64,000 nucleotides of DNA from Geitlerinema sp. PCC 9228 (GTDB lineage Bacteria > Cyanobacteriota > Cyanobacteriia > Cyanobacteriales > PCC-9228), in assembly GCF_001870905.1 (NCBI RefSeq), contig NZ_LNDC01000103.1, positions 1 to 64,000 of the forward strand, written 5' to 3'. Shown here one piece after another: positions 1-64,000 of this stretch. Each line of letters opens with the position of its first letter. The first letter of the stretch is position 1. Below the pieces are notes generated by a model that did not search any database, was not told the origin of the DNA, and saw nothing but the letters and a program-made list of their open reading frames with translations. The position numbers were made by a program, and so were the translations under genes.

Positions 1-242
1 AAAATTCTATCATTGTCACGGATAAATGGGTATAGTAGGGTGGGCATTGCCCACCCTACTTGATGGTGGCTGCCAGATTGCCCTCTGTACAATGAAATGG
101 TATGACCACTGCCACTCACCGAAACATTCTGTAGCTTGTTGTTTTGGTTTTGGGAATGAGAAGGAGAGGACTCAGCCATGGAACCCACATCACCGTCGCT
201 TCGATTCTATAAAATTCTATCATTGTCACGGATTAATGGGTA
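1..242. repeat. Pair of 32-bp direct repeats
   Basis: The first 32 bases of the window recur at 211-242 with one mismatch (gataaat versus gattaat). The repeats begin with AAAATTCTATCATTGTCACG. The 178 bases between them hold the palindrome at 34-60 and no convincing gene. A duplication flanking an inserted segment, or two copies of a small dispersed repeat, would both look like this. The left copy starts exactly at the window edge, so its true extent is unknown. No protein gene is supported in 1-459: the short open frames there lack codon bias and family resemblance. Confidence 0.75.
34..60. repeat. Dispersed GTAGGGTGGGCA palindrome, copy 1
   Basis: Perfect 13-bp arms (AGTAGGGTGGGCA and its complement) surround a single central base. 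Near-identical or degenerate copies lie at 19663-19686, 31315-31338 and twice in 32376-32531. All are intergenic. The family looks like a small REP-type palindrome; here it is not placed to terminate a recognisable gene. Confidence 0.8.
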
Positions 243-459
243 GCAGTTCGCTGGTTTGACATTAGAAAAGAGCGATCGCTCTCTCCAGACAACAACTTGC
301 AAAACATCTAATTTTGACCTTTAAACCTATATATTCTTATTAAAATTAGTGCGAAATGAACAAGCACGGACGCTTTCCCCTATGCTTTGACAAGCTCAGC
401 ACAAGTATTTTCTGAATTGCCCGATTGTCTTCTATACTGGAACCGGAGAAAAGAACAAA

Positions 460-1368
460 ATGGGACATTCAACCGTGGCAAAATTTGTAGGTATCTTACC
501 GCCCTGGGTGGTTCTCGACCCTTGGTTAAAACAGTGGTTGGCAGAAGATATTGGTCGCGGCGATCGCACCACGCAAGGTCTATTTGCCCACACCGCCATC
601 CCCACCGGCAAAGCCACCTTGATAGCCAAACAAGCCGGTGTCATCGCCGGATTGCCCCTGGTGGAACGGTTGTTTTTCCTGCTCGACCCACCAACCCAAG
701 TGCAATTTTTGGTAGAAGAGGGCAGTTGGTGCAAATCGGGAACCGCGATCGCGCAAATACAAGGAAACTTAGATACCTTACTCACCGGCGAACGAGCAGC
801 CCTCAACACCGCCATGTATCTCAGCGGCATTGCCACCGAAACCCGTCAATATGTCGATGCCATCCAAGATTTTTCCACGCAACTGGTAGACACGCGCAAA
901 ACCACCCCTGGCTTGCGTATCTTGGATAAATATGCCACCCAAGTAGGCGGTGCCCAAAATCATCGTATGGGTCTCGACGATGCCGTCATGGTCAAAGACA
1001 ATCATATAGCCGCTGCTGGCAGCATTTCCGAAGCGATCGCGCGTTTGCGAGCCACCATTCCCTATCCTCTGACCATTGAAGTGGAAACCGAAACCATCTC
1101 CCAAGTACAAGAAGCCATCCAGCACCATGCCGATATTATCATGTTAGATAATATGAGCCTCCCCGACATGCAAAAAGCGATCGCGATAATTCGTCAAACA
1201 CAACCTACGGTTAGCGAAGTCAAAGCACGCCCCATCAAAATCGAAGCTTCCGGCAACATCACCCTCGACAATATCCGCGACGTAGCAGCCACCGGCGTTG
1301 ACTACATTTCCACCAGTGCCTTGGTGACCAAAGCCAGTTGGTTGGATTTGAGTATGGCGATCGAATAA
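460..1368 (+). CDS. nadC: Nicotinate-nucleotide pyrophosphorylase (quinolinate phosphoribosyltransferase)
   Basis: NadC converts quinolinate and PRPP to nicotinate mononucleotide, CO2 and pyrophosphate, the last committed step of de novo NAD synthesis in the cytoplasm. The 302-residue length fits the family (about 280-300). Visible motifs are DTRKTTPG (residues 144-151), HRMGLDD (168-174) and KDNH (179-182), which build the quinolinate and PRPP site, followed by the C-terminal barrel with IEVET and IMLDNM. The start is the ATG at 460; a few residues could be trimmed. No nadA or nadB lies in the window, and the next gene is convergent, so nadC appears monocistronic here. Confidence 0.95.
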   Translation: MGHSTVAKFVGILPPWVVLDPWLKQWLAEDIGRGDRTTQGLFAHTAIPTGKATLIAKQAGVIAGLPLVERLFFLLDPPTQVQFLVEEGSWCKSGTAIAQIQGNLDTLLTGERAALNTAMYLSGIATETRQYVDAIQDFSTQLVDTRKTTPGLRILDKYATQVGGAQNHRMGLDDAVMVKDNHIAAAGSISEAIARLRATIPYPLTIEVETETISQVQEAIQHHADIIMLDNMSLPDMQKAIAIIRQTQPTVSEVKARPIKIEASGNITLDNIRDVAATGVDYISTSALVTKASWLDLSMAIE

Positions 1369-1430
1369 TTGCAGGGACAGAAGAGAGGGAAAATATTAAT
1401 GCTGTCCGTAGCTTACCCCATTGAGTATGC

Positions 1431-2462
1431 TTACTTGGAAATAAAATGTGTCCAGAGATCGCCATCTGGCATACAAGTTCGACGGATTAAATTGTAAGAA
1501 TAATGCACGTATTTGCCACTTAAATCGGTGCGGTAACCACCTGGAAACCACTCCCCATACGGATCGTGAACGAAAAATCCCTTATCGTCATACCCCGCCA
1601 ACACTACAATGTGACCGAATTGCGTAAAATAACCGTGAACCACCGCCGGTTTTTCATCGGCTACCCAGTCTTTTGCATCTTCAATGGTACCGCTAATGAC
1701 AAAATTATCCCGCGCACCGTAGTCTCGGACAATTTGTGCCAAATCTTCGGGTTGGTGACGGCTGTAGCCGCGGTTAATCGCATATTCGTAGAGTTCGTCT
1801 TCGTACTGGCCGTAGTTGCTTTTTCGGGGGATTTGCAAGTATTCCAAGCACATGGCTAAGGAAGTGACATTACAAGCTCCCGTGGGATTGTAATAATTAT
1901 CTAATTGAGATTTATAAGGAATAGATAGCTTGACACTGGCGGATTTGGGTTTGGGATGGATGCGATCGCTTCCCGCATATAACTCAACATGCCCGCCAAA
2001 AGCATACCAAACTTTACTATCTAAAAACGATTCGTTTCTGAAAGTGACGCGAAAATGCTTGCTGCGGGATTGTTCGTAAGCCACTAACTCGAACTCGTTC
2101 CCAGCAGCGACGCTTTGTTTTTCCGAATCTTCCAAAGCCGAAGAATCGATGGGTTTGGCTTTAAAAACCGTATCTTTCACCACCTTCAAAGTGAGATTGC
2201 TCGCCGAGAGTTCTTCTTTGCTGGCGTTGAGCAATTTTTTCGCCGTTTCCGACCCGAGAAAACCAGGTTCGCCGCAATCCAAAAGTCGCTGAAACCGTTC
2301 CAAAGCCGAGGTGGATACCGGACCAAAAATCCCGTCAATTGGTGGGTCCAACAATCCCAACTCGTTGAGTCTTTGTTGGATTTGACGGGTTAGTTCTTCA
2401 TCCGCTGCAATCTGGTTGGTATCGTAACGGCGATCGCTATCTACAAAATCTTGCAGTTCCAT
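1431..2462 (-). CDS. C39-like cysteine peptidase with N-terminal peptidoglycan-binding domain
   Basis: A 343-residue protein if translated from the ATG at 2462. The frame continues upstream to 2582, but that extra segment has no domain character. Residues about 20-75 form a peptidoglycan-binding-1 type helical domain (RLNELGLLDPPIDGIFGP...ALERFQ). Residues about 180-330 resemble a C39/papain-like fold: C197 in NPTGACNVTS, H284 in QFGHIVVLAGYD, and D300 in VHDPYGEW as the likely catalytic triad. No signal peptide is obvious, so the route to the cell wall is unclear. It converges with nadC and lies 157 bases beyond the end of the PhoX gene, on the same strand as it. The exact substrate is unknown; hydrolysis of peptide links in or near murein is an inference from the domain pair. 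Confidence 0.75.
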   Translation of the reverse strand: MELQDFVDSDRRYDTNQIAADEELTRQIQQRLNELGLLDPPIDGIFGPVSTSALERFQRLLDCGEPGFLGSETAKKLLNASKEELSASNLTLKVVKDTVFKAKPIDSSALEDSEKQSVAAGNEFELVAYEQSRSKHFRVTFRNESFLDSKVWYAFGGHVELYAGSDRIHPKPKSASVKLSIPYKSQLDNYYNPTGACNVTSLAMCLEYLQIPRKSNYGQYEDELYEYAINRGYSRHQPEDLAQIVRDYGARDNFVISGTIEDAKDWVADEKPAVVHGYFTQFGHIVVLAGYDDKGFFVHDPYGEWFPGGYRTDLSGKYVHYSYNLIRRTCMPDGDLWTHFISK

Positions 2463-2619
2463 GACCAACAGCCTCATTAATTGTTGGAATATAGTCCTAA
2501 TTGTAGCAAATCCAGCCAAACAAAAATAAATCTTGCTATCCACCTGCAAAAAAGGCGAAGATAGCAAGATTTCGGCAACCAAACCCCGACAAAATCTTAG
2601 AAATTCAACTTCAGCATCG

Positions 2620-4794
2620 CTACAGAATTGGCTGGGAATTCACCCGTCGAACTGCCACCACAGAAGGCTTTGGCGGCTGGTTAACTTGCTTATCCGGCCA
2701 GTTAGAACCTATTGGTACGGTACGTTGTTGGGAAAATTCTTCGCCGGTGGTAGTACGAAGCGTAAATTGACGGGTTTCGGTGGCCCCATCTCGGCGGATG
2801 CCATTGTCGGCCCCGGGATGCTGAATTGCTAAAAATAGAGTTTGCTGGTCTGGCGAGAACATGGGACCGCAAGTTTCGCATTCCATAGGTGCGATCGCAA
2901 ATAAGTAAGCATTGCCCGCTTGCGGACCGGAAGCTGCTACCATCCAAATGGAGTTGTTGCCAAAGACACCGCGGCGGTGTTCGGCATTGGGGGTATTTTG
3001 TTTGCTGGTGGAAATGTCCGTCACCATCCAAACGTTACCGGCTTTATCCAACTCTAAGTTATCGGGATTGGAAAAACCAGCACCGCCATCTGCCGGTTCG
3101 CCACCCATGGCAAGCATTTCCCACGTAAAGGTCATGGAAGCCGGATCGTTGTTGTCTTCTTTGAGTTTCATAATCCAGCCATGTTCCCAAGCTTGCTGGT
3201 CTTTGGCGGAGAAGACTTGCTTGTCAGGGCCGCCGTCACCACCGGGGGAACCGGAGGTAAAGGCAATGTACAGGGTACCGTCTTCGCTGATATCCGTATC
3301 TTCCGGACGTGCGGTACAGCTGGCACCGGCAGCATTGGCGGCAAAGTGAGCATCAATTAAGATGGCTCCTTGTTTTTCCATATCGCTACCAGCATACAAA
3401 TCTCCCAAAGTCCGAAAACGACGTTGGAATGCTTTGGCTTCGGCATCGCTGGTGGCTTTAAAAATGCCGCCTTCCGGGCGTTTCGGAAAAGTAACCATAC
3501 CGCCGTGGACGCTACTGGGCATTACGGGATTCACCGGTGTATCGGCTTTTAGGGGAATCCAGCGACCGCGTCCATTGGATTCAAATAAGGCAGCATACAG
3601 CATGCCATCTTCCATGAGGCGGGAATTGGCTTTGTCTTTGGGATTTTGAACTTTACCTTTGCTGACAAATTTGTAAACGTGACCGCCGCGGCGATCGCAT
3701 CCGGAATAGACGGCTAAGGGTTGGCCGGACATGGCATTCACTGCCACTGCTTCGTGGCGAAAACGCCCCAGCCAGGTGTGCTTGGTTCCGTAATCTTGCG
3801 GATTGGCGGGATCTACTTCTACCATGTAGCCATATTTGTTGCCTGCCAAACCTAAGGGATTGCCGCGACCATCCACAGCTCCTTCGTTGATAATAAATGG
3901 GGAAGCACTGGGGTCGAAGGAGGAACCATCTGGCATGACGGGTTCGTGGACTTGGTCTTGGAAGTTTTCTTCCGCACTCATCACAGTTCCCCAGGGAGTG
4001 GTCCCGCCAGCACAGTTTTGGATGGTGCCGATGATGCGTTCGTTGAGACCATCGTCGTACCCCATTTTGTTGGATTTGCGGAAAACGGCTGTGGCAGCAC
4101 CGGTGGCACGTAGGTATCTGCCGTCTTCCAAACCGGAGATGCCAGTAATGCGGCGATCGCTTTTTGAATAAGTACGTTCCCACTTGCCGTTGGCGTTGCG
4201 ACGGATAGAAATCACGCCAATGCCTTGGTCGATGAGGGCTTCTTTACTAATTTCTAAAATTTCGGCTTTGAGAGGATCGCCAGCGGCGAGTACCCACGCA
4301 TCGATGGTGCCCCCATTTTTTGCAGCAGCAGCTTTCACCGCATCAAAGGGCAGCGATTTGCCAATGACCGGGGCATAGGTTTGCATCCAGGTTTTGCCAC
4401 TGATGTATTCAAAGTTAATGGTGAGAAAGCCTTCGTTAGGGCTGGTTTCGATAAAAGATAAATAATCGTTGTTATATCCAAAGCGAGAATCGGCCAGGCG
4501 ATCGCCCCAGGAACCAATAATATCGTAAGTAAATCCTTCCGGTAAAACGATATCGTCGATGACTTCAAAGGTAGCAAATTGCTGGGGTTGCTCGCTGGGG
4601 GGAACGTTTTCGTATTCTAAAGGAATGGGACTGCGAACGGGGGAAAAACTCAAGCGATCGCTTGTGGCAGCGTTGGCATCGGCAAAGGGCATGGCTAGTT
4701 TGCTACCATTGCTGCCAGTCGGTAGCGAACCAATGCTCATGGTGACGGCACTCGCACCGAGAAATTGGAGAAAATGTCTGCGCTTAATTCTCAT
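2620..4794 (-). CDS. phoX: PhoX-family (DUF839) alkaline phosphatase, Tat-exported
   Basis: A 724-residue protein of the PhoX/DUF839 family: exported, metal-dependent (Ca/Fe) phosphatases that release phosphate from organic esters. The N-terminus reads MRIKRRHFLQFLGASA, a twin-arginine signal (RRHFLQF) typical of folded periplasmic metalloenzymes. Family features include the repeated beta-propeller segments (for example NCAGGTTPWGTVMSAEENF, ARPEDTDISEDGTLYIAFTSG and FSNPDNLELDKAGNVWMVTDIS). The length is usual for cyanobacterial PhoX. A CTTAACCT element 67 bases upstream suggests phosphate-starvation control. The neighbours are unrelated, so it is probably transcribed alone. The family is secure; the substrate range cannot be read from the sequence. 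Confidence 0.88.
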   Translation of the reverse strand: MRIKRRHFLQFLGASAVTMSIGSLPTGSNGSKLAMPFADANAATSDRLSFSPVRSPIPLEYENVPPSEQPQQFATFEVIDDIVLPEGFTYDIIGSWGDRLADSRFGYNNDYLSFIETSPNEGFLTINFEYISGKTWMQTYAPVIGKSLPFDAVKAAAAKNGGTIDAWVLAAGDPLKAEILEISKEALIDQGIGVISIRRNANGKWERTYSKSDRRITGISGLEDGRYLRATGAATAVFRKSNKMGYDDGLNERIIGTIQNCAGGTTPWGTVMSAEENFQDQVHEPVMPDGSSFDPSASPFIINEGAVDGRGNPLGLAGNKYGYMVEVDPANPQDYGTKHTWLGRFRHEAVAVNAMSGQPLAVYSGCDRRGGHVYKFVSKGKVQNPKDKANSRLMEDGMLYAALFESNGRGRWIPLKADTPVNPVMPSSVHGGMVTFPKRPEGGIFKATSDAEAKAFQRRFRTLGDLYAGSDMEKQGAILIDAHFAANAAGASCTARPEDTDISEDGTLYIAFTSGSPGGDGGPDKQVFSAKDQQAWEHGWIMKLKEDNNDPASMTFTWEMLAMGGEPADGGAGFSNPDNLELDKAGNVWMVTDISTSKQNTPNAEHRRGVFGNNSIWMVAASGPQAGNAYLFAIAPMECETCGPMFSPDQQTLFLAIQHPGADNGIRRDGATETRQFTLRTTTGEEFSQQRTVPIGSNWPDKQVNQPPKPSVVAVRRVNSQPIL

Positions 4795-4860
4795 AAAAGA
4801 TGGTTTGGAACCCAGAAAAGCTTTATCTTTTCTTTACACTAGAAGAGAATTTTTATAAGA

Positions 4861-4868
4861 AGGTTAAG
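4861..4868 (-). promoter_or_regulatory. Candidate Pho box half-element upstream of phoX
   Basis: On the minus strand this reads CTTAACCT, matching the 8-base repeat bound by the phosphate response regulator (SphR/PhoB) in cyanobacteria. Flanking octamers spaced by three bases (TTTAATAA and TATAAAAA) are AT-rich but degenerate, and a further CTTAACTT lies about 35 bases upstream. It sits 67 bases before the phoX start codon, a normal activator position. Only one octamer is perfect, so this is a candidate. Confidence 0.5.
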
Positions 4869-4976
4869 TAATTATTAAAATTTTTTTATTGAGTTTTATT
4901 AAGTTAAGTCGGGCATGGGAGCTTGGGAAAAAACAATTCATACAGAATCCGATATAGATCAACCGCGAAAGCGTAG

Positions 4977-5025
4977 CAATTTCCTGTAGGGGTAATCCCC
5001 CATGGTTGCCCCCTACAGGAAATTG
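4977..5025. repeat. 16-bp inverted repeat in a MITE-like unit (copy A)
   Basis: Perfect 16-bp arms (CAATTTCCTGTAGGGG at 4977-4992 and its complement at 5010-5025) surround a 17-base loop. The bases from 5007 to about 5055 (GTTGCCCCCTACAGG onward) resemble 49739-49797 closely, so this hairpin is the core of a repeated element, roughly 4940-5055, and not only a terminator. It could still terminate the minus-strand gene ending at 5109. Confidence 0.75.
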
Positions 5026-5108
5026 TGATTTTTGTATATCAGATTGGAATTGTTGCATTTTTCGATTTCCCACGCTCAGCAATTTTCCATGCTCCCAATC
5101 TCGGTACG

Positions 5109-5894
5109 CTACTGTTTGCGAAAATGAATTCGGTGGTTCACCATGGTTATACCGCCACCGCGTACGATCGCCCCAGAAACCCAGTATGTATTCTCGACTA
5201 CTGTAGCGCGTCCAACTTTGTACAATCCGCCCGCTGGTAGCAATTCCAAATCGAAGCTAGTCGGCTGTAGGTATTTGTCAGAAAGCACGGATTCGTCGAA
5301 AGCAGTGCCGGCAAGCTTATCCTCTCTCAAAGGTTCTTCCACGATGACATCAAAATTGTAGGAACGCCCTACAGTAACCGTTTCGGGAACATTCACCGTT
5401 ACCTGGGGAGGATTTTCTCCAGAGTACAAGTGGGTTTTTTCCGATAGAGTTTCCTGATAAGTAATTTGACCGTCTTGGTAAACTTGCCTGGAAACCACTG
5501 TTGCATCCAAACGAATGGTGCGCTCTTCCCGTTGCTGGCTGCCGGTGAGGTGGGTTCTGGTGGTGGCGACCAATCCTTCGTCGCTTTCTTCCCACGAAGT
5601 GAGTTCGGTTTCGTAGTTTAAATCGGAATATTGCTGCCACAGTTGGTTCAGCTTCTGTTGAAATTGAGCGCGGTCAAAACCGTCTTCGTGGCTAAAGTCG
5701 CTGCTGTAATATTGTATAACCGTTTCTAAATCGCCTTTGTTGGCAGCAGTTTCGATATTTTCAATTGCTTCTTTTAAGCGGTTGGGGGCTTCTTCTGGTG
5801 GTGCGGCATTCAGCGGCAAAGGCGCGATCGCACTAGCAGCCAAAGCGCCTGCTGTCAACCCCAATCGAGAGGAGCGACGGAAACGTTGGTACAT
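5109..5894 (-). CDS. Exported NTF2-like protein of unknown function
   Basis: From the ATG at 5894 this is a 261-residue protein beginning MYQRFRRSSRLGLTAGALAA, a classic secretory signal peptide with cleavage near LNAAPPEE. The frame is open to 6008, but the extra 38 residues would precede the signal and look non-conserved. Residues about 45-150 resemble the NTF2/SnoaL cone fold (AIENIETAANKGDLETVIQYYSSDFSHEDGFDRAQF). A C-terminal beta-rich half follows (VTVNVPETVTVGRSYNFDVIVEEPL...). The family occurs in cyanobacteria without a known function. No catalytic residues can be assigned. It is divergent from murG across a 250-base gap. Confidence 0.7.
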   Translation of the reverse strand: MYQRFRRSSRLGLTAGALAASAIAPLPLNAAPPEEAPNRLKEAIENIETAANKGDLETVIQYYSSDFSHEDGFDRAQFQQKLNQLWQQYSDLNYETELTSWEESDEGLVATTRTHLTGSQQREERTIRLDATVVSRQVYQDGQITYQETLSEKTHLYSGENPPQVTVNVPETVTVGRSYNFDVIVEEPLREDKLAGTAFDESVLSDKYLQPTSFDLELLPAGGLYKVGRATVVENTYWVSGAIVRGGGITMVNHRIHFRKQ

Positions 5895-6161
5895 TTGGAA
5901 AACGGAATTTTTTTGAAGAATCGCTGGCAAAAGGTGCATCATGGATACGTTCGTTCGATAGATTTCTTTGAAAGCGGGTTTGGCAAAGATACCATCCCGG
6001 TGCGTCATTTGGCTGCCATCTGGGAAGATTGGGGTCGCGAAAGGTTCCCAATTCCTATAAAATACCTATTATTAGGTATGTAACTATACCACCCGCGAAC
6101 TATTGCCCCAAACGAACAACGGACAACCAATGACCAAGTAGGCATGGCGAGGGGACCTTCG

Positions 6162-7226
6162 ATGAAACAAACGACTCGCTTATTAATTGCGGCTAGCGGC
6201 ACGGGGGGGCATTTATTTCCCGCCCTGGCGGTAGCCAAGCAACTTCACAACTATCATATCGAATGGCTGGGCGTTCGCGATCGCTTGGAAACGAAACTGG
6301 TCGGTCCCCACTATCCGTTGCATACCATCAACGTGAGTGGATTGCAGCGTGGCTCGAAACTGGCAGCCGTGGGTACCCTGGCGCGATTGATTGCTGCCAT
6401 TGCCACCTGCCGGCAACTGCTGCAAAAAGGGAATTTCCAAGGGGTTTTCACCACCGGTGGCTACATTGCCGCTCCCAGCATCCTAGCCGCCCGCTCTTTA
6501 GGATTACCCGCTATTTTACACGAATCCAACGCTTTACCCGGAAAAGTAACCCGTTGGCTCAGTCCCTGGTGCAGCGTGGTGGGATTGGGATTTGGTACGG
6601 CAGCTCAGTATTTACCCCGCGCCAAAACTGTCTTGGTGGGAACTCCCGTGCGTCCGGAATTTACCGTTTCCCAACCGTTACAATTGGATCTTCCCGCCGG
6701 TGTCCCCCTGATTGTGGTTATGGGAGGTTCCCAAGGGGCCGTGGCAGTCAACGAACTGGTGCGTCAGTGCGCGCCGGCTTGGTTTCAAGCGGGTGCTTGG
6801 GTGGTTCATTTAACCGGCAGCAACGATACCAACGCCGATAGTTTGCAGCATCCTCAATATATATCCATGCCTTTTTACGATGACATGGCTGCCTTGCTCC
6901 AGCGTGCCGATTTAGCCATTAGCCGCGCCGGTGCCGGCACCTTGGCGGAATTAGCCCTTGCAGCTACCCCCTCTGTCTTAATTCCCTATCCCTATGCCGC
7001 CGAAGACCATCAAGCCTACAATGCTGCGGTCTTTGCCGGTGTGGGGGCCGCCATTGTGCTGCGTCAGGGAGAACTAACCACCGAAACCCTACAAGACAAG
7101 GTTTTGCAACTATTGCAGGTGCCGGAGCAGTTGCAAACCATGGCAGACAACGTCACCAAACTATCGGTTGCCGATGGTGGCGAACAGATGGCCGGTTTGA
7201 TTCGGGAAACCTTAGAAAAACCGTAG
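6162..7226 (+). CDS. murG: UDP-N-acetylglucosamine:undecaprenyl-PP-MurNAc-pentapeptide GlcNAc transferase
   Basis: MurG adds GlcNAc to lipid I to form lipid II on the cytoplasmic face of the membrane. The start chosen is the ATG at 6162, preceded by GAGGGGA at good spacing; an in-frame ATG at 6144 would add six residues. The 354-residue length is normal. GTGGHLFPALAVA (residues 13-25) is the N-terminal glycine-rich loop that binds the lipid acceptor. The C-terminal half shows GGSQGAVAVNEL and SRAGAGTLAELALA, the UDP-GlcNAc site. It is not next to other mur/fts genes, and converges with the following gene with only six bases between the stops. Confidence 0.95.
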   Translation: MKQTTRLLIAASGTGGHLFPALAVAKQLHNYHIEWLGVRDRLETKLVGPHYPLHTINVSGLQRGSKLAAVGTLARLIAAIATCRQLLQKGNFQGVFTTGGYIAAPSILAARSLGLPAILHESNALPGKVTRWLSPWCSVVGLGFGTAAQYLPRAKTVLVGTPVRPEFTVSQPLQLDLPAGVPLIVVMGGSQGAVAVNELVRQCAPAWFQAGAWVVHLTGSNDTNADSLQHPQYISMPFYDDMAALLQRADLAISRAGAGTLAELALAATPSVLIPYPYAAEDHQAYNAAVFAGVGAAIVLRQGELTTETLQDKVLQLLQVPEQLQTMADNVTKLSVADGGEQMAGLIRETLEKP

Positions 7227-7232
7227 CAGCAT

Positions 7233-7856
7233 CTATTTGGCTACTTCGCTAAGTTCGATAATCCGTTCGCTGGCATCTTTGACCAAGAAGTTCAAGGGGT
7301 CGTCGGTGCGAATTTTATATTTAACCCCGTTCAGCTGCACTTCCATTAAAATTTTTTCCAAACAATCCCGGTCGAAGCAAACGTGGCGGTGGCGATTCTT
7401 TTTGCCAAAGTTCGCACCGGAGATAACGTGCAGTTGAGTGTTTTTCTTCAATTGATACCAAAGACCGTCGGGGGTATCCAGATTGCGGGTACTGGCACCG
7501 CCAAAGTCCGTTGCCGACAGATACAGCGGATCGACACCAGCGGCTCCCACGGTTTGCTCGTAATTGTAATAATAGTGCAGGGGAACGTCTGCCGGCGGCA
7601 GTTGGAGCATGCCTTCGTAAAACTGGCGGGCGGTTTCCAAATCCGATACCATGACTGTATGCACTTTCGGGGCACTGGTCAAAAACATCCACATGGCACC
7701 GCCATAAGCTACCAGCAACATGACCATGATGCCCTGGGTGGAAAACAGACTATCCAGGGGCAAACCAGAGAAAAATCCCGCCAGTAGCGGTTCTATTTCC
7801 CCTACTGGCAAAGAAAAACCATCGAGCGCCGAAAATGCGTGCAATCCTAAAACCAT
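7233..7856 (-). CDS. Glyoxalase/VOC-fold protein with N-terminal membrane segment
   Basis: A 207-residue protein. Residues about 35-60 (QGIMVMLLVAYGGAMWMFL) form a membrane helix. From residue 64 (PKVHTVMVSDLETARQFYEGMLQLPPADVPLHYYYNY) the sequence follows the vicinal-oxygen-chelate fold, with the second repeat at NRHRHVCFDRDCLEKILMEVQLNGVKYKI. It resembles conserved cyanobacterial glyoxalase-like proteins that have no assigned reaction. The metal ligands of classical glyoxalase I are not obvious, so catalysis is uncertain. A short open frame without a normal start ends just upstream (7862-8098) and might have been part of the same transcript. Confidence 0.7.
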   Translation of the reverse strand: MVLGLHAFSALDGFSLPVGEIEPLLAGFFSGLPLDSLFSTQGIMVMLLVAYGGAMWMFLTSAPKVHTVMVSDLETARQFYEGMLQLPPADVPLHYYYNYEQTVGAAGVDPLYLSATDFGGASTRNLDTPDGLWYQLKKNTQLHVISGANFGKKNRHRHVCFDRDCLEKILMEVQLNGVKYKIRTDDPLNFLVKDASERIIELSEVAK

Positions 7857-7861
7857 GTACG

Positions 7862-8098
7862 TTATCCCAAACCGAACTTACGGCTAAAAAAAATTATAAA
7901 GAGAACGACCAGCAACCACAAGGCGATCCTACAAGCCGCTACGAATGTTATCTGGTTTTTTGCCGCGATCGCCCTGTTTGAGAAAATCAGCCAGCGATCG
8001 AAATCCCGCAATTCCAGAAAAAACCGTTCTTTGCCTTGTAGGTCAACATCAGGTTGCTTTTCTCCTATTCTATCCTTTTTAACAGTTTTTCCCAGCTT
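7862..8098 (-). pseudogene. Possible start-less or frameshifted small membrane-protein gene
   Basis: This 78-codon frame contains GKERFFLELRDFDRW and a convincing C-terminal membrane helix (RIALWLLVVLFIIFF). It stops 5 bases before the next gene's ATG. It has no ATG or GTG, and the only TTG is internal. An ATG (minus strand GATGTTGACC) behind a GGAG lies one frame over, so a one-base change near the start could have broken the gene. It may also be chance. The rest of the gap 7857-8278 shows nothing recognisable. Confidence 0.3.
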
Positions 8099-8278
8099 CT
8101 AGCACACCCCGCGCCAACTGTTCGGTTCGTGGCTTTTTACCAGCTGCTTGCCATTGGGGAAATTTCACCTGCGAGACCCCCAATTCCATGTCAATACGGA
8201 GAACAAATTACGACCCCCCTACCAAGGCAATTGGGAAATTCCTAACAATCGCTGTTTTTTAAAATAGCATGAGTTCGC

Positions 8279-10288
8279 TTATTCTGTTATGTCAGATTTT
8301 CTCACAAAGATTTGTACGGATTCTCGCTTGTTTTTTTGGACTTTTGACTGATACCAATCTTGCTTGTAACGCCTTCCGCCCCTGGTTTTTGTTGTTTCTA
8401 AAGGGGTATCGGTGCTTTGAGAAGCAAAATATACAATTGCGCAAGGTTGAAAATTTTGAAACGGAGACTTTTGTAATAAAGGAGATGATTGGTTTTGCAC
8501 GTTCACATGCCTGAAAATCTGAGAACTTTGGTTGCCATTAACTAACGCCCAAAAAGGATACTCAAACGATGTATTTTTAAAATCCAAACCAACCTGTTGA
8601 CAGGAAGAGGAGCGAACGATCGCGGCAGATTCCATATATAATTCTGTACGATCCGGTTGGGTACGAAAATATTGTTCGGCTCTGGATACTGCCAAAATAC
8701 TATTTTCTCCCCATAGGGGTCTGACAGAATTGTGAACGATCCAAGGAGAGGAAAAAACCAGTAACAAAATAGCGGCAATATCGACAATTCTACGATTCAA
8801 GGAATGCGATAAAACCACACCCACAAACCCAGCATAGAGGATAAATATCGGCAAATGGAGCCGACATCGCGGTAAAGACCAGGTCAAAAGTGCGCAAAAC
8901 AGTAAAAAACACCCAGTAACGACCAGTGCATAAGCAAACAGTAGGGGACGTTTTGGCAATCGAAAATTAATCGCCATCAATCCCAAGGCTAAAAATATTA
9001 TCAGTAAATGAACGGGATTGCCAGCGGCATCTTCGTTAAAAGAAATACTGGGAACGAAGAATTTAGGATATTTAGAACTCATTAAAGCAGGGTCGTTAAT
9101 ATCTACCCCCAAAACATTATGAAAAATCCGAATCACTTTTTCCGCTATACCTGTCATGGGGGTAATCCACCCATCGAGGCGCAGATACCGAATGAAATCC
9201 GCATGTAAAGCCAGTTGTTTGAGAACGTTAGAAATCAAAATTCTCGGACCAAAGGCATTTATCGTTTCTTCTCCAGGAACACCTAGAGGAGAACCAAAAA
9301 CCAAAACATTGCGAACATAATGTCCCAAATTTAACAGAATTGCGATCGCCGATACAGAAACAATGGGTTGCCAAACTTTCCATCGGTAGTGTTGAATTCC
9401 CCACACTGCCAACCAAAGACAAACAGGAAACGCATAAATATAGGCTGTTCCTTTGCTTAAAATAGCCAGCCCCAAACTAGTTCCCAATCTCACTATATTG
9501 AGAGTATGAACTCCCTGACGAAACGTGAGTAGTGCAAAATAAGCCAAACAGACCATCCAAAAAGCAACAACCAGGTCGTTATTTGTGCTTGACCCCTGCA
9601 AAATGCCCATGGGAATGGTGGCACAAAAAATCGCTGAGAGAATTTGCCCTTGCCGGTGGGCACCAAGTTCTTGAGCAATTAAAGAAACTCCTACAAGGGA
9701 GCCTAGCATAGCAAACCATTGGATCGAGGCAGCCAAGCGATCGCTTTGGGTTAATATCTGCAAATGCGCGATCGCAAACTCCGACCATGGATTTTGATAT
9801 AGTTGAAAGATATTCTGAGTAGGATAGTGAGCTATGCTATGATTCTGAATCCAGTGAACCACCCGAGGTAAATGATACTCCATGGAATCAGAATGGTTGG
9901 GCGCAGCAACAAACGCCACCATCCCAATGCCGAGAACGGTTAAAAAAATCCCCAAAATTTCCAGGTTGCCGGTAATCGAAAGCTGGCGAATGGAATAGGA
10001 AACTTTCTGGGGAAGCTGGAAAGGATTGTATTTTCCCTGGGAACGTCCTTGCAGGTAAATGGCAATTAAGAAAGCATCTACTAGGAACCATAAAAGTGCT
10101 ACCCCAGCAAACCCAAACAGGTGAAAAATACTGAGACTTTCCGTAATAATGGTTAAGAGAACTCCCCAAACCCAGCTAGCATCTAGCAAAGATTTCCGCC
10201 AACCCATCTGCACTTGTTTGATAACCAGAAAGATGAGCGCCAACGCCGCAATAGGAAGCAAACTAAATAAAAGAAATAACATGGCCAT
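8279..10288 (-). CDS. Multi-spanning glycosyltransferase of the GT39/ArnT-like superfamily
   Basis: A 669-residue integral membrane protein with about 11-12 hydrophobic helices and a soluble C-terminal domain after residue about 520. The motif NHSDSMEYHLPRVVHW follows the third or fourth helix and corresponds to the first luminal loop of GT-C enzymes, where an acidic residue acts on a polyprenyl-phosphate sugar donor. The general layout matches dolichyl/undecaprenyl-phosphate sugar transferases (RgtA/B/C/D-like). The start is the ATG at 10288; another ATG lies two codons on. It lies 137 bases downstream of the propeller gene on the same strand, so co-transcription is possible. The sugar and acceptor are unknown. 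Confidence 0.75.
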   Translation of the reverse strand: MAMLFLLFSLLPIAALALIFLVIKQVQMGWRKSLLDASWVWGVLLTIITESLSIFHLFGFAGVALLWFLVDAFLIAIYLQGRSQGKYNPFQLPQKVSYSIRQLSITGNLEILGIFLTVLGIGMVAFVAAPNHSDSMEYHLPRVVHWIQNHSIAHYPTQNIFQLYQNPWSEFAIAHLQILTQSDRLAASIQWFAMLGSLVGVSLIAQELGAHRQGQILSAIFCATIPMGILQGSSTNNDLVVAFWMVCLAYFALLTFRQGVHTLNIVRLGTSLGLAILSKGTAYIYAFPVCLWLAVWGIQHYRWKVWQPIVSVSAIAILLNLGHYVRNVLVFGSPLGVPGEETINAFGPRILISNVLKQLALHADFIRYLRLDGWITPMTGIAEKVIRIFHNVLGVDINDPALMSSKYPKFFVPSISFNEDAAGNPVHLLIIFLALGLMAINFRLPKRPLLFAYALVVTGCFLLFCALLTWSLPRCRLHLPIFILYAGFVGVVLSHSLNRRIVDIAAILLLVFSSPWIVHNSVRPLWGENSILAVSRAEQYFRTQPDRTELYMESAAIVRSSSCQQVGLDFKNTSFEYPFWALVNGNQSSQIFRHVNVQNQSSPLLQKSPFQNFQPCAIVYFASQSTDTPLETTKTRGGRRYKQDWYQSKVQKNKRESVQIFVRKSDITE

Positions 10289-10425
10289 CAAAAAGGTTAA
10301 AATCGATTGACTTCAAACAGAAGCAATAGGAAAAACGCCCTATCAATCCCCCTATAAAGAGAAACGGCATCGTGCATTTCGTAGTCGATCCATTTCGGTT
10401 TTGGTATCTATTGGATGCTCAAAAA

Positions 10426-12711
10426 TCAACCAAATATTTTTTGACGGCGCATCCAGCGGAAAATAAAGTAGGCAACTCCCATAGCTACCAACAAACCAAA
10501 GAGTTTCTTAATTTTGCCACTGTGAATATCTAGCAGCAGGCTGGTTTTCGCCACAAGACCGGGTTCGCCAATGGTTTCTAGGGTTTTTCTTTCGATAGGT
10601 AATACTTCCCAAGTTGCACCGCCATCGGTAGAGCGGTAAATGTCCGTGCGGGCAGACCCAAAACCAAAAATTGTATTATCTTCGGCGTAGTTAGGAGAAA
10701 ATTGCAAAGCTTTGCCAGCCGAAGGTACGTTGTCCAAACGCGCAAAAGCGAGCTTTCCCCGATAAACGTTGGTAAAGTTGCTGCCGCCATCGGTACTTTT
10801 GAACAAACCTTTTCCGCGTATACTGATTATGAGGGTTTGGTCTTGACTGTAATTGGGAGAAATCGCGATCGCTTCTACATAAGGATTGTCTCCATAAGCA
10901 GAACGAACCACTTTTGCCCAAGTCTTGCCACCATCGGTGGTGCGATAGAGACCAGTGCGCGTACCTACCCAGAGGGTAGCATCTTGGGGAAATCCAGGAG
11001 AAATGGCCAACTGCAAGCTAGCCGCTGTTTCGAGAGGCGTCCCTGCCGTTAACAGTTCCCATGTTGCCCCTGCATCCATACTTTTGTAAACCCCTTGTTT
11101 CCCTGAAGTAAAGAGCGTCTGGTCTTCAGCAAAGGTAGGAGAAACAACGGTAGAGGGAGAATCGTTGCCTGGTTGCGGTGGACCGGATTCGGCAATCATC
11201 TCAAAGGATTTCCCGCCGTTGGTAGAACGAAAAACCACGCCTTTTTGATTCATGCTGAAAACGGTGCGATCTTGCTCGAATGCGGGGGAATACGTAAGAC
11301 TAACCCCTCGTACCCCTGGTTCTAGCTGTTGGATGGACCAGCGATCGCCACCATTGCTCGATCGTAAAATTTTATTGTATAAAATCGAGAGCAGGATGTT
11401 TTCATCCCGGGCATAGGTAGAAGATAGTTCGATATCAAAAAAGCGACGGGGGTCTTGCTCGATACCATCTTGACGCTGGGCCAGGACCTTACGTGTAAAA
11501 AGGGGTAACCAAAGATTCTGGTTAATGGCTTGCCAGCGATCGCCCCCATCATGACTTATATAAGCCTCCCCCACATAGGTAGCTACGACAACGGTTTTAT
11601 CTTCTGCATAGGCGGGAGACACTGCCATATCGATAACCGTTCCCAACGATAGGGTTTCCAACTGCTGCCATTGCTGACCGCCGTTCGTACTGCGAAACAA
11701 TCCGGCAAAGGCACCCAGAAACACCGTTCCATCTTCGGAAAAAGTATTGGAAACTTCCAAATCTTCAAACTGCGGCACTTCCCATTCATCTGCCTGGGGT
11801 TCTGGTTCCAATCCTTCTGATAGATTGACCCAGGTTTGCTCGTCCGTTTGCCACTGCCAGTATCCTTGCTCCCAACTAGAGGCTAACAGAGTTCCATTTG
11901 CCAGCAACTGCACATCCTGCACTCGCCGATCCGACAGTCCTTCATTCATGGGAGAAAAGGATTGTCCGCCATCGGTGGTGCGATAGACGCCGGCTTCCCC
12001 GGTAGCGATGAAGAAGGTTTGGCTGTTGGCAAAGTCATTTGCGATCGCGATTTGATTGACCGAACCCACATCCGATGGGGAATTGACCTGATTCCAGCTT
12101 GTTCCGCGATCTTCAGAACGCCAGATTTGACCGTTTTCGTCTCCTAACAAGATGGGATTGGAACCGTCAGATGCGATCGCTATTGCCGTGGCTGGCAAGT
12201 CCTGGCGAACCAGTTCCCAACCTTCGCCACCATTTTCGCTTCTATAGAGTTTGCCGGTTTTGGTGTGAGCAAATACCAAATTGGCATCGGCAGGGGAGGA
12301 TACCACCCAGGTAATTTCGAGATCGTCGATTCCTGTATTCACCGAACCCCAGGTGTCTCCTGCGTCATCAGAGCGGTAAATCCCATCGCCAGGTGCTGCC
12401 GTGTAGAGAACGCGAGGATTGGCGGCGGAGTTGGTTAAGCTTTGCAAACCGTTGTGGTTGTCCAGACCGTTGGATAAGCGTTGCCAAGTTTCGCCGCCAT
12501 CTTGAGAGCGGAAAAGGCTACTGCGAACCAAAATATAAACGGTTTGGTCTTGGTTGTATGTGGGAGAAACCACGACCTGGGAAACCACATCATGGGGACG
12601 GTGAGCGTAGGCAGCTTCTCCTCCTGCCACCAAACTACCTAGAAGTACCGTCAGGGAAAAACTCAGTGTAAGTACCCATGAAAATATGTTTGCTATAGAC
12701 GGTCGCTGCAT
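10426..12711 (-). CDS. Membrane-anchored Ycf48/sortilin-like beta-propeller protein
   Basis: A 761-residue protein with a signal peptide (residues about 10-35, ending GGEAAYAH) and repeated blades of the type FRSTDGGxxW (YRSDDAGDTW, YRTTDGGQSF, FRSTNGGQQW, YISHDGGDRW, YKSMDAGATW, YRTTDGGKTW, FKSTDGGSNF, YRSTDGGATW). These are BNR/Ycf48/VPS10 repeats, and more than one propeller is likely. A C-terminal helix (LFGLLVAMGVAYFIFRW) followed by RRQKIFG would anchor it in a membrane with a basic cytoplasmic tail. Classical Ycf48 (PSII assembly) is about 340 residues and has no tail anchor, so this is a distinct, larger relative. Ligand or partner unknown. Confidence 0.75.
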   Translation of the reverse strand: MQRPSIANIFSWVLTLSFSLTVLLGSLVAGGEAAYAHRPHDVVSQVVVSPTYNQDQTVYILVRSSLFRSQDGGETWQRLSNGLDNHNGLQSLTNSAANPRVLYTAAPGDGIYRSDDAGDTWGSVNTGIDDLEITWVVSSPADANLVFAHTKTGKLYRSENGGEGWELVRQDLPATAIAIASDGSNPILLGDENGQIWRSEDRGTSWNQVNSPSDVGSVNQIAIANDFANSQTFFIATGEAGVYRTTDGGQSFSPMNEGLSDRRVQDVQLLANGTLLASSWEQGYWQWQTDEQTWVNLSEGLEPEPQADEWEVPQFEDLEVSNTFSEDGTVFLGAFAGLFRSTNGGQQWQQLETLSLGTVIDMAVSPAYAEDKTVVVATYVGEAYISHDGGDRWQAINQNLWLPLFTRKVLAQRQDGIEQDPRRFFDIELSSTYARDENILLSILYNKILRSSNGGDRWSIQQLEPGVRGVSLTYSPAFEQDRTVFSMNQKGVVFRSTNGGKSFEMIAESGPPQPGNDSPSTVVSPTFAEDQTLFTSGKQGVYKSMDAGATWELLTAGTPLETAASLQLAISPGFPQDATLWVGTRTGLYRTTDGGKTWAKVVRSAYGDNPYVEAIAISPNYSQDQTLIISIRGKGLFKSTDGGSNFTNVYRGKLAFARLDNVPSAGKALQFSPNYAEDNTIFGFGSARTDIYRSTDGGATWEVLPIERKTLETIGEPGLVAKTSLLLDIHSGKIKKLFGLLVAMGVAYFIFRWMRRQKIFG

Positions 12712-13243
12712 AAAACTAATGTAAATATATTTTGCTATAAAATGTTACGCCTCAATATCAACACAGCCAGATTGAACTGTCAAGATAATGAGTATTTTGG
12801 TGCTTGAAGATTTTTAACAGCGATCGCTTTTAAGCAAATACGTAGGTATTTGCCCGCAGAACTGGCAGCCGCAAACACAGAAAAAGGGGTCTTGCCGGGG
12901 CAGCTACAAGTGTACTGTCCCTAGGTTTTCCTGGTTTCGATCGCAGAAATTTTCGATCCATTTCTAAAAAACAATGATTTTCCAAAATTTTTTCATTGCC
13001 CTAGCAGGGTGGCAACACGCGAGTACCCATACAAAAATACGCCGATTATCTATTGCAAACTTTAAAAAATGGTATTCCGGTGCACGCTCTCGGAGACAAT
13101 GGAACGTCGATCTGGATATATCCAATAAAACAAAAATCCCACAAATAGAATTCGTGGGATTTTCAACTTTTGCAATTCGCTAGCAAGCACTCATAGTTAT
13201 CCGCACTGCCAAAACCCAATTGTGAAGGTTGGTATCTGAAACT
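12712..13243. other. Intergenic gap, 532 bp, with one terminator
   Basis: The gap lies between the propeller gene (start at 12711) and the end of the PATAN regulator gene. It is AT-rich with no open frame showing codon bias. The only clear element is the hairpin at 13133-13163. The part near 12712-12830 should hold the propeller gene's promoter, but no convincing -35/-10 pair was picked out. Confidence 0.6.
13133..13163 (-). terminator. Intrinsic terminator of the PATAN regulator gene
   Basis: A 10-bp stem (AAAATCCCAC with its complement GTGGGATTTT) closes an 11-base loop. On the minus strand the stem ends in TTTT followed by TGTTTTATT. It lies about 80 bases beyond the stop of the minus-strand response-regulator gene. 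Confidence 0.75.
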
Positions 13244-14449
13244 CTAGCTACTTGCCTGGCTGGCTTTCAAATTTTCTTTCATAGAAGCAAAGACCTTCTC
13301 AAATTCTACCGGCTTGCTCATAAAATCATTGGCACCTACCATTCGAGCGCGAACCCGGTCAACCATGCCATCTCTGCCAGTCAGAATCACCACCGGAATA
13401 TCTTTGAGAGCCTCTACCCGTCGAATTTGCGAACAAACTTCGTATCCGTTGGCAACTGGCATCACCAAATCCAAAAAAATCAAGTCGGGTTTGCTTTCCA
13501 ACAGAGTCGGCAAAGCCTGCACGGAGTCTTGAATTCCCACAAACCGACAGCCGGCTTTGGTCACGATTTGCTCCATCTGTTTGAGAACTTCCGGAGTATC
13601 ATCGATACAAGCGATCGACGGTTTGGGTTTGGCTGTTTTTTTGGCTTTGGGTTTGACTGGTGTGGTAGCACTGGGTAAATCGGCTACCTCCTTCAGTTTA
13701 ATAATCCCTTTTTGAATCAAAGGCAGCAGAGATTTCCCCAAACGCCACAACTCTTTTTGAGTAGCTGCCGCCAAATCCCGCAAGGAACGCTGACCATCAA
13801 TGACTTTAACCAATACCTGATAGGTAGTGGGGGCTGTAGCTTGTTGTAGTTTATCCTTATGGAGAATAACGGGGGCACAATCGGGGGAAATTTGACTCAA
13901 TCCCGCAGCATGCCAAGCTTGTTGCGTTTCTTCGCTATGGGGCAATACTTGCCGCGGTAGCACCAACCCTGACATCAGGGTGGCTACTTTATCCAATCCC
14001 CCTTCTGGGGAAGCGTTGTAGATAACCGCTTGGGAAGCTTCTTGATATAAGATGTCAAAAAGCACCTCTTGACAATTGCGGGCTACTAATGATTTAATTT
14101 GTTCTTGACTGATTTTTCCTTGGCGGGAAGCGGCGCGCAAAATTTGATAGCAGGGTAGCTCGGAGCTTTCCGCTTCTAATTGAGCAAAATCGGACAAAGC
14201 TACCTGGGGGCAAGTCTGCTGCCAAATTCTACGGAAACGGCGATTGGGATGTTTGCCACCAACTGCCCAAACCAAGCGACCCAGGCAAAAGAGAAGGGTC
14301 CAGCTTTCCTGGTTGGAAACGACATCTAATTTCCCGGTAAATCCTTCGCTGGCGCGTTTTTCCAGCTGCCAAGGAAGTTTTTGGGTAGCTTGTTCGTGGG
14401 GATTCATGGTTTGTGGCATTTGGTTGCTTGCGAAGTCGGTAGTGTGCAT
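13244..14449 (-). CDS. PATAN-domain response regulator (PatA/PixG-like)
   Basis: A 401-residue protein. Residues about 30-260 resemble the PATAN (PatA N-terminal) region, starting KRASEGFTGKLDVVSNQESWTLLFCLGRLVWAVGGKHPNRR, an element found mainly in cyanobacterial response regulators that steer motility or development. Residues about 275-395 form a CheY-like receiver: the acidic pair is in ACIDDTPEV, the phosphoacceptor Asp in PDLIFLDLVMP, the Thr in VVILTGRDG and the Lys in FMSKPVEF. It is the sort of regulator that takes phosphate from a CheA-type kinase in pilus motility, but no che or pil gene is in the window. The adjacent EAL gene on the same strand starts 1.2 kb upstream and has its own leader. 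Confidence 0.85.
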   Translation of the reverse strand: MHTTDFASNQMPQTMNPHEQATQKLPWQLEKRASEGFTGKLDVVSNQESWTLLFCLGRLVWAVGGKHPNRRFRRIWQQTCPQVALSDFAQLEAESSELPCYQILRAASRQGKISQEQIKSLVARNCQEVLFDILYQEASQAVIYNASPEGGLDKVATLMSGLVLPRQVLPHSEETQQAWHAAGLSQISPDCAPVILHKDKLQQATAPTTYQVLVKVIDGQRSLRDLAAATQKELWRLGKSLLPLIQKGIIKLKEVADLPSATTPVKPKAKKTAKPKPSIACIDDTPEVLKQMEQIVTKAGCRFVGIQDSVQALPTLLESKPDLIFLDLVMPVANGYEVCSQIRRVEALKDIPVVILTGRDGMVDRVRARMVGANDFMSKPVEFEKVFASMKENLKASQASS

Positions 14450-14791
14450 GGCTTCAATCGGCTCGAAAGGCAGTGGACAAAAATGAGAGAAAGGAAAAAA
14501 TTTGATAGCTGGGGGGTCTAAACTTAAGGCTTCCCTATTGTTGTGTGTTGCGCTGGCAACAAAAGGATCCCCTGGTGGGAAAAATCAATGTCCTAAGATT
14601 TTGCGGAACGGTTGTCTACCCTTTACGATCGTACGCAATATTGGGTCGATTTGTCTGTGCGCTGCGTCACTCGAAGGTCTCAATACTCCCAGATATGTTA
14701 CCACAAGTTGGGCGTTTGATGATAAGAGTCAATTTTGAGCAATGGTTCTTTGATAGAATGGGAGCGAATTGAAGGCGGGATGGCCGTTTTG
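14450..14791. other. Intergenic gap, 342 bp
   Basis: No gene, RNA or strong hairpin was recognised here. Two short plus-strand frames exist but lack ribosome-binding sites and family resemblance. It presumably contains the promoter of the PATAN regulator gene and the 3' end of the EAL transcript. Confidence 0.5.
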
Positions 14792-15676
14792 TCAAGCTAC
14801 AAAGGGGGCCGCTTGGTATCTAAATGGTGTTGCTAATTGGCTCTTTAGCAGCATTGCTTCTAGGGAAAAATACGCTACGGGGGGAGAAAACCAGTATCCC
14901 TGCCAAGATTCGCATTCGTGCTGGCAAATAAATTTTTCTTGTTCGCTTGTTTCTACCCCTTCCGCCACCACCTCTAAGTTTAAGTCATGTGCCAGTTGGA
15001 TGATGGCTGCCACAATGGTGGCTGTTTTGGAACGTTCCCGGAGCTGATTGAGAAAGCCACGGTCAATTTTTAGGCGATCGAAGGGGAACTTTTGCAAGTA
15101 CAGTAAGGAAGAATAACCAGTGCCAAAGTCGTCCAAGCAAAGCTGTACGCCTGCCCGTTTGAGCTTTTTCATGGCAGCGATCGCGGCACTCATATTTTTA
15201 ATTACAGCGCTTTCTGTTAGTTCTATTTCCAGCTTGTGCGCAGGTAAGTCAGTTTCGGATAAAATTTGCAGCACCTTATCGCTAATTCCTTTATCGGTAA
15301 AATGAACGCCAGAAAGATTAACGGCAACCGAAATATCATATCCTTGTTTTTGCCAGGATGCTGCTTGCTCGCAAGCTGCACGCAGAACCCACTCATCGAT
15401 ATGTACGATCGAACCATTTGCTTCTGCAAAGGGAATAAATACGCCTGGGGAAATCAAGCCTATTTCTGGATGTTCCCAACGCACCAAGGCTTCTACGCGC
15501 TTAATTTGGTTGCTGTTGGTTTCGATTTGCGGTTGGTAGTGGAGTTGTAGTTCGTTATGGACGATCGCTTGGCGCAAATCGTTTTCCAATTCAATCGAAC
15601 TAAGCTTATCGATGGAACTGGAAGAGGTGCGGCGGTCGAAATCGCTTTCCCTGCGATCGGTGCTGTTAGACATCAT
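14792..15676 (-). CDS. EAL-domain cyclic-di-GMP phosphodiesterase
   Basis: A 294-residue protein from the ATG at 15676, chosen because AGGAG precedes it by eight bases; the frame runs on to 15712. After about 35 charged residues the EAL domain starts (ENDLRQAIVHNELQLHYQPQIE). Catalytic and metal motifs are present: VEALVRWEHP (the EAL signature), VNLSGVHF, IELTESAV, LDDFGTGYSSL, KIDRGFL and VVAEGVET. This is a complete set, so hydrolysis of c-di-GMP to pGpG is expected. There is no sensory domain, so regulation must come from expression or partners. The neighbouring PATAN regulator may share a motility role, which is inference. Confidence 0.88.
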   Translation of the reverse strand: MMSNSTDRRESDFDRRTSSSSIDKLSSIELENDLRQAIVHNELQLHYQPQIETNSNQIKRVEALVRWEHPEIGLISPGVFIPFAEANGSIVHIDEWVLRAACEQAASWQKQGYDISVAVNLSGVHFTDKGISDKVLQILSETDLPAHKLEIELTESAVIKNMSAAIAAMKKLKRAGVQLCLDDFGTGYSSLLYLQKFPFDRLKIDRGFLNQLRERSKTATIVAAIIQLAHDLNLEVVAEGVETSEQEKFICQHECESWQGYWFSPPVAYFSLEAMLLKSQLATPFRYQAAPFVA

Positions 15677-16526
15677 CTGACGGACTCCTGAAAACCTACT
15701 GGCGTATTTCATGCTATTGACTTACGGTTTTTGCCAAGTCCAATTTATCAGTTGAATTAGAAAAAAGGCAGCGATCGTAATCACTTTGATAGACGATTTG
15801 GAAACGAAACATAACTTACAAACTCCTCAAAGCGGCTAATACGCTTTTTCCGATCGCTGTCATATCTGGCAGTAGCGATCGCATTCCCCAAAAATGACGC
15901 TTGGTGCTATCCACCCCTAACAAGCATGCTCCCAAGTGCCAATTCCCCCGATAGATATAGATATAGATGTAGAGGAACGAACTGCGATTCTCATACCAGA
16001 CTTTCTTAATTTTTGCATAAGTTTTGGTACCGGCAATTTCCAACCAACTGGAAGAACGAGCAAAAACTCAGCTGCACCACCAGAACCGTTCGGGAAAATG
16101 CAAGCTCTACAGGAAGCAGGAATACCTATTGGATCTGGCAAATGAAAATCCTGCAATACAGGATGCGTTCGAGAAGCTCGAACGGGAAACCTCGACGGCT
16201 TCTTAACCTATCTTAACAATTCGATCGGTTCTTGACAAGTACCTAGCAACATCATTTCCTAACTGTTCCTCGCCTCCATACTTTGAACGTAGCAAGTTTT
16301 TTGAAAAAATGCTATTGGTATATTTCCGGGTCAATCAATGACTAGGTATTTTTTTCATTAGAACCACAGAGACATTGTTTGTGAAATGCTCGCTTCCATA
16401 TAGCAGGCAATCAACCATACAAATCCTAACCAAATCCGATGTGTCTAGACCACAAAAACTTCGTAGGAACAATTTGCGACTCACTGTTTAAAGACCCTAC
16501 CGGTTCCATTTGTAGTGGATTTGGCA
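15677..16526. other. Intergenic gap, 850 bp, with a possible decayed gene
   Basis: The minus-strand frame ending at 15816 encodes a segment that looks like real protein (GNWHLGACLLGVDST, HFWGMRSLLPDMTAIG), interrupted upstream by a TATATC microsatellite (about 15950-15971) that encodes a run of Ile-Tyr. A second minus frame upstream (GGAAEFLLVLPVGW) could be its earlier part after a frameshift. On the plus strand, 16021-16206 encodes DLANENPAIQDAFEKLE but lacks an ATG. None can be assigned to a family. The remainder, 16207-16526, shows nothing. Confidence 0.35.
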
Positions 16527-17453
16527 TCAATCGTGGCGAGTACCATCTGGCATAATCGCACCTTGCAACCGCGCTCCTTCCCAAGACGTACTCCATAAAT
16601 TCGCCTTATGGAGATTGGCTCCCTCCAAAAAAGCACCATCCAGATTGGCTTCCCGCAAATTGGCCATACTCAAATCCGCATGCTGCAAATTGGCTCGTTC
16701 AAAATTTGCCTTGCTGAGCGCTGCTTCGCGTAAATCGGCTTCCCGAATATCGGCTTGGGAGAGATTGGCCGTATAAAAATTAGCACCAATCAGATTGGCA
16801 CCAATCAACTTAGCTTCCCGCAAATCGGCTCCCATGACGTTGGCCATGCACAAATTGGCCAAACTCAAATTGGCTTGGGTCAGCTTGGAAGCCGTCAGGG
16901 TAGCGCCAACCAAATTGGTCAGGGAAAAAATCGCACAGCTGAGGTTACCATTGCGCAAATCCGCGCCTTTGAGATTGGCCATGCTAAAGTCCACCTCCCG
17001 CAAATCCGTACGAATTAACTCAGCATCCACCAGGATGGCTTCCCGCAAATTGGCCGTATACAAAATTGCTTCGGTTAAATCGGCGCGGGAGAGGTTGGCG
17101 TGGCTGAGGTTGGCAAGGGAGAGATCGACCGCTTCCAGGCTGGCTTCGCTTAAATCGGCCCCCTTGAGGATAGCTTCTCGGAGGTTGGCGCGACGTAGGT
17201 CGGTGGTATACAGCAGTGCCTCGGTGAGGTCGGCTCCCATTAAATTGGCTGCTTCCAAACTAGCCAAACACAGATCTGCCTGGCGCAAATCCACCTGAGA
17301 AAGGTTGCTTTGACTCAAGTTGCATTCGCGCAGATTCCGCCTGCGTAGGGATGCACCGCTCAGGTCTGGACGGTTTTGGGGATGGTCTTCCCGCCATCGA
17401 TTCCAGGCTTTGAGCTCACGCTGCAGCAGCGTAAGATGTTTCTGGTTGGCCAT
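16527..17453 (-). CDS. Pentapeptide-repeat protein
   Basis: A 308-residue protein. Residues 1-35 (MANQKHLTLLQRELKAWNRW) form an amphipathic helix that caps many cyanobacterial members. From about residue 40 to the end nearly every fifth residue is Leu or Phe in the pattern A(D/N)Lxx, giving about 50 tandem pentapeptides that fold as a right-handed quadrilateral beta-helix. The function is not predictable from the repeat; roles range from DNA-gyrase mimicry to scaffolding. There is no signal peptide or membrane helix, so it should be cytoplasmic. The gene has internally repetitive DNA, which is expected. A second, unrelated pentapeptide protein is at 59507-60490. Confidence 0.92.
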   Translation of the reverse strand: MANQKHLTLLQRELKAWNRWREDHPQNRPDLSGASLRRRNLRECNLSQSNLSQVDLRQADLCLASLEAANLMGADLTEALLYTTDLRRANLREAILKGADLSEASLEAVDLSLANLSHANLSRADLTEAILYTANLREAILVDAELIRTDLREVDFSMANLKGADLRNGNLSCAIFSLTNLVGATLTASKLTQANLSLANLCMANVMGADLREAKLIGANLIGANFYTANLSQADIREADLREAALSKANFERANLQHADLSMANLREANLDGAFLEGANLHKANLWSTSWEGARLQGAIMPDGTRHD

Positions 17454-17700
17454 GGAGTTTGTATGTATCCATTATACAAGCAGGCTCGGCATCAAAAAAT
17501 CCAAAAATTTCAGAACCAATTGCATTTGCAGCCAGATTGGGTAGTGTCTTGATTGCAGGCAATGGGAGAAATTCCCGGATTTGGCTACGTTGGTTGGGTA
17601 GCATGCCACTTTTCTCAAGGCACTCGTAACGAGCATACCAGTTGTTCGAGATGCTAAACATAGATACGTTGAGGATACCCAAGGAGACCATGGTGGCAAA

Positions 17701-18381
17701 ATGACCAAAAGACCTTATACCACAGTGGTGCTTGCTATGAGTGCCGATGGCAAAATTGCTGACTACCAGCGATCGCATCCCGGTTTCGGTTCGGCTGCCG
17801 ATTTGCAACATTTAGAAACCCAGGTAGCGGCGGCGGATGGGGTGTTGATGGGTGCGAGTACCCTACGCGCCGGCGGTACGGCCATGCGAGTGATGGATGC
17901 CAATTTAATCCAACAGCGACAAGCCAACGGCCAACCCGAACAACCGGTACAAATTTTGGCTTCGGCGTCGGCTGCCATTGATGCGGCGCTGCCATTTTTT
18001 CGCCAACCCATTCCCCGTTGGTTGCTAACCACAGCGGAGGGCGCTACCTTATGGGAAGGTCGCAGCGAATTTGAGCGGATTTTGATTGGTAGTACGGACG
18101 ATCGCCAGGGGAATTGGCACCAGTCTCTGCGTACGATAGCGGATGCTGGCATCCAACACCTTGCGGTTTTGGGAGGGGGAGAACTGGTGGCGTCGCTGTT
18201 TGCTATCGATGGGATTGACGAACTCTGGTTGACGGTCTGTCCGGTGATTTTGGGGGGTACGCGCGCGCCAACGCCGGTGGATGGTATGGGATTTGCTGCG
18301 GATGTGGCACCGCGCCTGCAGTTGTTGGAAGCCAAACCCTACCAGCAAGAGGTATTTTTACACTATCGGGTGGTGCGTTAA
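17701..18381 (+). CDS. RibD C-terminal-type (dihydrofolate-reductase fold) reductase
   Basis: A 226-residue protein matching the stand-alone RibD reductase domain (COG1985). Motifs: VVLAMSADGKIA (residues about 8-19, NADPH and substrate loop), GVLMGASTLRAGG, and LAVLGGGELVASLF near residue 155, the second nucleotide-binding turn, then LTVCPVILGG. The N-terminal deaminase domain of bifunctional RibD is absent, so it may reduce the deaminated pyrimidine in riboflavin synthesis, or a different pterin/pyrimidine. No other rib gene is adjacent. The next gene, on the same strand, starts 80 bases later. Confidence 0.85.
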   Translation: MTKRPYTTVVLAMSADGKIADYQRSHPGFGSAADLQHLETQVAAADGVLMGASTLRAGGTAMRVMDANLIQQRQANGQPEQPVQILASASAAIDAALPFFRQPIPRWLLTTAEGATLWEGRSEFERILIGSTDDRQGNWHQSLRTIADAGIQHLAVLGGGELVASLFAIDGIDELWLTVCPVILGGTRAPTPVDGMGFAADVAPRLQLLEAKPYQQEVFLHYRVVR

Positions 18382-18461
18382 TCGCCGCTATTCCTATAAA
18401 GCTTTTACATTGTTAAAGAGGAAACCTCGAACCGGCCATCTGGAAATTTTTTATAGAAGCC

Positions 18462-19655
18462 ATGCTAAGACAGCGAACCTCGAACCAGTCGAACTACGCC
18501 GTTACCTGGACCAATCGCATCGACGACGTTTCCGAAGCTGAGTGGAACGAACTGGCTTTGCCATTGGAAACGCCGTTTTTGGAATGGGAATGGCTACACG
18601 ATATTGAAGCTTCTGGTAGTACTACTGCCAATACGGGTTGGTTACCCAACCATTTGTTGGTCCGTCGCCAGGGAAGGTTGGTGGCTGCAGCGCCATTGTA
18701 TTTAAAGGGTCACAGCTACGGCGAATTTGTCTTCGACCACCAGTTTGCCGATTTGGCTTATCGTCTGGGGATTGAATATTATCCCAAATTGTTGGGGATG
18801 AGTCCGTTTACGCCGGCGACGGGATATCGGTTTTTAATTTCCCCTGAAGAGGATGAGGAAGAACTCACGGCGTTGATGGTTCATGAAATTGATACGTTTT
18901 GCGATCGCAATGGGATTTCTGGCTGTCATTTTCTCTATGTAGACCCTAATTGGCGACCGATTTTGGAACGCCAGGGGTTTATCAGTTGGATGCATCACAG
19001 CTATGTTTGGCAGAATCGGGGATTTCAGACGTTTGATGACTATCTGAAGGCATTTAATGCCAACCAACGCCGCAATATCAAGCGGGAACGCAAGGCGGTG
19101 GCGAAGGCGGGAATTCGGGTGGAAACTTACAATGGCGATGAGATTCCCCATGCTATGTTTGGACGCATGTACCGCTTTTACAGCGACCACTGCGATCGCT
19201 TTGGCTTTTTTGGCAGCAAATATTTAACCCGTTCCTTTTTTGAAAATCTGTACCACAACTACCGCCATCGGGTTTTGTTTGTTGCTGGTTACGATGAAAA
19301 CGACCCCCGCCAACCAATTGCCATGTCGTTTTGTGTAGCCAAAGGAAATAACTTATACGGACGTTACTGGGGAAGCGATCGCGATATTGACTCTTTGCAC
19401 TTTGAAGCTTGCTACTACATGCCGATTCAATGGGGAATCGAACACAATATCCAAAATTTTGACCCCGGCGCTGGCGGTCGCCATAAAAAACGACGGGGAT
19501 TCCCCGCGCAAGCAAATCACAGCCTACACCGTTTTTACCACCAGCGTTTGACCAAAATTCTCCATCCCTACATCCAAGAGTACAACGAAATGGAACGTCG
19601 GGAAATCGATCTCATCAACGAAGAACTCCCGTTTAAAAAGACGGAGGAAAGCTGA
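18462..19655 (+). CDS. COG3146-family GNAT-fold acyltransferase (peptidogalycan biosynthesis-like)
   Basis: A 397-residue cytoplasmic protein of the COG3146/DUF482 family, which has the double GNAT fold used by FemX-like aminoacyltransferases. Recognisable blocks include WNELALPLETPFLEWEWLHDIE near the N-terminus, FNANQRRNIKRERKAV around residue 205, and FDPGAGGRHKKRRGF followed by HSLHRFYHQRL near residue 350. The family is annotated as peptidoglycan recognition or biosynthesis, but no reaction has been demonstrated that I know of. It may be co-transcribed with the RibD-like gene. It ends 44 bases before the clpB stop, with a shared palindrome between. Confidence 0.8.
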   Translation: MLRQRTSNQSNYAVTWTNRIDDVSEAEWNELALPLETPFLEWEWLHDIEASGSTTANTGWLPNHLLVRRQGRLVAAAPLYLKGHSYGEFVFDHQFADLAYRLGIEYYPKLLGMSPFTPATGYRFLISPEEDEEELTALMVHEIDTFCDRNGISGCHFLYVDPNWRPILERQGFISWMHHSYVWQNRGFQTFDDYLKAFNANQRRNIKRERKAVAKAGIRVETYNGDEIPHAMFGRMYRFYSDHCDRFGFFGSKYLTRSFFENLYHNYRHRVLFVAGYDENDPRQPIAMSFCVAKGNNLYGRYWGSDRDIDSLHFEACYYMPIQWGIEHNIQNFDPGAGGRHKKRRGFPAQANHSLHRFYHQRLTKILHPYIQEYNEMERREIDLINEELPFKKTEES

Positions 19656-19662
19656 TTTTTAT

Positions 19663-19686
19663 GGGGGTGGGCACCGCCCACCCTAC
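19663..19686. terminator. GGGTGGGC palindrome between convergent genes (palindrome family copy 2)
   Basis: Arms GGGTGGGC (19665-19672) and GCCCACCC (19676-19683) surround three bases, followed on the plus strand by TACAGTTTTT. It is a diverged copy of the palindrome at 34-60. Placed between the stops of the acyltransferase and clpB, it could act as a bidirectional terminator. Confidence 0.55.
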
Positions 19687-19698
19687 AGTTTTTCTTGG

Positions 19699-22320
19699 TT
19701 ATGCGGTTACCATGTCAGCAGATAGGCGCTTCAAGGTGAGGCGTTCTTCTTCCACGTTCACCACGATGGTGTCTCCCTCGCTGAATTCGTTGCGCAGGAG
19801 TGCTTTGGCGATCGCGGTTTCTAGATAGCGACCGATGGCGCGGCGCAAAGGTCTGGCACCGTAAACCGGATCGTATCCCACTTCCGCCAAGAAATCCAGG
19901 GCCTCGTCGGACATTTTCAAAGACATCTTGCGTTCTTTGAGGCGTTCTTCCAACTCTTGCAGTTGGATTTTGACCACTTCCCGCAGTTGTTCGCTGCGGA
20001 GGCTGCGGAAGATAATGGTTTCGTCAATGCGGTTGAGAAATTCCGGACGGAAGTGCGATCGCATGGCTTCCATAACGCGATCGCGCATTTGTTCGTACTG
20101 GGTATCGTCAGCGGCCAAATCCAGAATATACTGAGACCCGATGTTGCTGGTCATGATAATAATGGTATTGCGAAAATCCACCGTATGACCGTGACCGTCG
20201 GTGAGGCGACCGTCGTCCAACAACTGCAACATCACATTAAACACATCGGGATGCGCTTTTTCCACCTCATCAAATAAGATTACCGAGTAAGGACGGCGGC
20301 GCACTACTTCCGTCAGCTGACCGCCTTCATCGTAACCAACATATCCCGGTGGCGCACCCACCAAGCGGGAGACGGAGTGTTTTTCCATATACTCGGACAT
20401 GTCAATGCGGACCAAAGCAGACTCGGTGTCGAACAGATTGGCTGCCAGTGCTTTCGCCAGTTCGGTTTTGCCAACCCCTGTAGGTCCGAGGAAGAAGAAA
20501 CTGGCAATGGGTCGGTTGGGGTCGGAAAGACCGGCGCGCGATCGCTGAATGGCCTCGGCCACCGCTTGGACGGCTTCTTCCTGACCAACAATGCGTTCGT
20601 GCAGTTGTTCTTCCAAGTGCAGCAGTTTTTCCCGTTCGGATTCTACCAACTTGCTGAGGGGAATTCCCGTCCATTTGGCGATAATTTCAGCAATATCGGT
20701 GTCGGTTACTTCTTCGCGCAACAAGTTGCTGCCGCTTTGCTGGCTTTCCGTAATTTGATTTTCTGCTTCTTGCAGTTGCTGTTGCAGTTCGGTGAGTTTG
20801 CCGTACCGCAATTCGGCGGCACGGTTGAGGTCGTAGTTGCGTTCGGCTTCTTGAATTTGAACGTTGACCCGGTCGATTTCTTCTTTCACCGACTGCAAGC
20901 GATCGATGATTTCTTTTTCTGACTGCCACTGCGCGTTAAGTTGCGATTGCGACTCTTTTAGGTTGGCTAATTCTTTTTCCAGACTTTCCAACCGTTCCTG
21001 AGAGGCACTATCGTCTTCTTTTTGCAAGGACAGCCGTTCCATTTCTAGCTGCAAAATCTTGCGGTCGATCTCGTCGATTTCCTCGGGTTTGGAGGTGATT
21101 TCCATTTTTAGCTTGGCAGCGGCTTCGTCTACCAAGTCAATGGCTTTGTCGGGGAGGTAGCGATCGCTGAGATAGCGGTTGGATAAAGAAGCAGCCGCCA
21201 CCAAAGCACTATCGGCAATTTTTACCCCGTGATGCACTTCGTAGCGTTCCTTGAGACCCCGCAAAATGGAAATGGTATCCACCAAGGTCGGTTCGCCGAC
21301 ATATACCGGTTGGAAACGGCGTTCCAAAGCCGCGTCTTTCTCGATGTGTTTGCGATACTCGTCCAAAGTGGTGGCACCGATGCAGCGCAATTCTCCCCGT
21401 GCTAGCATGGGTTTGAGCAAGTTGCCGGCATCCATGGACCCTTGGGTGGCACCGGCACCCACCACGGTGTGGATCTCATCAATGAACATGACGATTTGAC
21501 CTTCGGAGTCGGTGACTTCCTTGAGAACGGCTTTCAGGCGTTCTTCAAATTCACCGCGATACTTGGCACCCGCCACCAACGCACCCATATCTAGGGTAAT
21601 CAAGCACCGGTCTTGCAGGGATTCCGGTACGTCGCGGCTGACAATGCGTTGCGCCAATCCTTCCACAATGGCGGTTTTGCCGACGCCGGGTTCGCCAATT
21701 AAGACGGGGTTGTTTTTGGTGCGTCGCGATAGAATTTGGACGGTACGCCGAATTTCGTCGTCGCGACCGATGACTGGGTCTAGTTTGCCTTCCCTGGCGA
21801 GTTGGGTTAAATCGCGACCGTATTTTTCTAGTGCTTCGTATTTGCCTTCGGGGTTTTGGTCGGTTACTTTTTGGTTGCCACGCACTTGTTTGATAATCTC
21901 CTTTAGTTTGGCTTCGCTAAGACCAAATTCTTGGTAGAGGTTTTTGCCAAATCGATCGTCGCTGGCAAAGGCTAGGATAATATGTTCGACGGAAATATAG
22001 TCGTCGTCGTAGCCTTGGCGATGTTCTTCGGCTTTGTCTAGGAGGGTCTCCAAACTGCGTCCTAGATAAATGGAGGAAGACGCATTCCCGGAAACTTTCG
22101 GTTGTTTGGCGATAAATTCTTCGGTGCGATCGCGAATCTTTTGTACGTTGACACCAGCGCGATTGAAAATGCTGCTAGCCAATCCCTCTTGTTCTAGCAG
22201 GGATTTGATTAAATGTTCGCTTTCGATGTGTTGTTGCTGGTTTTGCCGTGCAATATCTGGGGTGGTGGATAGAGCCTCCCAGGCTTTTTCGGTAAACTGA
22301 TTGGGATTGGTGGGTTGCAT
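19699..22320 (-). CDS. clpB: ATP-dependent chaperone ClpB (Hsp104-type disaggregase)
   Basis: An 873-residue hexameric AAA+ unfoldase that pulls proteins out of aggregates with DnaK. Domains in order: N-terminal Clp_N repeat (residues 1-145), AAA1 with GEPGVGKTA and Walker [15 protein letters not shown], a long coiled-coil middle domain (about 410-530) that separates ClpB from ClpA/C, then AAA2 with [10 protein letters not shown] and [13 protein letters not shown], and the C-terminal D2-small domain. No ClpP-binding IGF loop is expected. A strong Shine-Dalgarno (GGAGGGAG) precedes the ATG. No CIRCE inverted repeat was seen upstream. Confidence 0.97.
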
Positions 22321-22601
22321 AAATTCTCCCTCCTTTACCTGGCACGTATATTCAATTTTTTGGCAAAAATTAGAAGTTTTTTCTTATTTTTTTGCCGCTT
22401 CCGTGCCAATAGAGCTTAACTTTGTTTTGGCGAATCTCTGGTTATCTCTACTTTTTTATTGTAAATTTTTGAAGTAGCTGGTTTCTTATGGCAACCCTCA
22501 CTTTTTAGGTCTGGTTTCCCGACTTTGGTGGTTTTGGCGGTTGCTTTTCCAGGCAAGCCACTCCTTTTCCCCAACGCGATCGCTGGCTGTTGGGGGTGTG
22601 C

Positions 22602-23066
22602 TTATTCAGCTTCCCAATCCGGACAGTCTTCCGTATCCCAACCGTAGGGATGCATGCCGCAGACCACCATTTGGCCTTGATAGACGTAGCCGTGGTAGTG
22701 GCGGCAACCAATGCAAGCTGGATGGTGGTTGGGGGTGGGAGGCAGGTAGCGGGGGAGGGAGTCGAGGGTGGTTAGGGAACGAACGTTGCCCACAGCTTCG
22801 TATCCCTCTGCAGGGGCCGATCCATTCCCATCGTCGAAACGGTCAAAACTGTCAAAGGGGTCTTCAAACGGTTCTAAAAATTCGCCAATGGTGCGGTCAA
22901 TTTCGGTGGCGATCGCTTCTTGAATTTGCAAAGATACGTCATCGCTCATTTGCGCGATCGCTTTGACCACTTCTTCTATTTGTTGGGAAGTTTCCTGAAA
23001 CCAGCGGTCGGTTTCCTTGGTGGTGGTTTCGATCGATTCCCAAAACTCTCTAACCCAATCGTGCAT
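22602..23066 (-). CDS. Conserved coiled-coil protein with C-terminal four-cysteine motif
   Basis: A 154-residue protein with no assigned function. Residues 1-70 are helical and charged (WVREFWESIETTTKETDRWF, QIEEVVKAIAQM). An acidic DPFDSFDRFDD linker follows, then a C-terminal module with four cysteines in the order CIGC...VVC...EDC, plus HYHG, which suits a zinc or iron-sulfur site. The resemblance is to small cyanobacterial hypotheticals. It is followed 23 bases beyond by no start, but the phasin-like gene ends 23 bases upstream of this start, on the same strand, so the pair may form an operon. Confidence 0.7.
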   Translation of the reverse strand: MHDWVREFWESIETTTKETDRWFQETSQQIEEVVKAIAQMSDDVSLQIQEAIATEIDRTIGEFLEPFEDPFDSFDRFDDGNGSAPAEGYEAVGNVRSLTTLDSLPRYLPPTPNHHPACIGCRHYHGYVYQGQMVVCGMHPYGWDTEDCPDWEAE

Positions 23067-23088
23067 AATCTTCTTCTAGTTCCCGATT

Positions 23089-23481
23089 TTATTCCTGCCT
23101 CAGGTTGCGCAGTTCTGCTTGCAAGCGTTCGACTTCCTGACGTAGGTGGTCGATATCTTCCGGTTCTTCCTGAGCGTTGCCAGAGGAAGCACTGGGGGTT
23201 GGTTCTTCATCGTCGAGAATTTCAATGCGACGGGGTTCGGAACGGGGTTCTTTTTTGGCGTCTTCTTTGGCTTGTTCCTGCTGCGCGCGATTGACAATAT
23301 CTTCGACAAACTGTCTGGCTTCTTCGGTAGTCATTTCTCCCCGTTCCACCAGTTCGTCGGCCAACTTTTGCGCATTTTGCCGCAATTCTGTCATGGTGGT
23401 CGTCGCTCTTTCGCCGGCGTAGGAAGCCAATCCTACCCCCATATAAAAAGCTTTTTGCACCAAATCTGCGAAGTTATTCAT
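23089..23481 (-). CDS. Phasin-like amphipathic helical protein
   Basis: A 130-residue protein from the ATG at 23481, preceded by GAAGGAGTTT; the frame extends to 23661 but overlaps the SRP RNA transcript end. Residues 1-75 (MNNFADLVQKAFYMGVGLAS, then ELRQNAQKLADELVERGEM) match the phasin-like family that coats polyhydroxyalkanoate granules or acts as a general surface helper. The C-terminal part is acidic (EPRRIEILDDEEPTP) and ends in a leucine-zipper-like coiled coil (DIDHLRQEVERLQAELRNL). No pha genes are nearby, so a granule role is only inferred from the family. Confidence 0.72.
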   Translation of the reverse strand: MNNFADLVQKAFYMGVGLASYAGERATTTMTELRQNAQKLADELVERGEMTTEEARQFVEDIVNRAQQEQAKEDAKKEPRSEPRRIEILDDEEPTPSASSGNAQEEPEDIDHLRQEVERLQAELRNLRQE

Positions 23482-23631
23482 AGCAGTAAACTCCTTCAAC
23501 CAACGTTGCTGTTGCCTTGATACCAGGATAAATTGTCGAGGAGCGAAATGCCTACTACTTCCTGGCGAATTTTGTTTAAGGGGTGGCAAAAAGGCAAGCA
23601 GGAACTGCCGTTGGCTGTCCCTAAAAAAAAG

Positions 23632-23721
23632 GGACCCGGAGTCCACGCCGATCGCAAGCATCCCGTATTGCTGCTACCTTCCGGTCCTGACAAGGTTTGG
23701 GCGTTGCGACCGCGTGGGTCC
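23632..23721 (-). ncRNA. ffs: Small signal recognition particle RNA (4.5S type)
   Basis: The minus strand carries GTCAGGACCGGAAGGTAGCA, the nearly invariant helix-8 apical loop and internal loop that bind the Ffh M-domain. The outer stem closes: GGACCCACGC at the 5' end pairs with GCGTG and GGGTCC at the 3' end. The total of about 90 nt is right for the bacterial short form. A run of T follows the last stem on the minus strand, giving Rho-independent termination. It lies between the YciI gene and the phasin-like gene, all on one strand. The RNA joins Ffh to deliver membrane proteins to the translocon. Confidence 0.93.
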
Positions 23722-23807
23722 AGGTCACCTTCGATCTTATCACACATCTTGCCAAACTGTGAAACCAGTTTTTGGGAAAAAAATGGTTATTTTTGGCCGC
23801 GATCGCT

Positions 23808-24074
23808 TCATTCCACCACCACACACCACTCGTAGAGTTCGTAGGTAACGCAACCGTGTTTCACCAGGGGGTCAGCTTGCACGATGTTTTCGGCTTCTTC
23901 CCAAGATTCGGCAGCAAAAAGCAACATACCGCCGCCACGTCGCTTCCAATAGCCGCTTTTGGCTTCGTAGCCTTTGGCAATGAGGTCTTTTACGTAGGCG
24001 ATGTGTGCGGGAACGTATTGGTCGAAAATTTCCTTATCGACAATTCCGCGTTCGATTTTAACAAACCAAGGCAT
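23808..24074 (-). CDS. YciI-family protein
   Basis: An 88-residue protein from the ATG at 24074 (MPWFVKIERGIVDKEIFDQY). The YciI ferredoxin-like fold is visible: an N-terminal strand, the HIAYVKDLIAKG helix, GMLLFAAESWEEAENIVQADPLVKHGCV, and the ending TYELYEWCVVV. Members are small dimers with a conserved His-Asp pair; here HIAY (His about 24) and the DP of ADPLVK are present. The activity is not established for this subfamily. The frame extends 23 codons upstream without a supporting start. It is on the same strand as the downstream SRP RNA. Confidence 0.82.
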   Translation of the reverse strand: MPWFVKIERGIVDKEIFDQYVPAHIAYVKDLIAKGYEAKSGYWKRRGGGMLLFAAESWEEAENIVQADPLVKHGCVTYELYEWCVVVE

Positions 24075-24187
24075 TGACGTTTTCCTTTCCCAACAAACAA
24101 GTGGCAGCCAAAACCAACAATCGCTGCCGTACCAAAAAATCACAATAACACGAAGCGATCGCGCTGAATTTGGTTCCGTTGTTCTAG

Positions 24188-25684
24188 CTAGGGGGATGGA
24201 GATGGATTGGTAGAGGGATCGGCGGTCATTTTAGAAGGCAGGAAAATGGTCAACACTTGCCCCTCCCGGGAACGATGGCGTACGATCATCTTGCCGCCAA
24301 TGTTCTGAATGAGATTTTTGGTGGCGGTGAGGTTGAGGCTGAGATTGCCGGTTTCTGGTTGAAACATTAACAATTGCCCCAAAGATTTGAGGTTGGATTC
24401 TCGATAGTTGCGCGCGGGGGGTTGGCAGCTGGTATTGAGTTGCAATTTCAATTGGCTGCCAGCGAGCATGACTTGCACTTGCACGTGGCTGCCGGCGGGA
24501 AGGGTACTGGTAAAGTTTTCAATAATGCCGGTAAGTACCCGTTCCAGCATTTGCGGGTCGCTGACCACTGGCGGTGTTTTCGGCGGCGAGAGTACGTCTA
24601 GTTTCAGGTTGCGCCGTTTGAGCTGTTTTTGCCAGCGGGGAATGCAGCTTGCCAAGACGCTTTGCAGGGAAGTGGCTTGAGACGGCGGTGGCGAGGTAGA
24701 TTTGGCGGCGGAACGTTCCAATTCCACGGCATGAAAAATCAAATCCATGCGATCGATTTGTTCGGTACATTCGGAGTCGATGCTTTGCAAGCGTTTGAAA
24801 ATTTCTGGTGCCAGGTCTTTGCGCCTCATGAGCAACCGGGTGAGGGTGCGGATGGTGGCGAGGGGGGTTTTGACTTCGTGGGCGATCGCTTGCAACAATT
24901 CTACATCGCTGGACGTATGGCTGTTATCGGAGGAACCCTGACCGTCGTTGGTTTCTAGATGGCGGTGGCTGGGAATATCGGCGCTGGGATGGTGGCTGTG
25001 GCGGCTGGTGGCGGCAGCGACGCCGCTGAGGTGTTGCAGCAGGTGGTGGGTAAAGGCGGAAACGATTTTGTAGTCCCCAGATGGGGGAGCAAAGCGATCG
25101 CGCCAACGGTCGAACTGCTGCAAGCGTTGGGAATATCCACCCACCAACAACCGCAGGCGTAGGGTTTGCCAGGCTTGTTCGATGGCGTCGGGGTCGAAGG
25201 AAAATTGAAAAGCCAGTTCCCCATTGGCGTTTTCTCCCAAAGCCATGACCACCGAAAAAGTGGTGGTGGAGACCAGGCAAAATTGTTCGCTGGTGAGGGG
25301 GTCTTCGGGAAACAGGGAAATGGTTTGGCTGTAGGTGTCTGCGGTATCCCGGTCTTGGGGAGATACAGGCAACAAAGCCGCCTGCCAGTTGCTGTGGGAG
25401 TCGGCATTGGTAAAGGTACAGCTAGCCAGAACCGCACCCAATCTGGAATCGCTGAGGACCGGCGTCGGACCCGACAAAACCACTCCCAAGGGAAAGGGAG
25501 CATCCATCGCCACTGGAGTATTAGAAGCTTCTGGAAGCTGCTGGCGCAACAGATCCTGCCACGCCGCGATCGCTGCTATCCATTGCTGCTGTGCTTGGTT
25601 GGCGTCGAGAACAGGTGCCGATGCATTGCGGTTGGTTCCGGCAGCTATAAGTTCGCTGATTGTTGGTAAAAACCGTTGTGCCAC
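24188..25684 (-). CDS. Soluble histidine kinase with a degenerate ATP-binding domain
   Basis: A 498-residue protein from the GTG at 25684, chosen because AGGGGGGAAG lies eight bases upstream. An upstream TTG would add 25 residues. The N-terminal 215 residues have no membrane helix and look like an unclassified sensor (LLRQQLPEASNTPVAMDAPF, LFPEDPLTSEQFCLVST). The dimerisation box is intact, AIAHEVKTPLATIRTLTRLL, at about residue 265. The catalytic half is unusual: the N box reads RVLTGIIENF, and no DxGxG (G1) or GxGLGL (G2) box is visible; it ends NIGGKMIVRHRSREGQVLTIFLP. It may bind ATP poorly or serve as a phosphotransfer or dimer partner. No response regulator adjoins it. Confidence 0.75.
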   Translation of the reverse strand: MAQRFLPTISELIAAGTNRNASAPVLDANQAQQQWIAAIAAWQDLLRQQLPEASNTPVAMDAPFPLGVVLSGPTPVLSDSRLGAVLASCTFTNADSHSNWQAALLPVSPQDRDTADTYSQTISLFPEDPLTSEQFCLVSTTTFSVVMALGENANGELAFQFSFDPDAIEQAWQTLRLRLLVGGYSQRLQQFDRWRDRFAPPSGDYKIVSAFTHHLLQHLSGVAAATSRHSHHPSADIPSHRHLETNDGQGSSDNSHTSSDVELLQAIAHEVKTPLATIRTLTRLLMRRKDLAPEIFKRLQSIDSECTEQIDRMDLIFHAVELERSAAKSTSPPPSQATSLQSVLASCIPRWQKQLKRRNLKLDVLSPPKTPPVVSDPQMLERVLTGIIENFTSTLPAGSHVQVQVMLAGSQLKLQLNTSCQPPARNYRESNLKSLGQLLMFQPETGNLSLNLTATKNLIQNIGGKMIVRHRSREGQVLTIFLPSKMTADPSTNPSPSP

Positions 25685-26206
25685 GATAGCTTCCCCCCTA
25701 GGTTGGTTCCTCTGCTTGCCACCTCCTGCACTTAAACGCACAAGATATTTTGTATGCAATCGAAGGAGATGTTAACGATTTTTTTATTATTGGCAAATTT
25801 GAGATAGCCGCATCTTTACTAACAACATACCGGTTAGCCGTCAAATTGAACATTCGCAGCAACCGAACTTAGGGGTAGCAATATCCGTTGGCTGGGAGGA
25901 GATTTGGCAGGATTGTTAGCAATAAGCAGCAAGTTCCTTTTGGCCGGACAATTCCCACCAGTGCCAATTGCAGATATTGCCATTTTTTCTCCCTTGGCAG
26001 GACAAAGGGCCAGCATGGTTCCAGGAGAAAGCAAAGGCCATCTTTAACAAGACTTATCAATTGTTTTCCCTCAAACCATGCCGGATATACCTTTTCCCAC
26101 GGCACCTGCAGGGGGGATGCAGATGCAATGCAGGCCATTCCAAGCGGGCAAAATATGGACAAGCGCAACCATGGCCGGGTCAAGCTGGGATGGGAGAAGA
26201 AAATGC
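25685..26206. other. Intergenic gap, 522 bp
   Basis: This gap lies between two minus-strand genes (the kinase start and the cyAbrB2 stop). Open frames on both strands are short, lack ribosome-binding sites and have no recognisable family. No strong hairpin with a T-run was found just downstream of the cyAbrB2 stop. I see no gene here. Confidence 0.5.
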
Positions 26207-26623
26207 TTAGTCTTCCAACGCTTCTTCGTCTTCTTCGTCTACGTCTCCCGATTGGTCGATTTTATTTAGACGAATGTGCTTGCGTCCTAAGGTAATTTCA
26301 AATTCATCCCCAGGTTTGAGATTCATCTGTTTGGTGTAGGCAGCACCAATCAACAAATTGCCGTTAGATTGCACGGTAATTCGATAGCTGGCACTGCGGC
26401 CGCCGCGACCATTTCTTCCTTGCTTGCGGTCTAGTTGAATTCCTTCTGCTTCGATTAAAGCATTGAGGAATTTCATCATGTTTACCCGTTTGACGCCGTT
26501 TTTCGTATGGGTGTAGTATCCGCAAGCGATCGCTTTGTCTTCTCTACTCAGATTCCCTAACTCTTTGACCTTTTCCAGGAGAGCTTCACCAACGAGAGGT
26601 TGTTCCGTCTTTTTCTTGCTCAT
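26207..26623 (-). CDS. cyAbrB2-type transcriptional regulator
   Basis: A 138-residue protein from the ATG at 26623 (MSKKKTEQPLVGEALLEKVK). It carries the cyanobacterial AbrB signature: LGNLSREDKAIACGYYTHTKNGVKRVNMMKFLNALIEAEGI in the N-terminal half and a C-terminal swapped-hairpin AbrB DNA-binding domain (YRITVQSNGNLLIGAAYTKQMNLKPGDEFEITLGRKHI). Homologues such as Synechocystis Sll0822 act as chromosome-wide repressors balancing carbon and nitrogen metabolism. The acidic tail (GDVDEEDEEALED) is normal for the family. It is divergent from the Rrf2 gene across a 338-base shared upstream region, so the two could regulate each other, which is inference. Confidence 0.92.
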   Translation of the reverse strand: MSKKKTEQPLVGEALLEKVKELGNLSREDKAIACGYYTHTKNGVKRVNMMKFLNALIEAEGIQLDRKQGRNGRGGRSASYRITVQSNGNLLIGAAYTKQMNLKPGDEFEITLGRKHIRLNKIDQSGDVDEEDEEALED

Positions 26624-26961
26624 GAATGCCAATCTATCTCGATAAACGCTTACCTTGTCCTTTTCATTTTAGCGGACTTTTGCCAAATTTCGATCCCTAA
26701 TTTTGCACGAAGTTGTGAAACTATATTAATCTAAAAGAGTTTATTTTTTGCCGCCTTTGCCAAAGCGGTGGCCGTTGGATTTTGACATGCTTCGAACGAA
26801 CTCTGGCAAGTGGGGAAGCACAGCAGGAGAAAGCAAAAATTTCTCCCCTTGGTTGCTTTTGCTTCTTTAGGGAAGCTACCTATGGGTCTGGCATTCCTAT
26901 TGAGTCGGTGGGGCGCATTTTTCTCAAACTGGAAACTATTGTTGGGGGTCTATCGATCGCT
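26624..26961. other. Shared upstream region of cyAbrB2 and the Rrf2 gene
   Basis: A 338-bp divergent promoter region. It is AT-rich close to the cyAbrB2 side (about 26650-26750) and contains ACTATATTAATCT-type AT tracts. No perfect operator could be named. A plus-strand frame runs through it into the Rrf2 gene (from 26782), but the portion before 26962 lacks Rrf2 homology and is treated as leader. Confidence 0.4.
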
Positions 26962-27405
26962 ATGAAACTAACTACTCGCGGACACTATAGCGTCAAGGCT
27001 ATGTTAGCTTTAGCCTTGCAACCCGATAACAAACCGGCTTCGGTAAAAGCGATCGCGCAATCGCAAAATTTACCAGCTCCCTATCTCGAGAAACTGTTGC
27101 TCGAACTGCGAAGAGCGGGATTGGTACGAGCGGTTCGCGGTCGGGTGGGTGGCTACCAACTTGCCAGAGCTGCTTCGCAAATTTCTTTGGGACAAATTTT
27201 AGAAGCGGTTGGCGAAACGGTTGAACCATTACCCCAACGGCAACGAAATGCCAAGCAAGCAGAAGATTGGGTAACATTTACCCTTTGGAACCACTTGCAC
27301 CAAAAACTAAAAGAGGCCCTTTACAACATTTCTCTAGAAGATTTATATTACGACGCCCGTAGTTGGCAAGCCTCCCAAGGACAGCAAACCAATTTTATCG
27401 TTTAG
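26962..27405 (+). CDS. Rrf2-family transcriptional regulator lacking Fe-S cysteines
   Basis: A 147-residue winged-helix protein from the ATG at 26962. MKLTTRGHYSVKAMLALALQ opens the family, followed by the recognition helix region SVKAIAQSQNLPAPYLEKLLLELRRAGLVRAVRGRVGGYQLAR. IscR and NsrR carry three cysteines in the loop near residue 90-105 that hold the cluster; here that region reads LPQRQRNAKQAEDWVTF with no cysteine, and none occurs elsewhere. It therefore probably senses something other than an Fe-S cluster, or acts constitutively, as known for CymR-like members. No isc/suf genes adjoin it. Confidence 0.9.
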   Translation: MKLTTRGHYSVKAMLALALQPDNKPASVKAIAQSQNLPAPYLEKLLLELRRAGLVRAVRGRVGGYQLARAASQISLGQILEAVGETVEPLPQRQRNAKQAEDWVTFTLWNHLHQKLKEALYNISLEDLYYDARSWQASQGQQTNFIV

Positions 27406-27534
27406 GGGCGCTCCCCAAGCAACTCTGCAAAAGGAAAATTCCTCAATGGCGTCTTGGTTGAATGGCAAAAGGAAAGCGGTGGAAATCGGTAGCTTCTGGT
27501 GAATGGCTGCAGGTCAGAAAACATTAACAAATGC

Positions 27535-27800
27535 TGGATAAATTAATGGTGGCAGCGATCGCTGTGGCACTCCCCTGACCGGCACAACAAACCCAAGCTG
27601 TAACTACTGGAGTACCGAATCCTGAGAAACCATCGCCACGATGCCCATCTAACAGTCACATGCTAACAAACCTGGTCCGCGAGATGCGGAAAGGATGAAA
27701 CACGACCTCGGGAGATTTTGTCAAGTTGGCCAGGGATTTTACTCTTGCTGTGGGTGAACCTGGTAGCCGGTTTCTATCAGGTTATCTCATAGAAATGGGA
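27535..27800 (+). mobile_element. Probable group II intron remnant (5' domain I region, no ORF)
   Basis: The segment includes blocks that I associate with domain I of bacterial group II introns: CCCAAGCTGTAACTACTGG (about 27592), ACGACCTCGGGAGATT (about 27702) and GGGTGAACCTGGTAGCCGG (about 27752), spaced as in compact cyanobacterial introns. There is no reverse transcriptase frame and no domain V hairpin nearby, so only a truncated piece is left. The match is from memory of the family and needs a covariance-model search. The rest of the 27406-28034 gap shows no gene. Confidence 0.4.
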
Positions 27801-28034
27801 AATGCTTGGCAAAATTCATTATAATTTTCGTATATTTTTAATGACTATCTGCAATGGTTCCTGTCCAACGGCTACAAATATAGCTACAATATGATTACGT
27901 TTGTGCATGCTTGTCACCCACGGACAATTTGCCACTTTTGCAATTTTCAAGGCCAACTTTAATAAATTGTTCCCAGTCAACACCGCAGAGGCAGACTGAC
28001 AGCCGCCCAAATAACTACCTGTGTCTATGTTGAT

Positions 28035-31000
28035 ATGAAATCGAACGCGCTCCATATTTTGCTGATTGGTGACAACGATGCAGTGTGTTCCTATCTTCTA
28101 AGATTGTTGCAGCAAATTCAACAACCACCCATCGAACTCCAGCAGCAAAATCAATCCTGTTTCCTAAATTTGCCACCCCTAGAAACCGCTGGTCGCTGGC
28201 AACCACCTGGGGGGAATCGATCGCAGTACGATCTTTATATCATCCGAATTTTACCAGGCGATCGCCATTTTCTGTCCCAGATATCCCAGCGCCAACAACA
28301 ACATCCCCATATCCCAATTCTTACCATTGTAGATAGCGAAGCCAGCGGCATCAATACCCTCCAATTTGGCGCTTCCACGTACTGGCAAACGGAACAAATC
28401 GACCTACCAACGTTACAGCAATTTTGCCAATCCATCCTACAACAAAAACGCGATCGCTACCGTCGCTACGCAGCAACAGCAGAAACATTTTTTCAACTTT
28501 TCGACAGCATCCCCGTAGGCATTTACGAAGCCGACTGGCAAACCGGTCGCCTGTTGCAAAGCAATCGCAAATACCAGCAAATTCTGGGATATTCCCCAGC
28601 GCAAACCAGCCAACTCACCTGGCAATCCCTCGTACCAGCGGCCGATTTATCCCAAAAACGCGATTGCCTCCACCGCTTGGTAACCGGAGAAAGCAACAGT
28701 TTTTGCCAAACCCAACGCTACTTGCACAACCAAGGCACTTACCTCTCTTTCTGGGAAAGCGTTTCTTTGATTCGAGATACGCAAGGATTGCCCCAATCGT
28801 TGGTATTTGCCATTCACCCCATCCCATCCGAACTAGAATCTCACCTGCAACTTTCCCAACTAGCCGCAAACATCCCTGGGGTGATTCTGCAATACCAATC
28901 CTTTGGCGATCGCCTGGAGGGTCGGTTTACTTACGTCAGTACTGGCATTCGCAATCTATACGAGATAGAACCGCAAGCCTTGTTAGAAAATCCTAACTTA
29001 CTCAATCGCTGTATTCATCCCCAAGACTTACCTGGATGGCGCGCCTCTCTTCATGCCGCGATTGCCAACCAAAGTAAATGGTCGCACCAGTGGCGAATCA
29101 TCGTGCCTTCCGGGCAAATTAAGTGGGTAGAAGGCATAACCATTCCCCGACCCCAGGCGAATGGCAGTTGTTTGTGGGATGGGTTGCTGTTTGATATCAG
29201 CGATCGCAAAAAAGCCGAAGCCGCCCTTACCTTAAAAGAACACAAATTTAAAAACCTCACCGAGCGATCGCCCAATATTATCGCACGTTTTGACCGCCAA
29301 CGCCGCTACATCTATGTCAACCCCGCCATCGAAGCCATGACCGGGAAACCGCAAAACGAACATTTCGGCAAAACCAACTTCCAAATCGGTCTACCGGTGC
29401 AACTGGCAACTACCCTAGACCGCACCATCGAAGAAGTTTTGACAGCAGGAGAAGAAAAGTTTATCGAATTTGACCTGCAAACACCATTAGGGGAAAAACA
29501 ATACCAAGCTCACTGTTTCCCAGAAACCAATAGCTACGGCTCGGTGACCTTTGCTATGGTGGTTCTGTACGATATGACTACTTTGCGCGCCTCTTTTTCT
29601 GCCTTACAAGAAAGCGAAAGCCGATTTCGAGCTATTTTCGAGCAAGCCGCCGTCGGTATCTATCAAGTCAACGCCTCCGGTCAATACATTCAAGTCAACC
29701 AAGGATTTTGTGCCATTGTCGGCTACAGCAAAGACGAACTGCGGCAGATGACCTTTTACGATCTAATTCATTCCGAAGATGCAGAACGGACTTTGACGAA
29801 CTTCCAACGTTTGTGGTCTGGGCAAATTAACTCCTATCAGATGGAAAAACGCTACAGGGTCAAAAATGGTAGCATACGGTGGGTGAACGTCACTGTTTCC
29901 CTGGTACGGGATGCTAAGGGCATTCCTCTGTATGATGTAGGAGTTGTAGAAGATATAAGCGATCGCAAGCAAGCCGAAACTCGCCTCAACTATAATGCCT
30001 TCTATGATTATTTAACTGGATTGCCCAACCGTTTTTTGTTTGGAGATCGCTTGCAAGCAGCTCTCGACTGGGTTCAACGGCAGCAGGAAACCATTTTTAC
30101 CTTACTTTTACTAGATTTAGACCGTTTTAAAATCATTAACGACAGTTTGGGGCACCAAGCCGGAGACGAGTTTCTGCGTCAAATTTCCATGCGGTTGCAA
30201 CAATGTATCCGCGGCGAAGACACCATTGCTCGTTTGGGAGGAGATGAATTCGCTATTTTACTGTGGGATATTGACAGCGTCACCAATGCCATCGAAACTG
30301 CCAACCGCCTACAAGCTTGTTTGCATCAAGATATATCCATCCGCGGTTACGAAGTTTCCAGCAGTGCCAGCATTGGCATCACCCTCAGCCGCCATCCCCT
30401 CACGCAAACCCCCTACGCCAGAACTGAAGATATGATGCGGGATGCCGACATTGCCATGTATCGTGCCAAATACAACCGCAAAGGCAGCTACGTCGTTTTT
30501 GATGGTAACATCCACGCTTCTGCCATCTCGCAGTTGCAACTAGAAAGTGAGTTACGCCAGGCTTTAGCAAGAGAACAACTGTATTTGCACTATCAGCCTA
30601 TTATATCCCTGTGCGATCGCCAGCTAATCGGATTTGAAGCCCTAGTGCGATGGCACCACCCCCAATGGGGAATTATCTCTCCCGGAAAATTCATCCCCAT
30701 TGCCGAAGAAAGCGGTTTCATATTGCCCCTGGGAGAGTGGGTGATGCGAACCGCCTGCCAGCAAATGCGACAGTGGCAAACTTGTGGTTTGGTAGATAGC
30801 AACATCACCATCAGCGTGAACGTTTCCGGTCGTCAGTTCGACCGCAGCAATTTTACCCACCAAATCAGCGAAATCCTGCAAGAAACCCAATTACCCGGTC
30901 GCAACTTATGCATAGAAATCACCGAAAACGTTTTGATCGCCAACAGCGACGAAGTAGTTCTCCGATTAAATCGACTACGCCAAAATGGCATTTCCATGTC

Positions 31001-31307
31001 AGTTGACGATTTTGGCACCGGTTATTCTTCTTTAGGTCGCCTGCATAGCTTTCCCATCAACCATTTAAAAATCGATCGCTCCTTTGTCAAAGAAGTAGAA
31101 AACCGCCTGGAAAATCAAGCCATTATTCGTACCATTATGGGATTGGCAGCAAGTTTGCGATTAAAAGTTGTCGTGGAAGGTGTAGAAACAGAAAATCAAT
31201 ACCAATACCTGCAAAACTTGGGCTGTCACTACGGTCAGGGATACTGGTTTGGGCATCCCTTAGCTGGGGAAGCCTTGGAATTATGGCTGCGCGATCGCAA
31301 TTGTTAA
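28035..31307 (+). CDS. PAS-GGDEF-EAL cyclic-di-GMP turnover protein
   Basis: A 1090-residue soluble protein. Residues 1-140 look like a degenerate receiver (HILLIGDNDAVCSYLLRLL) without a clear phosphoacceptor Asp. About four PAS modules follow between 145 and 650, each ending in an ISDRKxAE or similar linker. The GGDEF domain (about 655-825) has an intact LGGDEF and an RGED inhibitory I-site five residues before it. The EAL domain (about 835-1085) has FEALVRWHHP, VNVSGRQF, IEITENVL, VDDFGTGYSSL and VVEGVETENQ. Both catalytic sets appear complete, so it could make or break c-di-GMP depending on PAS input. It ends 37 bases from the convergent arsS stop. Confidence 0.92.
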   Translation: MKSNALHILLIGDNDAVCSYLLRLLQQIQQPPIELQQQNQSCFLNLPPLETAGRWQPPGGNRSQYDLYIIRILPGDRHFLSQISQRQQQHPHIPILTIVDSEASGINTLQFGASTYWQTEQIDLPTLQQFCQSILQQKRDRYRRYAATAETFFQLFDSIPVGIYEADWQTGRLLQSNRKYQQILGYSPAQTSQLTWQSLVPAADLSQKRDCLHRLVTGESNSFCQTQRYLHNQGTYLSFWESVSLIRDTQGLPQSLVFAIHPIPSELESHLQLSQLAANIPGVILQYQSFGDRLEGRFTYVSTGIRNLYEIEPQALLENPNLLNRCIHPQDLPGWRASLHAAIANQSKWSHQWRIIVPSGQIKWVEGITIPRPQANGSCLWDGLLFDISDRKKAEAALTLKEHKFKNLTERSPNIIARFDRQRRYIYVNPAIEAMTGKPQNEHFGKTNFQIGLPVQLATTLDRTIEEVLTAGEEKFIEFDLQTPLGEKQYQAHCFPETNSYGSVTFAMVVLYDMTTLRASFSALQESESRFRAIFEQAAVGIYQVNASGQYIQVNQGFCAIVGYSKDELRQMTFYDLIHSEDAERTLTNFQRLWSGQINSYQMEKRYRVKNGSIRWVNVTVSLVRDAKGIPLYDVGVVEDISDRKQAETRLNYNAFYDYLTGLPNRFLFGDRLQAALDWVQRQQETIFTLLLLDLDRFKIINDSLGHQAGDEFLRQISMRLQQCIRGEDTIARLGGDEFAILLWDIDSVTNAIETANRLQACLHQDISIRGYEVSSSASIGITLSRHPLTQTPYARTEDMMRDADIAMYRAKYNRKGSYVVFDGNIHASAISQLQLESELRQALAREQLYLHYQPIISLCDRQLIGFEALVRWHHPQWGIISPGKFIPIAEESGFILPLGEWVMRTACQQMRQWQTCGLVDSNITISVNVSGRQFDRSNFTHQISEILQETQLPGRNLCIEITENVLIANSDEVVLRLNRLRQNGISMSVDDFGTGYSSLGRLHSFPINHLKIDRSFVKEVENRLENQAIIRTIMGLAASLRLKVVVEGVETENQYQYLQNLGCHYGQGYWFGHPLAGEALELWLRDRNC

Positions 31308-31314
31308 GATTTAT

Positions 31315-31338
31315 GTAGGGCGGGGCATCGCCCACCCC
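31315..31338. terminator. Imperfect GTAGGGCGGGGC palindrome between convergent genes (family copy 3)
   Basis: A diverged copy of the palindrome at 34-60: GTAGGGCGGGGCA faces TCGCCCACCCC. It sits in the 37-base gap between the ends of the GGDEF-EAL gene and arsS, where it could stop both transcripts. The T-run on the plus strand (AATTTCTTATT) is weak. Confidence 0.45.
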
Positions 31339-31344
31339 AATTTC

Positions 31345-32343
31345 TTATTCCAATAAAGCACCCCCACAACTAGAACCACAACCAGCCGTGCAGCCATAGC
31401 AGTAGGCAGCCGTTTGAATCTCATCAATCACATCCAAACGATTTGCCTCCAACAGCATCTGTAACGTCACCGGTTCTCCCGTTTTGCTTTTCGCAGGCAA
31501 CCCTTCCATCTGATGGAAATCGCAATCGTAAACATTGCCCAAATAATCCACCGAAAGTTCGTTGCGACACATCAGATATTCTACCGTCGAAGCGTTAAAA
31601 TTATCCTCTAAAAACGCCAAATAAGACTGATGAAGATCCTGTCTTTTCAAATACTCCTTGGTACGCCCCACAGGCAAATTAGCAATAGTATATAAATTAT
31701 TAAAAACAATCCCAAACTTTTCCTGTAAAAACTGCTTGTAATCTTGGGTTAATTTCTCCTGGGAAGGCGGCAGCGAAAAATCATCGGCAGTCTTCGGCAA
31801 CTGAGGATTGTAAACCAAATCCAAAATTAACTGCGGGTCTTTCCCGTATCCCAAACGATTCAACCATTGCAAAGCATCAATCGATGCATCGTAAACCCCA
31901 GCACCGCGCATTTTATCCACATTATCTTGTAAATAACAAGGCAGAGAAGCCACAATTTGCGTTTGATGCTGCTGGCAAAATTCCGGAATATCCTCATATC
32001 CCGGTTCAAAATAAATAGTTAAATTGGAGCGTACAATAACATTTTTACCATGTCGGCGCGCTTCCCGAACAATCGCTTTAAAGCCATACAGCATTTCCGG
32101 GGCACCACCCGTCAAATCCACCGTATCAATTTGGGGAAAACGGCGGATAATTTCCAACAACTGTTCGCAGGTTTGGGGAGAAAGTTCCTCCGTGCGTTTG
32201 GGGCTAGCTTCCACATGACAGTGCGTGCAAGCCAAATTGCAGCGTTTTCCCAAATTAACCTGCAAAACGTTAATCGTATGTTTGCGAAATGGCGCATCTA
32301 ATTTTCTTGCAAACGGCGTAATTCGTGTCGTCTGAACCATCAT
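31345..32343 (-). CDS. arsS: Arsenosugar biosynthesis radical SAM protein ArsS
   Basis: A 332-residue radical SAM enzyme from the ATG at 32343, with GGGAG just upstream. C35, C39 and C42 in CNLACTHC bind the 4Fe-4S cluster. DLTGGAPEM is the SAM-binding GGE-like turn, and the C-terminal YCYGCTAGCGSSCGGALLE is the cysteine-rich tail of ArsS, probably for an auxiliary cluster. ArsS is thought to transfer the deoxyadenosyl group of SAM to dimethylarsenite, the committed step to arsenosugars. It lies 210 bases downstream of arsM on the same strand; the gap holds a perfect tandem duplication. Confidence 0.93.
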   Translation of the reverse strand: MMVQTTRITPFARKLDAPFRKHTINVLQVNLGKRCNLACTHCHVEASPKRTEELSPQTCEQLLEIIRRFPQIDTVDLTGGAPEMLYGFKAIVREARRHGKNVIVRSNLTIYFEPGYEDIPEFCQQHQTQIVASLPCYLQDNVDKMRGAGVYDASIDALQWLNRLGYGKDPQLILDLVYNPQLPKTADDFSLPPSQEKLTQDYKQFLQEKFGIVFNNLYTIANLPVGRTKEYLKRQDLHQSYLAFLEDNFNASTVEYLMCRNELSVDYLGNVYDCDFHQMEGLPAKSKTGEPVTLQMLLEANRLDVIDEIQTAAYCYGCTAGCGSSCGGALLE

Positions 32344-32375
32344 CAACTCCCAAAATTGTCTTCAATTAAAATTAA

Positions 32376-32531
32376 ATAGAAATCAAGTAGGGTGGGCATT
32401 GCCCACCACCCACAAAATCCCATCATCTCGTACGAATTTTATTTCCCCACAATATAGAAATCAAGTAGGGTGGGCATTGCCCACCACCCACAAAATCCCA
32501 TCATCTCGTACGAATTTTATTTCCCCACAAT
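32376..32531. repeat. Perfect 78-bp tandem duplication
   Basis: Copy one is 32376-32453 and copy two 32454-32531, with identical sequence over all 78 bases. Each copy begins ATAGAAATCAAG and carries the hairpin AGGGTGGGCA facing TGCCCACC, a copy of the palindrome family. Full identity means a recent duplication. It occupies most of the arsM-arsS spacer, so it may affect arsS expression. Confidence 0.95.
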
Positions 32532-32553
32532 GAAGAATGTATCGATAACTTCC

Positions 32554-33522
32554 CTAACAGCAACCGCCACCAAAATAATGCCAGGTGGAATCGGTAACCA
32601 AAATATCTTCGGGAAAATTCGTAGCTAATTTTTTAGCCGTTTTATCGCAAACCGAAGCCGGCACGCCAGGTTGTAAAATATGACCATCGCCATCGTCAAA
32701 ACTTTCTTGACAACCGCGATAAATGGCTGTTTTGCCAGTAAAAACACAGGCACCGTCGGCGGGAACTGGAACTTTAGAAGACACCGTATCCAAACTTTCT
32801 AACAGCAAATCGCTATCTAAATTATAAGTTTTTGCTTCTAACAAGCGATAGGGGCGACGGGCGCGAACTTCTACCGTACCAAAACCAGCATCTATCAAAT
32901 GCTGCACGTACTCTTCATAGGGTAATGCCCCCGACAAACACATGGCACGCAAGCGTTCGTCTTTTTGTAAATGTTCGGGAATGGGGCGCGTAGCAATTGG
33001 ATCGCTCATGGAAAGGCGACCCCCTGGTTTTAAAACCCGATGCGCTTCTTGTAAAGCCTTGCGCAAGTCGCTGGGTTCAAAGATATTAAAAAGGCAATTT
33101 TGGGCGATGATATCCACAGAATTATCGGCAACTGGTAAAGCAAAGGCATCCCCTTCTACGATTTTGACGTAGTTGGGGTCGAACCAATCGTTGCTTTCGG
33201 CAGCGAGAGCTAAATTGCGTTGGGCGGCTTCTCGCATTTCTGCCACGGGTTCCACGGCAATAATGGCTTCTGGCTTGCGGGAGAAATAGGCAAATTGCAA
33301 GGCTTCCAAGCCACCGCCAACGCCGATATAGAGAACTGTGGGCGAACCAACCAGTTCTGTGGGTTGCACGGTGGTGCCGCAGCCGTAGTTCATTTCTTGC
33401 ATGACGGATGGGATGTTCAACCCGGGGAGTTGTTGGGGATTGTTTTGTACGCAGCACAGCCCGGTTTCTGGGGTTTCGGCAACGTCGCGGTAAAAGTTGG
33501 CAGTGGTTTCGAGGTAGCTCAT
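32554..33522 (-). CDS. arsM: Arsenite methyltransferase ArsM (arsenosugar type)
   Basis: A 322-residue SAM-dependent methyltransferase that methylates arsenite stepwise to mono- and dimethylarsenicals. The ATG at 33522 starts MSYLETTANFYRDVAETPE; the frame runs 16 codons further without need. The SAM motif is TVLYIGVGGGLEALQFA. Candidate arsenic-binding cysteines are C23-C24 (GLCCV), C48 (YGCGT), the Cys of AQNCLFNIFE and the terminal GGGCC. The C-terminal extension ending STWHYFGGGCC is the hallmark of the subgroup paired with ArsS. No arsenite efflux or ArsR gene is in the window, so control by arsenic cannot be seen. Confidence 0.92.
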   Translation of the reverse strand: MSYLETTANFYRDVAETPETGLCCVQNNPQQLPGLNIPSVMQEMNYGCGTTVQPTELVGSPTVLYIGVGGGLEALQFAYFSRKPEAIIAVEPVAEMREAAQRNLALAAESNDWFDPNYVKIVEGDAFALPVADNSVDIIAQNCLFNIFEPSDLRKALQEAHRVLKPGGRLSMSDPIATRPIPEHLQKDERLRAMCLSGALPYEEYVQHLIDAGFGTVEVRARRPYRLLEAKTYNLDSDLLLESLDTVSSKVPVPADGACVFTGKTAIYRGCQESFDDGDGHILQPGVPASVCDKTAKKLATNFPEDILVTDSTWHYFGGGCC

Positions 33523-33664
33523 AGTAAATACTGGATTATCGGGATTGTTCGATCGTAACCTGGTTTGCAATTGCTTGTTTTCTATTGGACTATATTTTCA
33601 TTAATTTTTCCTGAGAAAATCTGTCAATGGCTGCTGAGAAAAGGATTGATTTTGCCAATGTTGG

Positions 33665-34339
33665 TTATTCGCGCAATGTATAGCCTACACCGCGTACGGT
33701 TTTGATGAGCCGTTTTTCGCTTTCGGCTTCTAGTTTGAGGCGCAGGTAGCGTACGTAAACTTCGATAATATTGGAATCGCCCATGAAATCGTATCCCCAG
33801 ACTTGTTCTAAAATGCGATCGCGGGTTAAAACTTGTCGGGGATGAACCATGAGATATTCTAACAAGTCAAATTCTTTGGGGGTTAGTTCGATGGCGCGAT
33901 CGCTGCGAAACACTTCCCGGGTGCGGCGGTTGAGGCTTAAATCTTCAAAATGCAAAATTTCTGGGTCTTCTGGCTGGTAGCGGCGCAAATGGGCGCGAAC
34001 TCGTGCTAGCATTTCTTCAACGCTGAAAGGTTTGACGATGTAATCATCGGCACCAGCATCCAAACCAGCCACGCGATCGCTAACTTCATCTTTCGCCGTC
34101 AGCAAAATAATCGGTACTTTATCCCCAGTGGTGCGCAAGCGGCGACAAAGTTCCAACCCCGACAAATTGGGAAGCATCCAATCTAACACAATTAAATCCG
34201 GTTGCTTATCCCGCGCCGCACTCAAACCTTCCAATCCCTCGTAAGCCACGGTAACTTCGTAGCCTTCGTATTTTAATTCGGTTTCTAACAGACGAGCCAA
34301 GTTGGCTTCATCTTCCACAACCAGAATATGTCCTGTCAT
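33665..34339 (-). CDS. OmpR/PhoB-family response regulator
   Basis: A 224-residue two-domain regulator. Receiver: acidic pair in VVEDEANL, phosphoacceptor in IVLDWMLP (Asp about 53), Thr in ILLTAKDE, Lys in [10 protein letters not shown]. The winged-helix output domain (about 125-224) has [14 protein letters not shown] and [15 protein letters not shown], ending [13 protein letters not shown]. It follows the kinase gene at 34426 by 86 bases in the same direction, and the pair resembles the RppA/RppB or Ni- and redox-responsive systems of Synechocystis by general layout. The exact orthologue cannot be fixed without alignment. Confidence 0.92.
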
Positions 34340-34425
34340 GGTTTTTTAGGGCTGCGCCAATACGATCCTTTTTATGGTATCGCAACCCAAGTCATTGTCG
34401 ATATGAATTCGATCTATCTGCCAAA

Positions 34426-35796
34426 CTAGGATTTTTCTGCCGTTACCGTTACCGCCGGCAACGCCACCCGCACCGTGGTGCCTTTTTGGGGTTCGCTGTC
34501 TACGTGAATATCGCCGTGGTGGTTGGCAACAATGGCAGTGCAAATGGATAATCCCAATCCCGACCCAGATTCAATACCTTGCGACCTGGTAGGATCGACA
34601 CGATAGAAGCGATCGAAAATATGGGGTAACGCATCGGGATGGATGCCAATGCCATTATCGCGAACCGTCACCTGCACCCATCCTTGGTCGCTGTGGCTTT
34701 TGCTGGTAGTGGTGGCATGGCTGGCGTGGTTTTTGCCGTAGCCAATTTCCACCGTTACCTGCGCCTGGGGATGGGAAGGGGTATATTGCACGGCATTGCC
34801 AATTAAATTGGTAAACAAACGCGCCAGTTGGTTTTGATTGCCAGAGACCACAAACCAATAATCGGGGTCTAGAGATAAATGTTCTGGTTCGCGAATATCT
34901 AGAGATAGGGAAATTTGTTTTTCTGCCGCGATCGCTTTTTGTTCTTCTACAATTTCTAATAGCAACGCATCCAAAGCCACCTCTTCCGATTGGGAAATGC
35001 CAGCGCCGCTATCCTGACGCGCCAAAAACAACAAATCGTCAACCAAGCGACCCAATCGCCTGGTCAAACGTTCCACCAATTGCAGCTGTTGGTGAATGGG
35101 TAACTTTTCCGCCTCCGCCTCCGCCAGCGCCACTTGTACGTTGGTTTGAATTGTTGCCAGGGGATTGCGCATTTCGTGGGAAGCATCGGCGGTAAACTGT
35201 TTTAAACGTTGGTAAGATTCGCGCACTGGTTTCATCGCCAACCCCGACAGAAACCAACCAATGGTTCCCACCGAAACAATCGCCACCGCCGAAGCAATGC
35301 TTAAATCGACAATCAGCTTGCGGGTAGGTTTGGTCACTTCAAACCAAGGATGGCTAACCCGCAGGTATCCCAGCATTTGCTGGTGAACTACTAGAGGTTT
35401 GGTGATTTGGCGCAAAAGCTGACCATCTCCCAAATCCACCGTTTGTTTTTCGCAGTGGGGATTGAGGGGAACATCGGGAGGATCCCACCAAGTTGACCAC
35501 AGGAGTTTGCCTCTGGTATTGAACCATTCAATATCCAAACGGTCGTCGTCGAGGGATTGTTCCCGTTGGTTGAGGCTGGCTTCTAAGTTCAAACGCAAAC
35601 CACTGGGGTTGTCTGGGGTGGGTTCGATAACCAACGATTGCGCCACCACTTCTGTCACGTGGTTGAGGGTATCGTCTATGCGATCGATGAGCGTCGTGCG
35701 AAAATACCAATATACGCCACTGGCAAACAGCAGCAGCAATACTGCCGTGACGGTGGCGTACCAGATGGCTAGACGGCGGCGGGTGGTTTGGAACAT
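34426..35796 (-). CDS. Membrane sensor histidine kinase
   Basis: A 456-residue kinase with two membrane helices (about 12-32 and 155-180) framing an extracytoplasmic sensor of about 120 residues (PTPDNPSGLRLNLEAS, WSTWWDPPDVPLN). A short linker leads to the H box TADASHEMRNPLATIQTNVQVAL. The catalytic domain is complete: NLIGNAVQYTPSHP (N), VRDNGIGI (G1), FDRFYRVDP (F), GSGLGLSI (G2). It should phosphorylate the response regulator encoded next. The signal is unknown; the sensor contains one Cys (NPHCEKQ), which could serve redox or metal sensing, though that is only a suggestion. Confidence 0.92.
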   Translation of the reverse strand: MFQTTRRRLAIWYATVTAVLLLLFASGVYWYFRTTLIDRIDDTLNHVTEVVAQSLVIEPTPDNPSGLRLNLEASLNQREQSLDDDRLDIEWFNTRGKLLWSTWWDPPDVPLNPHCEKQTVDLGDGQLLRQITKPLVVHQQMLGYLRVSHPWFEVTKPTRKLIVDLSIASAVAIVSVGTIGWFLSGLAMKPVRESYQRLKQFTADASHEMRNPLATIQTNVQVALAEAEAEKLPIHQQLQLVERLTRRLGRLVDDLLFLARQDSGAGISQSEEVALDALLLEIVEEQKAIAAEKQISLSLDIREPEHLSLDPDYWFVVSGNQNQLARLFTNLIGNAVQYTPSHPQAQVTVEIGYGKNHASHATTTSKSHSDQGWVQVTVRDNGIGIHPDALPHIFDRFYRVDPTRSQGIESGSGLGLSICTAIVANHHGDIHVDSEPQKGTTVRVALPAVTVTAEKS

Positions 35797-36056
35797 GGTT
35801 GAGGAGGGGGAAAAGGGGCTGTTAAACAGTGATTAATTTGCTAATATATATTCACAACGATCGACAGGAGAAATCGTCAAGAACTTAGGTGGTCGTAAAA
35901 AGATTAAGTCACCTTCCACGCAAGAATGGATGGATCGTGACCTTAATGGTGAATTTTTCTCAAGGCTTTGGTAGATAGTCCCTCTCTTGAATTTGTCAAG
36001 AGTGGATTTGTTGACAAGTAGTTGTATTTGTCAACGAAAAACTATCGGTGACTTCT

Positions 36057-36800
36057 ATGATAGAAAAACTACCATTGATGCCACAGGTGTGGTTGCAGAC
36101 GACTGGGTGGCAACCGAGTGGGGAACAGCAAGAGAAATTTCAACAGCTATACGCGCAAATTTGTCAGGTGAATCGCCAGGTGAATTTAACGCGCATTACC
36201 GAATCTGAGGAGTTTTGGGAAAAGCATATTTGGGATTCGGTACGCGGCATTTTACCGTATTTTCAGATGCTGGAGAACTGGGATTGGGGTGGTGAGGAAA
36301 TTCGGGTTGTTGATATTGGTACGGGGGGTGGGTTTCCGGGGTTTCCGGCGGCGATTGTGTTTCCCCGATGGCGGGTGACGTTGTTGGATTCGATTGGTAA
36401 GAAAATTGCCTGTTTGCGTACGATGGCTGGGGCTTTGGAATTGGAAAATGTGGTACCTTATTGCGATCGCGCGGAAAAATTAGGACAACAAGAGGCTTAT
36501 CGGGAACAATACCACATTGCTCTGTTGCGTGCGGTTGCCCCCAGTGCGGTTTGTGCGGAATATGCTTTGCCGTTGTTGCAGGTGGGAGGCGTGGCGGTTT
36601 TGTATCGCGGCGGTTGGGAGAAGGAACAGGAGAAACAGTTACAAGTGGCGGTGGCGGAGTTGGGAGGGGAAATCGCTGCCATCGCACAACAGCCGACGCC
36701 GATGAACAAAAGCGATCGCCATTATATCTATATCCGCAAAACGGCATCCACGCCATCCCAGTTTCCGCGAAACAATGTTAAGAAAAAACGAGGCGGATAA
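36057..36800 (+). CDS. rsmG: 16S rRNA m7G527 methyltransferase RsmG
   Basis: A 247-residue SAM-dependent methyltransferase (formerly GidB) that methylates G527 of 16S rRNA. Start is the ATG at 36057; an in-frame GTG three codons earlier is possible. Motifs: RQVNLTRITESEEFWEKHIWDS, then VVDIGTGGGFPGFPAAIVFP (SAM-binding loop), VTLLDSIGKKIACL and the RAVAP segment. Length and order are normal. It is tail-to-tail with the Ser/Thr kinase gene, with six bases between stops. Confidence 0.95.
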   Translation: MIEKLPLMPQVWLQTTGWQPSGEQQEKFQQLYAQICQVNRQVNLTRITESEEFWEKHIWDSVRGILPYFQMLENWDWGGEEIRVVDIGTGGGFPGFPAAIVFPRWRVTLLDSIGKKIACLRTMAGALELENVVPYCDRAEKLGQQEAYREQYHIALLRAVAPSAVCAEYALPLLQVGGVAVLYRGGWEKEQEKQLQVAVAELGGEIAAIAQQPTPMNKSDRHYIYIRKTASTPSQFPRNNVKKKRGG

Positions 36801-36806
36801 TCCTAT

Positions 36807-38834
36807 CTAGGGTTCGATTAAATTTTGTTCGTAGCGACGGTAGGAAACAACAACCCACAAACGCCGCAGGTAAAAATAGAGGATGAGGGCAACCAGGGAA
36901 ATGCTGGAGGCGGTAGCTACAACCCAAACCACCGATAGCCATAAATCTGTTATATCCAAAAGCGATCGCAATCCCCAACCCACCACCAAACTCAACGCCG
37001 AACCCACAGTCAGCACTGGCGTTGCCACGGCAATCCACTGAGGCAATTTGCGTTGTTTTAAATACTGATAAATGGCATAACCCCAAATACGAGTAGCGAC
37101 GCCTAACGCCGTTCCGACGGCACCCCCCAAAATTGCCAGCAACAGACCAATAGTCAGCAAACGACCGATATCGGTAGCCGATACCGCCAGTTGGGAAAGT
37201 TTGCCGCCGATGGGAATTCCCGCCAACATGCCTGCGATACCGCCAATGATGGTGCCAAACTGTATCTGGGAGGCAGCGGGATGGCTTTGCTCTTGAAAAT
37301 CCCAAAATCCCCATTTGGCGGCGAAATACCCCGATAAACTGCCGCTGATGGCACCAAATAAGATAGCGATGGGTAAATTCCCCAAACCCGTTCCCCACCA
37401 ACTTGCCAAGACCACGACAATGGCGGAGATGGCGGTAGCTGGGATGGGGAGAAAGATTTTTTCGACGATACTGCTACTGTTTTGGTAGCTGGGGTTGAGA
37501 AAGCTCAAACTGCCAAAACAAGTGCCCACCACGCCACCACCAACACCGGCTAACGCGATCGCACCGACTGTACCAACGCTGGCTATAGCCAATCCCACGG
37601 TAGCAAAAACCAACAAAAATAATCCCAGCAGCCATTTATGGGGCAGTTGGGGAACGCCGGTGGGGATGGAGGCAGTGCGAACCCGCAAAGGCAGCGTGTA
37701 GGTGGGTTCGACGGCGTTGGTGTGCAGTTTGAGGGTCCGTTCGTAGGTGCTGTTTGCTTTGAGCTGGCTGGTATCGATGCTTAGCTGGCAGCGAATTTCG
37801 TTGCCCTCAAAATGGGTGGGTTGAATATGAATCCATGGGTGGTATTTTGATGATGGCGGATCGTGGGGATGTTCGACAATGGTCCAATGACCCTGCAAGG
37901 TGGTTGCGGGAACGTCGTTGGTGAGGGCAATTTGCCGTTGCAGTTGTTCTTCTAAAATGGTGGCTTGCCACAGGTCGGGAAAATTATGAATTTTTAAAAT
38001 GGGGGTGCGGCGAACGGCGATGGGTTTCAAGGCGTGGAGGGCAGCCGCTGCTGAAGAAAAACGATGGCGGGGGTTGGGGGCAACCATTTTATCTAGCCAA
38101 TCCAACCACTGCCGGCTGAGGTGGGAGAGCAAATGGCGAAATTGCCAGCGGTTGCTGTTGTAGTCAAATAGCTGACCGATGGCGTAGGAGGGAGTGCCGG
38201 TGAGTAAAGTGATTAATGTGGTTCCCAAACCGTACAAGTCGGTGGCGGTGCTTAGTTCGTCGTTGTAAAGCTGTTCGGGTGCCATGAACCCAAAGGTGCC
38301 GGCGGTGGTATCGGTGAGCTGCGATCGCGCCATTCCTATCTGGGCAATGCCAAAATCGACTAAATAGGCTTGTAGCGATTCTTCGTCGATGAGGATATTT
38401 TCTGGTTTGATATCTCGGTGAATGATGGGGGGTACCTGTTCTTGCAGGTATTGCAGGATTTCTAAAACTGCGATCGCGATTTGTTTGATTTGCTCTGGAC
38501 TCCAAATGCACGATGTGGCTAAAGACTGAGCTGGTTTATATTCTTGCACCAAAGCAAAACCATGGGACAATTCCCACGCATCAAGATAGCGCGGAATTCC
38601 GGGATGGTCTAAGTTTTGCAAGACCTGTACTTCCTGCTCGATGGCACGAAACCCGGACCATTTCGCGGTGGCGTTATCAAATTGAAAATATTTAATGACA
38701 GCCTGTTGTGTCGCGGTACTGTCGGCAGCATCGATACGCCGCGCTAAATAGGTGCTGCGACCGCCTTGTCTCGATGTGCCGAGTTCGCGAATGACTTGAT
38801 AGCCTTTTGAGGTGAAATCTGGGAAGTTGCCCAT
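36807..38834 (-). CDS. Ser/Thr protein kinase with C-terminal multi-membrane domain
   Basis: A 675-residue Hanks-type kinase from the ATG at 38834 (MGNFPDFTSKGYQVIRELG). Catalytic residues: K48 in AVIK, D141 in HRDIKPEN, DFG at 160-162, and the APE-like APEQ. Residues about 300-420 form a beta-rich middle domain (NEIRCQLSIDTSQLKANSTYERTLKLHTN). From about residue 430 the protein is hydrophobic with six or seven helices and many Gly/Ala, resembling a channel or glycine-rich membrane bundle. Kinases with this architecture are found in cyanobacteria; substrates are unknown. The frame extends 38 codons upstream to 38948 without kinase character. Confidence 0.9.
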   Translation of the reverse strand: MGNFPDFTSKGYQVIRELGTSRQGGRSTYLARRIDAADSTATQQAVIKYFQFDNATAKWSGFRAIEQEVQVLQNLDHPGIPRYLDAWELSHGFALVQEYKPAQSLATSCIWSPEQIKQIAIAVLEILQYLQEQVPPIIHRDIKPENILIDEESLQAYLVDFGIAQIGMARSQLTDTTAGTFGFMAPEQLYNDELSTATDLYGLGTTLITLLTGTPSYAIGQLFDYNSNRWQFRHLLSHLSRQWLDWLDKMVAPNPRHRFSSAAAALHALKPIAVRRTPILKIHNFPDLWQATILEEQLQRQIALTNDVPATTLQGHWTIVEHPHDPPSSKYHPWIHIQPTHFEGNEIRCQLSIDTSQLKANSTYERTLKLHTNAVEPTYTLPLRVRTASIPTGVPQLPHKWLLGLFLLVFATVGLAIASVGTVGAIALAGVGGGVVGTCFGSLSFLNPSYQNSSSIVEKIFLPIPATAISAIVVVLASWWGTGLGNLPIAILFGAISGSLSGYFAAKWGFWDFQEQSHPAASQIQFGTIIGGIAGMLAGIPIGGKLSQLAVSATDIGRLLTIGLLLAILGGAVGTALGVATRIWGYAIYQYLKQRKLPQWIAVATPVLTVGSALSLVVGWGLRSLLDITDLWLSVVWVVATASSISLVALILYFYLRRLWVVVSYRRYEQNLIEP

Positions 38835-39192
38835 TGGGGATGTTTCCTTTTGCAGGATGGGAAGCTTGGGAGATGGGGCGTTTTCGATATTTATCAATTG
38901 ACCGTGCCCACGGGGAACTGAAATTGGCTCTAGCGTTCCTATCAACACAATAACTATTTTGCCTTATCGGGCTGCCGAGACAAGCAGCTTCCAAGATGGT
39001 GTTCCTACTTCGATCTTCTATCTTCTCGAACGACCGCATGTCGGGAATTGCAACCTTCCGAGTCCCGACTCCCTACGGTGAAAATGTTAAGCAATATTAC
39101 AAAATTGACGTTAAACCATTATTCGGTCTTGACACCCCCTAGAAAAGCCGCTAAAGTTGTAACCAATACCCGGGTAAGTAAACTTTAGTCCT
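38835..39192. other. Intergenic region upstream of the kinase and the RHH gene
   Basis: A 358-bp divergent region. It contains the candidate promoter at 39129-39157 for the plus-strand cluster. The minus-strand side has no obvious -35/-10 pair. No gene was recognised. Confidence 0.5.
39129..39157 (+). promoter_or_regulatory. Sigma-70-type promoter of the RHH-ycf46 cluster
   Basis: TTGACA (39129-39134) and TAAAGT (39152-39157) are separated by 17 bases. The -35 is perfect and the -10 matches four of six. The expected transcript start is near 39164, giving a leader of about 29 bases before the ATG at 39193. An AT-rich tract upstream could act as an UP element. Confidence 0.6.
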
Positions 39193-39558
39193 ATGCACCA
39201 GAAGCAGAAGGTAACCTTGTACATTCCGCCGGAACTTCACCGGAAGCTCAAAATTCGAGGGGCTGTGGACGCTGAACCCATGTCGGCGATCGCCCAGCGA
39301 GCCATTGAGTTCTACCTCGAACACGCTGAAGTGGTGGCGGAAGTAGAAGAAACAACCAAAGGGAAGACCCACCGCGTCTATACCTGTCCTGAATGCGAAG
39401 GGAATTTCGTTCTCCGCAGTGGAGAAGCGGTCTCCCTCAAGAACCAGCCCAAAGTTTTGGAAGATGGCGAAATCACATCGGCTCTCGAAAGCAGCCAAAT
39501 TCGCCAAAACCGCGAACAAGAAGGGCAAGAAGGGGAAGAAGAACTCGTTCCCTGTTAA
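39193..39558 (+). CDS. Ribbon-helix-helix-like small regulator with CPEC motif
   Basis: A 121-residue protein. Residues 1-45 match a CopG/Arc-type ribbon-helix-helix (QKVTLYIPPELHRKLKIRGAV, MSAIAQRAIEFYLEHA), which usually binds DNA as a dimer. After a short acidic linker comes TCPECEGNFVLRSGEAV, a single CxxC that could form half a zinc ribbon. The tail is Glu/Gln rich and ends in Cys. It lies 97 bases upstream of ycf46, on one likely transcript, and may control it; this arrangement recalls the slr0373-slr0374 neighbourhood in Synechocystis. Confidence 0.7.
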   Translation: MHQKQKVTLYIPPELHRKLKIRGAVDAEPMSAIAQRAIEFYLEHAEVVAEVEETTKGKTHRVYTCPECEGNFVLRSGEAVSLKNQPKVLEDGEITSALESSQIRQNREQEGQEGEEELVPC

Positions 39559-39655
39559 CAACAACATCCTGAAAACCCAAGTCGTAGATGTGTCGGAGTG
39601 CCAACAGTGATTCGCAGGGGTGAGCAATGTCAGCCCTGTCTCTAGGAGGTCGATT

Positions 39656-41170
39656 ATGCAAGAAGAGCTAAGTACCCTGGTCAAAGCTCAATATCCCTTA
39701 ATTTATTTGGTGACTTCTGAAGAGGAGCGTGCCGAGAGGGCGATTGCGACAATTGCTCAACAAGAGAAACCCCAGCGAAGCGTATATTTGTGGACAGTGA
39801 CACACGGGATCGTAGAGTATGGCGATCGCCCGCGTCAGTCAGTCCAACACAATACAGTTTCGCCGGAGGCAGCCATAGAGTGGGTTGTGCGACAAAAAGA
39901 TCCTGGTTTGTACATCTTCAAAGATCTCCATCCTTTCATTGACTCGCCCCCGGTAACGCGCTATCTGCGGGATGCGATCGCCAGCTTCAAAGGCACCCAC
40001 AAAACCATCGTTTTGATGTCGCCAATACAGCAAATTCCGACCGAACTAGAGAAGGAAGTAGCTGTCATTGACTTTCCCCTGCCGAACATGTCAGAACTCA
40101 ACGAAGTTCTGTCCCAGCAGCTGGAAAAAAGTCGAAACCGACGCATATCTACCGATACGAGGGAAAAACTTCTGAAATCTGCCCTTGGTTTGACCAAAGA
40201 CGAAGCGGAAAAAGTTTATCGCAAAGCTCACGTCACCAAGGGGCAGCTCACCGAGTCAGAAGTAGACATCGTCCTATCGGAGAAGAAACAGCTAATTCGG
40301 CGAAACGGGATTCTGGACTATCTAGAAGAAGATGACACCATTGATTCCATTGGTGGTGTAGAAGAGCTGAAAAAGTGGTTGCGCCAGCGCGCCGACGCCT
40401 TTACGGAAAGGGCACGGGAGTACGGCTTGCCCCAGCCCAAGGGAATGTTGATTTTGGGCGTTCCCGGATGTGGGAAAACCCTCGTGGCAAAAACCACCTC
40501 GCGTCTGTGGGGATTGCCGCTGCTGAGACTAGATATGGGGCGCGTGTACGACGGTTCCACCGTTGGCAAATCCGAAGCCAACCTGCGCAACGCCCTGAAA
40601 ACCGCCGAATCCCTTTCCCCAGCTATCCTGTTCATCGACGAGTTAGACAAAGCCTTCTCCGGTAGCGGTGGTTCTGCGGACTCCGATGGGGGTACTTCTG
40701 GTCGGATTTTTGGTTCTTTTCTTACCTGGATGCAAGAGAAAACCTCCCCAGTATTTGTCATGGCAACAGCGAACCGGGTAGAACGCTTGCCAGGGGAATT
40801 TCTCCGCAAAGGTCGCTTCGATGAAATCTTCTTTGTGGATTTACCAACCACAGAAGAACGTCAAGCCATTTTCAAAATTCACCTATCCAAGCGCCGCCGA
40901 GACATTTCTCGCTTCGACCTCGAACAACTAGCCAAAGTGTCCGAAGGGTTCTCCGGCGCAGAAATCGAGCAAGCGATCGTCGCTGCCATGTACGAAGCGT
41001 TTGCTCAAGAAAGAGAATTTACCCAGCTGGACATCATCGCCGCAATCAAAGCGACGTTGCCTCTATCGAAGACCATGACCGAACAGGTAACAGCCTTGCG
41101 AGATTGGGCCAGGCAGCGTGCGCGTCCAGCTGCATCCTCCGTCGCCGAATACCAGCGGCTGGAGTTCTAA
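39656..41170 (+). CDS. ycf46: Ycf46-type AAA ATPase
   Basis: A 504-residue AAA+ protein from the ATG at 39656, behind the perfect TAGGAGGT. Residues about 1-190 are the family-specific N-terminal domain (STLVKAQYPLIYLVTSEEERAER). AAA motifs: LGVPGCGKTL (Walker A, about 275), ILFIDELDKAF (Walker B), MATANRVERLP (sensor 1) and the arginine finger region LRKGRFDEIFFV. FtsH and CDC48 share this class, but Ycf46 has no protease domain. In cyanobacteria Ycf46 has been linked to inorganic carbon uptake and photosynthesis; the direct client is unknown. Confidence 0.93.
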   Translation: MQEELSTLVKAQYPLIYLVTSEEERAERAIATIAQQEKPQRSVYLWTVTHGIVEYGDRPRQSVQHNTVSPEAAIEWVVRQKDPGLYIFKDLHPFIDSPPVTRYLRDAIASFKGTHKTIVLMSPIQQIPTELEKEVAVIDFPLPNMSELNEVLSQQLEKSRNRRISTDTREKLLKSALGLTKDEAEKVYRKAHVTKGQLTESEVDIVLSEKKQLIRRNGILDYLEEDDTIDSIGGVEELKKWLRQRADAFTERAREYGLPQPKGMLILGVPGCGKTLVAKTTSRLWGLPLLRLDMGRVYDGSTVGKSEANLRNALKTAESLSPAILFIDELDKAFSGSGGSADSDGGTSGRIFGSFLTWMQEKTSPVFVMATANRVERLPGEFLRKGRFDEIFFVDLPTTEERQAIFKIHLSKRRRDISRFDLEQLAKVSEGFSGAEIEQAIVAAMYEAFAQEREFTQLDIIAAIKATLPLSKTMTEQVTALRDWARQRARPAASSVAEYQRLEF

Positions 41171-41329
41171 CAGGCTTTCTCCTGGCACCCACCGCTCGTG
41201 TAGCGAGTCAGGAGCAAAGGCTAGACTTTCCCAGTCTAGCAGTTCCCACAAAGAGCCACAAACCCGTGGCCATTTCCCTAAAAAACCGTTGTCGTACTTT
41301 AACTTCCCAACTTAAGGAGGATTCCTCTT

Positions 41330-41686
41330 ATGTCTCACTTCAGCACCCTGCGCACCAAAATCACCGACGCTGAAATCCTAAAATCTTCCCTGCGCGATCT
41401 AGGCATCACCGTGAAAAGCAATGCCGATGTGCGCGGTTACAACCAGCAGCGCGTTCGTGCTGATATCGTCGCCGTTCTCGAAGGCGACTATGACCTAGGT
41501 TGGTCCAAAAATAGCGACGGCACCTTCGATTTAATCGCCGACCTCTGGGGCGTTGCCAAAAAGCACAATCAAACCGAGTTGATCAACGCCATCAACCAGA
41601 AGTATGCCGTTAACAAAACGCTGTCTGAAGTACGCAACAACAGCAGCTTGCAAAACGCTAACGTTCAGGTCGTTGCCCAAAAGTAA
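41330..41686 (+). CDS. ycf35: Ycf35 (DUF1257) protein
   Basis: A 118-residue soluble protein starting MSHFSTLRTKITDAEILKSS, the standard opening of the DUF1257/Ycf35 family, with the core GYDLGWSKN-like element (EGDYDLGWSKNSDGTFDLIADLWGVAK). It is found in cyanobacteria and red-algal plastids, where it has no proven function. A perfect AAGGAGGA precedes the ATG by nine bases. It lies 159 bases beyond ycf46, the same strand, so it may extend that transcript; a terminator follows at 41728. Confidence 0.92.
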   Translation: MSHFSTLRTKITDAEILKSSLRDLGITVKSNADVRGYNQQRVRADIVAVLEGDYDLGWSKNSDGTFDLIADLWGVAKKHNQTELINAINQKYAVNKTLSEVRNNSSLQNANVQVVAQK

Positions 41687-41727
41687 ACGACGCTAGTGCG
41701 TTCGGAAGCTAACGGGTTAATCCGCTT

Positions 41728-41750
41728 AAAAACGGGTTAGCCCGTTTTTT
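41728..41750 (+). terminator. Intrinsic terminator after ycf35
   Basis: ACGGG and CCCGT arms, extended by AAA/TTT pairs, are followed by TTTTTT. The position about 40 bases beyond the ycf35 stop and the flanking near-repeat AACGGGTTAA (41711) support it. Confidence 0.8.
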
Positions 41751-41830
41751 TATGGGACATGAATAGATGATTTTCGGGAAGAGAAAAAGTGGCAAACTTT
41801 TCCCTCCCCGAACGATCGATTTGCTACGAA

Positions 41831-41941
41831 CTAGGCGGTAAAACCTAGCAAAATAAAGAGAATGGCACCAATACCAGCAAGAATGGTTAGTACCAAACCA
41901 GCGTTGGGACTTCCTTTCCAAGAATAATTTTTATCTGCCAT
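41831..41941 (-). CDS. 36-residue single-helix membrane protein
   Basis: The ATG at 41941 opens MADKNYSWKGSPNAGLVLTI and the frame ends LLGFTA. Residues 15-35 (GLVLTILAGIGAILFILLG) form one membrane helix. It has the size of photosystem or respiratory accessory subunits, but does not match PsbM/T/I/J/X/Y, PetG/L/M/N or PsaM as I know them. The ribosome-binding site is weak. It is divergent from the 39-residue protein at 42060. The composition and the intact frame support a real gene; the function is unknown. Confidence 0.55.
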   Translation of the reverse strand: MADKNYSWKGSPNAGLVLTILAGIGAILFILLGFTA

Positions 41942-41993
41942 AAAGAAACACTTGTAATTCTTCCTGTCTCTATTGTTACGTTTTTTAAAAAAA

Positions 41994-42023
41994 TTGACAG
42001 GGGGTCTACACTGCTTTTACGAT
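41994..42023 (+). promoter_or_regulatory. Candidate promoter of the 39-residue membrane protein gene
   Basis: TTGACA (41994-41999) and TACGAT (42018-42023) lie 18 bases apart. A transcript start near 42030 would give a 30-base leader containing CAGGAG before the ATG at 42060. Confidence 0.5.
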
Positions 42024-42059
42024 CGCTTCTAACGCTTTAAAAAAAACAGGAGTATCAAA

Positions 42060-42179
42060 ATGGATATAGAAAACACCGCATGGTTGGATGCTGTTGCTGT
42101 TGCCCTTGCCATTGGCTTGGTTATCGGCGCTTTTGCCGTAATGTTCAACGGCGTTCTCACCAAAGTGCGCGATCGCTAG
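42060..42179 (+). CDS. 39-residue single-helix membrane protein
   Basis: MDIENTAWLDAVAVALAIGL begins the product, and the helix spans about residues 9-32 (AVAVALAIGLVIGAFAVMF), followed by a basic end (TKVRDR). CAGGAG lies eight bases before the ATG, a promoter-like pair is at 41994, and a hairpin ends the transcript at 42219. These together make it a convincing small gene despite its size. I do not recognise the family; the topology (short acidic N-terminus, basic C-terminus) resembles small thylakoid subunits. Confidence 0.65.
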   Translation: MDIENTAWLDAVAVALAIGLVIGAFAVMFNGVLTKVRDR

Positions 42180-42218
42180 TAGAGAATCTGGGAAAAAATT
42201 CCACCCAAAAACCCATGT

Positions 42219-42250
42219 CCGACCTAGCTGTTTGTTGGGTCGGTCGTTTT
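42219..42250 (+). terminator. Terminator after the 39-residue protein gene
   Basis: CCGACC (42219-42224) pairs with GGTCGG (42238-42243), a 13-base loop, followed by TCGTTTT. It separates the small gene from hflX. Confidence 0.6.
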
Positions 42251-42290
42251 ACAATAGAAGAGAAATCGCTAGTAATGGAGGAAAACGCCC

Positions 42291-44006
42291 ATCGAGACCA
42301 TCCACGGAAATCTCAAAGGACTCAAATCCAGCGAACTCAAACAGCTACAAAAACTCTACCGTCAAAAAATCCCCGTCGATGCGATCGCAACCCCCGAATT
42401 TGCCCAACGCCTGGCAGCCATTAGCACCGACATTGGCAAACCCATCTCCACCTACATCAACCGGCGGGGGCAAGTGATTCGCGTGGGCGTGGGAACGCCG
42501 CGACAAACCCAAATTCCGCCCTTAGAATTACCCCGTTACGGGGCTAGCCGCCTGTGTGGAATTCGCTGCATTACCACCCAGGCAAAAGCCCACCCCCCCA
42601 ACGTCGATACCCTGACCACCATGGCGATCCAACGGTGGGATGCCTTGGCTACCCTGATTCTGTCTGGATCGGGGTTTGAACGTCGCGGCGGTGGTCCGAC
42701 GGGTTATATTCAATCCACCTATCTTGCCCATTTAGCCTCCCAATCCAGCCAAGAAGCCACCGAATCGCCAGAAAGTCCCGCCCACTGGCACGTTTCCAGC
42801 CCCTTAAGCCTCGATATCCTTACCAAACAGGACTTTTTGGATTTGGTCGAGGGGTTGGAAGAAGAATTTGAACGGGAACACGTTGCCCTAGAAGTTGAAG
42901 AAGGCAAAGAACGGGTATTGGTGGTGGGGATTGAAACCCAAGAGATGACCCGCGAACAGTTCCAACACCAACTCACCGAACTGCAGCGGTTGGTGGAAAG
43001 CGCCGGTGGTACGGTTTTGGATACCTTGCAGCAAAAGCGATCGCATCCCCACCAGCAAACCGTTGTGGGTTCGGGAAAAGTGGACGAAATTGCCCTCAGC
43101 GCCCAAACCTTGGGGGCGAGTTTGGTGGTATTCGATCGCGATTTGTCGCCTGCCCAAGTCCGCAACGTGGAAACTCGCGTGGGGGTACGGGTATGCGATC
43201 GCACGGAACTAATTTTAGATATTTTCGCACAACGCGCTCGCACCCGGGCCGGCAAACTGCAAGTGGAACTAGCCCAATTGGAATATTTATTGCCCCGCCT
43301 CACAGGTCGCGGGGAAGCCATGTCGCGGTTGGGCGGCGGTATTGGCACGCGCGGTCCTGGGGAAACCAAGCTAGAAACGGAACGACGGGCGATCCAAAAG
43401 CGCATTTCCCGGCTGCAGAAGGAAGTCAACCACTTGCAAGAACATCGGGAACGGTTGCGCCACCGCCGTCAAAGCCAAGATGTGCCTTCCATCGCCATTG
43501 TTGGCTATACCAACGCCGGCAAATCGACGCTTCTCAACGCCCTCACCAGCGCCCACATTTACACTGCCAACCAACTTTTTGCCACGCTAGACCCCACCAC
43601 GCGCCGTCTGGTGGTTCCCCACGCGACCACCCACGAACCGCAAACCATCGTGCTAACGGATACTGTGGGATTTATTCACGAACTACCACCTTCTCTTATT
43701 GATGCTTTTCGCGCTACCTTAGAGGAGGTAACGGAAGCCGATGCCTTGCTGCAGGTGGTGGATCTTTCCCATCCCGCCTGGCGATCGCAAGTGGAATCCG
43801 TTTCCACCATTTTAGGAGAGATGCCCCTGGCACCGGGTCCAATGCTAATGGCTTTCAATAAAATTGATTGCGTGGATTCGGAAACCCTGGAAGCTGCCAA
43901 AGCGGATTTCCCGCAAGCGGCTTTTGTTTCCGCCCAAGACAACATTGGCTTGGAACCCTTGCGCCAAAAGCTGGGGCAATTGGTCCACTACACCACCTGC
44001 GTGTAA
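42291..44006 (+). CDS. hflX: GTPase HflX, apparently initiated at AUC
   Basis: HflX is a ribosome-associated GTPase that splits stalled ribosomes. Conserved coding starts at 42291: IETIHGNLKGLKSSELKQL matches the usual cyanobacterial opening METI(Y/H)GNLKGLKSS, yet the codon at the Met position is ATC. No in-frame ATG, GTG or TTG exists between the upstream stop and the GTG at 42474. GGAGG lies nine bases before the ATC, the proper place for initiation there. Total 571 residues. G1 is GYTNAGKSTLLN, G3 DTVGFIHELP, G4 NKID. The N-terminal HflX nucleotide-binding-2 domain spans roughly residues 170-350. If ATC is not used, a shortened 510-residue form from GTG would lack about 60 conserved residues. 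Confidence 0.9.
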   Translation: METIHGNLKGLKSSELKQLQKLYRQKIPVDAIATPEFAQRLAAISTDIGKPISTYINRRGQVIRVGVGTPRQTQIPPLELPRYGASRLCGIRCITTQAKAHPPNVDTLTTMAIQRWDALATLILSGSGFERRGGGPTGYIQSTYLAHLASQSSQEATESPESPAHWHVSSPLSLDILTKQDFLDLVEGLEEEFEREHVALEVEEGKERVLVVGIETQEMTREQFQHQLTELQRLVESAGGTVLDTLQQKRSHPHQQTVVGSGKVDEIALSAQTLGASLVVFDRDLSPAQVRNVETRVGVRVCDRTELILDIFAQRARTRAGKLQVELAQLEYLLPRLTGRGEAMSRLGGGIGTRGPGETKLETERRAIQKRISRLQKEVNHLQEHRERLRHRRQSQDVPSIAIVGYTNAGKSTLLNALTSAHIYTANQLFATLDPTTRRLVVPHATTHEPQTIVLTDTVGFIHELPPSLIDAFRATLEEVTEADALLQVVDLSHPAWRSQVESVSTILGEMPLAPGPMLMAFNKIDCVDSETLEAAKADFPQAAFVSAQDNIGLEPLRQKLGQLVHYTTCV

Positions 44007-44093
44007 AGGTTTCCGAACCTGCGCGATCGCCAGCCCCGTAATATTTGTTTGCTAAAATTCAAATATAGCAATACAGTTATTGAGCGATTTACC

Positions 44094-44360
44094 ATGGCTA
44101 ACGTCGAAATCTACACCTGGAGTACCTGTCCTTTTTGCGCCCGCGCCAAAGCCCTGCTGGACGAAAAAGGCGTACAGTATAGCGAATACACCATCGACGG
44201 CGATGAAGAAGCCCGCAACCGCATGGCAGAACGTGCTAACGGCAAGCGTACCATGCCGCAAATTTTTATCAACAACCAACACGTAGGCGGTTGCGACGAA
44301 CTCTACCAACTGGAAAGCCAAGGCAAACTAGACGAAGCCCTTCAATCGGCCGCTAGCTAA
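44094..44360 (+). CDS. grxC: Glutaredoxin 3 (dithiol, CPFC)
   Basis: An 88-residue glutaredoxin from the ATG at 44094. The redox pair is C12 and C15 in CPFC; the TMP cis-proline segment (RTMPQIFINNQHVGG) and GGCDEL helix bind glutathione. It reduces disulfides and glutathionylated proteins using glutathione. It lies 96 bases upstream of gshB, giving a glutathione-related pair seen in many cyanobacteria. The frame begins at 44049, but the first 15 codons look non-coding. Confidence 0.95.
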   Translation: MANVEIYTWSTCPFCARAKALLDEKGVQYSEYTIDGDEEARNRMAERANGKRTMPQIFINNQHVGGCDELYQLESQGKLDEALQSAAS

Positions 44361-44456
44361 CCGTATTAGCTAAAGCATTTGCGTCCACGCTGGTGGTACA
44401 ATCGTAGCCAAAGCGCTTGTGCGTTTCGTAGAAACCATCTCCCATAGGCATACAAG

Positions 44457-45476
44457 GTGAAGTTCGCATTTATTATCGACCCAATCCATCACCTCAACCC
44501 AGCCCACGACACCAGCGTGGCGCTCATGGAAGCTGCTTACGAACTCGGGCACGAAGTTTGGATTACCCAAGCCAGCCAACTAAGCGTACAGGAAGGCAAA
44601 GCCGGGGCTAAACTCACCTCGGTACAGTTGCATTCGGTACAATTGCAACAGGGGCGTTGGGTAGTTCCCCAACCTTGGTACGAACTGGGGGTTACCGCTT
44701 TCCATTTTTTGGAGGAAATGGATGCGGTGTTTATGCGTACCGACCCTCCGGTGACCATTCCTTATTTGTACGCTACCCATATTTTAGATTATATAAATCC
44801 TAATAAAACTTTGGTGGTGAACGCGCCGGCGGGATTGCGCACTGCCAACGAGAAAATGTATGCATTGCGATTTCCCGAATTCATGCCGGAAACCATTGTG
44901 ACTGCCAGCAAGGAAGAAATTCAGGCATTTTTGGCGGAAAAAGGGAAAGTTGTGCTCAAACCCCTAGCTGGCAAAGGCGGAGAGGGGATTTTGGTTTTGG
45001 TAGAGGGCGATCGCAATTTTAACTCTTTGGTAGAATTGAGTACCCACCAAGTAGGGGAGATTCGCGAATCGCCCTTACCGGTGATGGTTCAGGAATTCTT
45101 ACCCGCCGCTTCCGAAGGTGACAAACGCATCATGCTGCTTGACGGCGAACCCCTTGGTGCCATCAACCGCGTTCCCGCTGCCAACGACTATCGCGGCAAT
45201 ATGGCGGTGGGGGGCAGTGTTGTCAAGACAGAAATTACTCCGGCAGAACGGGAGATGTGCCAAAAAATGACCCCTACGTTGCGTCAGGATGGTTTGTATT
45301 TTGTGGGGATTGATATTATTGGCGGTTGTCTCACGGAAGTGAACGTGACCAGTCCCACGGGATTGCGGGAAATTCAACGACTGGAAAATAGCGACCCCGC
45401 CCATCGTACCATTGAATGGACGGTACAGCGGGTACAATCCCAGTGCGATCGCAGCGAAGCCGCTCAAATTGGCTGA
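44457..45476 (+). CDS. gshB: Glutathione synthetase
   Basis: A 339-residue ATP-grasp enzyme joining gamma-glutamylcysteine and glycine. The start is GTG at 44457 (GTGAAGTTCGCATTT), with AAGG close by, matching the usual MKFAFIIDPI opening; no ATG is in frame near it. Motifs: FIIDPIHHLNPAHDTSVALM, FMRTDPPV, VLKPLAGKGGEGI (ATP-grasp lysine loop), NRVPAANDYRGN and FVGIDIIGG(C)LTEVNVTSPTG. The stop codon overlaps the next gene's ATG (TGATG), implying translational coupling. Confidence 0.95.
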   Translation: MKFAFIIDPIHHLNPAHDTSVALMEAAYELGHEVWITQASQLSVQEGKAGAKLTSVQLHSVQLQQGRWVVPQPWYELGVTAFHFLEEMDAVFMRTDPPVTIPYLYATHILDYINPNKTLVVNAPAGLRTANEKMYALRFPEFMPETIVTASKEEIQAFLAEKGKVVLKPLAGKGGEGILVLVEGDRNFNSLVELSTHQVGEIRESPLPVMVQEFLPAASEGDKRIMLLDGEPLGAINRVPAANDYRGNMAVGGSVVKTEITPAEREMCQKMTPTLRQDGLYFVGIDIIGGCLTEVNVTSPTGLREIQRLENSDPAHRTIEWTVQRVQSQCDRSEAAQIG

Positions 45477-46210
45477 TGGGCAAACGACGCAAATCTCGCA
45501 AGCAATTTTCTAAGAAATCTAAAAAGCGTCTTCCCAAACGCGATCGCCGAACGTCTTCCAAACGCTTGCAAGAAAAACTCGAACAAATTCAAGGAGAATT
45601 GGAACAAGCGCGTGCGGAACGGGAATATTTGCAGAACCAACTAGCGTGGGTTTTGTATTACCTAGAACGTTTGGACCCACCGACATTGTATCAGACTTTG
45701 GAGAATATCTCGCAAGGAATGGGGGCAGCCAATCCCTTACCTTCGGAAGTGGGAATTGACTACCAACCCTTGCAGGAAATGCTTGCCCACCAGGATTGGC
45801 AGCAAGCGGACGAACAAACTTGGATGTTATTGCTGCAAGCGTTTGATAAGGAGGATTCCCAGGTTTTGACGCCTGAAGATATAGCGAATTTCCCCAGTAC
45901 GGATTTGCAAACAATAAATTGGTTGTGGGAGGCTTATAGCGAGGGTCGTTTTGGCTTGCGCGTACAACAGGAAGTTTGGGAAATGGTGGGCGGCGATTAC
46001 GGGGCTTTTTGCGATCGCGTGGGCTGGCGTTCTGCGAGTCAGTGGTTGTACTACGAAGACCTCACGTTTAGCCTCAGCGCGGCTACCGGTCACTTGCCGG
46101 TTTTGGGATGGCGTCGGCGTTCCTGTTACGGTGTGGGCAGCAATACGGCGCGGGAAAGCATGGCTTATCTATTGGAACGTTTTCGGGAGGTGACTGGCGA
46201 GGAGGAATGA
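45476..46210 (+). CDS. GUN4-domain protein with basic coiled-coil N-terminus
   Basis: A 244-residue protein. Residues 1-35 are strongly basic (MGKRRKSRKQFSKKSKKRLP), and about 35-75 form a coiled coil (KRLQEKLEQIQGELEQARAEREYLQNQL). From about residue 95, YQPLQEMLAHQDWQQADEQTWMLLLQ begins the GUN4 fold, with LWEAYSEGRFGLRVQQEVW and WLYYEDLTFSLSAATGHLP. Canonical GUN4 binds protoporphyrin and Mg-protoporphyrin and stimulates Mg-chelatase; this version adds a basic arm that could bind membrane or nucleic acid. The ATG overlaps the gshB stop, so it is co-translated with glutathione synthetase. Its ligand is not known. Confidence 0.9.
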   Translation: MGKRRKSRKQFSKKSKKRLPKRDRRTSSKRLQEKLEQIQGELEQARAEREYLQNQLAWVLYYLERLDPPTLYQTLENISQGMGAANPLPSEVGIDYQPLQEMLAHQDWQQADEQTWMLLLQAFDKEDSQVLTPEDIANFPSTDLQTINWLWEAYSEGRFGLRVQQEVWEMVGGDYGAFCDRVGWRSASQWLYYEDLTFSLSAATGHLPVLGWRRRSCYGVGSNTARESMAYLLERFREVTGEEE

Positions 46211-46470
46211 GGTTTCTAAAGATTTTTCCTGTTTTTTTTGACATTTTAAAATGAGCGATCGCGGTTTGAATGGTTTGGAAGTAGCAACTAGAGCTGTCTA
46301 ACCTTTGAATCGAACGGTATCGGTATCCAAAACTTTTATACTACTTCAGAAATCAAATTCATGGAAACATTTAGAAGATTACGTGAATCGCAGTTAGCAA
46401 CTCTGCCACCAGCAATTGCAATTATATCCATGCTATTCTAGTATTTGGAGTGCACCGCCTTATAGAGAAT

Positions 46471-47013
46471 TTATAGTTTTCTACGCGATCGTCTTTTTTT
46501 ACTACGTGACCTTTTCCTATTCTCTTTTCGTGATATTTCTCTTTGAGAATTTAGGGGTAATGCTGCTAAATCGCGTTGGTTATTTAATACTGAACGAATT
46601 GTAAAAAATGTAAGCAAGACACCAATTCCAACAAATGCTACGCCTACATGTTCTGTACTTATTTGCGCTCCAAAGATTTGAATTTCCGTATTGGAGTTGG
46701 AGTTTATTGCAATTGCATATATACCACCGGCAATACAAATTATGGCTAGCAGGCCGAAAGTTTTAGTTATAAGTTTGTGTAGTTCGATTGCTTCTCTTTG
46801 ATGAATTGGTGCTGTTGGCGGCGTTGGTTTATGATTGCTATGGATCGCTATAGCCGGAACCACGTTTGTACTTCCACAAAAACATTTTCCTTCATAGGAG
46901 AAAGCATCATTCACCATAAATCTTCCACAATCAAGGCATTTCTTACCTCGTTCGTTTTCCTTAAATTTATGTAATGTCCAACAGCATTTTTGACCTGGCT
47001 CGAAAGTTTCCAT
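46471..47013 (-). CDS. Zinc-ribbon membrane protein of unknown function
   Basis: A 180-residue protein from the ATG at 47013; AGGAGG lies ten bases before it and supports that start over the GTG at 47019. Residues 1-55 form a zinc-ribbon-like module (CCWTLHKF, KCLDCGRFM, KCFCGSTNVV). Two membrane helices follow (about 85-105 and 125-150), and the C-terminus is extremely basic (RKRSRSKKRRSRRKL). No family was recognised. It stands alone between gaps of 260 and 380 bases. Confidence 0.65.
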   Translation of the reverse strand: METFEPGQKCCWTLHKFKENERGKKCLDCGRFMVNDAFSYEGKCFCGSTNVVPAIAIHSNHKPTPPTAPIHQREAIELHKLITKTFGLLAIICIAGGIYAIAINSNSNTEIQIFGAQISTEHVGVAFVGIGVLLTFFTIRSVLNNQRDLAALPLNSQREISRKENRKRSRSKKRRSRRKL

Positions 47014-47395
47014 TAACACTTAACCTCCTGCACCTCTCTAGATGTTCCCGAACATTAATAATTCTATTGTAAAGCTTAGGAACATTTACTTGATAAGGGG
47101 CAATAGTGAAGAAGGCAGCTCCCCTGTAGGGATGAAAAGGAATGTTCTGTACCCTCAGAAGCCTTCAATATTTTAAGAAAAAATTTATATTTGATCGATA
47201 TCCTTCCTACCTTTCCATCAGTTTTTGTGGTATTTCATTTAGTCCAAAATGTTGGGTAAAATAATGGCTATTTCTTTCAGACTAACAATTAGAGCAATCG
47301 CTTTTCTCTCAATACCATCACCACCCGCCCTTGACGCCCCCTTCCCCTTCACATTAAACTAAAAGCCAATCTCATCTCCCACGCATCCACGCCCC
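47014..47395. other. Intergenic gap, 382 bp
   Basis: This gap holds the upstream regions of two divergent genes. It is AT-rich with no clear promoter or RNA motif. Nothing else is supported. Confidence 0.45.
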
Positions 47396-48253
47396 ATGCC
47401 CAACATCAACCGCCGTCAATTTATTATCCTCTCCAGCCTCGCCACTGGCTATGCCCTTTGTACCCATCCCATCGCCGCCAGTACCATCACCACAGACACC
47501 GAAGGCATTACCACCGAACAAGTGCAAATCCCCATTGGCGGCGTCTCCATTCCCGCTTATACCGCCATGCCCGCATCGGGAAATATGTTTCCCGTGGTTT
47601 TGGTCGTACACGAAATTTTTGGCGTTCACGAATACATCCAAGACGTTTGCCGCCGTTTGGCGAAAGAAGGATATTTTGCGATCGCGCCAGCCTTGTTTGC
47701 CCGCCAAAGCGATGTCTCCCAAATGAGCGATCCCCAAACCATCATCTCGGAAGTGGTGTCTCAAGTCCCCGACAAACAAGTTATGGATGACTTGAATGCT
47801 ACCGTTACCTGGGTTGCCGGCACGGGCAAAGGCAACATCGACAAATTGGGGATTACTGGGTTTTGCTGGGGCGGTCGCATTGTGTGGCTGTATGCCGCCC
47901 ACAACCCCCGCGTCAAAGCTGGAGTGGCTTGGTATGGTCGTTTGCAGGGAGAAACCACGCCGCTAACCCCGCAACATCCCATCGATATTGCCGGCAAGTT
48001 GCAAGCCCCGGTTTTGGGATTGTACGGTGGTAGCGATCGCTTGATTTCCGTAGAAAGCATCCAAACCATGCGCCAACGCCTGGTTCAAAGCAACAGCCCC
48101 TCCGAAATTGTGGTTTATCCCGACGCTTCCCACGGGTTCCACGCCGACTATCGGGATTCTTATGCAAAAGAGGCAGCGGTGGATGGCTGGCAGCGATTGC
48201 AAGTGTGGTTTCGCCGCCACGATGTGATTTATAACATTACATTAGCGGATTAG
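47396..48253 (+). CDS. Tat-exported dienelactone hydrolase family protein
   Basis: A 285-residue alpha/beta hydrolase. MPNINRRQFIILSSLATGYA is a twin-arginine signal (RRQFIIL), so the protein is exported folded. The nucleophile elbow is GFCWGG, with Cys in place of Ser as in dienelactone hydrolases; the acid is in GGSDRLISVES and the base in YPDASHGFHADYRDSY. DLHs open lactone rings in aromatic degradation, but many bacterial members have other substrates. No degradation genes are near, so the substrate is unknown. Confidence 0.88.
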   Translation: MPNINRRQFIILSSLATGYALCTHPIAASTITTDTEGITTEQVQIPIGGVSIPAYTAMPASGNMFPVVLVVHEIFGVHEYIQDVCRRLAKEGYFAIAPALFARQSDVSQMSDPQTIISEVVSQVPDKQVMDDLNATVTWVAGTGKGNIDKLGITGFCWGGRIVWLYAAHNPRVKAGVAWYGRLQGETTPLTPQHPIDIAGKLQAPVLGLYGGSDRLISVESIQTMRQRLVQSNSPSEIVVYPDASHGFHADYRDSYAKEAAVDGWQRLQVWFRRHDVIYNITLAD

Positions 48254-48643
48254 GACGTATACATGTATAATAGTAAGGACGAAACGATGTATTCAAAATC
48301 CATTGATATGCCAGCTCCCTCAAGCTATGACTTTCGTCAAAAGGCAATTTTGGCAATTTTTTGTCAATCCCCTACTTGAGAATTTTCGTAATTAAAAAAC
48401 GAACTTGCGCTTTTCCAGCTAATTTGGTAGGATTTTAAAAATTTCACAATCGAGGCTTTGTATGTCAAATTTTTAAAAAATCGCCTCAAAAAACGGCGCC
48501 ACCCCCCAGAATTTCATGGGCACTACTGGTAGAAACCTGGCTTGGCATCGATGGATGTTGCAGGAAATTTGGGGCGTTTTGGTAGCTCTAATTTGACGAT
48601 TACATGTTTTTGTGCTATAGTAAAGGGTTTAACTACTTTACTG
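48254..48643. other. Intergenic gap, 390 bp
   Basis: The gap lies between the hydrolase stop and the gpsA stop (convergent). It includes GTATACATGTATA near 48259, a short palindrome of unknown use. No gene or RNA was recognised. Confidence 0.45.
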
Positions 48644-49627
48644 CTAATCGATAAAATCTTTAATAAACGAATTAATAAACGTATTCACCTGGCATTTGCC
48701 ATTAATTACTTCCCACAAACCGCGCGCTAGGGGAAGGGAAATATGCAGTTTCTCTGCAATGTAGAGAGTGGTTTTCAGGGTATTGTATCCTTCTGGCAAA
48801 ACACCCATTTTTTCTTGAATTTCCGGCAGAGAAAAATCGCTAGCCAGCAGTTCTCCCATACGGCGGTTGTGACTGTGTTGGCTTAAAGACGTAGCCAGCA
48901 AGTCACCCATACCAGAAATATACAAAAAGGTTTCTAGTTTGGCACCCAATCCTACTCCAATGCGCGCCATTTCTTCGAGGGCTAAGGTAATATAAGAGGC
49001 ACGAAAATTAATACTGTGGATGGATTTGCCATCGAACAATCCCAAACCGATAGCGTAGATATTTTTCAACACCCCTCCCATTTCTACACCGATTTCATCG
49101 TCGGAAAAACGGGTACGGAAATGGTCGTTATCTAGGACTTGGGATACCATTAAAAGATGGCTGGAATTTTGTCCGGCAATCGTAACCAATGTGGGCATCC
49201 CTTGGGAAAATTCGTTGGCGACGGAAGGACCGGAAAGCATGATGCGGGAACAGTGGGGAAAGAGTTTTGATAAAATTTGAAAGGCGGTTAATCCGGTTTG
49301 GCGGTCGATGCCTTTGGCGAGGTTTACCAAAATGGTTTCGTGGCTGATTTGTTCGCGGAGGGGTTCTAGGGTAGGTTGAATAAATATGGAGGGGATGGCA
49401 ATAAATACCATTTGGCTGCTGTCAAAAACGGTTTTGACTTCTGTGGTGGCGGATAGGTTTTTTGAGAGAGAAACGTCGGGAAGAAATTTGCTGTTGGTTT
49501 GCTTTTGGTTGATTTCGGCTACAACGTCGCTGTTGTATTCCCAGCCGAGAACTGGATAGCCGTTGTTGGCAATTAAGTTGCCCATGGCGGTGCCAAAGTT
49601 TCCCAAACCAATGATACCAATTTGCAT
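48644..49627 (-). CDS. gpsA: Glycerol-3-phosphate dehydrogenase [NAD(P)+]
   Basis: A 327-residue enzyme that reduces dihydroxyacetone phosphate to sn-glycerol-3-phosphate for phospholipid and glycolipid synthesis. GIIGLGNFGTAMG (residues 4-16) is the dinucleotide fold; VFIAIPSIFI and NLAKGIDRQTG follow, and GGVLKNIYAIGLGLFDG holds the catalytic Lys. TAGGAGCAACGAAA precedes the ATG. The length is normal, and the gene appears monocistronic. Confidence 0.95.
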   Translation of the reverse strand: MQIGIIGLGNFGTAMGNLIANNGYPVLGWEYNSDVVAEINQKQTNSKFLPDVSLSKNLSATTEVKTVFDSSQMVFIAIPSIFIQPTLEPLREQISHETILVNLAKGIDRQTGLTAFQILSKLFPHCSRIMLSGPSVANEFSQGMPTLVTIAGQNSSHLLMVSQVLDNDHFRTRFSDDEIGVEMGGVLKNIYAIGLGLFDGKSIHSINFRASYITLALEEMARIGVGLGAKLETFLYISGMGDLLATSLSQHSHNRRMGELLASDFSLPEIQEKMGVLPEGYNTLKTTLYIAEKLHISLPLARGLWEVINGKCQVNTFINSFIKDFID

Positions 49628-49647
49628 TTTCGTTGCTCCTAGATTTT

Positions 49648-49797
49648 ATACCAAATTCTATGCGTACAAGTTCCATTTTATATAGAGACTAAAGAGGGGA
49701 AGGAAGGGGAAGAAGTGCCCTCTCACGAAAGGGGCAACCAAACCGGGGTTGCCCCTACAGGATAATTGTGGTTTTTCCATGTCGGATTTGGTATTAG
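49648..49797. repeat. MITE-like element (copy B)
   Basis: Ends ATACCAAAT (49650-49658) and ATTTGGTAT (about 49788-49796) form a terminal inverted repeat around a hairpin with arms AGGGGCAACC and GGTTGCCCCT. The right half from 49739 aligns with 5007-5055 (GTTGCCCCTACAGG, then ATTGTG, TTTTT). With copy A it defines a small non-coding repeat family. It lies between gpsA and the next minus-strand gene's stop. Confidence 0.65.
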
Positions 49798-50660
49798 GGA
49801 TTTGGCGAGGAATTGCTTTCTGGAATTGTTTGCGAGTTTTGTTTCTCGGGGAAATAAAACTCTAAGGCTCCATTATCTGTTCTAATTTTCGCTCCTAAAT
49901 CGCGAATTTCTTGCAAAGCGCGTTGCTGGGTATATTTATCTTTTGTACGAACGGCTCTCGAATAAACATCTGCCCATCCCATCAACCGAATTTGTTTGCT
50001 TTTGGGATTTTTCTGTAAAAATTGGGCTCGTTGGCGGTAGCTTTGGGCATATCCGGGATATTCTTTTTGGTTGGGACTTTGTTCGACCCAGTCAGCGGCT
50101 TTTTGGTAGGAGTGAATGGCACCTTCAATATCTCCTAGTAATAATAATTGGTCCATGGCTTTGTACACCCAAAGCAAAAAGGCACGTGGGTGCATGGTGG
50201 GGGTTAGTTTTTCGATGCCGCGATTGATATAGCGAACGGAAGTTTCTGGTTGGGCTTGATAGATGGAAATGCCGTTGGAAAGAAAAGGATAAATTTCTAC
50301 AAAGCGAGGGTCGAGTTGGGTGATTAAATCGAAATGGTTGTCGTTGAGTTGATATCCGGTTGCGCGGCGAGCTTCCTTGTTGCCGAAGTATTGTAAATAT
50401 CGCAAAAAGACCCAATCGGCAAGCAAGTTATCAAACCCAAAGGTAGGCATTCTTTTCATAACTTGCAATTGCAGTTGGATTTGTCTTTCTTGTTGGGTGG
50501 GTGTAATTTGGGAGGCAGATAAGTTGTCTTGCGACATTTTTTCTGATTGCATAGCCACAATCGTACCAGCTGCGATCGCAGCGATCGCGGGTGCTATCCA
50601 ACCACCCAATCGCGACAGCCAACGCAACCTCGAATCTTGTTTGTTGCCTATAAATTCCAT
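49794..50660 (-). CDS. Conserved cyanobacterial membrane-anchored protein of unknown function
   Basis: A 288-residue protein from the ATG at 50660 (MEFIGNKQDSRLRWLSRLGG). A membrane anchor spans about residues 22-42 (IAPAIAAIAAGTIVAM). The rest is helical and TPR-like in feel: LLADWVFLRYLQYFGNKEARR, FDLITQLDPRFVEIYPFLSNG, GDIEGAIHSYQKAADW. A short Pro/Ser tail ends it. Similar proteins occur across cyanobacteria. No catalytic motif is visible; a scaffold role is guesswork. Confidence 0.7.
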   Translation of the reverse strand: MEFIGNKQDSRLRWLSRLGGWIAPAIAAIAAGTIVAMQSEKMSQDNLSASQITPTQQERQIQLQLQVMKRMPTFGFDNLLADWVFLRYLQYFGNKEARRATGYQLNDNHFDLITQLDPRFVEIYPFLSNGISIYQAQPETSVRYINRGIEKLTPTMHPRAFLLWVYKAMDQLLLLGDIEGAIHSYQKAADWVEQSPNQKEYPGYAQSYRQRAQFLQKNPKSKQIRLMGWADVYSRAVRTKDKYTQQRALQEIRDLGAKIRTDNGALEFYFPEKQNSQTIPESNSSPNP

Positions 50661-51126
50661 ATGAGGTTCTACCCTACACACCTTCCATTTCCCGAGGAAA
50701 TCCCAAGAAAAAATTGCAGCAAAAACCAGCGCTCAAATCATGCTGCTCTTATTTTACTGGCAATTTGCCGATTTGTTCGGCCTATAGAATGGCACAATGG
50801 ACAGCAACATAGCTATCATAGGGGCATCAGCGATATGGAAACCGCTCGTGGCGGCTCGCTTCCCAAACTCCTACCAATCTAGGCATCGCCATAGCGATCG
50901 CAGCCACTTCCACACCACCAAAACAACTCAATACCGATGGTAATGGGTACCACCGCCCGTCGAACCAAAATGGCATTCAACCATGCTGGTACGCCAGTAT
51001 TGCAGATGTACCCAGATATATGGGGAAACAGCCATTAGTCGAGGCTACGGCACTTGTTTCCGCTCTTGTACCGATGCCCAGCAATTCCAACTGGGCTGAG
51101 ACTGTTGTATTTTTCCTGACCTACGT
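50661..51126. other. Intergenic gap, 466 bp
   Basis: This divergent upstream region contains no protein frame with codon bias and no recognised RNA. Several G/C-rich palindromic bits (for example GCGATCGC copies) are ordinary for the genome. Confidence 0.45.
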
Positions 51127-52416
51127 ATGAACCGATCTTCTGGTAACACCCCATACCGTTCTTCCTGGCTGTTTAACAGCACCTTGGCAGCCACCACCCT
51201 CTCCTTGCTGGTTCCCTATGCAGCCCCAGTAGCGGCAGATAGCTTAGAAGATAGCCCCAAAGTAGTCATTGACGAAGCGTGGCAAATCGTTTATCGCGAA
51301 TTTGTTGATGGCGACTTCAACCAAGTCAACTGGCAGCAAGTACGCCAAGACCTGCTAGAGCAAGATTATAGCTCGCGCGAGCAAGCCTACGAAGCCCTGC
51401 GGGATGCTCTTTCCCAGCTGAACGATCCCTACACTCGTTTTCTCGATCCCCGACAGTTTCAACGGCTAGCCAGCCAAACTTCTGGCGAACTTTCCGGCGT
51501 AGGTGTACGTTTGGAAAGCGATGAAACCGGCGATCGCGTGCGCGTGGCGGAAGTGTTAAAAGAATCGCCTGCCTTAGAAGCGGGATTGCAAACCGGCGAT
51601 CGCATTTTACAAATTAACGGTCGTTCCACCAAAGGCATGAGCCCCGAAGACGCAGCCAGACTCCTGCGTGGCGAAGTTGGTAGCTACGTCAAAGTCAAAA
51701 TCCAGCGTTTGAGCGACCAAACCCAAGAGCTCACCTTACGCCGGGAACGCATTACCATTCCTTCTGTAGCTACCCGTCTCAAGCGAGAAGACGACAACCG
51801 CATCGGCTACATTCGCATTAAAGAATTTAGCGCCCACGCTCCCGAGGAAACCCGCCAAGCCATTCAAAAACTGGAACAAGAGGGTGCCCAAGCGTTTGTA
51901 TTGGATTTGCGCGGCAACCCCGGCGGTTTGTTGAATGCTAGCATTGAAATTGCTCGCATGTGGCTGCAATCGGGCACCATCGTCCGCACAGTCGATCGCA
52001 GCGGCGAAAGCAAAATCAGCAACGCCAACCAACAAGCTATTACCAAATTGCCATTAGTCGTTTTGGTAGATAACAACTCCGCCAGCGCCAGCGAAATTTT
52101 AGCCGGTGCCATCCAAGACAACGAACGTGGTGTTGTGGTTGGGGAGGAAACCTTTGGCAAAGCCTTCGTGCAGTCAGTGCATTCCCTTTCCGACGGTTCG
52201 GGGATTGCGGTTACCATTGCCCATTACTACACCCCCGACGGTACGGATATAAGCAAAAAAGGCATCGTACCCGATATTGCTGTAGATATTTCCGCCGCGG
52301 AAAAACGCCAGTTAGATGACAATCCCAGTTCCCTAGCCACCAGCGAAGATCCCTACTACCAGCGCGCCGTTTCGCTGCTGCAAAAGGGGCAACCTTCCAT
52401 TGCCAATCGCCAGTAG
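51127..52416 (+). CDS. Carboxyl-terminal processing protease (S41A)
   Basis: A 429-residue exported protease with a signal peptide (residues about 12-37). The PDZ domain (about 115-200; GVGVRLESDE, AGLQTGDRILQINGRST) recognises C-terminal tails. The catalytic Ser lies in NNSASASEI (316-324) and the general base is K345 in GEETFGKAFVQS. CtpA removes the C-terminal extension of the D1 protein of photosystem II; CtpB and CtpC are close relatives with other substrates. The family is clear but the paralogue is not, so no gene symbol is given. Confidence 0.92.
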   Translation: MNRSSGNTPYRSSWLFNSTLAATTLSLLVPYAAPVAADSLEDSPKVVIDEAWQIVYREFVDGDFNQVNWQQVRQDLLEQDYSSREQAYEALRDALSQLNDPYTRFLDPRQFQRLASQTSGELSGVGVRLESDETGDRVRVAEVLKESPALEAGLQTGDRILQINGRSTKGMSPEDAARLLRGEVGSYVKVKIQRLSDQTQELTLRRERITIPSVATRLKREDDNRIGYIRIKEFSAHAPEETRQAIQKLEQEGAQAFVLDLRGNPGGLLNASIEIARMWLQSGTIVRTVDRSGESKISNANQQAITKLPLVVLVDNNSASASEILAGAIQDNERGVVVGEETFGKAFVQSVHSLSDGSGIAVTIAHYYTPDGTDISKKGIVPDIAVDISAAEKRQLDDNPSSLATSEDPYYQRAVSLLQKGQPSIANRQ

Positions 52417-52525
52417 CTGTGGAGGAACTTTCCGGTTTTGGTGCGTTGGTCGATCTAGCGCACCCAACCGGTCGCCTTCGTGGCATGATATTGGGGTAGC
52501 ATGTTTTTAATCAAGACAAACTCCT

Positions 52526-53236
52526 ATGGCGATCGCGCAACCCGATATCGATCTGGCTCCCCTTATCGACCATTCCATCCTGATTCCCATCGCTACGCCG
52601 GAGCAGGTGAAGCAATATTGCCAACAAGCAGAACAATATCAATTTGCCAGCGTCTGCGTTTGCCCCACCCATGTGAGTCAAGCGGTAGAATGGCTCCATG
52701 GGAAGAAACCCCAAGTGTGTACGGTCATTGGCTTTCCTACCGGGGCAACCACATCGGCAACCAAACTTTACGAGGCGCAGGAAGCGGTAGAACGCGGCGC
52801 TAGCGAGTTGGATGTGGTGTTAAATTTGGGATGGATTAAAACCGGCGATAGCAAATCCCTGTATCGCGAAATTGCCCAAATTTGTGAGGAAACCGGGCAA
52901 ACTGTGAAAGCAATTTTGGAAACCAATTTGCTGACCAACGATGAAAAACGCCTGGCAGCAGAGGTGTGTTTGGATGCTGGCGTGCAGTTTCTGAAAACTT
53001 GTACCGGTTGGAACGGTGGCGCTACCGTGGAGGATGTGAAGCTGCTGCACGATATTGCTCGCGGGAATATTGGGGTTAAAGCTTCCGGGGGAATTCGTAC
53101 TTACGAACAGGCAGTGCGGTTGGTGATGGCGGGGGCAACCCGTTTGGGAACCTCTCGCGGTGTGGAATTGTTGCGCCAGCGCGATCGCGCTAACGAAATC
53201 AGCGAGGAAGAAGCATCTTCCCATGCCCAGTCATGA
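52526..53236 (+). CDS. deoC: Deoxyribose-phosphate aldolase
   Basis: A 236-residue TIM-barrel aldolase cleaving deoxyribose-5-phosphate to glyceraldehyde-3-phosphate and acetaldehyde. Motifs: [43 protein letters not shown] (Schiff-base Lys region; FIKTSTG in most) and VKASGGIRT. The TCTGW variant is a modest departure. The stop overlaps the recO start by four bases, an operon sign. Confidence 0.95.
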
Positions 53237-54171
53237 ACAAAAGTTACAAGGCAGTGGGGATTAATTTAAAATCCTCCCCGCTGGGAGAGTCAGACCGACT
53301 GCTGACAATTTTAACGGCAGAATACGGGATTGTGCGTGCGATCGCGCCGGGGGCACGCAAACATAAATCTACCCTGCGCGGTCGCAGCGAGGTGTTTGTG
53401 GAAAACGAACTGTTGCTCTACCGCGGGCGATCGCTCCATCGCATCCAACAGGCGCAAACCCTGGCTTCCTACCCTAGTTTGAGCCAAAATTTGGGGAAAC
53501 TAACTGTAGCCCAGTATTGGGCAGAGTTGGTGTTGGCACAGGCAGTGAGCGAACAACCCCAAACCGAATTGTACGAAATTCTCACCGAACACCTGCGCCG
53601 CTTGCACCAAATGAGTGCCCCCTCTGCTCAGACAGAAGTGCAGGCGTTGCTAGCTCGTTTGTGCCACGGCATCTATCACTTGCTGGCGGTGGGTGGGATT
53701 GCCCCCCAGTGTTTTCGCTGTACTTTCTCGCAACAAGCGATCGCGCCCCCAGAAACCACGGAGGAAACTTGGCAAGTGGGATTTAGCGCTGCCAGTGGTG
53801 GTATCGTCAGCTTGGCAGCGTTCGAGAAAACCCGAAATCGCCAGCAAAAGACCAGTTCCGCAACCAGTGGTACTTGCCGCGAAGCACCTTCTTCCTACCG
53901 CACCGATCGCATCCCAGATAACCGTACGGGATGGCCACCGCTAACTGGTAAGCTGAATGCAGGAGAACTAGCCATGTTGCAGCAACTGCCCTCACCGCAA
54001 CTGCCTGCAGAATGGCTCGTGCCTCCCGCAGCAACTTCCCCTTCCCACTGCCAAGGGCTTTCCGATTCTTGGCAAACCATAGAACACCTGTTGCGTCAGT
54101 ATGCCCAATATCATTTGGGAACGTCCATCCGCTCAGCCACCTTACTCAACGCTTGTATTACAATGTTTTAA
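53233..54171 (+). CDS. recO: DNA repair protein RecO
   Basis: A 312-residue protein that loads RecA on SSB-coated single strands with RecR. The N-terminal OB fold starts [43 protein letters not shown] central helical part is [20 protein letters not shown] non-conserved Ser/Thr/Arg-rich segment ([20 protein letters not shown], about residues 205-230) inserts before the C-terminal helix. The start ATG overlaps deoC by four bases (ATGA), so the two are coupled. Confidence 0.92.
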
Positions 54172-54308
54172 TCAAACACCATCGGGCAAAAGTTTAGAAA
54201 CGCTAGACGCGGCCCGAGGCTCGTGACGAACCCTTTTTTTCGTTCTTATACTTTACATTTAGATTCCTTTTTGTCTGTTGTAAACATTTTCTATCTTTTT
54301 TCCCAAGC

Positions 54309-55775
54309 ATGCCACGTTCTCCATTCGATCGCGAAACCCTAGAGTCCGACCACCCTTCCCACAATCGTCAAGGATCTGCTTCTACCACCCTATCCAGTCG
54401 CCAGTATTCCCAATCTCCAACAGGCGATCGCGCCTCGGAAACAACGGAAACAGCAAAAACCTCTGCTGGCAGTAGCGAGGTAGAAAGCGAACAAGGATTT
54501 GCGCCGGTTTTGAAAAATCGCAACTTCCTTTTATTGTGGATCGGTCAAGTGTTTTCCCAATTGGCAGATAAAGTGTACTTGGTTCTGGCGATCGCGTTAA
54601 TTGCCAGCCATTTCCAAGCTCCCGACCAAACCATCAGCGGTTGGGTCTCTGCCATTATGGTTGCCTTTACCATTCCCGCTGTTTTGCTGGGTTCCATTGC
54701 CGGCGTTTACGTCGATCGATGGTCGAAAAAAGGCGTTTTAGTGGTCACCAACCTGCTGCGCGGTGGATTGGTGTTGGTAATTCCCGCCTTGCTTTGGATT
54801 GCCGGTCAAGCAACGTGGGGTGGATTGCCCGTGGGATTTGAATTTCTCCTGGGCATTACCCTACTGGTTTCCGCCTTTACCCAATTTTTCGCCCCCGCCG
54901 AACAAGCCGCCATTCCCCTGTTGGTGAAACGGGAACGCTTGCTAGCTGCCAATTCCCTGTATACCACCACCATGATGGCTTCGGTGATTATCGGTTTTGC
55001 CATCGGCGAACCCGCCCTGGCTGCCGCTGGTTCCTTACTCGGAGGTGGCGAACTCGGCAAAGAAATGCTGGTTGGTGGCGGTTACGCGATCGCGGGGATG
55101 ATTCTCATTGCCGTCAAAACCCAAGAAAACCCCGATGCCAAATCCAGCGAATCCTCCCATGTCTGGCAAGACATTAAAGAAGGCGTCGCCTATCTCGGTA
55201 AAAACCGTCGGGTTCGCAGCGCCCTCATCCAGCTGATTATCCTCTTTTCCATTTTCGCCGCCCTCGCCGTTTTGGCCGTGCGGTTGGCAGAAATCATTCC
55301 CAACATTACTTCCTCGCAATTTGGATTCCTCCTCGCCGCCGGTGGTGTAGGCATGGCAGTTGGTGCCGGCTTTTTGGGCAACTTCGGGCAGCGACTTTCC
55401 CACCGTGCCCTCAGCTTGTATGGTTCCATCGGTATGGCAGTCTCGCTGGCGATGATTCCCCTGTTTACCGACCAACTTTTTGCCGTGGTGGGCATTATCG
55501 TCTTGTTGGGCATTGGTGCTTCTGTGGTGGGCATTCCCATGCAAACCACCATTCAGTCGGAAACCCCCGAAGAAATGCGCGGGAAAGTCTTCGGCTTGCA
55601 AAACAATGCCGTAAACATTGCCCTCAGTTTGCCCCTTGCCTTGGCAGGCGTTGCCGAAACAATTTTTGGATTGGATGCAGTTTTCTTAGGTTTGGCTGCT
55701 ATTGTAATAGCAGGTGGGATGTTGAGTTGGTATATTTCCGATACCAGAACAAATACGCGGGAAAAAGCGGGATAA
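54309..55775 (+). CDS. MFS-family transporter
   Basis: A 488-residue protein. The first 65 residues are a soluble Ser/Thr-rich extension (SDHPSHNRQGSASTTLSSRQ) that is likely cytoplasmic and disordered. Twelve membrane helices follow, starting FLLLWIGQVFSQLADKVYLV, with the loop motif GVYVDRWSKKGVL between helices 2 and 3. It resembles EntS/drug-efflux type MFS proteins; the substrate is unknown. A terminator hairpin follows 8 bases after the stop. Confidence 0.88.
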   Translation: MPRSPFDRETLESDHPSHNRQGSASTTLSSRQYSQSPTGDRASETTETAKTSAGSSEVESEQGFAPVLKNRNFLLLWIGQVFSQLADKVYLVLAIALIASHFQAPDQTISGWVSAIMVAFTIPAVLLGSIAGVYVDRWSKKGVLVVTNLLRGGLVLVIPALLWIAGQATWGGLPVGFEFLLGITLLVSAFTQFFAPAEQAAIPLLVKRERLLAANSLYTTTMMASVIIGFAIGEPALAAAGSLLGGGELGKEMLVGGGYAIAGMILIAVKTQENPDAKSSESSHVWQDIKEGVAYLGKNRRVRSALIQLIILFSIFAALAVLAVRLAEIIPNITSSQFGFLLAAGGVGMAVGAGFLGNFGQRLSHRALSLYGSIGMAVSLAMIPLFTDQLFAVVGIIVLLGIGASVVGIPMQTTIQSETPEEMRGKVFGLQNNAVNIALSLPLALAGVAETIFGLDAVFLGLAAIVIAGGMLSWYISDTRTNTREKAG

Positions 55776-55782
55776 TAATTCT

Positions 55783-55804
55783 GCAGGCTCTTTTCCTGCT
55801 TTTT
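55783..55804 (+). terminator. Intrinsic terminator after the MFS gene
   Basis: GCAGG (55783-55787) and CCTGC (55795-55799) enclose CTCTTTT and are followed by five T. It also argues that the next gene starts after it, at 55846. Confidence 0.75.
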
Positions 55805-55845
55805 GTTCCTACTTGCTGAAATTTGCATCCGAACTGCGTACTGGC

Positions 55846-57066
55846 ATGCACGTCGCCTGGCTTGGAAAAAAATCTCCCTTTTGTGGCAATGTTACCTATA
55901 GCCGCGAAATCACCAATGCCCTATTAGACCGGGGCTACGAGGTGAGTTTCTTACATTTTGCTCAAGATCCGCCCGATCTTGAACCCCTGGCATCGGAAGT
56001 AGGTGCCAAAAATTTCGGGGAGCGAGACGCAGCCCCCCAGAGCAAGGCTCAAGACTCCAAATGGCCGGATTGCCCGGAGTTTACGCTGCCCTGTCTTTAC
56101 AAATCCACCATTTATACCATCCCCACCCTACGGTCTAGTAAAGTCTTAACTAAGCTCCTGCAACAGTTGCAACCAGACTTGGTTCATGCTTCGCTGACCT
56201 TGTCACCGTTGGACTTTGTTTTACCGGAAATTTGTGAAGAACTCAACCTACCTCTGGTAGCCACTTTTCATCCCCCCTTTGACAGCAAGCGTCGCAATCT
56301 CACCTCGGGCACCCAGCATTTAATGTACCAACTGTATGCCCCGTGGCTGGCTCGCTATGACCGCGCCATTGTCTTTTCTGCCGTGCAGCGAGATGTTTTG
56401 GTGCGGTTGGGCGTGCCCCAAGAACGGGTGGCGATCGTGCCCAATGGCGTCGATCCGTTAAAATATTCCCCAGGACCAAGCAATCTCAAGGAAGAATTCC
56501 AGGCAGAACGTATTTTTGTTTATCAAGGGCGGATTGCCGTCGAGAAAAACGTAGAAGCCCTGCTCAAAGCCTGGAAACAAAGCGAAATGGGAGAAAACAG
56601 CAAACTGCTGCTGGTGGGAAATGGTCCTTTAAAAGATTCCCTCATGGCGACCTACGGTAAAGAACAGGGAGTTGTGTGGTTGGGCTATATTTCCGACGAA
56701 CAAGAACGCATTCGCATTTTACGAGGTGCCGATGTTTTTATTCTACCGTCGCTGGTAGAAGGGTTATCTCTATCGCTACTGGAAGCCATGTCTTGCAGCG
56801 TTGCCTGTATGGCAACCGACACGGGAGCTGATGGCGAGGTTTTGCAAGATGGTGCTGGCGTGGTTCTAGATACCCAACAGGTGACCACCCAGTTACGCAC
56901 GCTACTCCCCTTATTCCGCGATCACCCAGAACTTACCAATTTGCTGGGTTACAAAGCCCGGCAGCGGGTTCTAGACCGCTATACGTTAAGTAAAAATATT
57001 ACCCAATTGGAAACATTGTACCAAGAAGTCTTGGAACAACGGCAGGTGCGAGCGCCGGCTTCTTGA
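55846..57066 (+). CDS. GT4-family glycosyltransferase
   Basis: A 406-residue GT-B glycosyltransferase from the ATG at 55846 (MHVAWLGKKSPFCGNVTYSR). An earlier TTG at 55813 abuts the upstream terminator. Donor-site motifs: VPNGVDPLKYSP, VYQGRIAVEKNVEALLKAW, LLLVGNGP, and the E-x7-E region LPSLVEGLSLSLLEAMSC. GT4 enzymes transfer sugars from nucleotide donors to lipids or polysaccharide. The neighbouring flippase at 57994 suggests surface-polysaccharide work, though dndE and the ParB-like gene lie between. Confidence 0.9.
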   Translation: MHVAWLGKKSPFCGNVTYSREITNALLDRGYEVSFLHFAQDPPDLEPLASEVGAKNFGERDAAPQSKAQDSKWPDCPEFTLPCLYKSTIYTIPTLRSSKVLTKLLQQLQPDLVHASLTLSPLDFVLPEICEELNLPLVATFHPPFDSKRRNLTSGTQHLMYQLYAPWLARYDRAIVFSAVQRDVLVRLGVPQERVAIVPNGVDPLKYSPGPSNLKEEFQAERIFVYQGRIAVEKNVEALLKAWKQSEMGENSKLLLVGNGPLKDSLMATYGKEQGVVWLGYISDEQERIRILRGADVFILPSLVEGLSLSLLEAMSCSVACMATDTGADGEVLQDGAGVVLDTQQVTTQLRTLLPLFRDHPELTNLLGYKARQRVLDRYTLSKNITQLETLYQEVLEQRQVRAPAS

Positions 57067-57119
57067 ATGTGACAGATGGGGAGATTGGGAAATTAGGAAA
57101 TACGATTTCCTTTTGTCTT

Positions 57120-57521
57120 TCATCCCCCCATGCTTGATTTCTCCGCCAACTTCACCAAATCATCAATCCGCTTCAACCGAGGATTGCCGGCGAGGTAGCC
57201 AATGCCGCGATGTAGGTGTAGTAGAAACTGACGAGACAGGATTTCAGGATTGGTGATATCCAAGCCGTCGTTGCGGCAGCGTTGTTTTAACGCCACAATC
57301 AAGATATCCCCCATGTTGCCGCTGAAAACCGGCCAGCTCATTTCTAAATTGCTGTCAAGTTTGAGGGGAATGGGAGAAGGTGGGGAAGTTTCTGCTAGGG
57401 AATAGCAAAATGCCCAGCGACATAAAATATTCCACTGGTCGATTTTGGTGTATCGCTTTAACTTCACCAATTGGTCTTTTGCCATTTGTGACAAACGTAT
57501 GCGTTCTACGGGTGGTTCCAT
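57120..57521 (-). CDS. dndE: DNA phosphorothioation protein DndE (solitary)
   Basis: A 133-residue protein that matches DndE throughout: QLVKLKRYTKIDQWNILCRWAF, then SLAETSPP, VALKQRCRNDGLD and LSRQFLLHLHRGIGYLAG. DndE binds nicked DNA and, with DndA/IscS, DndC and DndD, replaces a non-bridging backbone oxygen by sulfur. No dndB, dndC, dndD or restriction genes lie within this window. It therefore looks like an orphan component or an exapted DNA-binding protein. It is divergent from the ParB-like gene over 144 bases. Confidence 0.88.
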   Translation of the reverse strand: MEPPVERIRLSQMAKDQLVKLKRYTKIDQWNILCRWAFCYSLAETSPPSPIPLKLDSNLEMSWPVFSGNMGDILIVALKQRCRNDGLDITNPEILSRQFLLHLHRGIGYLAGNPRLKRIDDLVKLAEKSSMGG

Positions 57522-57665
57522 AGGAGGGAAAGGATAGCGATGCAGCGATCGCTTATTGTAGCAAAATCTATTCCATTTCCCTATTTTCCTCCCCCATTCT
57601 GCTAATTAAAACTATAATATCCCGTGAAGCGAAATGTGCAGAACTGTCATAGCAGGAGGAGCCAC

Positions 57666-57962
57666 TTGTCTACCTATTTTCACGTAGCGTTGGAAATCGA
57701 TCGCATTAACACCGATGCTATTGGCGATCGCATTAAATTCAATCACCAAAAAGCAGAATTTTATGCCCAACAAATGCAGGAAGGGGATCGGTTTCCTCCC
57801 GTGACGGTATTTGACGACGGTTCCCATTATTGGTTGGCAGATGGTTTCCATCGGTTTTTTGCGGCTAAGGAAATTGGTGAAAAGGATATTGAAGTACGTT
57901 TGCGTAAGGGAAGCAAAGACGATGCGATTCGCCACTACGAAAAAATGCACGTTAACCGCTAA
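57666..57962 (+). CDS. Short ParB N-terminal-domain protein
   Basis: A 98-residue protein from the TTG at 57666, chosen because AGGAGGA ends five bases before it; an upstream GTG at 57624 would add 14 residues. It spans only the ParB/Sulfiredoxin-like N-terminal fold: LEIDRINTDAI, QQMQEGDRFPPVTVFDDGSHYWLADGFHRFFAAKEIGE, and EVRLRKGSKDDAIRHYE. The helix-turn-helix and C-terminal dimer domains of full ParB are missing. The DGxHR box suggests nucleotide (CTP or ATP) contact. It may act with the divergent DndE; that is inference. Confidence 0.75.
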   Translation: MSTYFHVALEIDRINTDAIGDRIKFNHQKAEFYAQQMQEGDRFPPVTVFDDGSHYWLADGFHRFFAAKEIGEKDIEVRLRKGSKDDAIRHYEKMHVNR

Positions 57963-57993
57963 ACCTAATGACAGCAAAAGAAAACATAGCCAA

Positions 57994-59334
57994 CTATCTC
58001 AACAACGCCGAAACAATGGAAGGCTGCACGCCAATGTGTTTGACCACCAACTGATGCAGCCAAATGTTCCACAGCGACCTGGTAAATGCGGTAGCGATCG
58101 CGGCACCCAATACCCCCATGGTAGGAATGAACATAATATTTAAAACCACATTGATGCCCGCACAAGAACCAAACACCATGGCACATTGGTTTTGATGCCC
58201 TGTCATTTGCATGAGATATCCCACCGAACCGGCACCCACATTCACCAATTGTCCTAAAATCAAAACCAACATTGCCCCTTTCGCCGCCAAAAATTCTTCC
58301 CCAAACAAGCCCAAAACTTGGTGAGAAAAGACAACCAACCCTACAGCAATCGCCAAAGAAGGGAAAAACATCCAACGCGCCGCCGTGGAAACTAAAATTT
58401 GCAGGTCGCGGTGGTTGTCTTCGGCATACAAAGCTGCAAACGTGGGAGCTGATATGGCATTCACCGACATCAGTACAAAAGTCACCCAACCAGAAGTTTT
58501 CACAGCAGCACCGTAAATGCCCACAGAAAAAGAACCTGCGATCGCGCCTAGCATGAGAATATCGGTTTGGTTGAGTATCAGCATCGCCCCTTCTGCTAGC
58601 AAGATGGGAAACGACACGGAAAACCAAGTACGCCGTTCGTAGATCGGGGCATTCCATGTCGGGGGGAGGGGAATTTGGCGGCGAAACCACCACAACTGGG
58701 CCACTGCGATCGCCAGCAAACTACCTGCAGTAATACCAAGAGCGGGAACATTTGTCAAGGAGAGAGAATGAAATTGTTGCCAAACCAACGTTCCCGCCGC
58801 CACCAATACGGGAAATGCCACCAGAGAAGGAAAATACGCCAGCACCAACCGTCGAATTCCCCGCGCCATTTCCAACTGATGCCGCACGAGGGCAAACAGG
58901 GGGACCATCCAAACCCCCAGCAGTAGAGAAATCCAAGGCAATTCCCAACGCCACCGCCACAGCCACACCACCACCGAACCGATCGTGGCAACCAGCAAAC
59001 TCGATACAATCACATACCGCCAGCTGCCCCAAATAATTCCCTGCAAACGCCCCCAATCTTCTTTCACGCGATATTCGGGAATAAAACGCAAGGCAGCGTT
59101 GGGCAATCCCAGGGAAGCGAGGGAGGATAAAAACGTTCCCATAGCAATAACAAACTCGTAAATGCCATATTCTGACGCTCCCATCCACCGTGCCAGCAAT
59201 ACCTGCACGCCGTAGGCGATCGCAACGCCAGAAACTTGCAAACTCAAGGTAGTACCGACACCTAAAATAACTGGTGTTAGCAATTCTGGATGTTCGAGAT
59301 TTTTAGTTACTTTCTCGATCGGCCATTTTTTCAT
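57994..59334 (-). CDS. Polysaccharide/lipid-linked oligosaccharide flippase (MOP superfamily, Wzx-like)
   Basis: A 446-residue protein with about 12-14 membrane helices and the typical opening LQVSGVAIAYGVQVLLARWMGASEYGIYEFVIAMGTFL. The last loops (SVGYLMQMTGHQNQ, GAAIATAFTRSLWNIWL) fit the Wzx/RfbX family, which flips undecaprenyl-linked sugars across the plasma membrane. No polymerase or ligase gene adjoins it, so the substrate is unknown. The ATG at 59334 is clear. Confidence 0.88.
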   Translation of the reverse strand: MKKWPIEKVTKNLEHPELLTPVILGVGTTLSLQVSGVAIAYGVQVLLARWMGASEYGIYEFVIAMGTFLSSLASLGLPNAALRFIPEYRVKEDWGRLQGIIWGSWRYVIVSSLLVATIGSVVVWLWRWRWELPWISLLLGVWMVPLFALVRHQLEMARGIRRLVLAYFPSLVAFPVLVAAGTLVWQQFHSLSLTNVPALGITAGSLLAIAVAQLWWFRRQIPLPPTWNAPIYERRTWFSVSFPILLAEGAMLILNQTDILMLGAIAGSFSVGIYGAAVKTSGWVTFVLMSVNAISAPTFAALYAEDNHRDLQILVSTAARWMFFPSLAIAVGLVVFSHQVLGLFGEEFLAAKGAMLVLILGQLVNVGAGSVGYLMQMTGHQNQCAMVFGSCAGINVVLNIMFIPTMGVLGAAIATAFTRSLWNIWLHQLVVKHIGVQPSIVSALLR

Positions 59335-59506
59335 ATTTTCTCAACCAATAGAGTGAGCGATGCCCACCTCACAGATTGGAAAGATAGAATTCTAGGGAAA
59401 CAGGGCATATAGTATGGTCTTAAAAATTGGCAACCAATAATTGGAGCGTTTTTGTAGGGGGGCAACGCGTGAGCACCTCTACTGATTCCAGGAGAATCAT
59501 TGTGGT

Positions 59507-60490
59507 TTAGAACGGGAACTCACTCTTTTGGGAATTGGTGGCAGGCGCGCCAATATATTCACCTTGATTTTCGGTTGCGGGCATGCGCGTGCGATGTAGC
59601 TTGGCATTTTCTAAATTGGCCTTGTGGAGAATAGCATCGGTGAGGTCAGCGTAAGAAAGGTCGGCATCGCGCAAATCGGCTTCGCTGAGGTCGGCACCGT
59701 GTAAATCGGCTCCTTTTAAGGAAGCACCTTGCAGGCTGGCTGCCATGATGATGGCTCGGGCGAGGTTAACATTATTGAGGTTGGCATTGTTTAAGTTGGT
59801 ACCCGTTAGGTTAGCCGCTCCTAAATTGCTGGCGAGTAGGTTGGCATTTTCTAAAATGGCTGTTTTTAAATTCACATTTTCCAAAGAAAACCTGACCAGA
59901 TTGGCACCCGACAGGTCGGCTCGGGAAAAATCGCGAATGCCCTCACCGTAGCGTTTTTGCAAAGTTTTCTCATCAATGGCAACCCCTTTAATAGCTGCAG
60001 TTGCGGGGGGGTTGGGTAAAGGATAGCTTTGGCGGTCGTAACTGGCGGATGGGTGTTCGCTGGTTTCCGTGTGGCTGGCGGCTGGGGAAGCATGGGAGCG
60101 ATCGCTGTTTTCCGTTTGTACCTGCTGTTTCAGGGTTTCCATTTCCTGTTGGGTTTGACTGGTGGTTGCTGACAGTTCTTCGACTTGCTGTTTGAGCTGC
60201 TTTACCTCTTGCTGCAAGGGAGCGGGGTTAAAGGTATTGGCAGGTGGCAGGGATTCCAACTGCCCCCGCAAAGCATTCACTTCTAAAGAAAAGCGATCGC
60301 GCATTTGAATGGTTTCCTGGTGCATGCGTTCTTCGCGATCGCGACGATTGATTAGGGTCACCGCCACCGAAAAAGCCAGAGGAACAGCAATCCACACCAC
60401 ACTATTGTTGGATGCTGCCAAAATCGCACCGGCAACCAACAGAAACAGCCCTACATATTCCAAAAATTCCAGCCAAGTTGTTGTCCTCAT
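59507..60490 (-). CDS. Membrane-anchored pentapeptide-repeat protein
   Basis: A 327-residue protein. Two N-terminal helices (about residues 10-27 and 30-45; VGLFLLVAGAILAASNNSVV) anchor it. A coiled coil of about residues 75-130 (LQQEVKQLKQQVEELSATTSQTQQEM) and a linker follow. From about residue 170 the pentapeptide repeat runs (LSGANLVRFSLENVNLKTAIL, then ADLxx repeats), ending before GEYIGAPATN. It differs from the protein at 16527 by being membrane-tethered. Function unknown. Confidence 0.9.
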   Translation of the reverse strand: MRTTTWLEFLEYVGLFLLVAGAILAASNNSVVWIAVPLAFSVAVTLINRRDREERMHQETIQMRDRFSLEVNALRGQLESLPPANTFNPAPLQQEVKQLKQQVEELSATTSQTQQEMETLKQQVQTENSDRSHASPAASHTETSEHPSASYDRQSYPLPNPPATAAIKGVAIDEKTLQKRYGEGIRDFSRADLSGANLVRFSLENVNLKTAILENANLLASNLGAANLTGTNLNNANLNNVNLARAIIMAASLQGASLKGADLHGADLSEADLRDADLSYADLTDAILHKANLENAKLHRTRMPATENQGEYIGAPATNSQKSEFPF

Positions 60491-60550
60491 GATCGTACCA
60501 ACCTACCAGTAGCATTCGTTCATGTTCTTTATATCATCTTCCAGGTCTTG

Positions 60551-61438
60551 CTAGCTGCAAAGCCACAGCACTACCGGCAGAGTTGCAAAGGCAAACAGCG
60601 TGGAAGCAACAATGGTACGTGCCACCAAATCCGCATCCCCGCCAAATTCAGTCACCAAAACCAACGTATTCACCGCTGTCGGCATGGCACCTTGCATGAC
60701 CAACACTTGCAAATCCAACCCCTGCAATTGCAAAGCCAACCCCACCAAAAACGCGATCGCTGGTGCCACCAACAGCCGCAAACCGCAAGCCAGCAGTTCG
60801 TATTTTCCCAGACGCAAGCGGGTATCCGACAGCTGCATTCCCAAAATCAGCAACGCCACCGGAATTGCCGCATTTCCCAGCATCCGGATACCTTCATCTA
60901 TCTGTAGGGGAAAAGATAGCTGCAGCAAGCGAGCCACCAACCCCGCGATCGCAGCCCACAATAAAGGCAATTTCAGCACCAATTGTACCCCTGAGTGCCA
61001 ACCATGCCCTTTTAGCAAAGCTGGTCCTACCACTACCATAAACACCGCCGCCACCACCAAATAAACCACTGCTCGTTCCAAGCCAGCATCGCCAAAAGCA
61101 AAAGCCAGCAAAGGCAACCCCAAATTTCCCGTATTGGCAAATAAGGTACAGGCAATCAAACTTTTGCGGATGGTAACGGGAAAATCTAAAAAAAGCGACA
61201 AAAAAAAGACCAGCAAGTATAGCAAAACAGAGGAAACCAGCATACCTGCCGCCAACCCCATGGCACTGTCTGGCGATAGCGTTGTGCGATATAACTTGCT
61301 ACCAATTAAAGCTGGAGTAAGAATATAAATCGCCAGCTGGGAAAGGGTCTGGCGATGCAAAGACATGGTTTTGCCAGCAATGAATCCGATGCCAATAATC
61401 AAAGCAACAGGTGCGATCGCAGGGAGTAAAACGGTCAT
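60551..61438 (-). CDS. AEC-family transporter
   Basis: A 295-residue protein with ten membrane helices in a duplicated five-helix plan, as in the auxin efflux carrier/malonate transporter superfamily (for example, IGFIAGKTMSLHRQTLSQLAIYILTPALI and NTGNLGLPLLAFAFG, the conserved N-x-G-N-x-GLP box of helix 4). Substrates of bacterial members are small organic acids; here unknown. It sits between two unrelated genes on the same strand, 18 bases beyond the xylanase stop's far side. Confidence 0.9.
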   Translation of the reverse strand: MTVLLPAIAPVALIIGIGFIAGKTMSLHRQTLSQLAIYILTPALIGSKLYRTTLSPDSAMGLAAGMLVSSVLLYLLVFFLSLFLDFPVTIRKSLIACTLFANTGNLGLPLLAFAFGDAGLERAVVYLVVAAVFMVVVGPALLKGHGWHSGVQLVLKLPLLWAAIAGLVARLLQLSFPLQIDEGIRMLGNAAIPVALLILGMQLSDTRLRLGKYELLACGLRLLVAPAIAFLVGLALQLQGLDLQVLVMQGAMPTAVNTLVLVTEFGGDADLVARTIVASTLFAFATLPVVLWLCS

Positions 61439-61456
61439 AAAAGAATTATCGGCAAA

Positions 61457-62596
61457 TCAAACGCCCGATCGCAAAGTTTCCATCAAACGGCGATAGGCAG
61501 GTTTGGGTTCGTACTCTTCATCAAAGATTAAAGGAGCATCGGGATTGCCGGTAAATTGGGGAATCCAGGAATAAGCATCCGTAAATCCCCACATGACAAA
61601 CGAATCGCAATTGCTCGCATCCATGCAGGTTTCCAACATATCTTGGTAAATATAGCCTTGCGCGCGAAATCTTTCCGCAGGCGAACCGCGACCGTTTTGG
61701 ATTCTGACATCCATTTCGGTGATATGTACCTGCATGCCCAAATCTGCCAATCGCTCCATATTATCACGAACTTCGTCTGGATCGGGGGGATTGCGCAATC
61801 CTTTATGCATTTGCATGCCTACCCCATCGATGGGAACGCCTTTTGCTTTTAACTCTTTCACCAGTTGGTAAATGCCATCGGCTTTCACGCCGGTTTCTTC
61901 GCCGCCGTAGTCATTGTAAAATAGCAACGCGTCGGGATCGGCTGCGTGTGCCCAACGAAATGCCATTTCGATGTATTCGGGTCCAATGGTACGCAGCCAA
62001 ATGGTATCCCGCAACTCGCCGCGACGGGTAATAGCTTCGTTAACCACATCCCAGGCATAAATTTTTCCTTGGTAGCGGTTGACCACGGTTTGAATGTGTT
62101 CCCGCAGCAGGGAAATCATATCGGAACGGTCGAAATCCCCTTCTTGCAACCACTGAGGAACGGAACGATGCCAAACTAGGGTGTGACCGCGAACTTTCAT
62201 GTTATGTTTTTCGGCAAAGGAAACCATGCTATCGGACAAATCGAAGTTAAATTCGTTTTGGCTGGGGCGCAAAGATCGCCATTTCATAGCATTTTCCGGG
62301 GTCATCATATTGAATTCCCGCGCCAGGACTTCTCGATATTTGCTATCTTGGCGGAAGGCTTTGCTGGATACGGCGGCACCAACGTGAAAATTCTGCTGTT
62401 CGGCAGCAGAACGCAGGGTTTGCTGTTTTTTGGCAAGGTTGGGGGGTTGGGTGCGTTCTAAAGATAGGGTGGTGGGTTCGGTGGCTGGTGCAGATTGAAA
62501 GCTACCGTAGAGCAAAACTCCCAAACAGCCAGCCAGGAACAACAGCAGCAGGGTGATAATTTTGCGATCGTTTAAGATGTCGCTCGAATGTCTCAT
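61457..62596 (-). CDS. GH10 endo-1,4-beta-xylanase, membrane or lipid anchored
   Basis: A 379-residue glycosidase from the ATG at 62596. Residues 12-31 are hydrophobic and contain LAGC, a lipobox-like site (Cys23), so it may be a lipoprotein or keep an N-terminal anchor. The GH10 barrel follows from about residue 65. Acid/base E187 is in WDVVNEA and nucleophile E294 in ITEMDVR; substrate-binding KWRSLRPS and GHTLVWH are present. GH10 enzymes cut beta-1,4-xylan. It ends close to the AEC gene (18 bases). The frame extends upstream to 62779 without homology. Confidence 0.93.
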   Translation of the reverse strand: MRHSSDILNDRKIITLLLLFLAGCLGVLLYGSFQSAPATEPTTLSLERTQPPNLAKKQQTLRSAAEQQNFHVGAAVSSKAFRQDSKYREVLAREFNMMTPENAMKWRSLRPSQNEFNFDLSDSMVSFAEKHNMKVRGHTLVWHRSVPQWLQEGDFDRSDMISLLREHIQTVVNRYQGKIYAWDVVNEAITRRGELRDTIWLRTIGPEYIEMAFRWAHAADPDALLFYNDYGGEETGVKADGIYQLVKELKAKGVPIDGVGMQMHKGLRNPPDPDEVRDNMERLADLGMQVHITEMDVRIQNGRGSPAERFRAQGYIYQDMLETCMDASNCDSFVMWGFTDAYSWIPQFTGNPDAPLIFDEEYEPKPAYRRLMETLRSGV

Positions 62597-62634
62597 AGGT
62601 TTTTTGATTCTGAGTTTGCCAGATTTGTTGGTTG

Positions 62635-63033
62635 TTAATACCGCCAGTAGGGTCTGCCTTTCCAAAAAACGCCTAAAACCATCCCAATCAGGCTGATTTG
62701 GGAAAATTGCGTTAGCATGGTGGCAAAGATTTGGCTTTTTAACAGTGAAGTGACAATCAAACACAAAACCAAAGCCCACAATACCGATTTATTGAAAATT
62801 AATCGGGGAAACCAACGTTCCCCCAAATACACCGATAAGGCACCCACACCCACAGGGGTTGCCAACGACAGCAAGATTCCTAAAGGAGGGCGTAGTAACA
62901 TGGAGGCAGCTCGTTGAATGACGGGTAGTTCCATACTTGTCAGAAAGAGCAATTCTGCCAGAAAGACCACCAGCATGGTCAAACTCGCTAAGGTTAAAAG
63001 CGATCGCCAGGGTAGTAATTTCAAACGACGCAT
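62635..63033 (-). CDS. Small membrane protein of unknown function
   Basis: A 132-residue protein with four predicted membrane helices (about 12-30, 45-65, 80-97 and 105-125). It starts MRRLKLLPWRSLLTLASLTM and ends VFWKGRPYWRY. It lies 38 bases upstream of the xylanase start on the same strand and could be transcribed with it. I do not recognise a named family; similar small proteins are common in cyanobacteria. Confidence 0.65.
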   Translation of the reverse strand: MRRLKLLPWRSLLTLASLTMLVVFLAELLFLTSMELPVIQRAASMLLRPPLGILLSLATPVGVGALSVYLGERWFPRLIFNKSVLWALVLCLIVTSLLKSQIFATMLTQFSQISLIGMVLGVFWKGRPYWRY

Positions 63034-63283
63034 AAGCTTTTCCCATTCCTATGCTTTGATTGTATCTTGTCAATCCTGGTGCTGGGCTCGGGGGAACAAA
63101 TAGATGGAGGGAAAACCAGCAGGTAACATTTGGGTGGTAACGACTCGTCAGAATTGATATTGGCTGTTCTGGAAAATGATTTGGGGAAAACGGTTGCTGC
63201 CAATATTTGCTGAAAGGTATGGCACCTAACTTCTAAAGTATACATGCACAATTTTACTAAAACAAGCGATCGAGAACTTGCTT

Positions 63284-64000
63284 ATGTTTGTTTTACACCA
63301 ACCCGGAGACCTCATTAAAGAACGATATCAAATTCTTCGACCCATCGGTCAAGGCGGTATGGGAAAAACCTACGCAGCCGTAGACTGTAACAGTGAAGAA
63401 AAAGTGGCTATCAAAACCCTTTCTCTCAAACAAATTCCCAACTGGAAATCTCTAGAACTTTTGGAAAGGGAAGCGGAAGTGTTAGCAGAACTCAACCATC
63501 CCGCTATCCCCAACTATATCGACCATTTTACCGTAGATACCCCAGAAGACTATTGTTTTTATTTGGTTCAAGAACTAGCACCAGGCAACTCCCTGGCTAC
63601 GCTGGTTCAAAATGGCTTCCAACCCACGGAAAAAATTGTCTGCGATATTGCCCAACAAGTTCTAGAAATTCTAGATTACCTGCACTCGCACATCCCTCCT
63701 ATTTTACATCGTGATATCAAACCCGAAAATTTAATTTGTACCAAAACCGGTAAAATGTATTTGGTGGATTTTGGTGCCGTGCAAGCGATTTGCCACCAAA
63801 CCATTGCTGCCAATAATAGTACGTTTGTGGGAACTTTTCACTACATGCCTGTGGAGCAAATGTACGGAAAAGCACAACCAGCTTCTGATTTATATAGTTT
63901 GGGAGCTTCCCTAGTATACTTGCTAACCCACCGTTCTCCCAATGAATTGTCTCAAAAGAATTTAAAAATCGACTTTCGCAAAGCAGCCATCTCCCCAATT
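63284..64000 (+). CDS. Ser/Thr protein kinase, cut by the window end
   Basis: The ATG at 63284 opens MFVLHQPGDLIKERYQILRP; the first 239 residues are in the window and the stop lies outside. Catalytic features: GQGGMG glycine loop (22-27), K44 in VAIK, HRDIKPENLI (Asp about 146), and VDFGAVQ. The activation segment has GTFHYMPVEQMYG. It is a second Hanks-type kinase in this window, related but not identical to the one at 36807. The C-terminal domain is not visible. Confidence 0.92.
   Translation, partial: MFVLHQPGDLIKERYQILRPIGQGGMGKTYAAVDCNSEEKVAIKTLSLKQIPNWKSLELLEREAEVLAELNHPAIPNYIDHFTVDTPEDYCFYLVQELAPGNSLATLVQNGFQPTEKIVCDIAQQVLEILDYLHSHIPPILHRDIKPENLICTKTGKMYLVDFGAVQAICHQTIAANNSTFVGTFHYMPVEQMYGKAQPASDLYSLGASLVYLLTHRSPNELSQKNLKIDFRKAAISPI

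What the first reader, a model, noticed from the sequence alone, without database searches (positions are those of the whole stretch)
42271..42480. hflX appears to start at AUC
The frame carries the conserved HflX opening IETIHGNLKGLKSSELK right after a stop codon, but it has no ATG, GTG or TTG for about 61 codons. GGAGG sits nine bases before ATC (42291), where homologues have the Met. Non-canonical AUC/AUU initiation is rare and is best known from infC, where it serves autoregulation. If real, hflX may be translated weakly or under IF3 control.
Basis: partly seen in the sequence, partly recalled or inferred. Interest (0 to 1): 0.75.

Follow-up and report, generated by a model that had tools for sequence, protein, structure and literature searches.

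The report
Cyanobacterial hflX starts at AUC/AUA
Across nearly all cyanobacteria, the gene for the ribosome-splitting enzyme HflX appears to start translation at the near-miss codon AUC or AUA instead of AUG, a signal kept for a very long time and easily missed by gene annotation.

Summary
In the window, the hflX frame has no ATG/GTG/TTG between the TAA at 42273 and the GTG at 42474. ATC (42291) lies nine bases after GGAGG (42277-42281). They do not: the aligned codon is ATC in 129 and ATA in 83 of 244 related loci, and 39 of 46 family-level groups examined have an AUH start without a nearby canonical one. ATG at this codon occurs only in the hflX2 paralogue and one outgroup. In 81 loci an in-frame stop lies within six codons upstream with no canonical start between. 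Codon periodicity begins exactly at this codon. ATT is almost absent, apparently because AUU followed by Glu/Asp (GAN) would create an out-of-frame UUG; AUU starts nearly always have a non-G second codon. About a third of the loci carry a fixed-position hairpin separating a G-rich Shine-Dalgarno sequence from the start. Initiation at AUC/AUA is strongly supported. IF3-dependent control is plausible but untested. The searched open-access library holds no report of it.

The parts
42291..44006 (+). hflX coding sequence, 571 codons plus stop, starting at ATC
   Evidence: conserved from this codon on
42291..42293 (+). ATC start codon (AUC; ATC or ATA in relatives)
42277..42281 (+). Shine-Dalgarno sequence GGAGG, 9-nt spacer to ATC
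   Evidence: placement by sequence only
42285..42290 (+). pre-start hexamer ACGCCC (consensus ACGCCT in relatives)
   Evidence: GCCT at -4..-1: 81/81/78/92%; GCCT in 0 of 219 background ORFs
42273..42275 (+). in-frame TAA stop bounding the frame upstream
42250..42255 (+). possible -10 element TACAAT, which would give a leader of about 30 nt
   Evidence: inference from sequence; the sigma-70 scan found no full site
42219..42243 (+). terminator-like hairpin upstream of hflX, suggesting a promoter of its own
   Evidence: 1 found, 0.6 expected by chance
42474..42476 (+). GTG, the first canonical in-frame start, rejected as the start of HflX
42275..42277 (+). out-of-frame ATG overlapping the SD; opens a frame to 42424

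Best explanation
hflX of this cyanobacterium, and of nearly all cyanobacteria, is translated from a near-cognate AUC or AUA codon read by initiator tRNA (first residue Met). The codon is held by selection, not by accident. Shown by comparison: coding starts at this codon; canonical starts are absent in many species; AUG is avoided although ATA to ATG is a single transition; AUU is avoided where codon 2 begins with G, because A-UUG would put a canonical start one base out of frame. Inferred: initiation relies on a good SD (or a G-rich SD kept near the start by a conserved hairpin) and on U at -1, which may extend pairing to A37 of the initiator tRNA. Inferred, about 0.4 likely: the weak codon makes HflX synthesis depend on IF3 proofreading, so that HflX, which splits 70S/100S ribosomes, rises when free IF3 is limiting. 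The stated confidence is for initiation at AUC/AUA.
For: Codon ATC 129 / ATA 83 of 244 loci; in 391 genomes of the order the ATM form is found in 262, and no hflX1 match shows ATG at this codon. 39 of 46 family-level groups. 81 of 212 AUM loci have an in-frame stop within 6 codons upstream and no ATG/GTG/TTG between; in 7 the stop is at codon -2. Codon periodicity begins at this codon: entropies [0,0,0.95] at +1, [0.10,0.09,1.65] at +2, none upstream. hflX2 has ATG at the identical codon with the same N-terminus. Family f13 gained ATG at -2 and its Ile codon then drifted to ACA/ACT/ATT. ATT versus ATC/ATA by second-codon G: 0 with and 5 without, against 139 with and 1 without, Fisher p=1e-8. 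SD placement. At least 16 ATC/ATA changes on the tree.
Against: No protein or ribosome-profiling data were available. About a quarter of AUM loci also have an in-frame ATG/GTG/TTG within 6 codons upstream, where AUM need not be the start. Marine picocyanobacteria and families f39, f41 and f43 do not show it. One genuine AUU+G case exists (L354). Species counts are not independent; the tree is a quick one with many weak forks. IF3 control rests on analogy only, and cyanobacterial infC uses GTG.
Confidence: 0.92

Rival explanations
1. Translation starts two codons upstream, at the ACG that occupies codon -2 in many species (in the window ACG 42285), as a near-cognate of AUG; Ile is then simply residue 3.
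For: Codon -2 is ACG in 75 and ATG in 20 of 186 loci; several clades have ATG/GTG/TTG there.
Against: Codon -2 is a stop in 7 loci and AAG, GAG, ACA and others elsewhere. ACG 42285 is only 3 nt from GGAGG. The avoidance of ATT and ATG at the Ile codon would be unexplained. infC has the same ACG/ATG-CCT in front of its own GTG, so this is context rather than start.
Confidence: 0.04
2. HflX starts at the first canonical codon downstream (GTG 42474 here), and the preceding 61 codons are not translated.
For: Automatic annotation limited to ATG/GTG/TTG would choose it; GTG is a normal start.
Against: The skipped stretch is strongly conserved as protein with third-position variation and begins with ATG in hflX2. 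The first canonical start lies at 7 to 110 codons in different species, median 40. GTG 42474 is residue 62, inside a conserved stretch (the low-confidence model places a strand at 61-67).
Confidence: 0.02
3. Recoding: a ribosome that began at a canonical codon in another frame shifts into the hflX frame near ATC.
For: In the window an ATG at 42275 lies in the +2 frame.
Against: In 81 of 186 distinct loci no ATG/GTG/TTG in any of the three frames within 60 nt upstream stays open to the AUM codon; no conserved slippery site was seen.
Confidence: 0.01
4. Sequencing error, or a degenerated start in this one genome.
For: Draft assembly of 223 contigs.
Against: The same near-cognate codon is found in over 200 independent loci, complete chromosomes included.
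Confidence: 0.003
5. Functional rival: the AUC/AUA start is real but only sets a constant low HflX level, with no IF3-dependent switch.
For: Near-cognate starts are weak in the related chloroplast system: changing the Chlamydomonas petD AUG to AUU or AUC reduces initiation (PMC9845219, citing earlier work). No regulator was identified.
Against: A low level could be had with GTG/TTG or a poor SD; instead AUM is kept together with a good SD or hairpin-SD and a conserved context, as if the codon itself matters.
Confidence: 0.45

Closest known systems
E. coli infC (IF3), AUU start with IF3 autocontrol (Butler 1987; Brombach and Pon 1987, as cited in PMC9845219)
   Same: Near-cognate AUH start, good SD, gene of the ribosome-subunit cycle; control through IF3 discrimination is the proposed logic.
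   Different: A different gene; AUC/AUA rather than AUU; HflX is not IF3, so any control would not be autocontrol; cyanobacterial infC itself starts with GTG.
E. coli pcnB (AUU start; own knowledge)
   Same: Low-abundance RNA-related protein made from a near-cognate start.
   Different: No phylum-wide conservation comparable to that shown here was tested.
uORFC-6-1 attenuator upstream of Bacillales hflX (PMC8632094)
   Same: hflX synthesis tied to the state of the translation machinery.
   Different: A leader peptide and attenuator, not an unusual start codon.
T4 gene 38-type SD-hairpin-start arrangement (own knowledge)
   Same: A hairpin between SD and start shortens the effective spacing.
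   Different: There the start is AUG and the hairpin is phage-specific; here it is found in many Nostocales, Microcoleus and Okeania hflX leaders.
Chloroplast non-AUG starts such as psbC GUG (PMC9845219)
   Same: Conserved non-AUG starts in the cyanobacterial-plastid lineage, with context dependence.
   Different: GUG/UUG/ACG rather than AUC/AUA.

Membership tests
HflX GTPase | Match above NCBIfam TIGR03156 cut-off; GTPase domain | tested here: met
   471 bits, cut-off 216.75; Pfam GTP-bdg_N, GTP-bdg_M and MMR_HSR1 above cut-off
HflX GTPase | Ribosome splitting activity | not testable with these tools
   Known for S. aureus and E. coli HflX (PMC6060826)
Bacterial near-cognate (AUU/AUC/AUA) start genes, infC type | AUH codon at the conserved first codon, no canonical in-frame start | tested here: met
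Bacterial near-cognate (AUU/AUC/AUA) start genes, infC type | Conserved among relatives | tested here: met
   39 of 46 family-level groups; 262 of 391 genomes by pattern
Bacterial near-cognate (AUU/AUC/AUA) start genes, infC type | SD at functional distance | tested here: met
   Window GGAGG with 9-nt spacer; in relatives direct SD or hairpin-separated G-rich SD; not all loci have a clear SD
Bacterial near-cognate (AUU/AUC/AUA) start genes, infC type | Synthesis responds to IF3 level through the start codon | not testable with these tools
   no expression data
Bacterial near-cognate (AUU/AUC/AUA) start genes, infC type | Protein N-terminus at that codon | not testable with these tools
   needs N-terminal proteomics
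Rfam-described cis-regulatory RNA | Match to a known family in the leader | tested here: not met
   No Rfam match in the window leader or in four relatives

The most novel reading that the evidence does not exclude
Cyanobacteria use a dedicated start-codon sensor on hflX: AUC/AUA, U(-1) and the ACGCCU pre-start box (shared with infC) make synthesis of the ribosome-splitting factor read out IF3 or free 30S supply, so that IF3 and HflX form one homeostatic circuit for free subunits that has lasted since early in the phylum.
Probability: 0.3. Interest if true: 0.88.

Novelty: new variant of a known kind. Interest (0 to 1): 0.77.

Why it matters
Bacterial starts other than AUG, GUG and UUG are treated as curiosities, with infC the textbook case. 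A gene whose AUC/AUA start is kept across a phylum shows that near-cognate initiation can be a stable trait, with readable rules (no AUU before G, U at -1, SD or SD-hairpin). Gene finders restricted to ATG/GTG/TTG would be expected to truncate HflX in hundreds of genomes. It also gives a direct genetic test of whether IF3 proofreading regulates ribosome splitting.

Tried and rejected
Programmed frameshift, start at ACG(-2), downstream GTG, assembly error, and a shared Rfam element were each tested and rejected or disfavoured. RNA editing: A-to-I could turn AUA into AUI but cannot explain AUC. Intron or trans-splicing: no conserved intron-like sequence upstream, not tested further. First idea that ATT never occurs: replaced by the UUG-overlap rule after AUU starts with a non-G second codon were found (g9 species L230/L232/L234, L255, outgroup L184); one exception, L354. 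A genome-wide look for other ACGCCT-start genes in one Nostocales genome gave hflX and one other GTG ORF, so the hexamer is not a broad signal. The whole genome of the window was not available as a file, so a genome-wide search for other AUH-start genes was not done. The AlphaFold model was of low confidence (pLDDT 55) and carries little weight. Literature: ten searches of the open-access library gave no report of this start; subscription papers and preprints are outside it (an arXiv list of bacterial genes preferring non-AUG starts, 2008.10758, cited in PMC9845219, could not be read and may mention hflX).

Full report
Check of the observation. The hflX frame is closed by TAA at 42273 and contains no ATG, GTG or TTG until GTG 42474. 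GGAGG at 42277-42281 is followed, after nine bases, by ATC at 42291. The protein is HflX (TIGR03156, 471 bits), and the genome carries one full-length copy. A terminator-like hairpin at 42219-42243 and a TACAAT at 42250 suggest that hflX has its own promoter and a short leader of about 30 nt; this is inference, since the sigma-70 scan found no full site.

What relatives show. They do not. In 244 related loci the aligned codon is ATC in 129 and ATA in 83. A pattern scan of 391 genomes of the order found the ATC/ATA form in 262; the ATG form of hflX occurred only in the paralogue hflX2. Of 46 family-level groups, 39 have at least one locus with an AUH start and no canonical in-frame start in the six codons before it. 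The trait reaches a relative outside the window's class: G069 has ATC behind GGAGG (L183), and G079 has ATT behind GAGGAGG (L184).

Why this is the start. First, in 81 of 212 AUM loci an in-frame stop lies within six codons upstream with no canonical start between, often TAA ACG CCT ATA in Nostocales; in seven the stop is at codon -2. Second, codon structure begins exactly there: per-position entropy is [0, 0, 0.95] at codon 1 and [0.10, 0.09, 1.65] at codon 2, while upstream codons show no such pattern. Third, hflX2 has ATG at exactly this codon followed by the same protein start, METIYGNIQGLKSSH, and forms a well-supported clade (100). Fourth, family f13 has gained an ATG two codons upstream, and there the Ile codon has drifted to ACA, ACT or ATT. 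Fifth, in 81 of 186 distinct loci no canonical start in any frame within 60 nt stays open to the AUM codon, so frameshifting from a canonical start cannot be the general explanation.

Why AUC and AUA but hardly AUU. Inside the same genes Ile is ATT in 52% of cases, and in 45% when the next base is G, so about 79 ATT would be expected if the 177 distinct loci with G after the start codon followed that usage; among loci without another start nearby none was seen in this set. The codon alternates between ATC and ATA at least 16 times on the tree. A simple rule accounts for it: codon 2 is GAN (Glu/Asp), and AUU-GAN contains UUG, a canonical start one base out of frame. The AUU starts found without an upstream canonical codon have a second codon that does not begin with G: ATT AAT in three species of genus g9, L255, and L184. 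Fisher's exact test gives p = 1e-8, although species are not independent. One exception exists in the wider scan, L354 with ATT GAT. Such a rule makes sense only if ribosomes select a start at this place.

Context. U precedes the start codon in 92% of loci and GCCU occupies -4 to -1 in most (81/81/78/92% per position), against U 34% and GCCT in 0 of 219 for long ATG-started ORFs nearby. U at -1 could pair with A37 of initiator tRNA and compensate for the third-base mismatch (own knowledge, inference). infC of the same group starts with GTG in 26 of 27 readable loci and often carries the same (A)CGCCU in front. In a large subset (Nostocales, Microcoleus, Okeania and others) a hairpin of about GGCCAG-NNNN-CTGGYC ends at -11 or -12 in 79 of 97 hairpin loci. 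At the fixed register, pairing exceeds every slid register (0.57 against 0.29 to 0.40), and the stem varies with compensation (CCAG/CTGG, CCAC/GTGG, CCAA/TTGG). In the 62 fixed-register hairpin loci a G-rich SD lies just 5' of the hairpin in 58 and at the usual distance in only 3, while 50 of 101 non-hairpin loci have a usual-distance SD. The hairpin therefore seems to bring a distant SD close to the start. No Rfam family matches.

Mechanism. Shown by comparison: the reading frame begins at AUC/AUA, and the codon is under selection. Inferred: initiator tRNA reads it as Met with help from SD and -1U. Not shown: regulation. IF3 discriminates against weak third-base pairs (PMC10158994), and HflX splits 70S and 100S ribosomes (PMC6060826); a weak start would let HflX rise when IF3 is short. 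In Bacillales, hflX has a predicted translation-sensing attenuator (PMC8632094), which makes control of hflX by translation state plausible. A constant low level is the main functional rival.

Known or new. The kind is known (E. coli infC, AUU). The library searched holds no report of this start in hflX. It differs from infC in gene, in codon (AUC/AUA), in an explainable avoidance of AUU, in the SD-hairpin layout, and in documented conservation through a phylum.

Limits.

Noticed in passing
L113-L142 (infC loci), L132 is this genome: Cyanobacterial infC starts with GTG in 26 of 27 readable loci, usually preceded by (A)CGCCT, ACACCT or ATGCCT, the same pre-start hexamer as hflX; AUU is not used.
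   Followed up: partly
L119 (infC of G021): The infC codon aligned with GTG is GTA, possibly another near-cognate start.
   Followed up: no
L316/L317 (G057): A 193-codon ORF (VVEQQKQEPEIPELSRTQVLVAMG...) begins TAA ACGCCT GTG, the same context as hflX; it was the only other ORF start found with AACGCCT in that genome.
   Followed up: partly
L261 (G058): hflX seems to start at CTG (GGAAGACCGCC CTG ACT GAA ACT ATT TAT GGT), another near-cognate variant.
   Followed up: no
L197-L200, L257, L258 (family f13): hflX has regained ATG two codons upstream, and the old start codon has drifted to ACA, ACT or ATT: a natural escape experiment.
   Followed up: yes
L164-L168, L178, L269, L338, L343, L344, L348-L351: A second, ATG-started hflX paralogue (hflX2) in several cyanobacteria; two variants (L167, L262) place the ATG one codon off.
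   Followed up: partly
window 42060-42179 (+) and 41831-41941 (-): Two short membrane-like ORFs (39 and 36 aa) with no Pfam or NCBIfam match.
   Followed up: no
L183 and L184 (G069, G079): hflX with ATC and ATT starts behind strong SDs in relatives outside the window's class, suggesting an early origin of the trait.
   Followed up: partly
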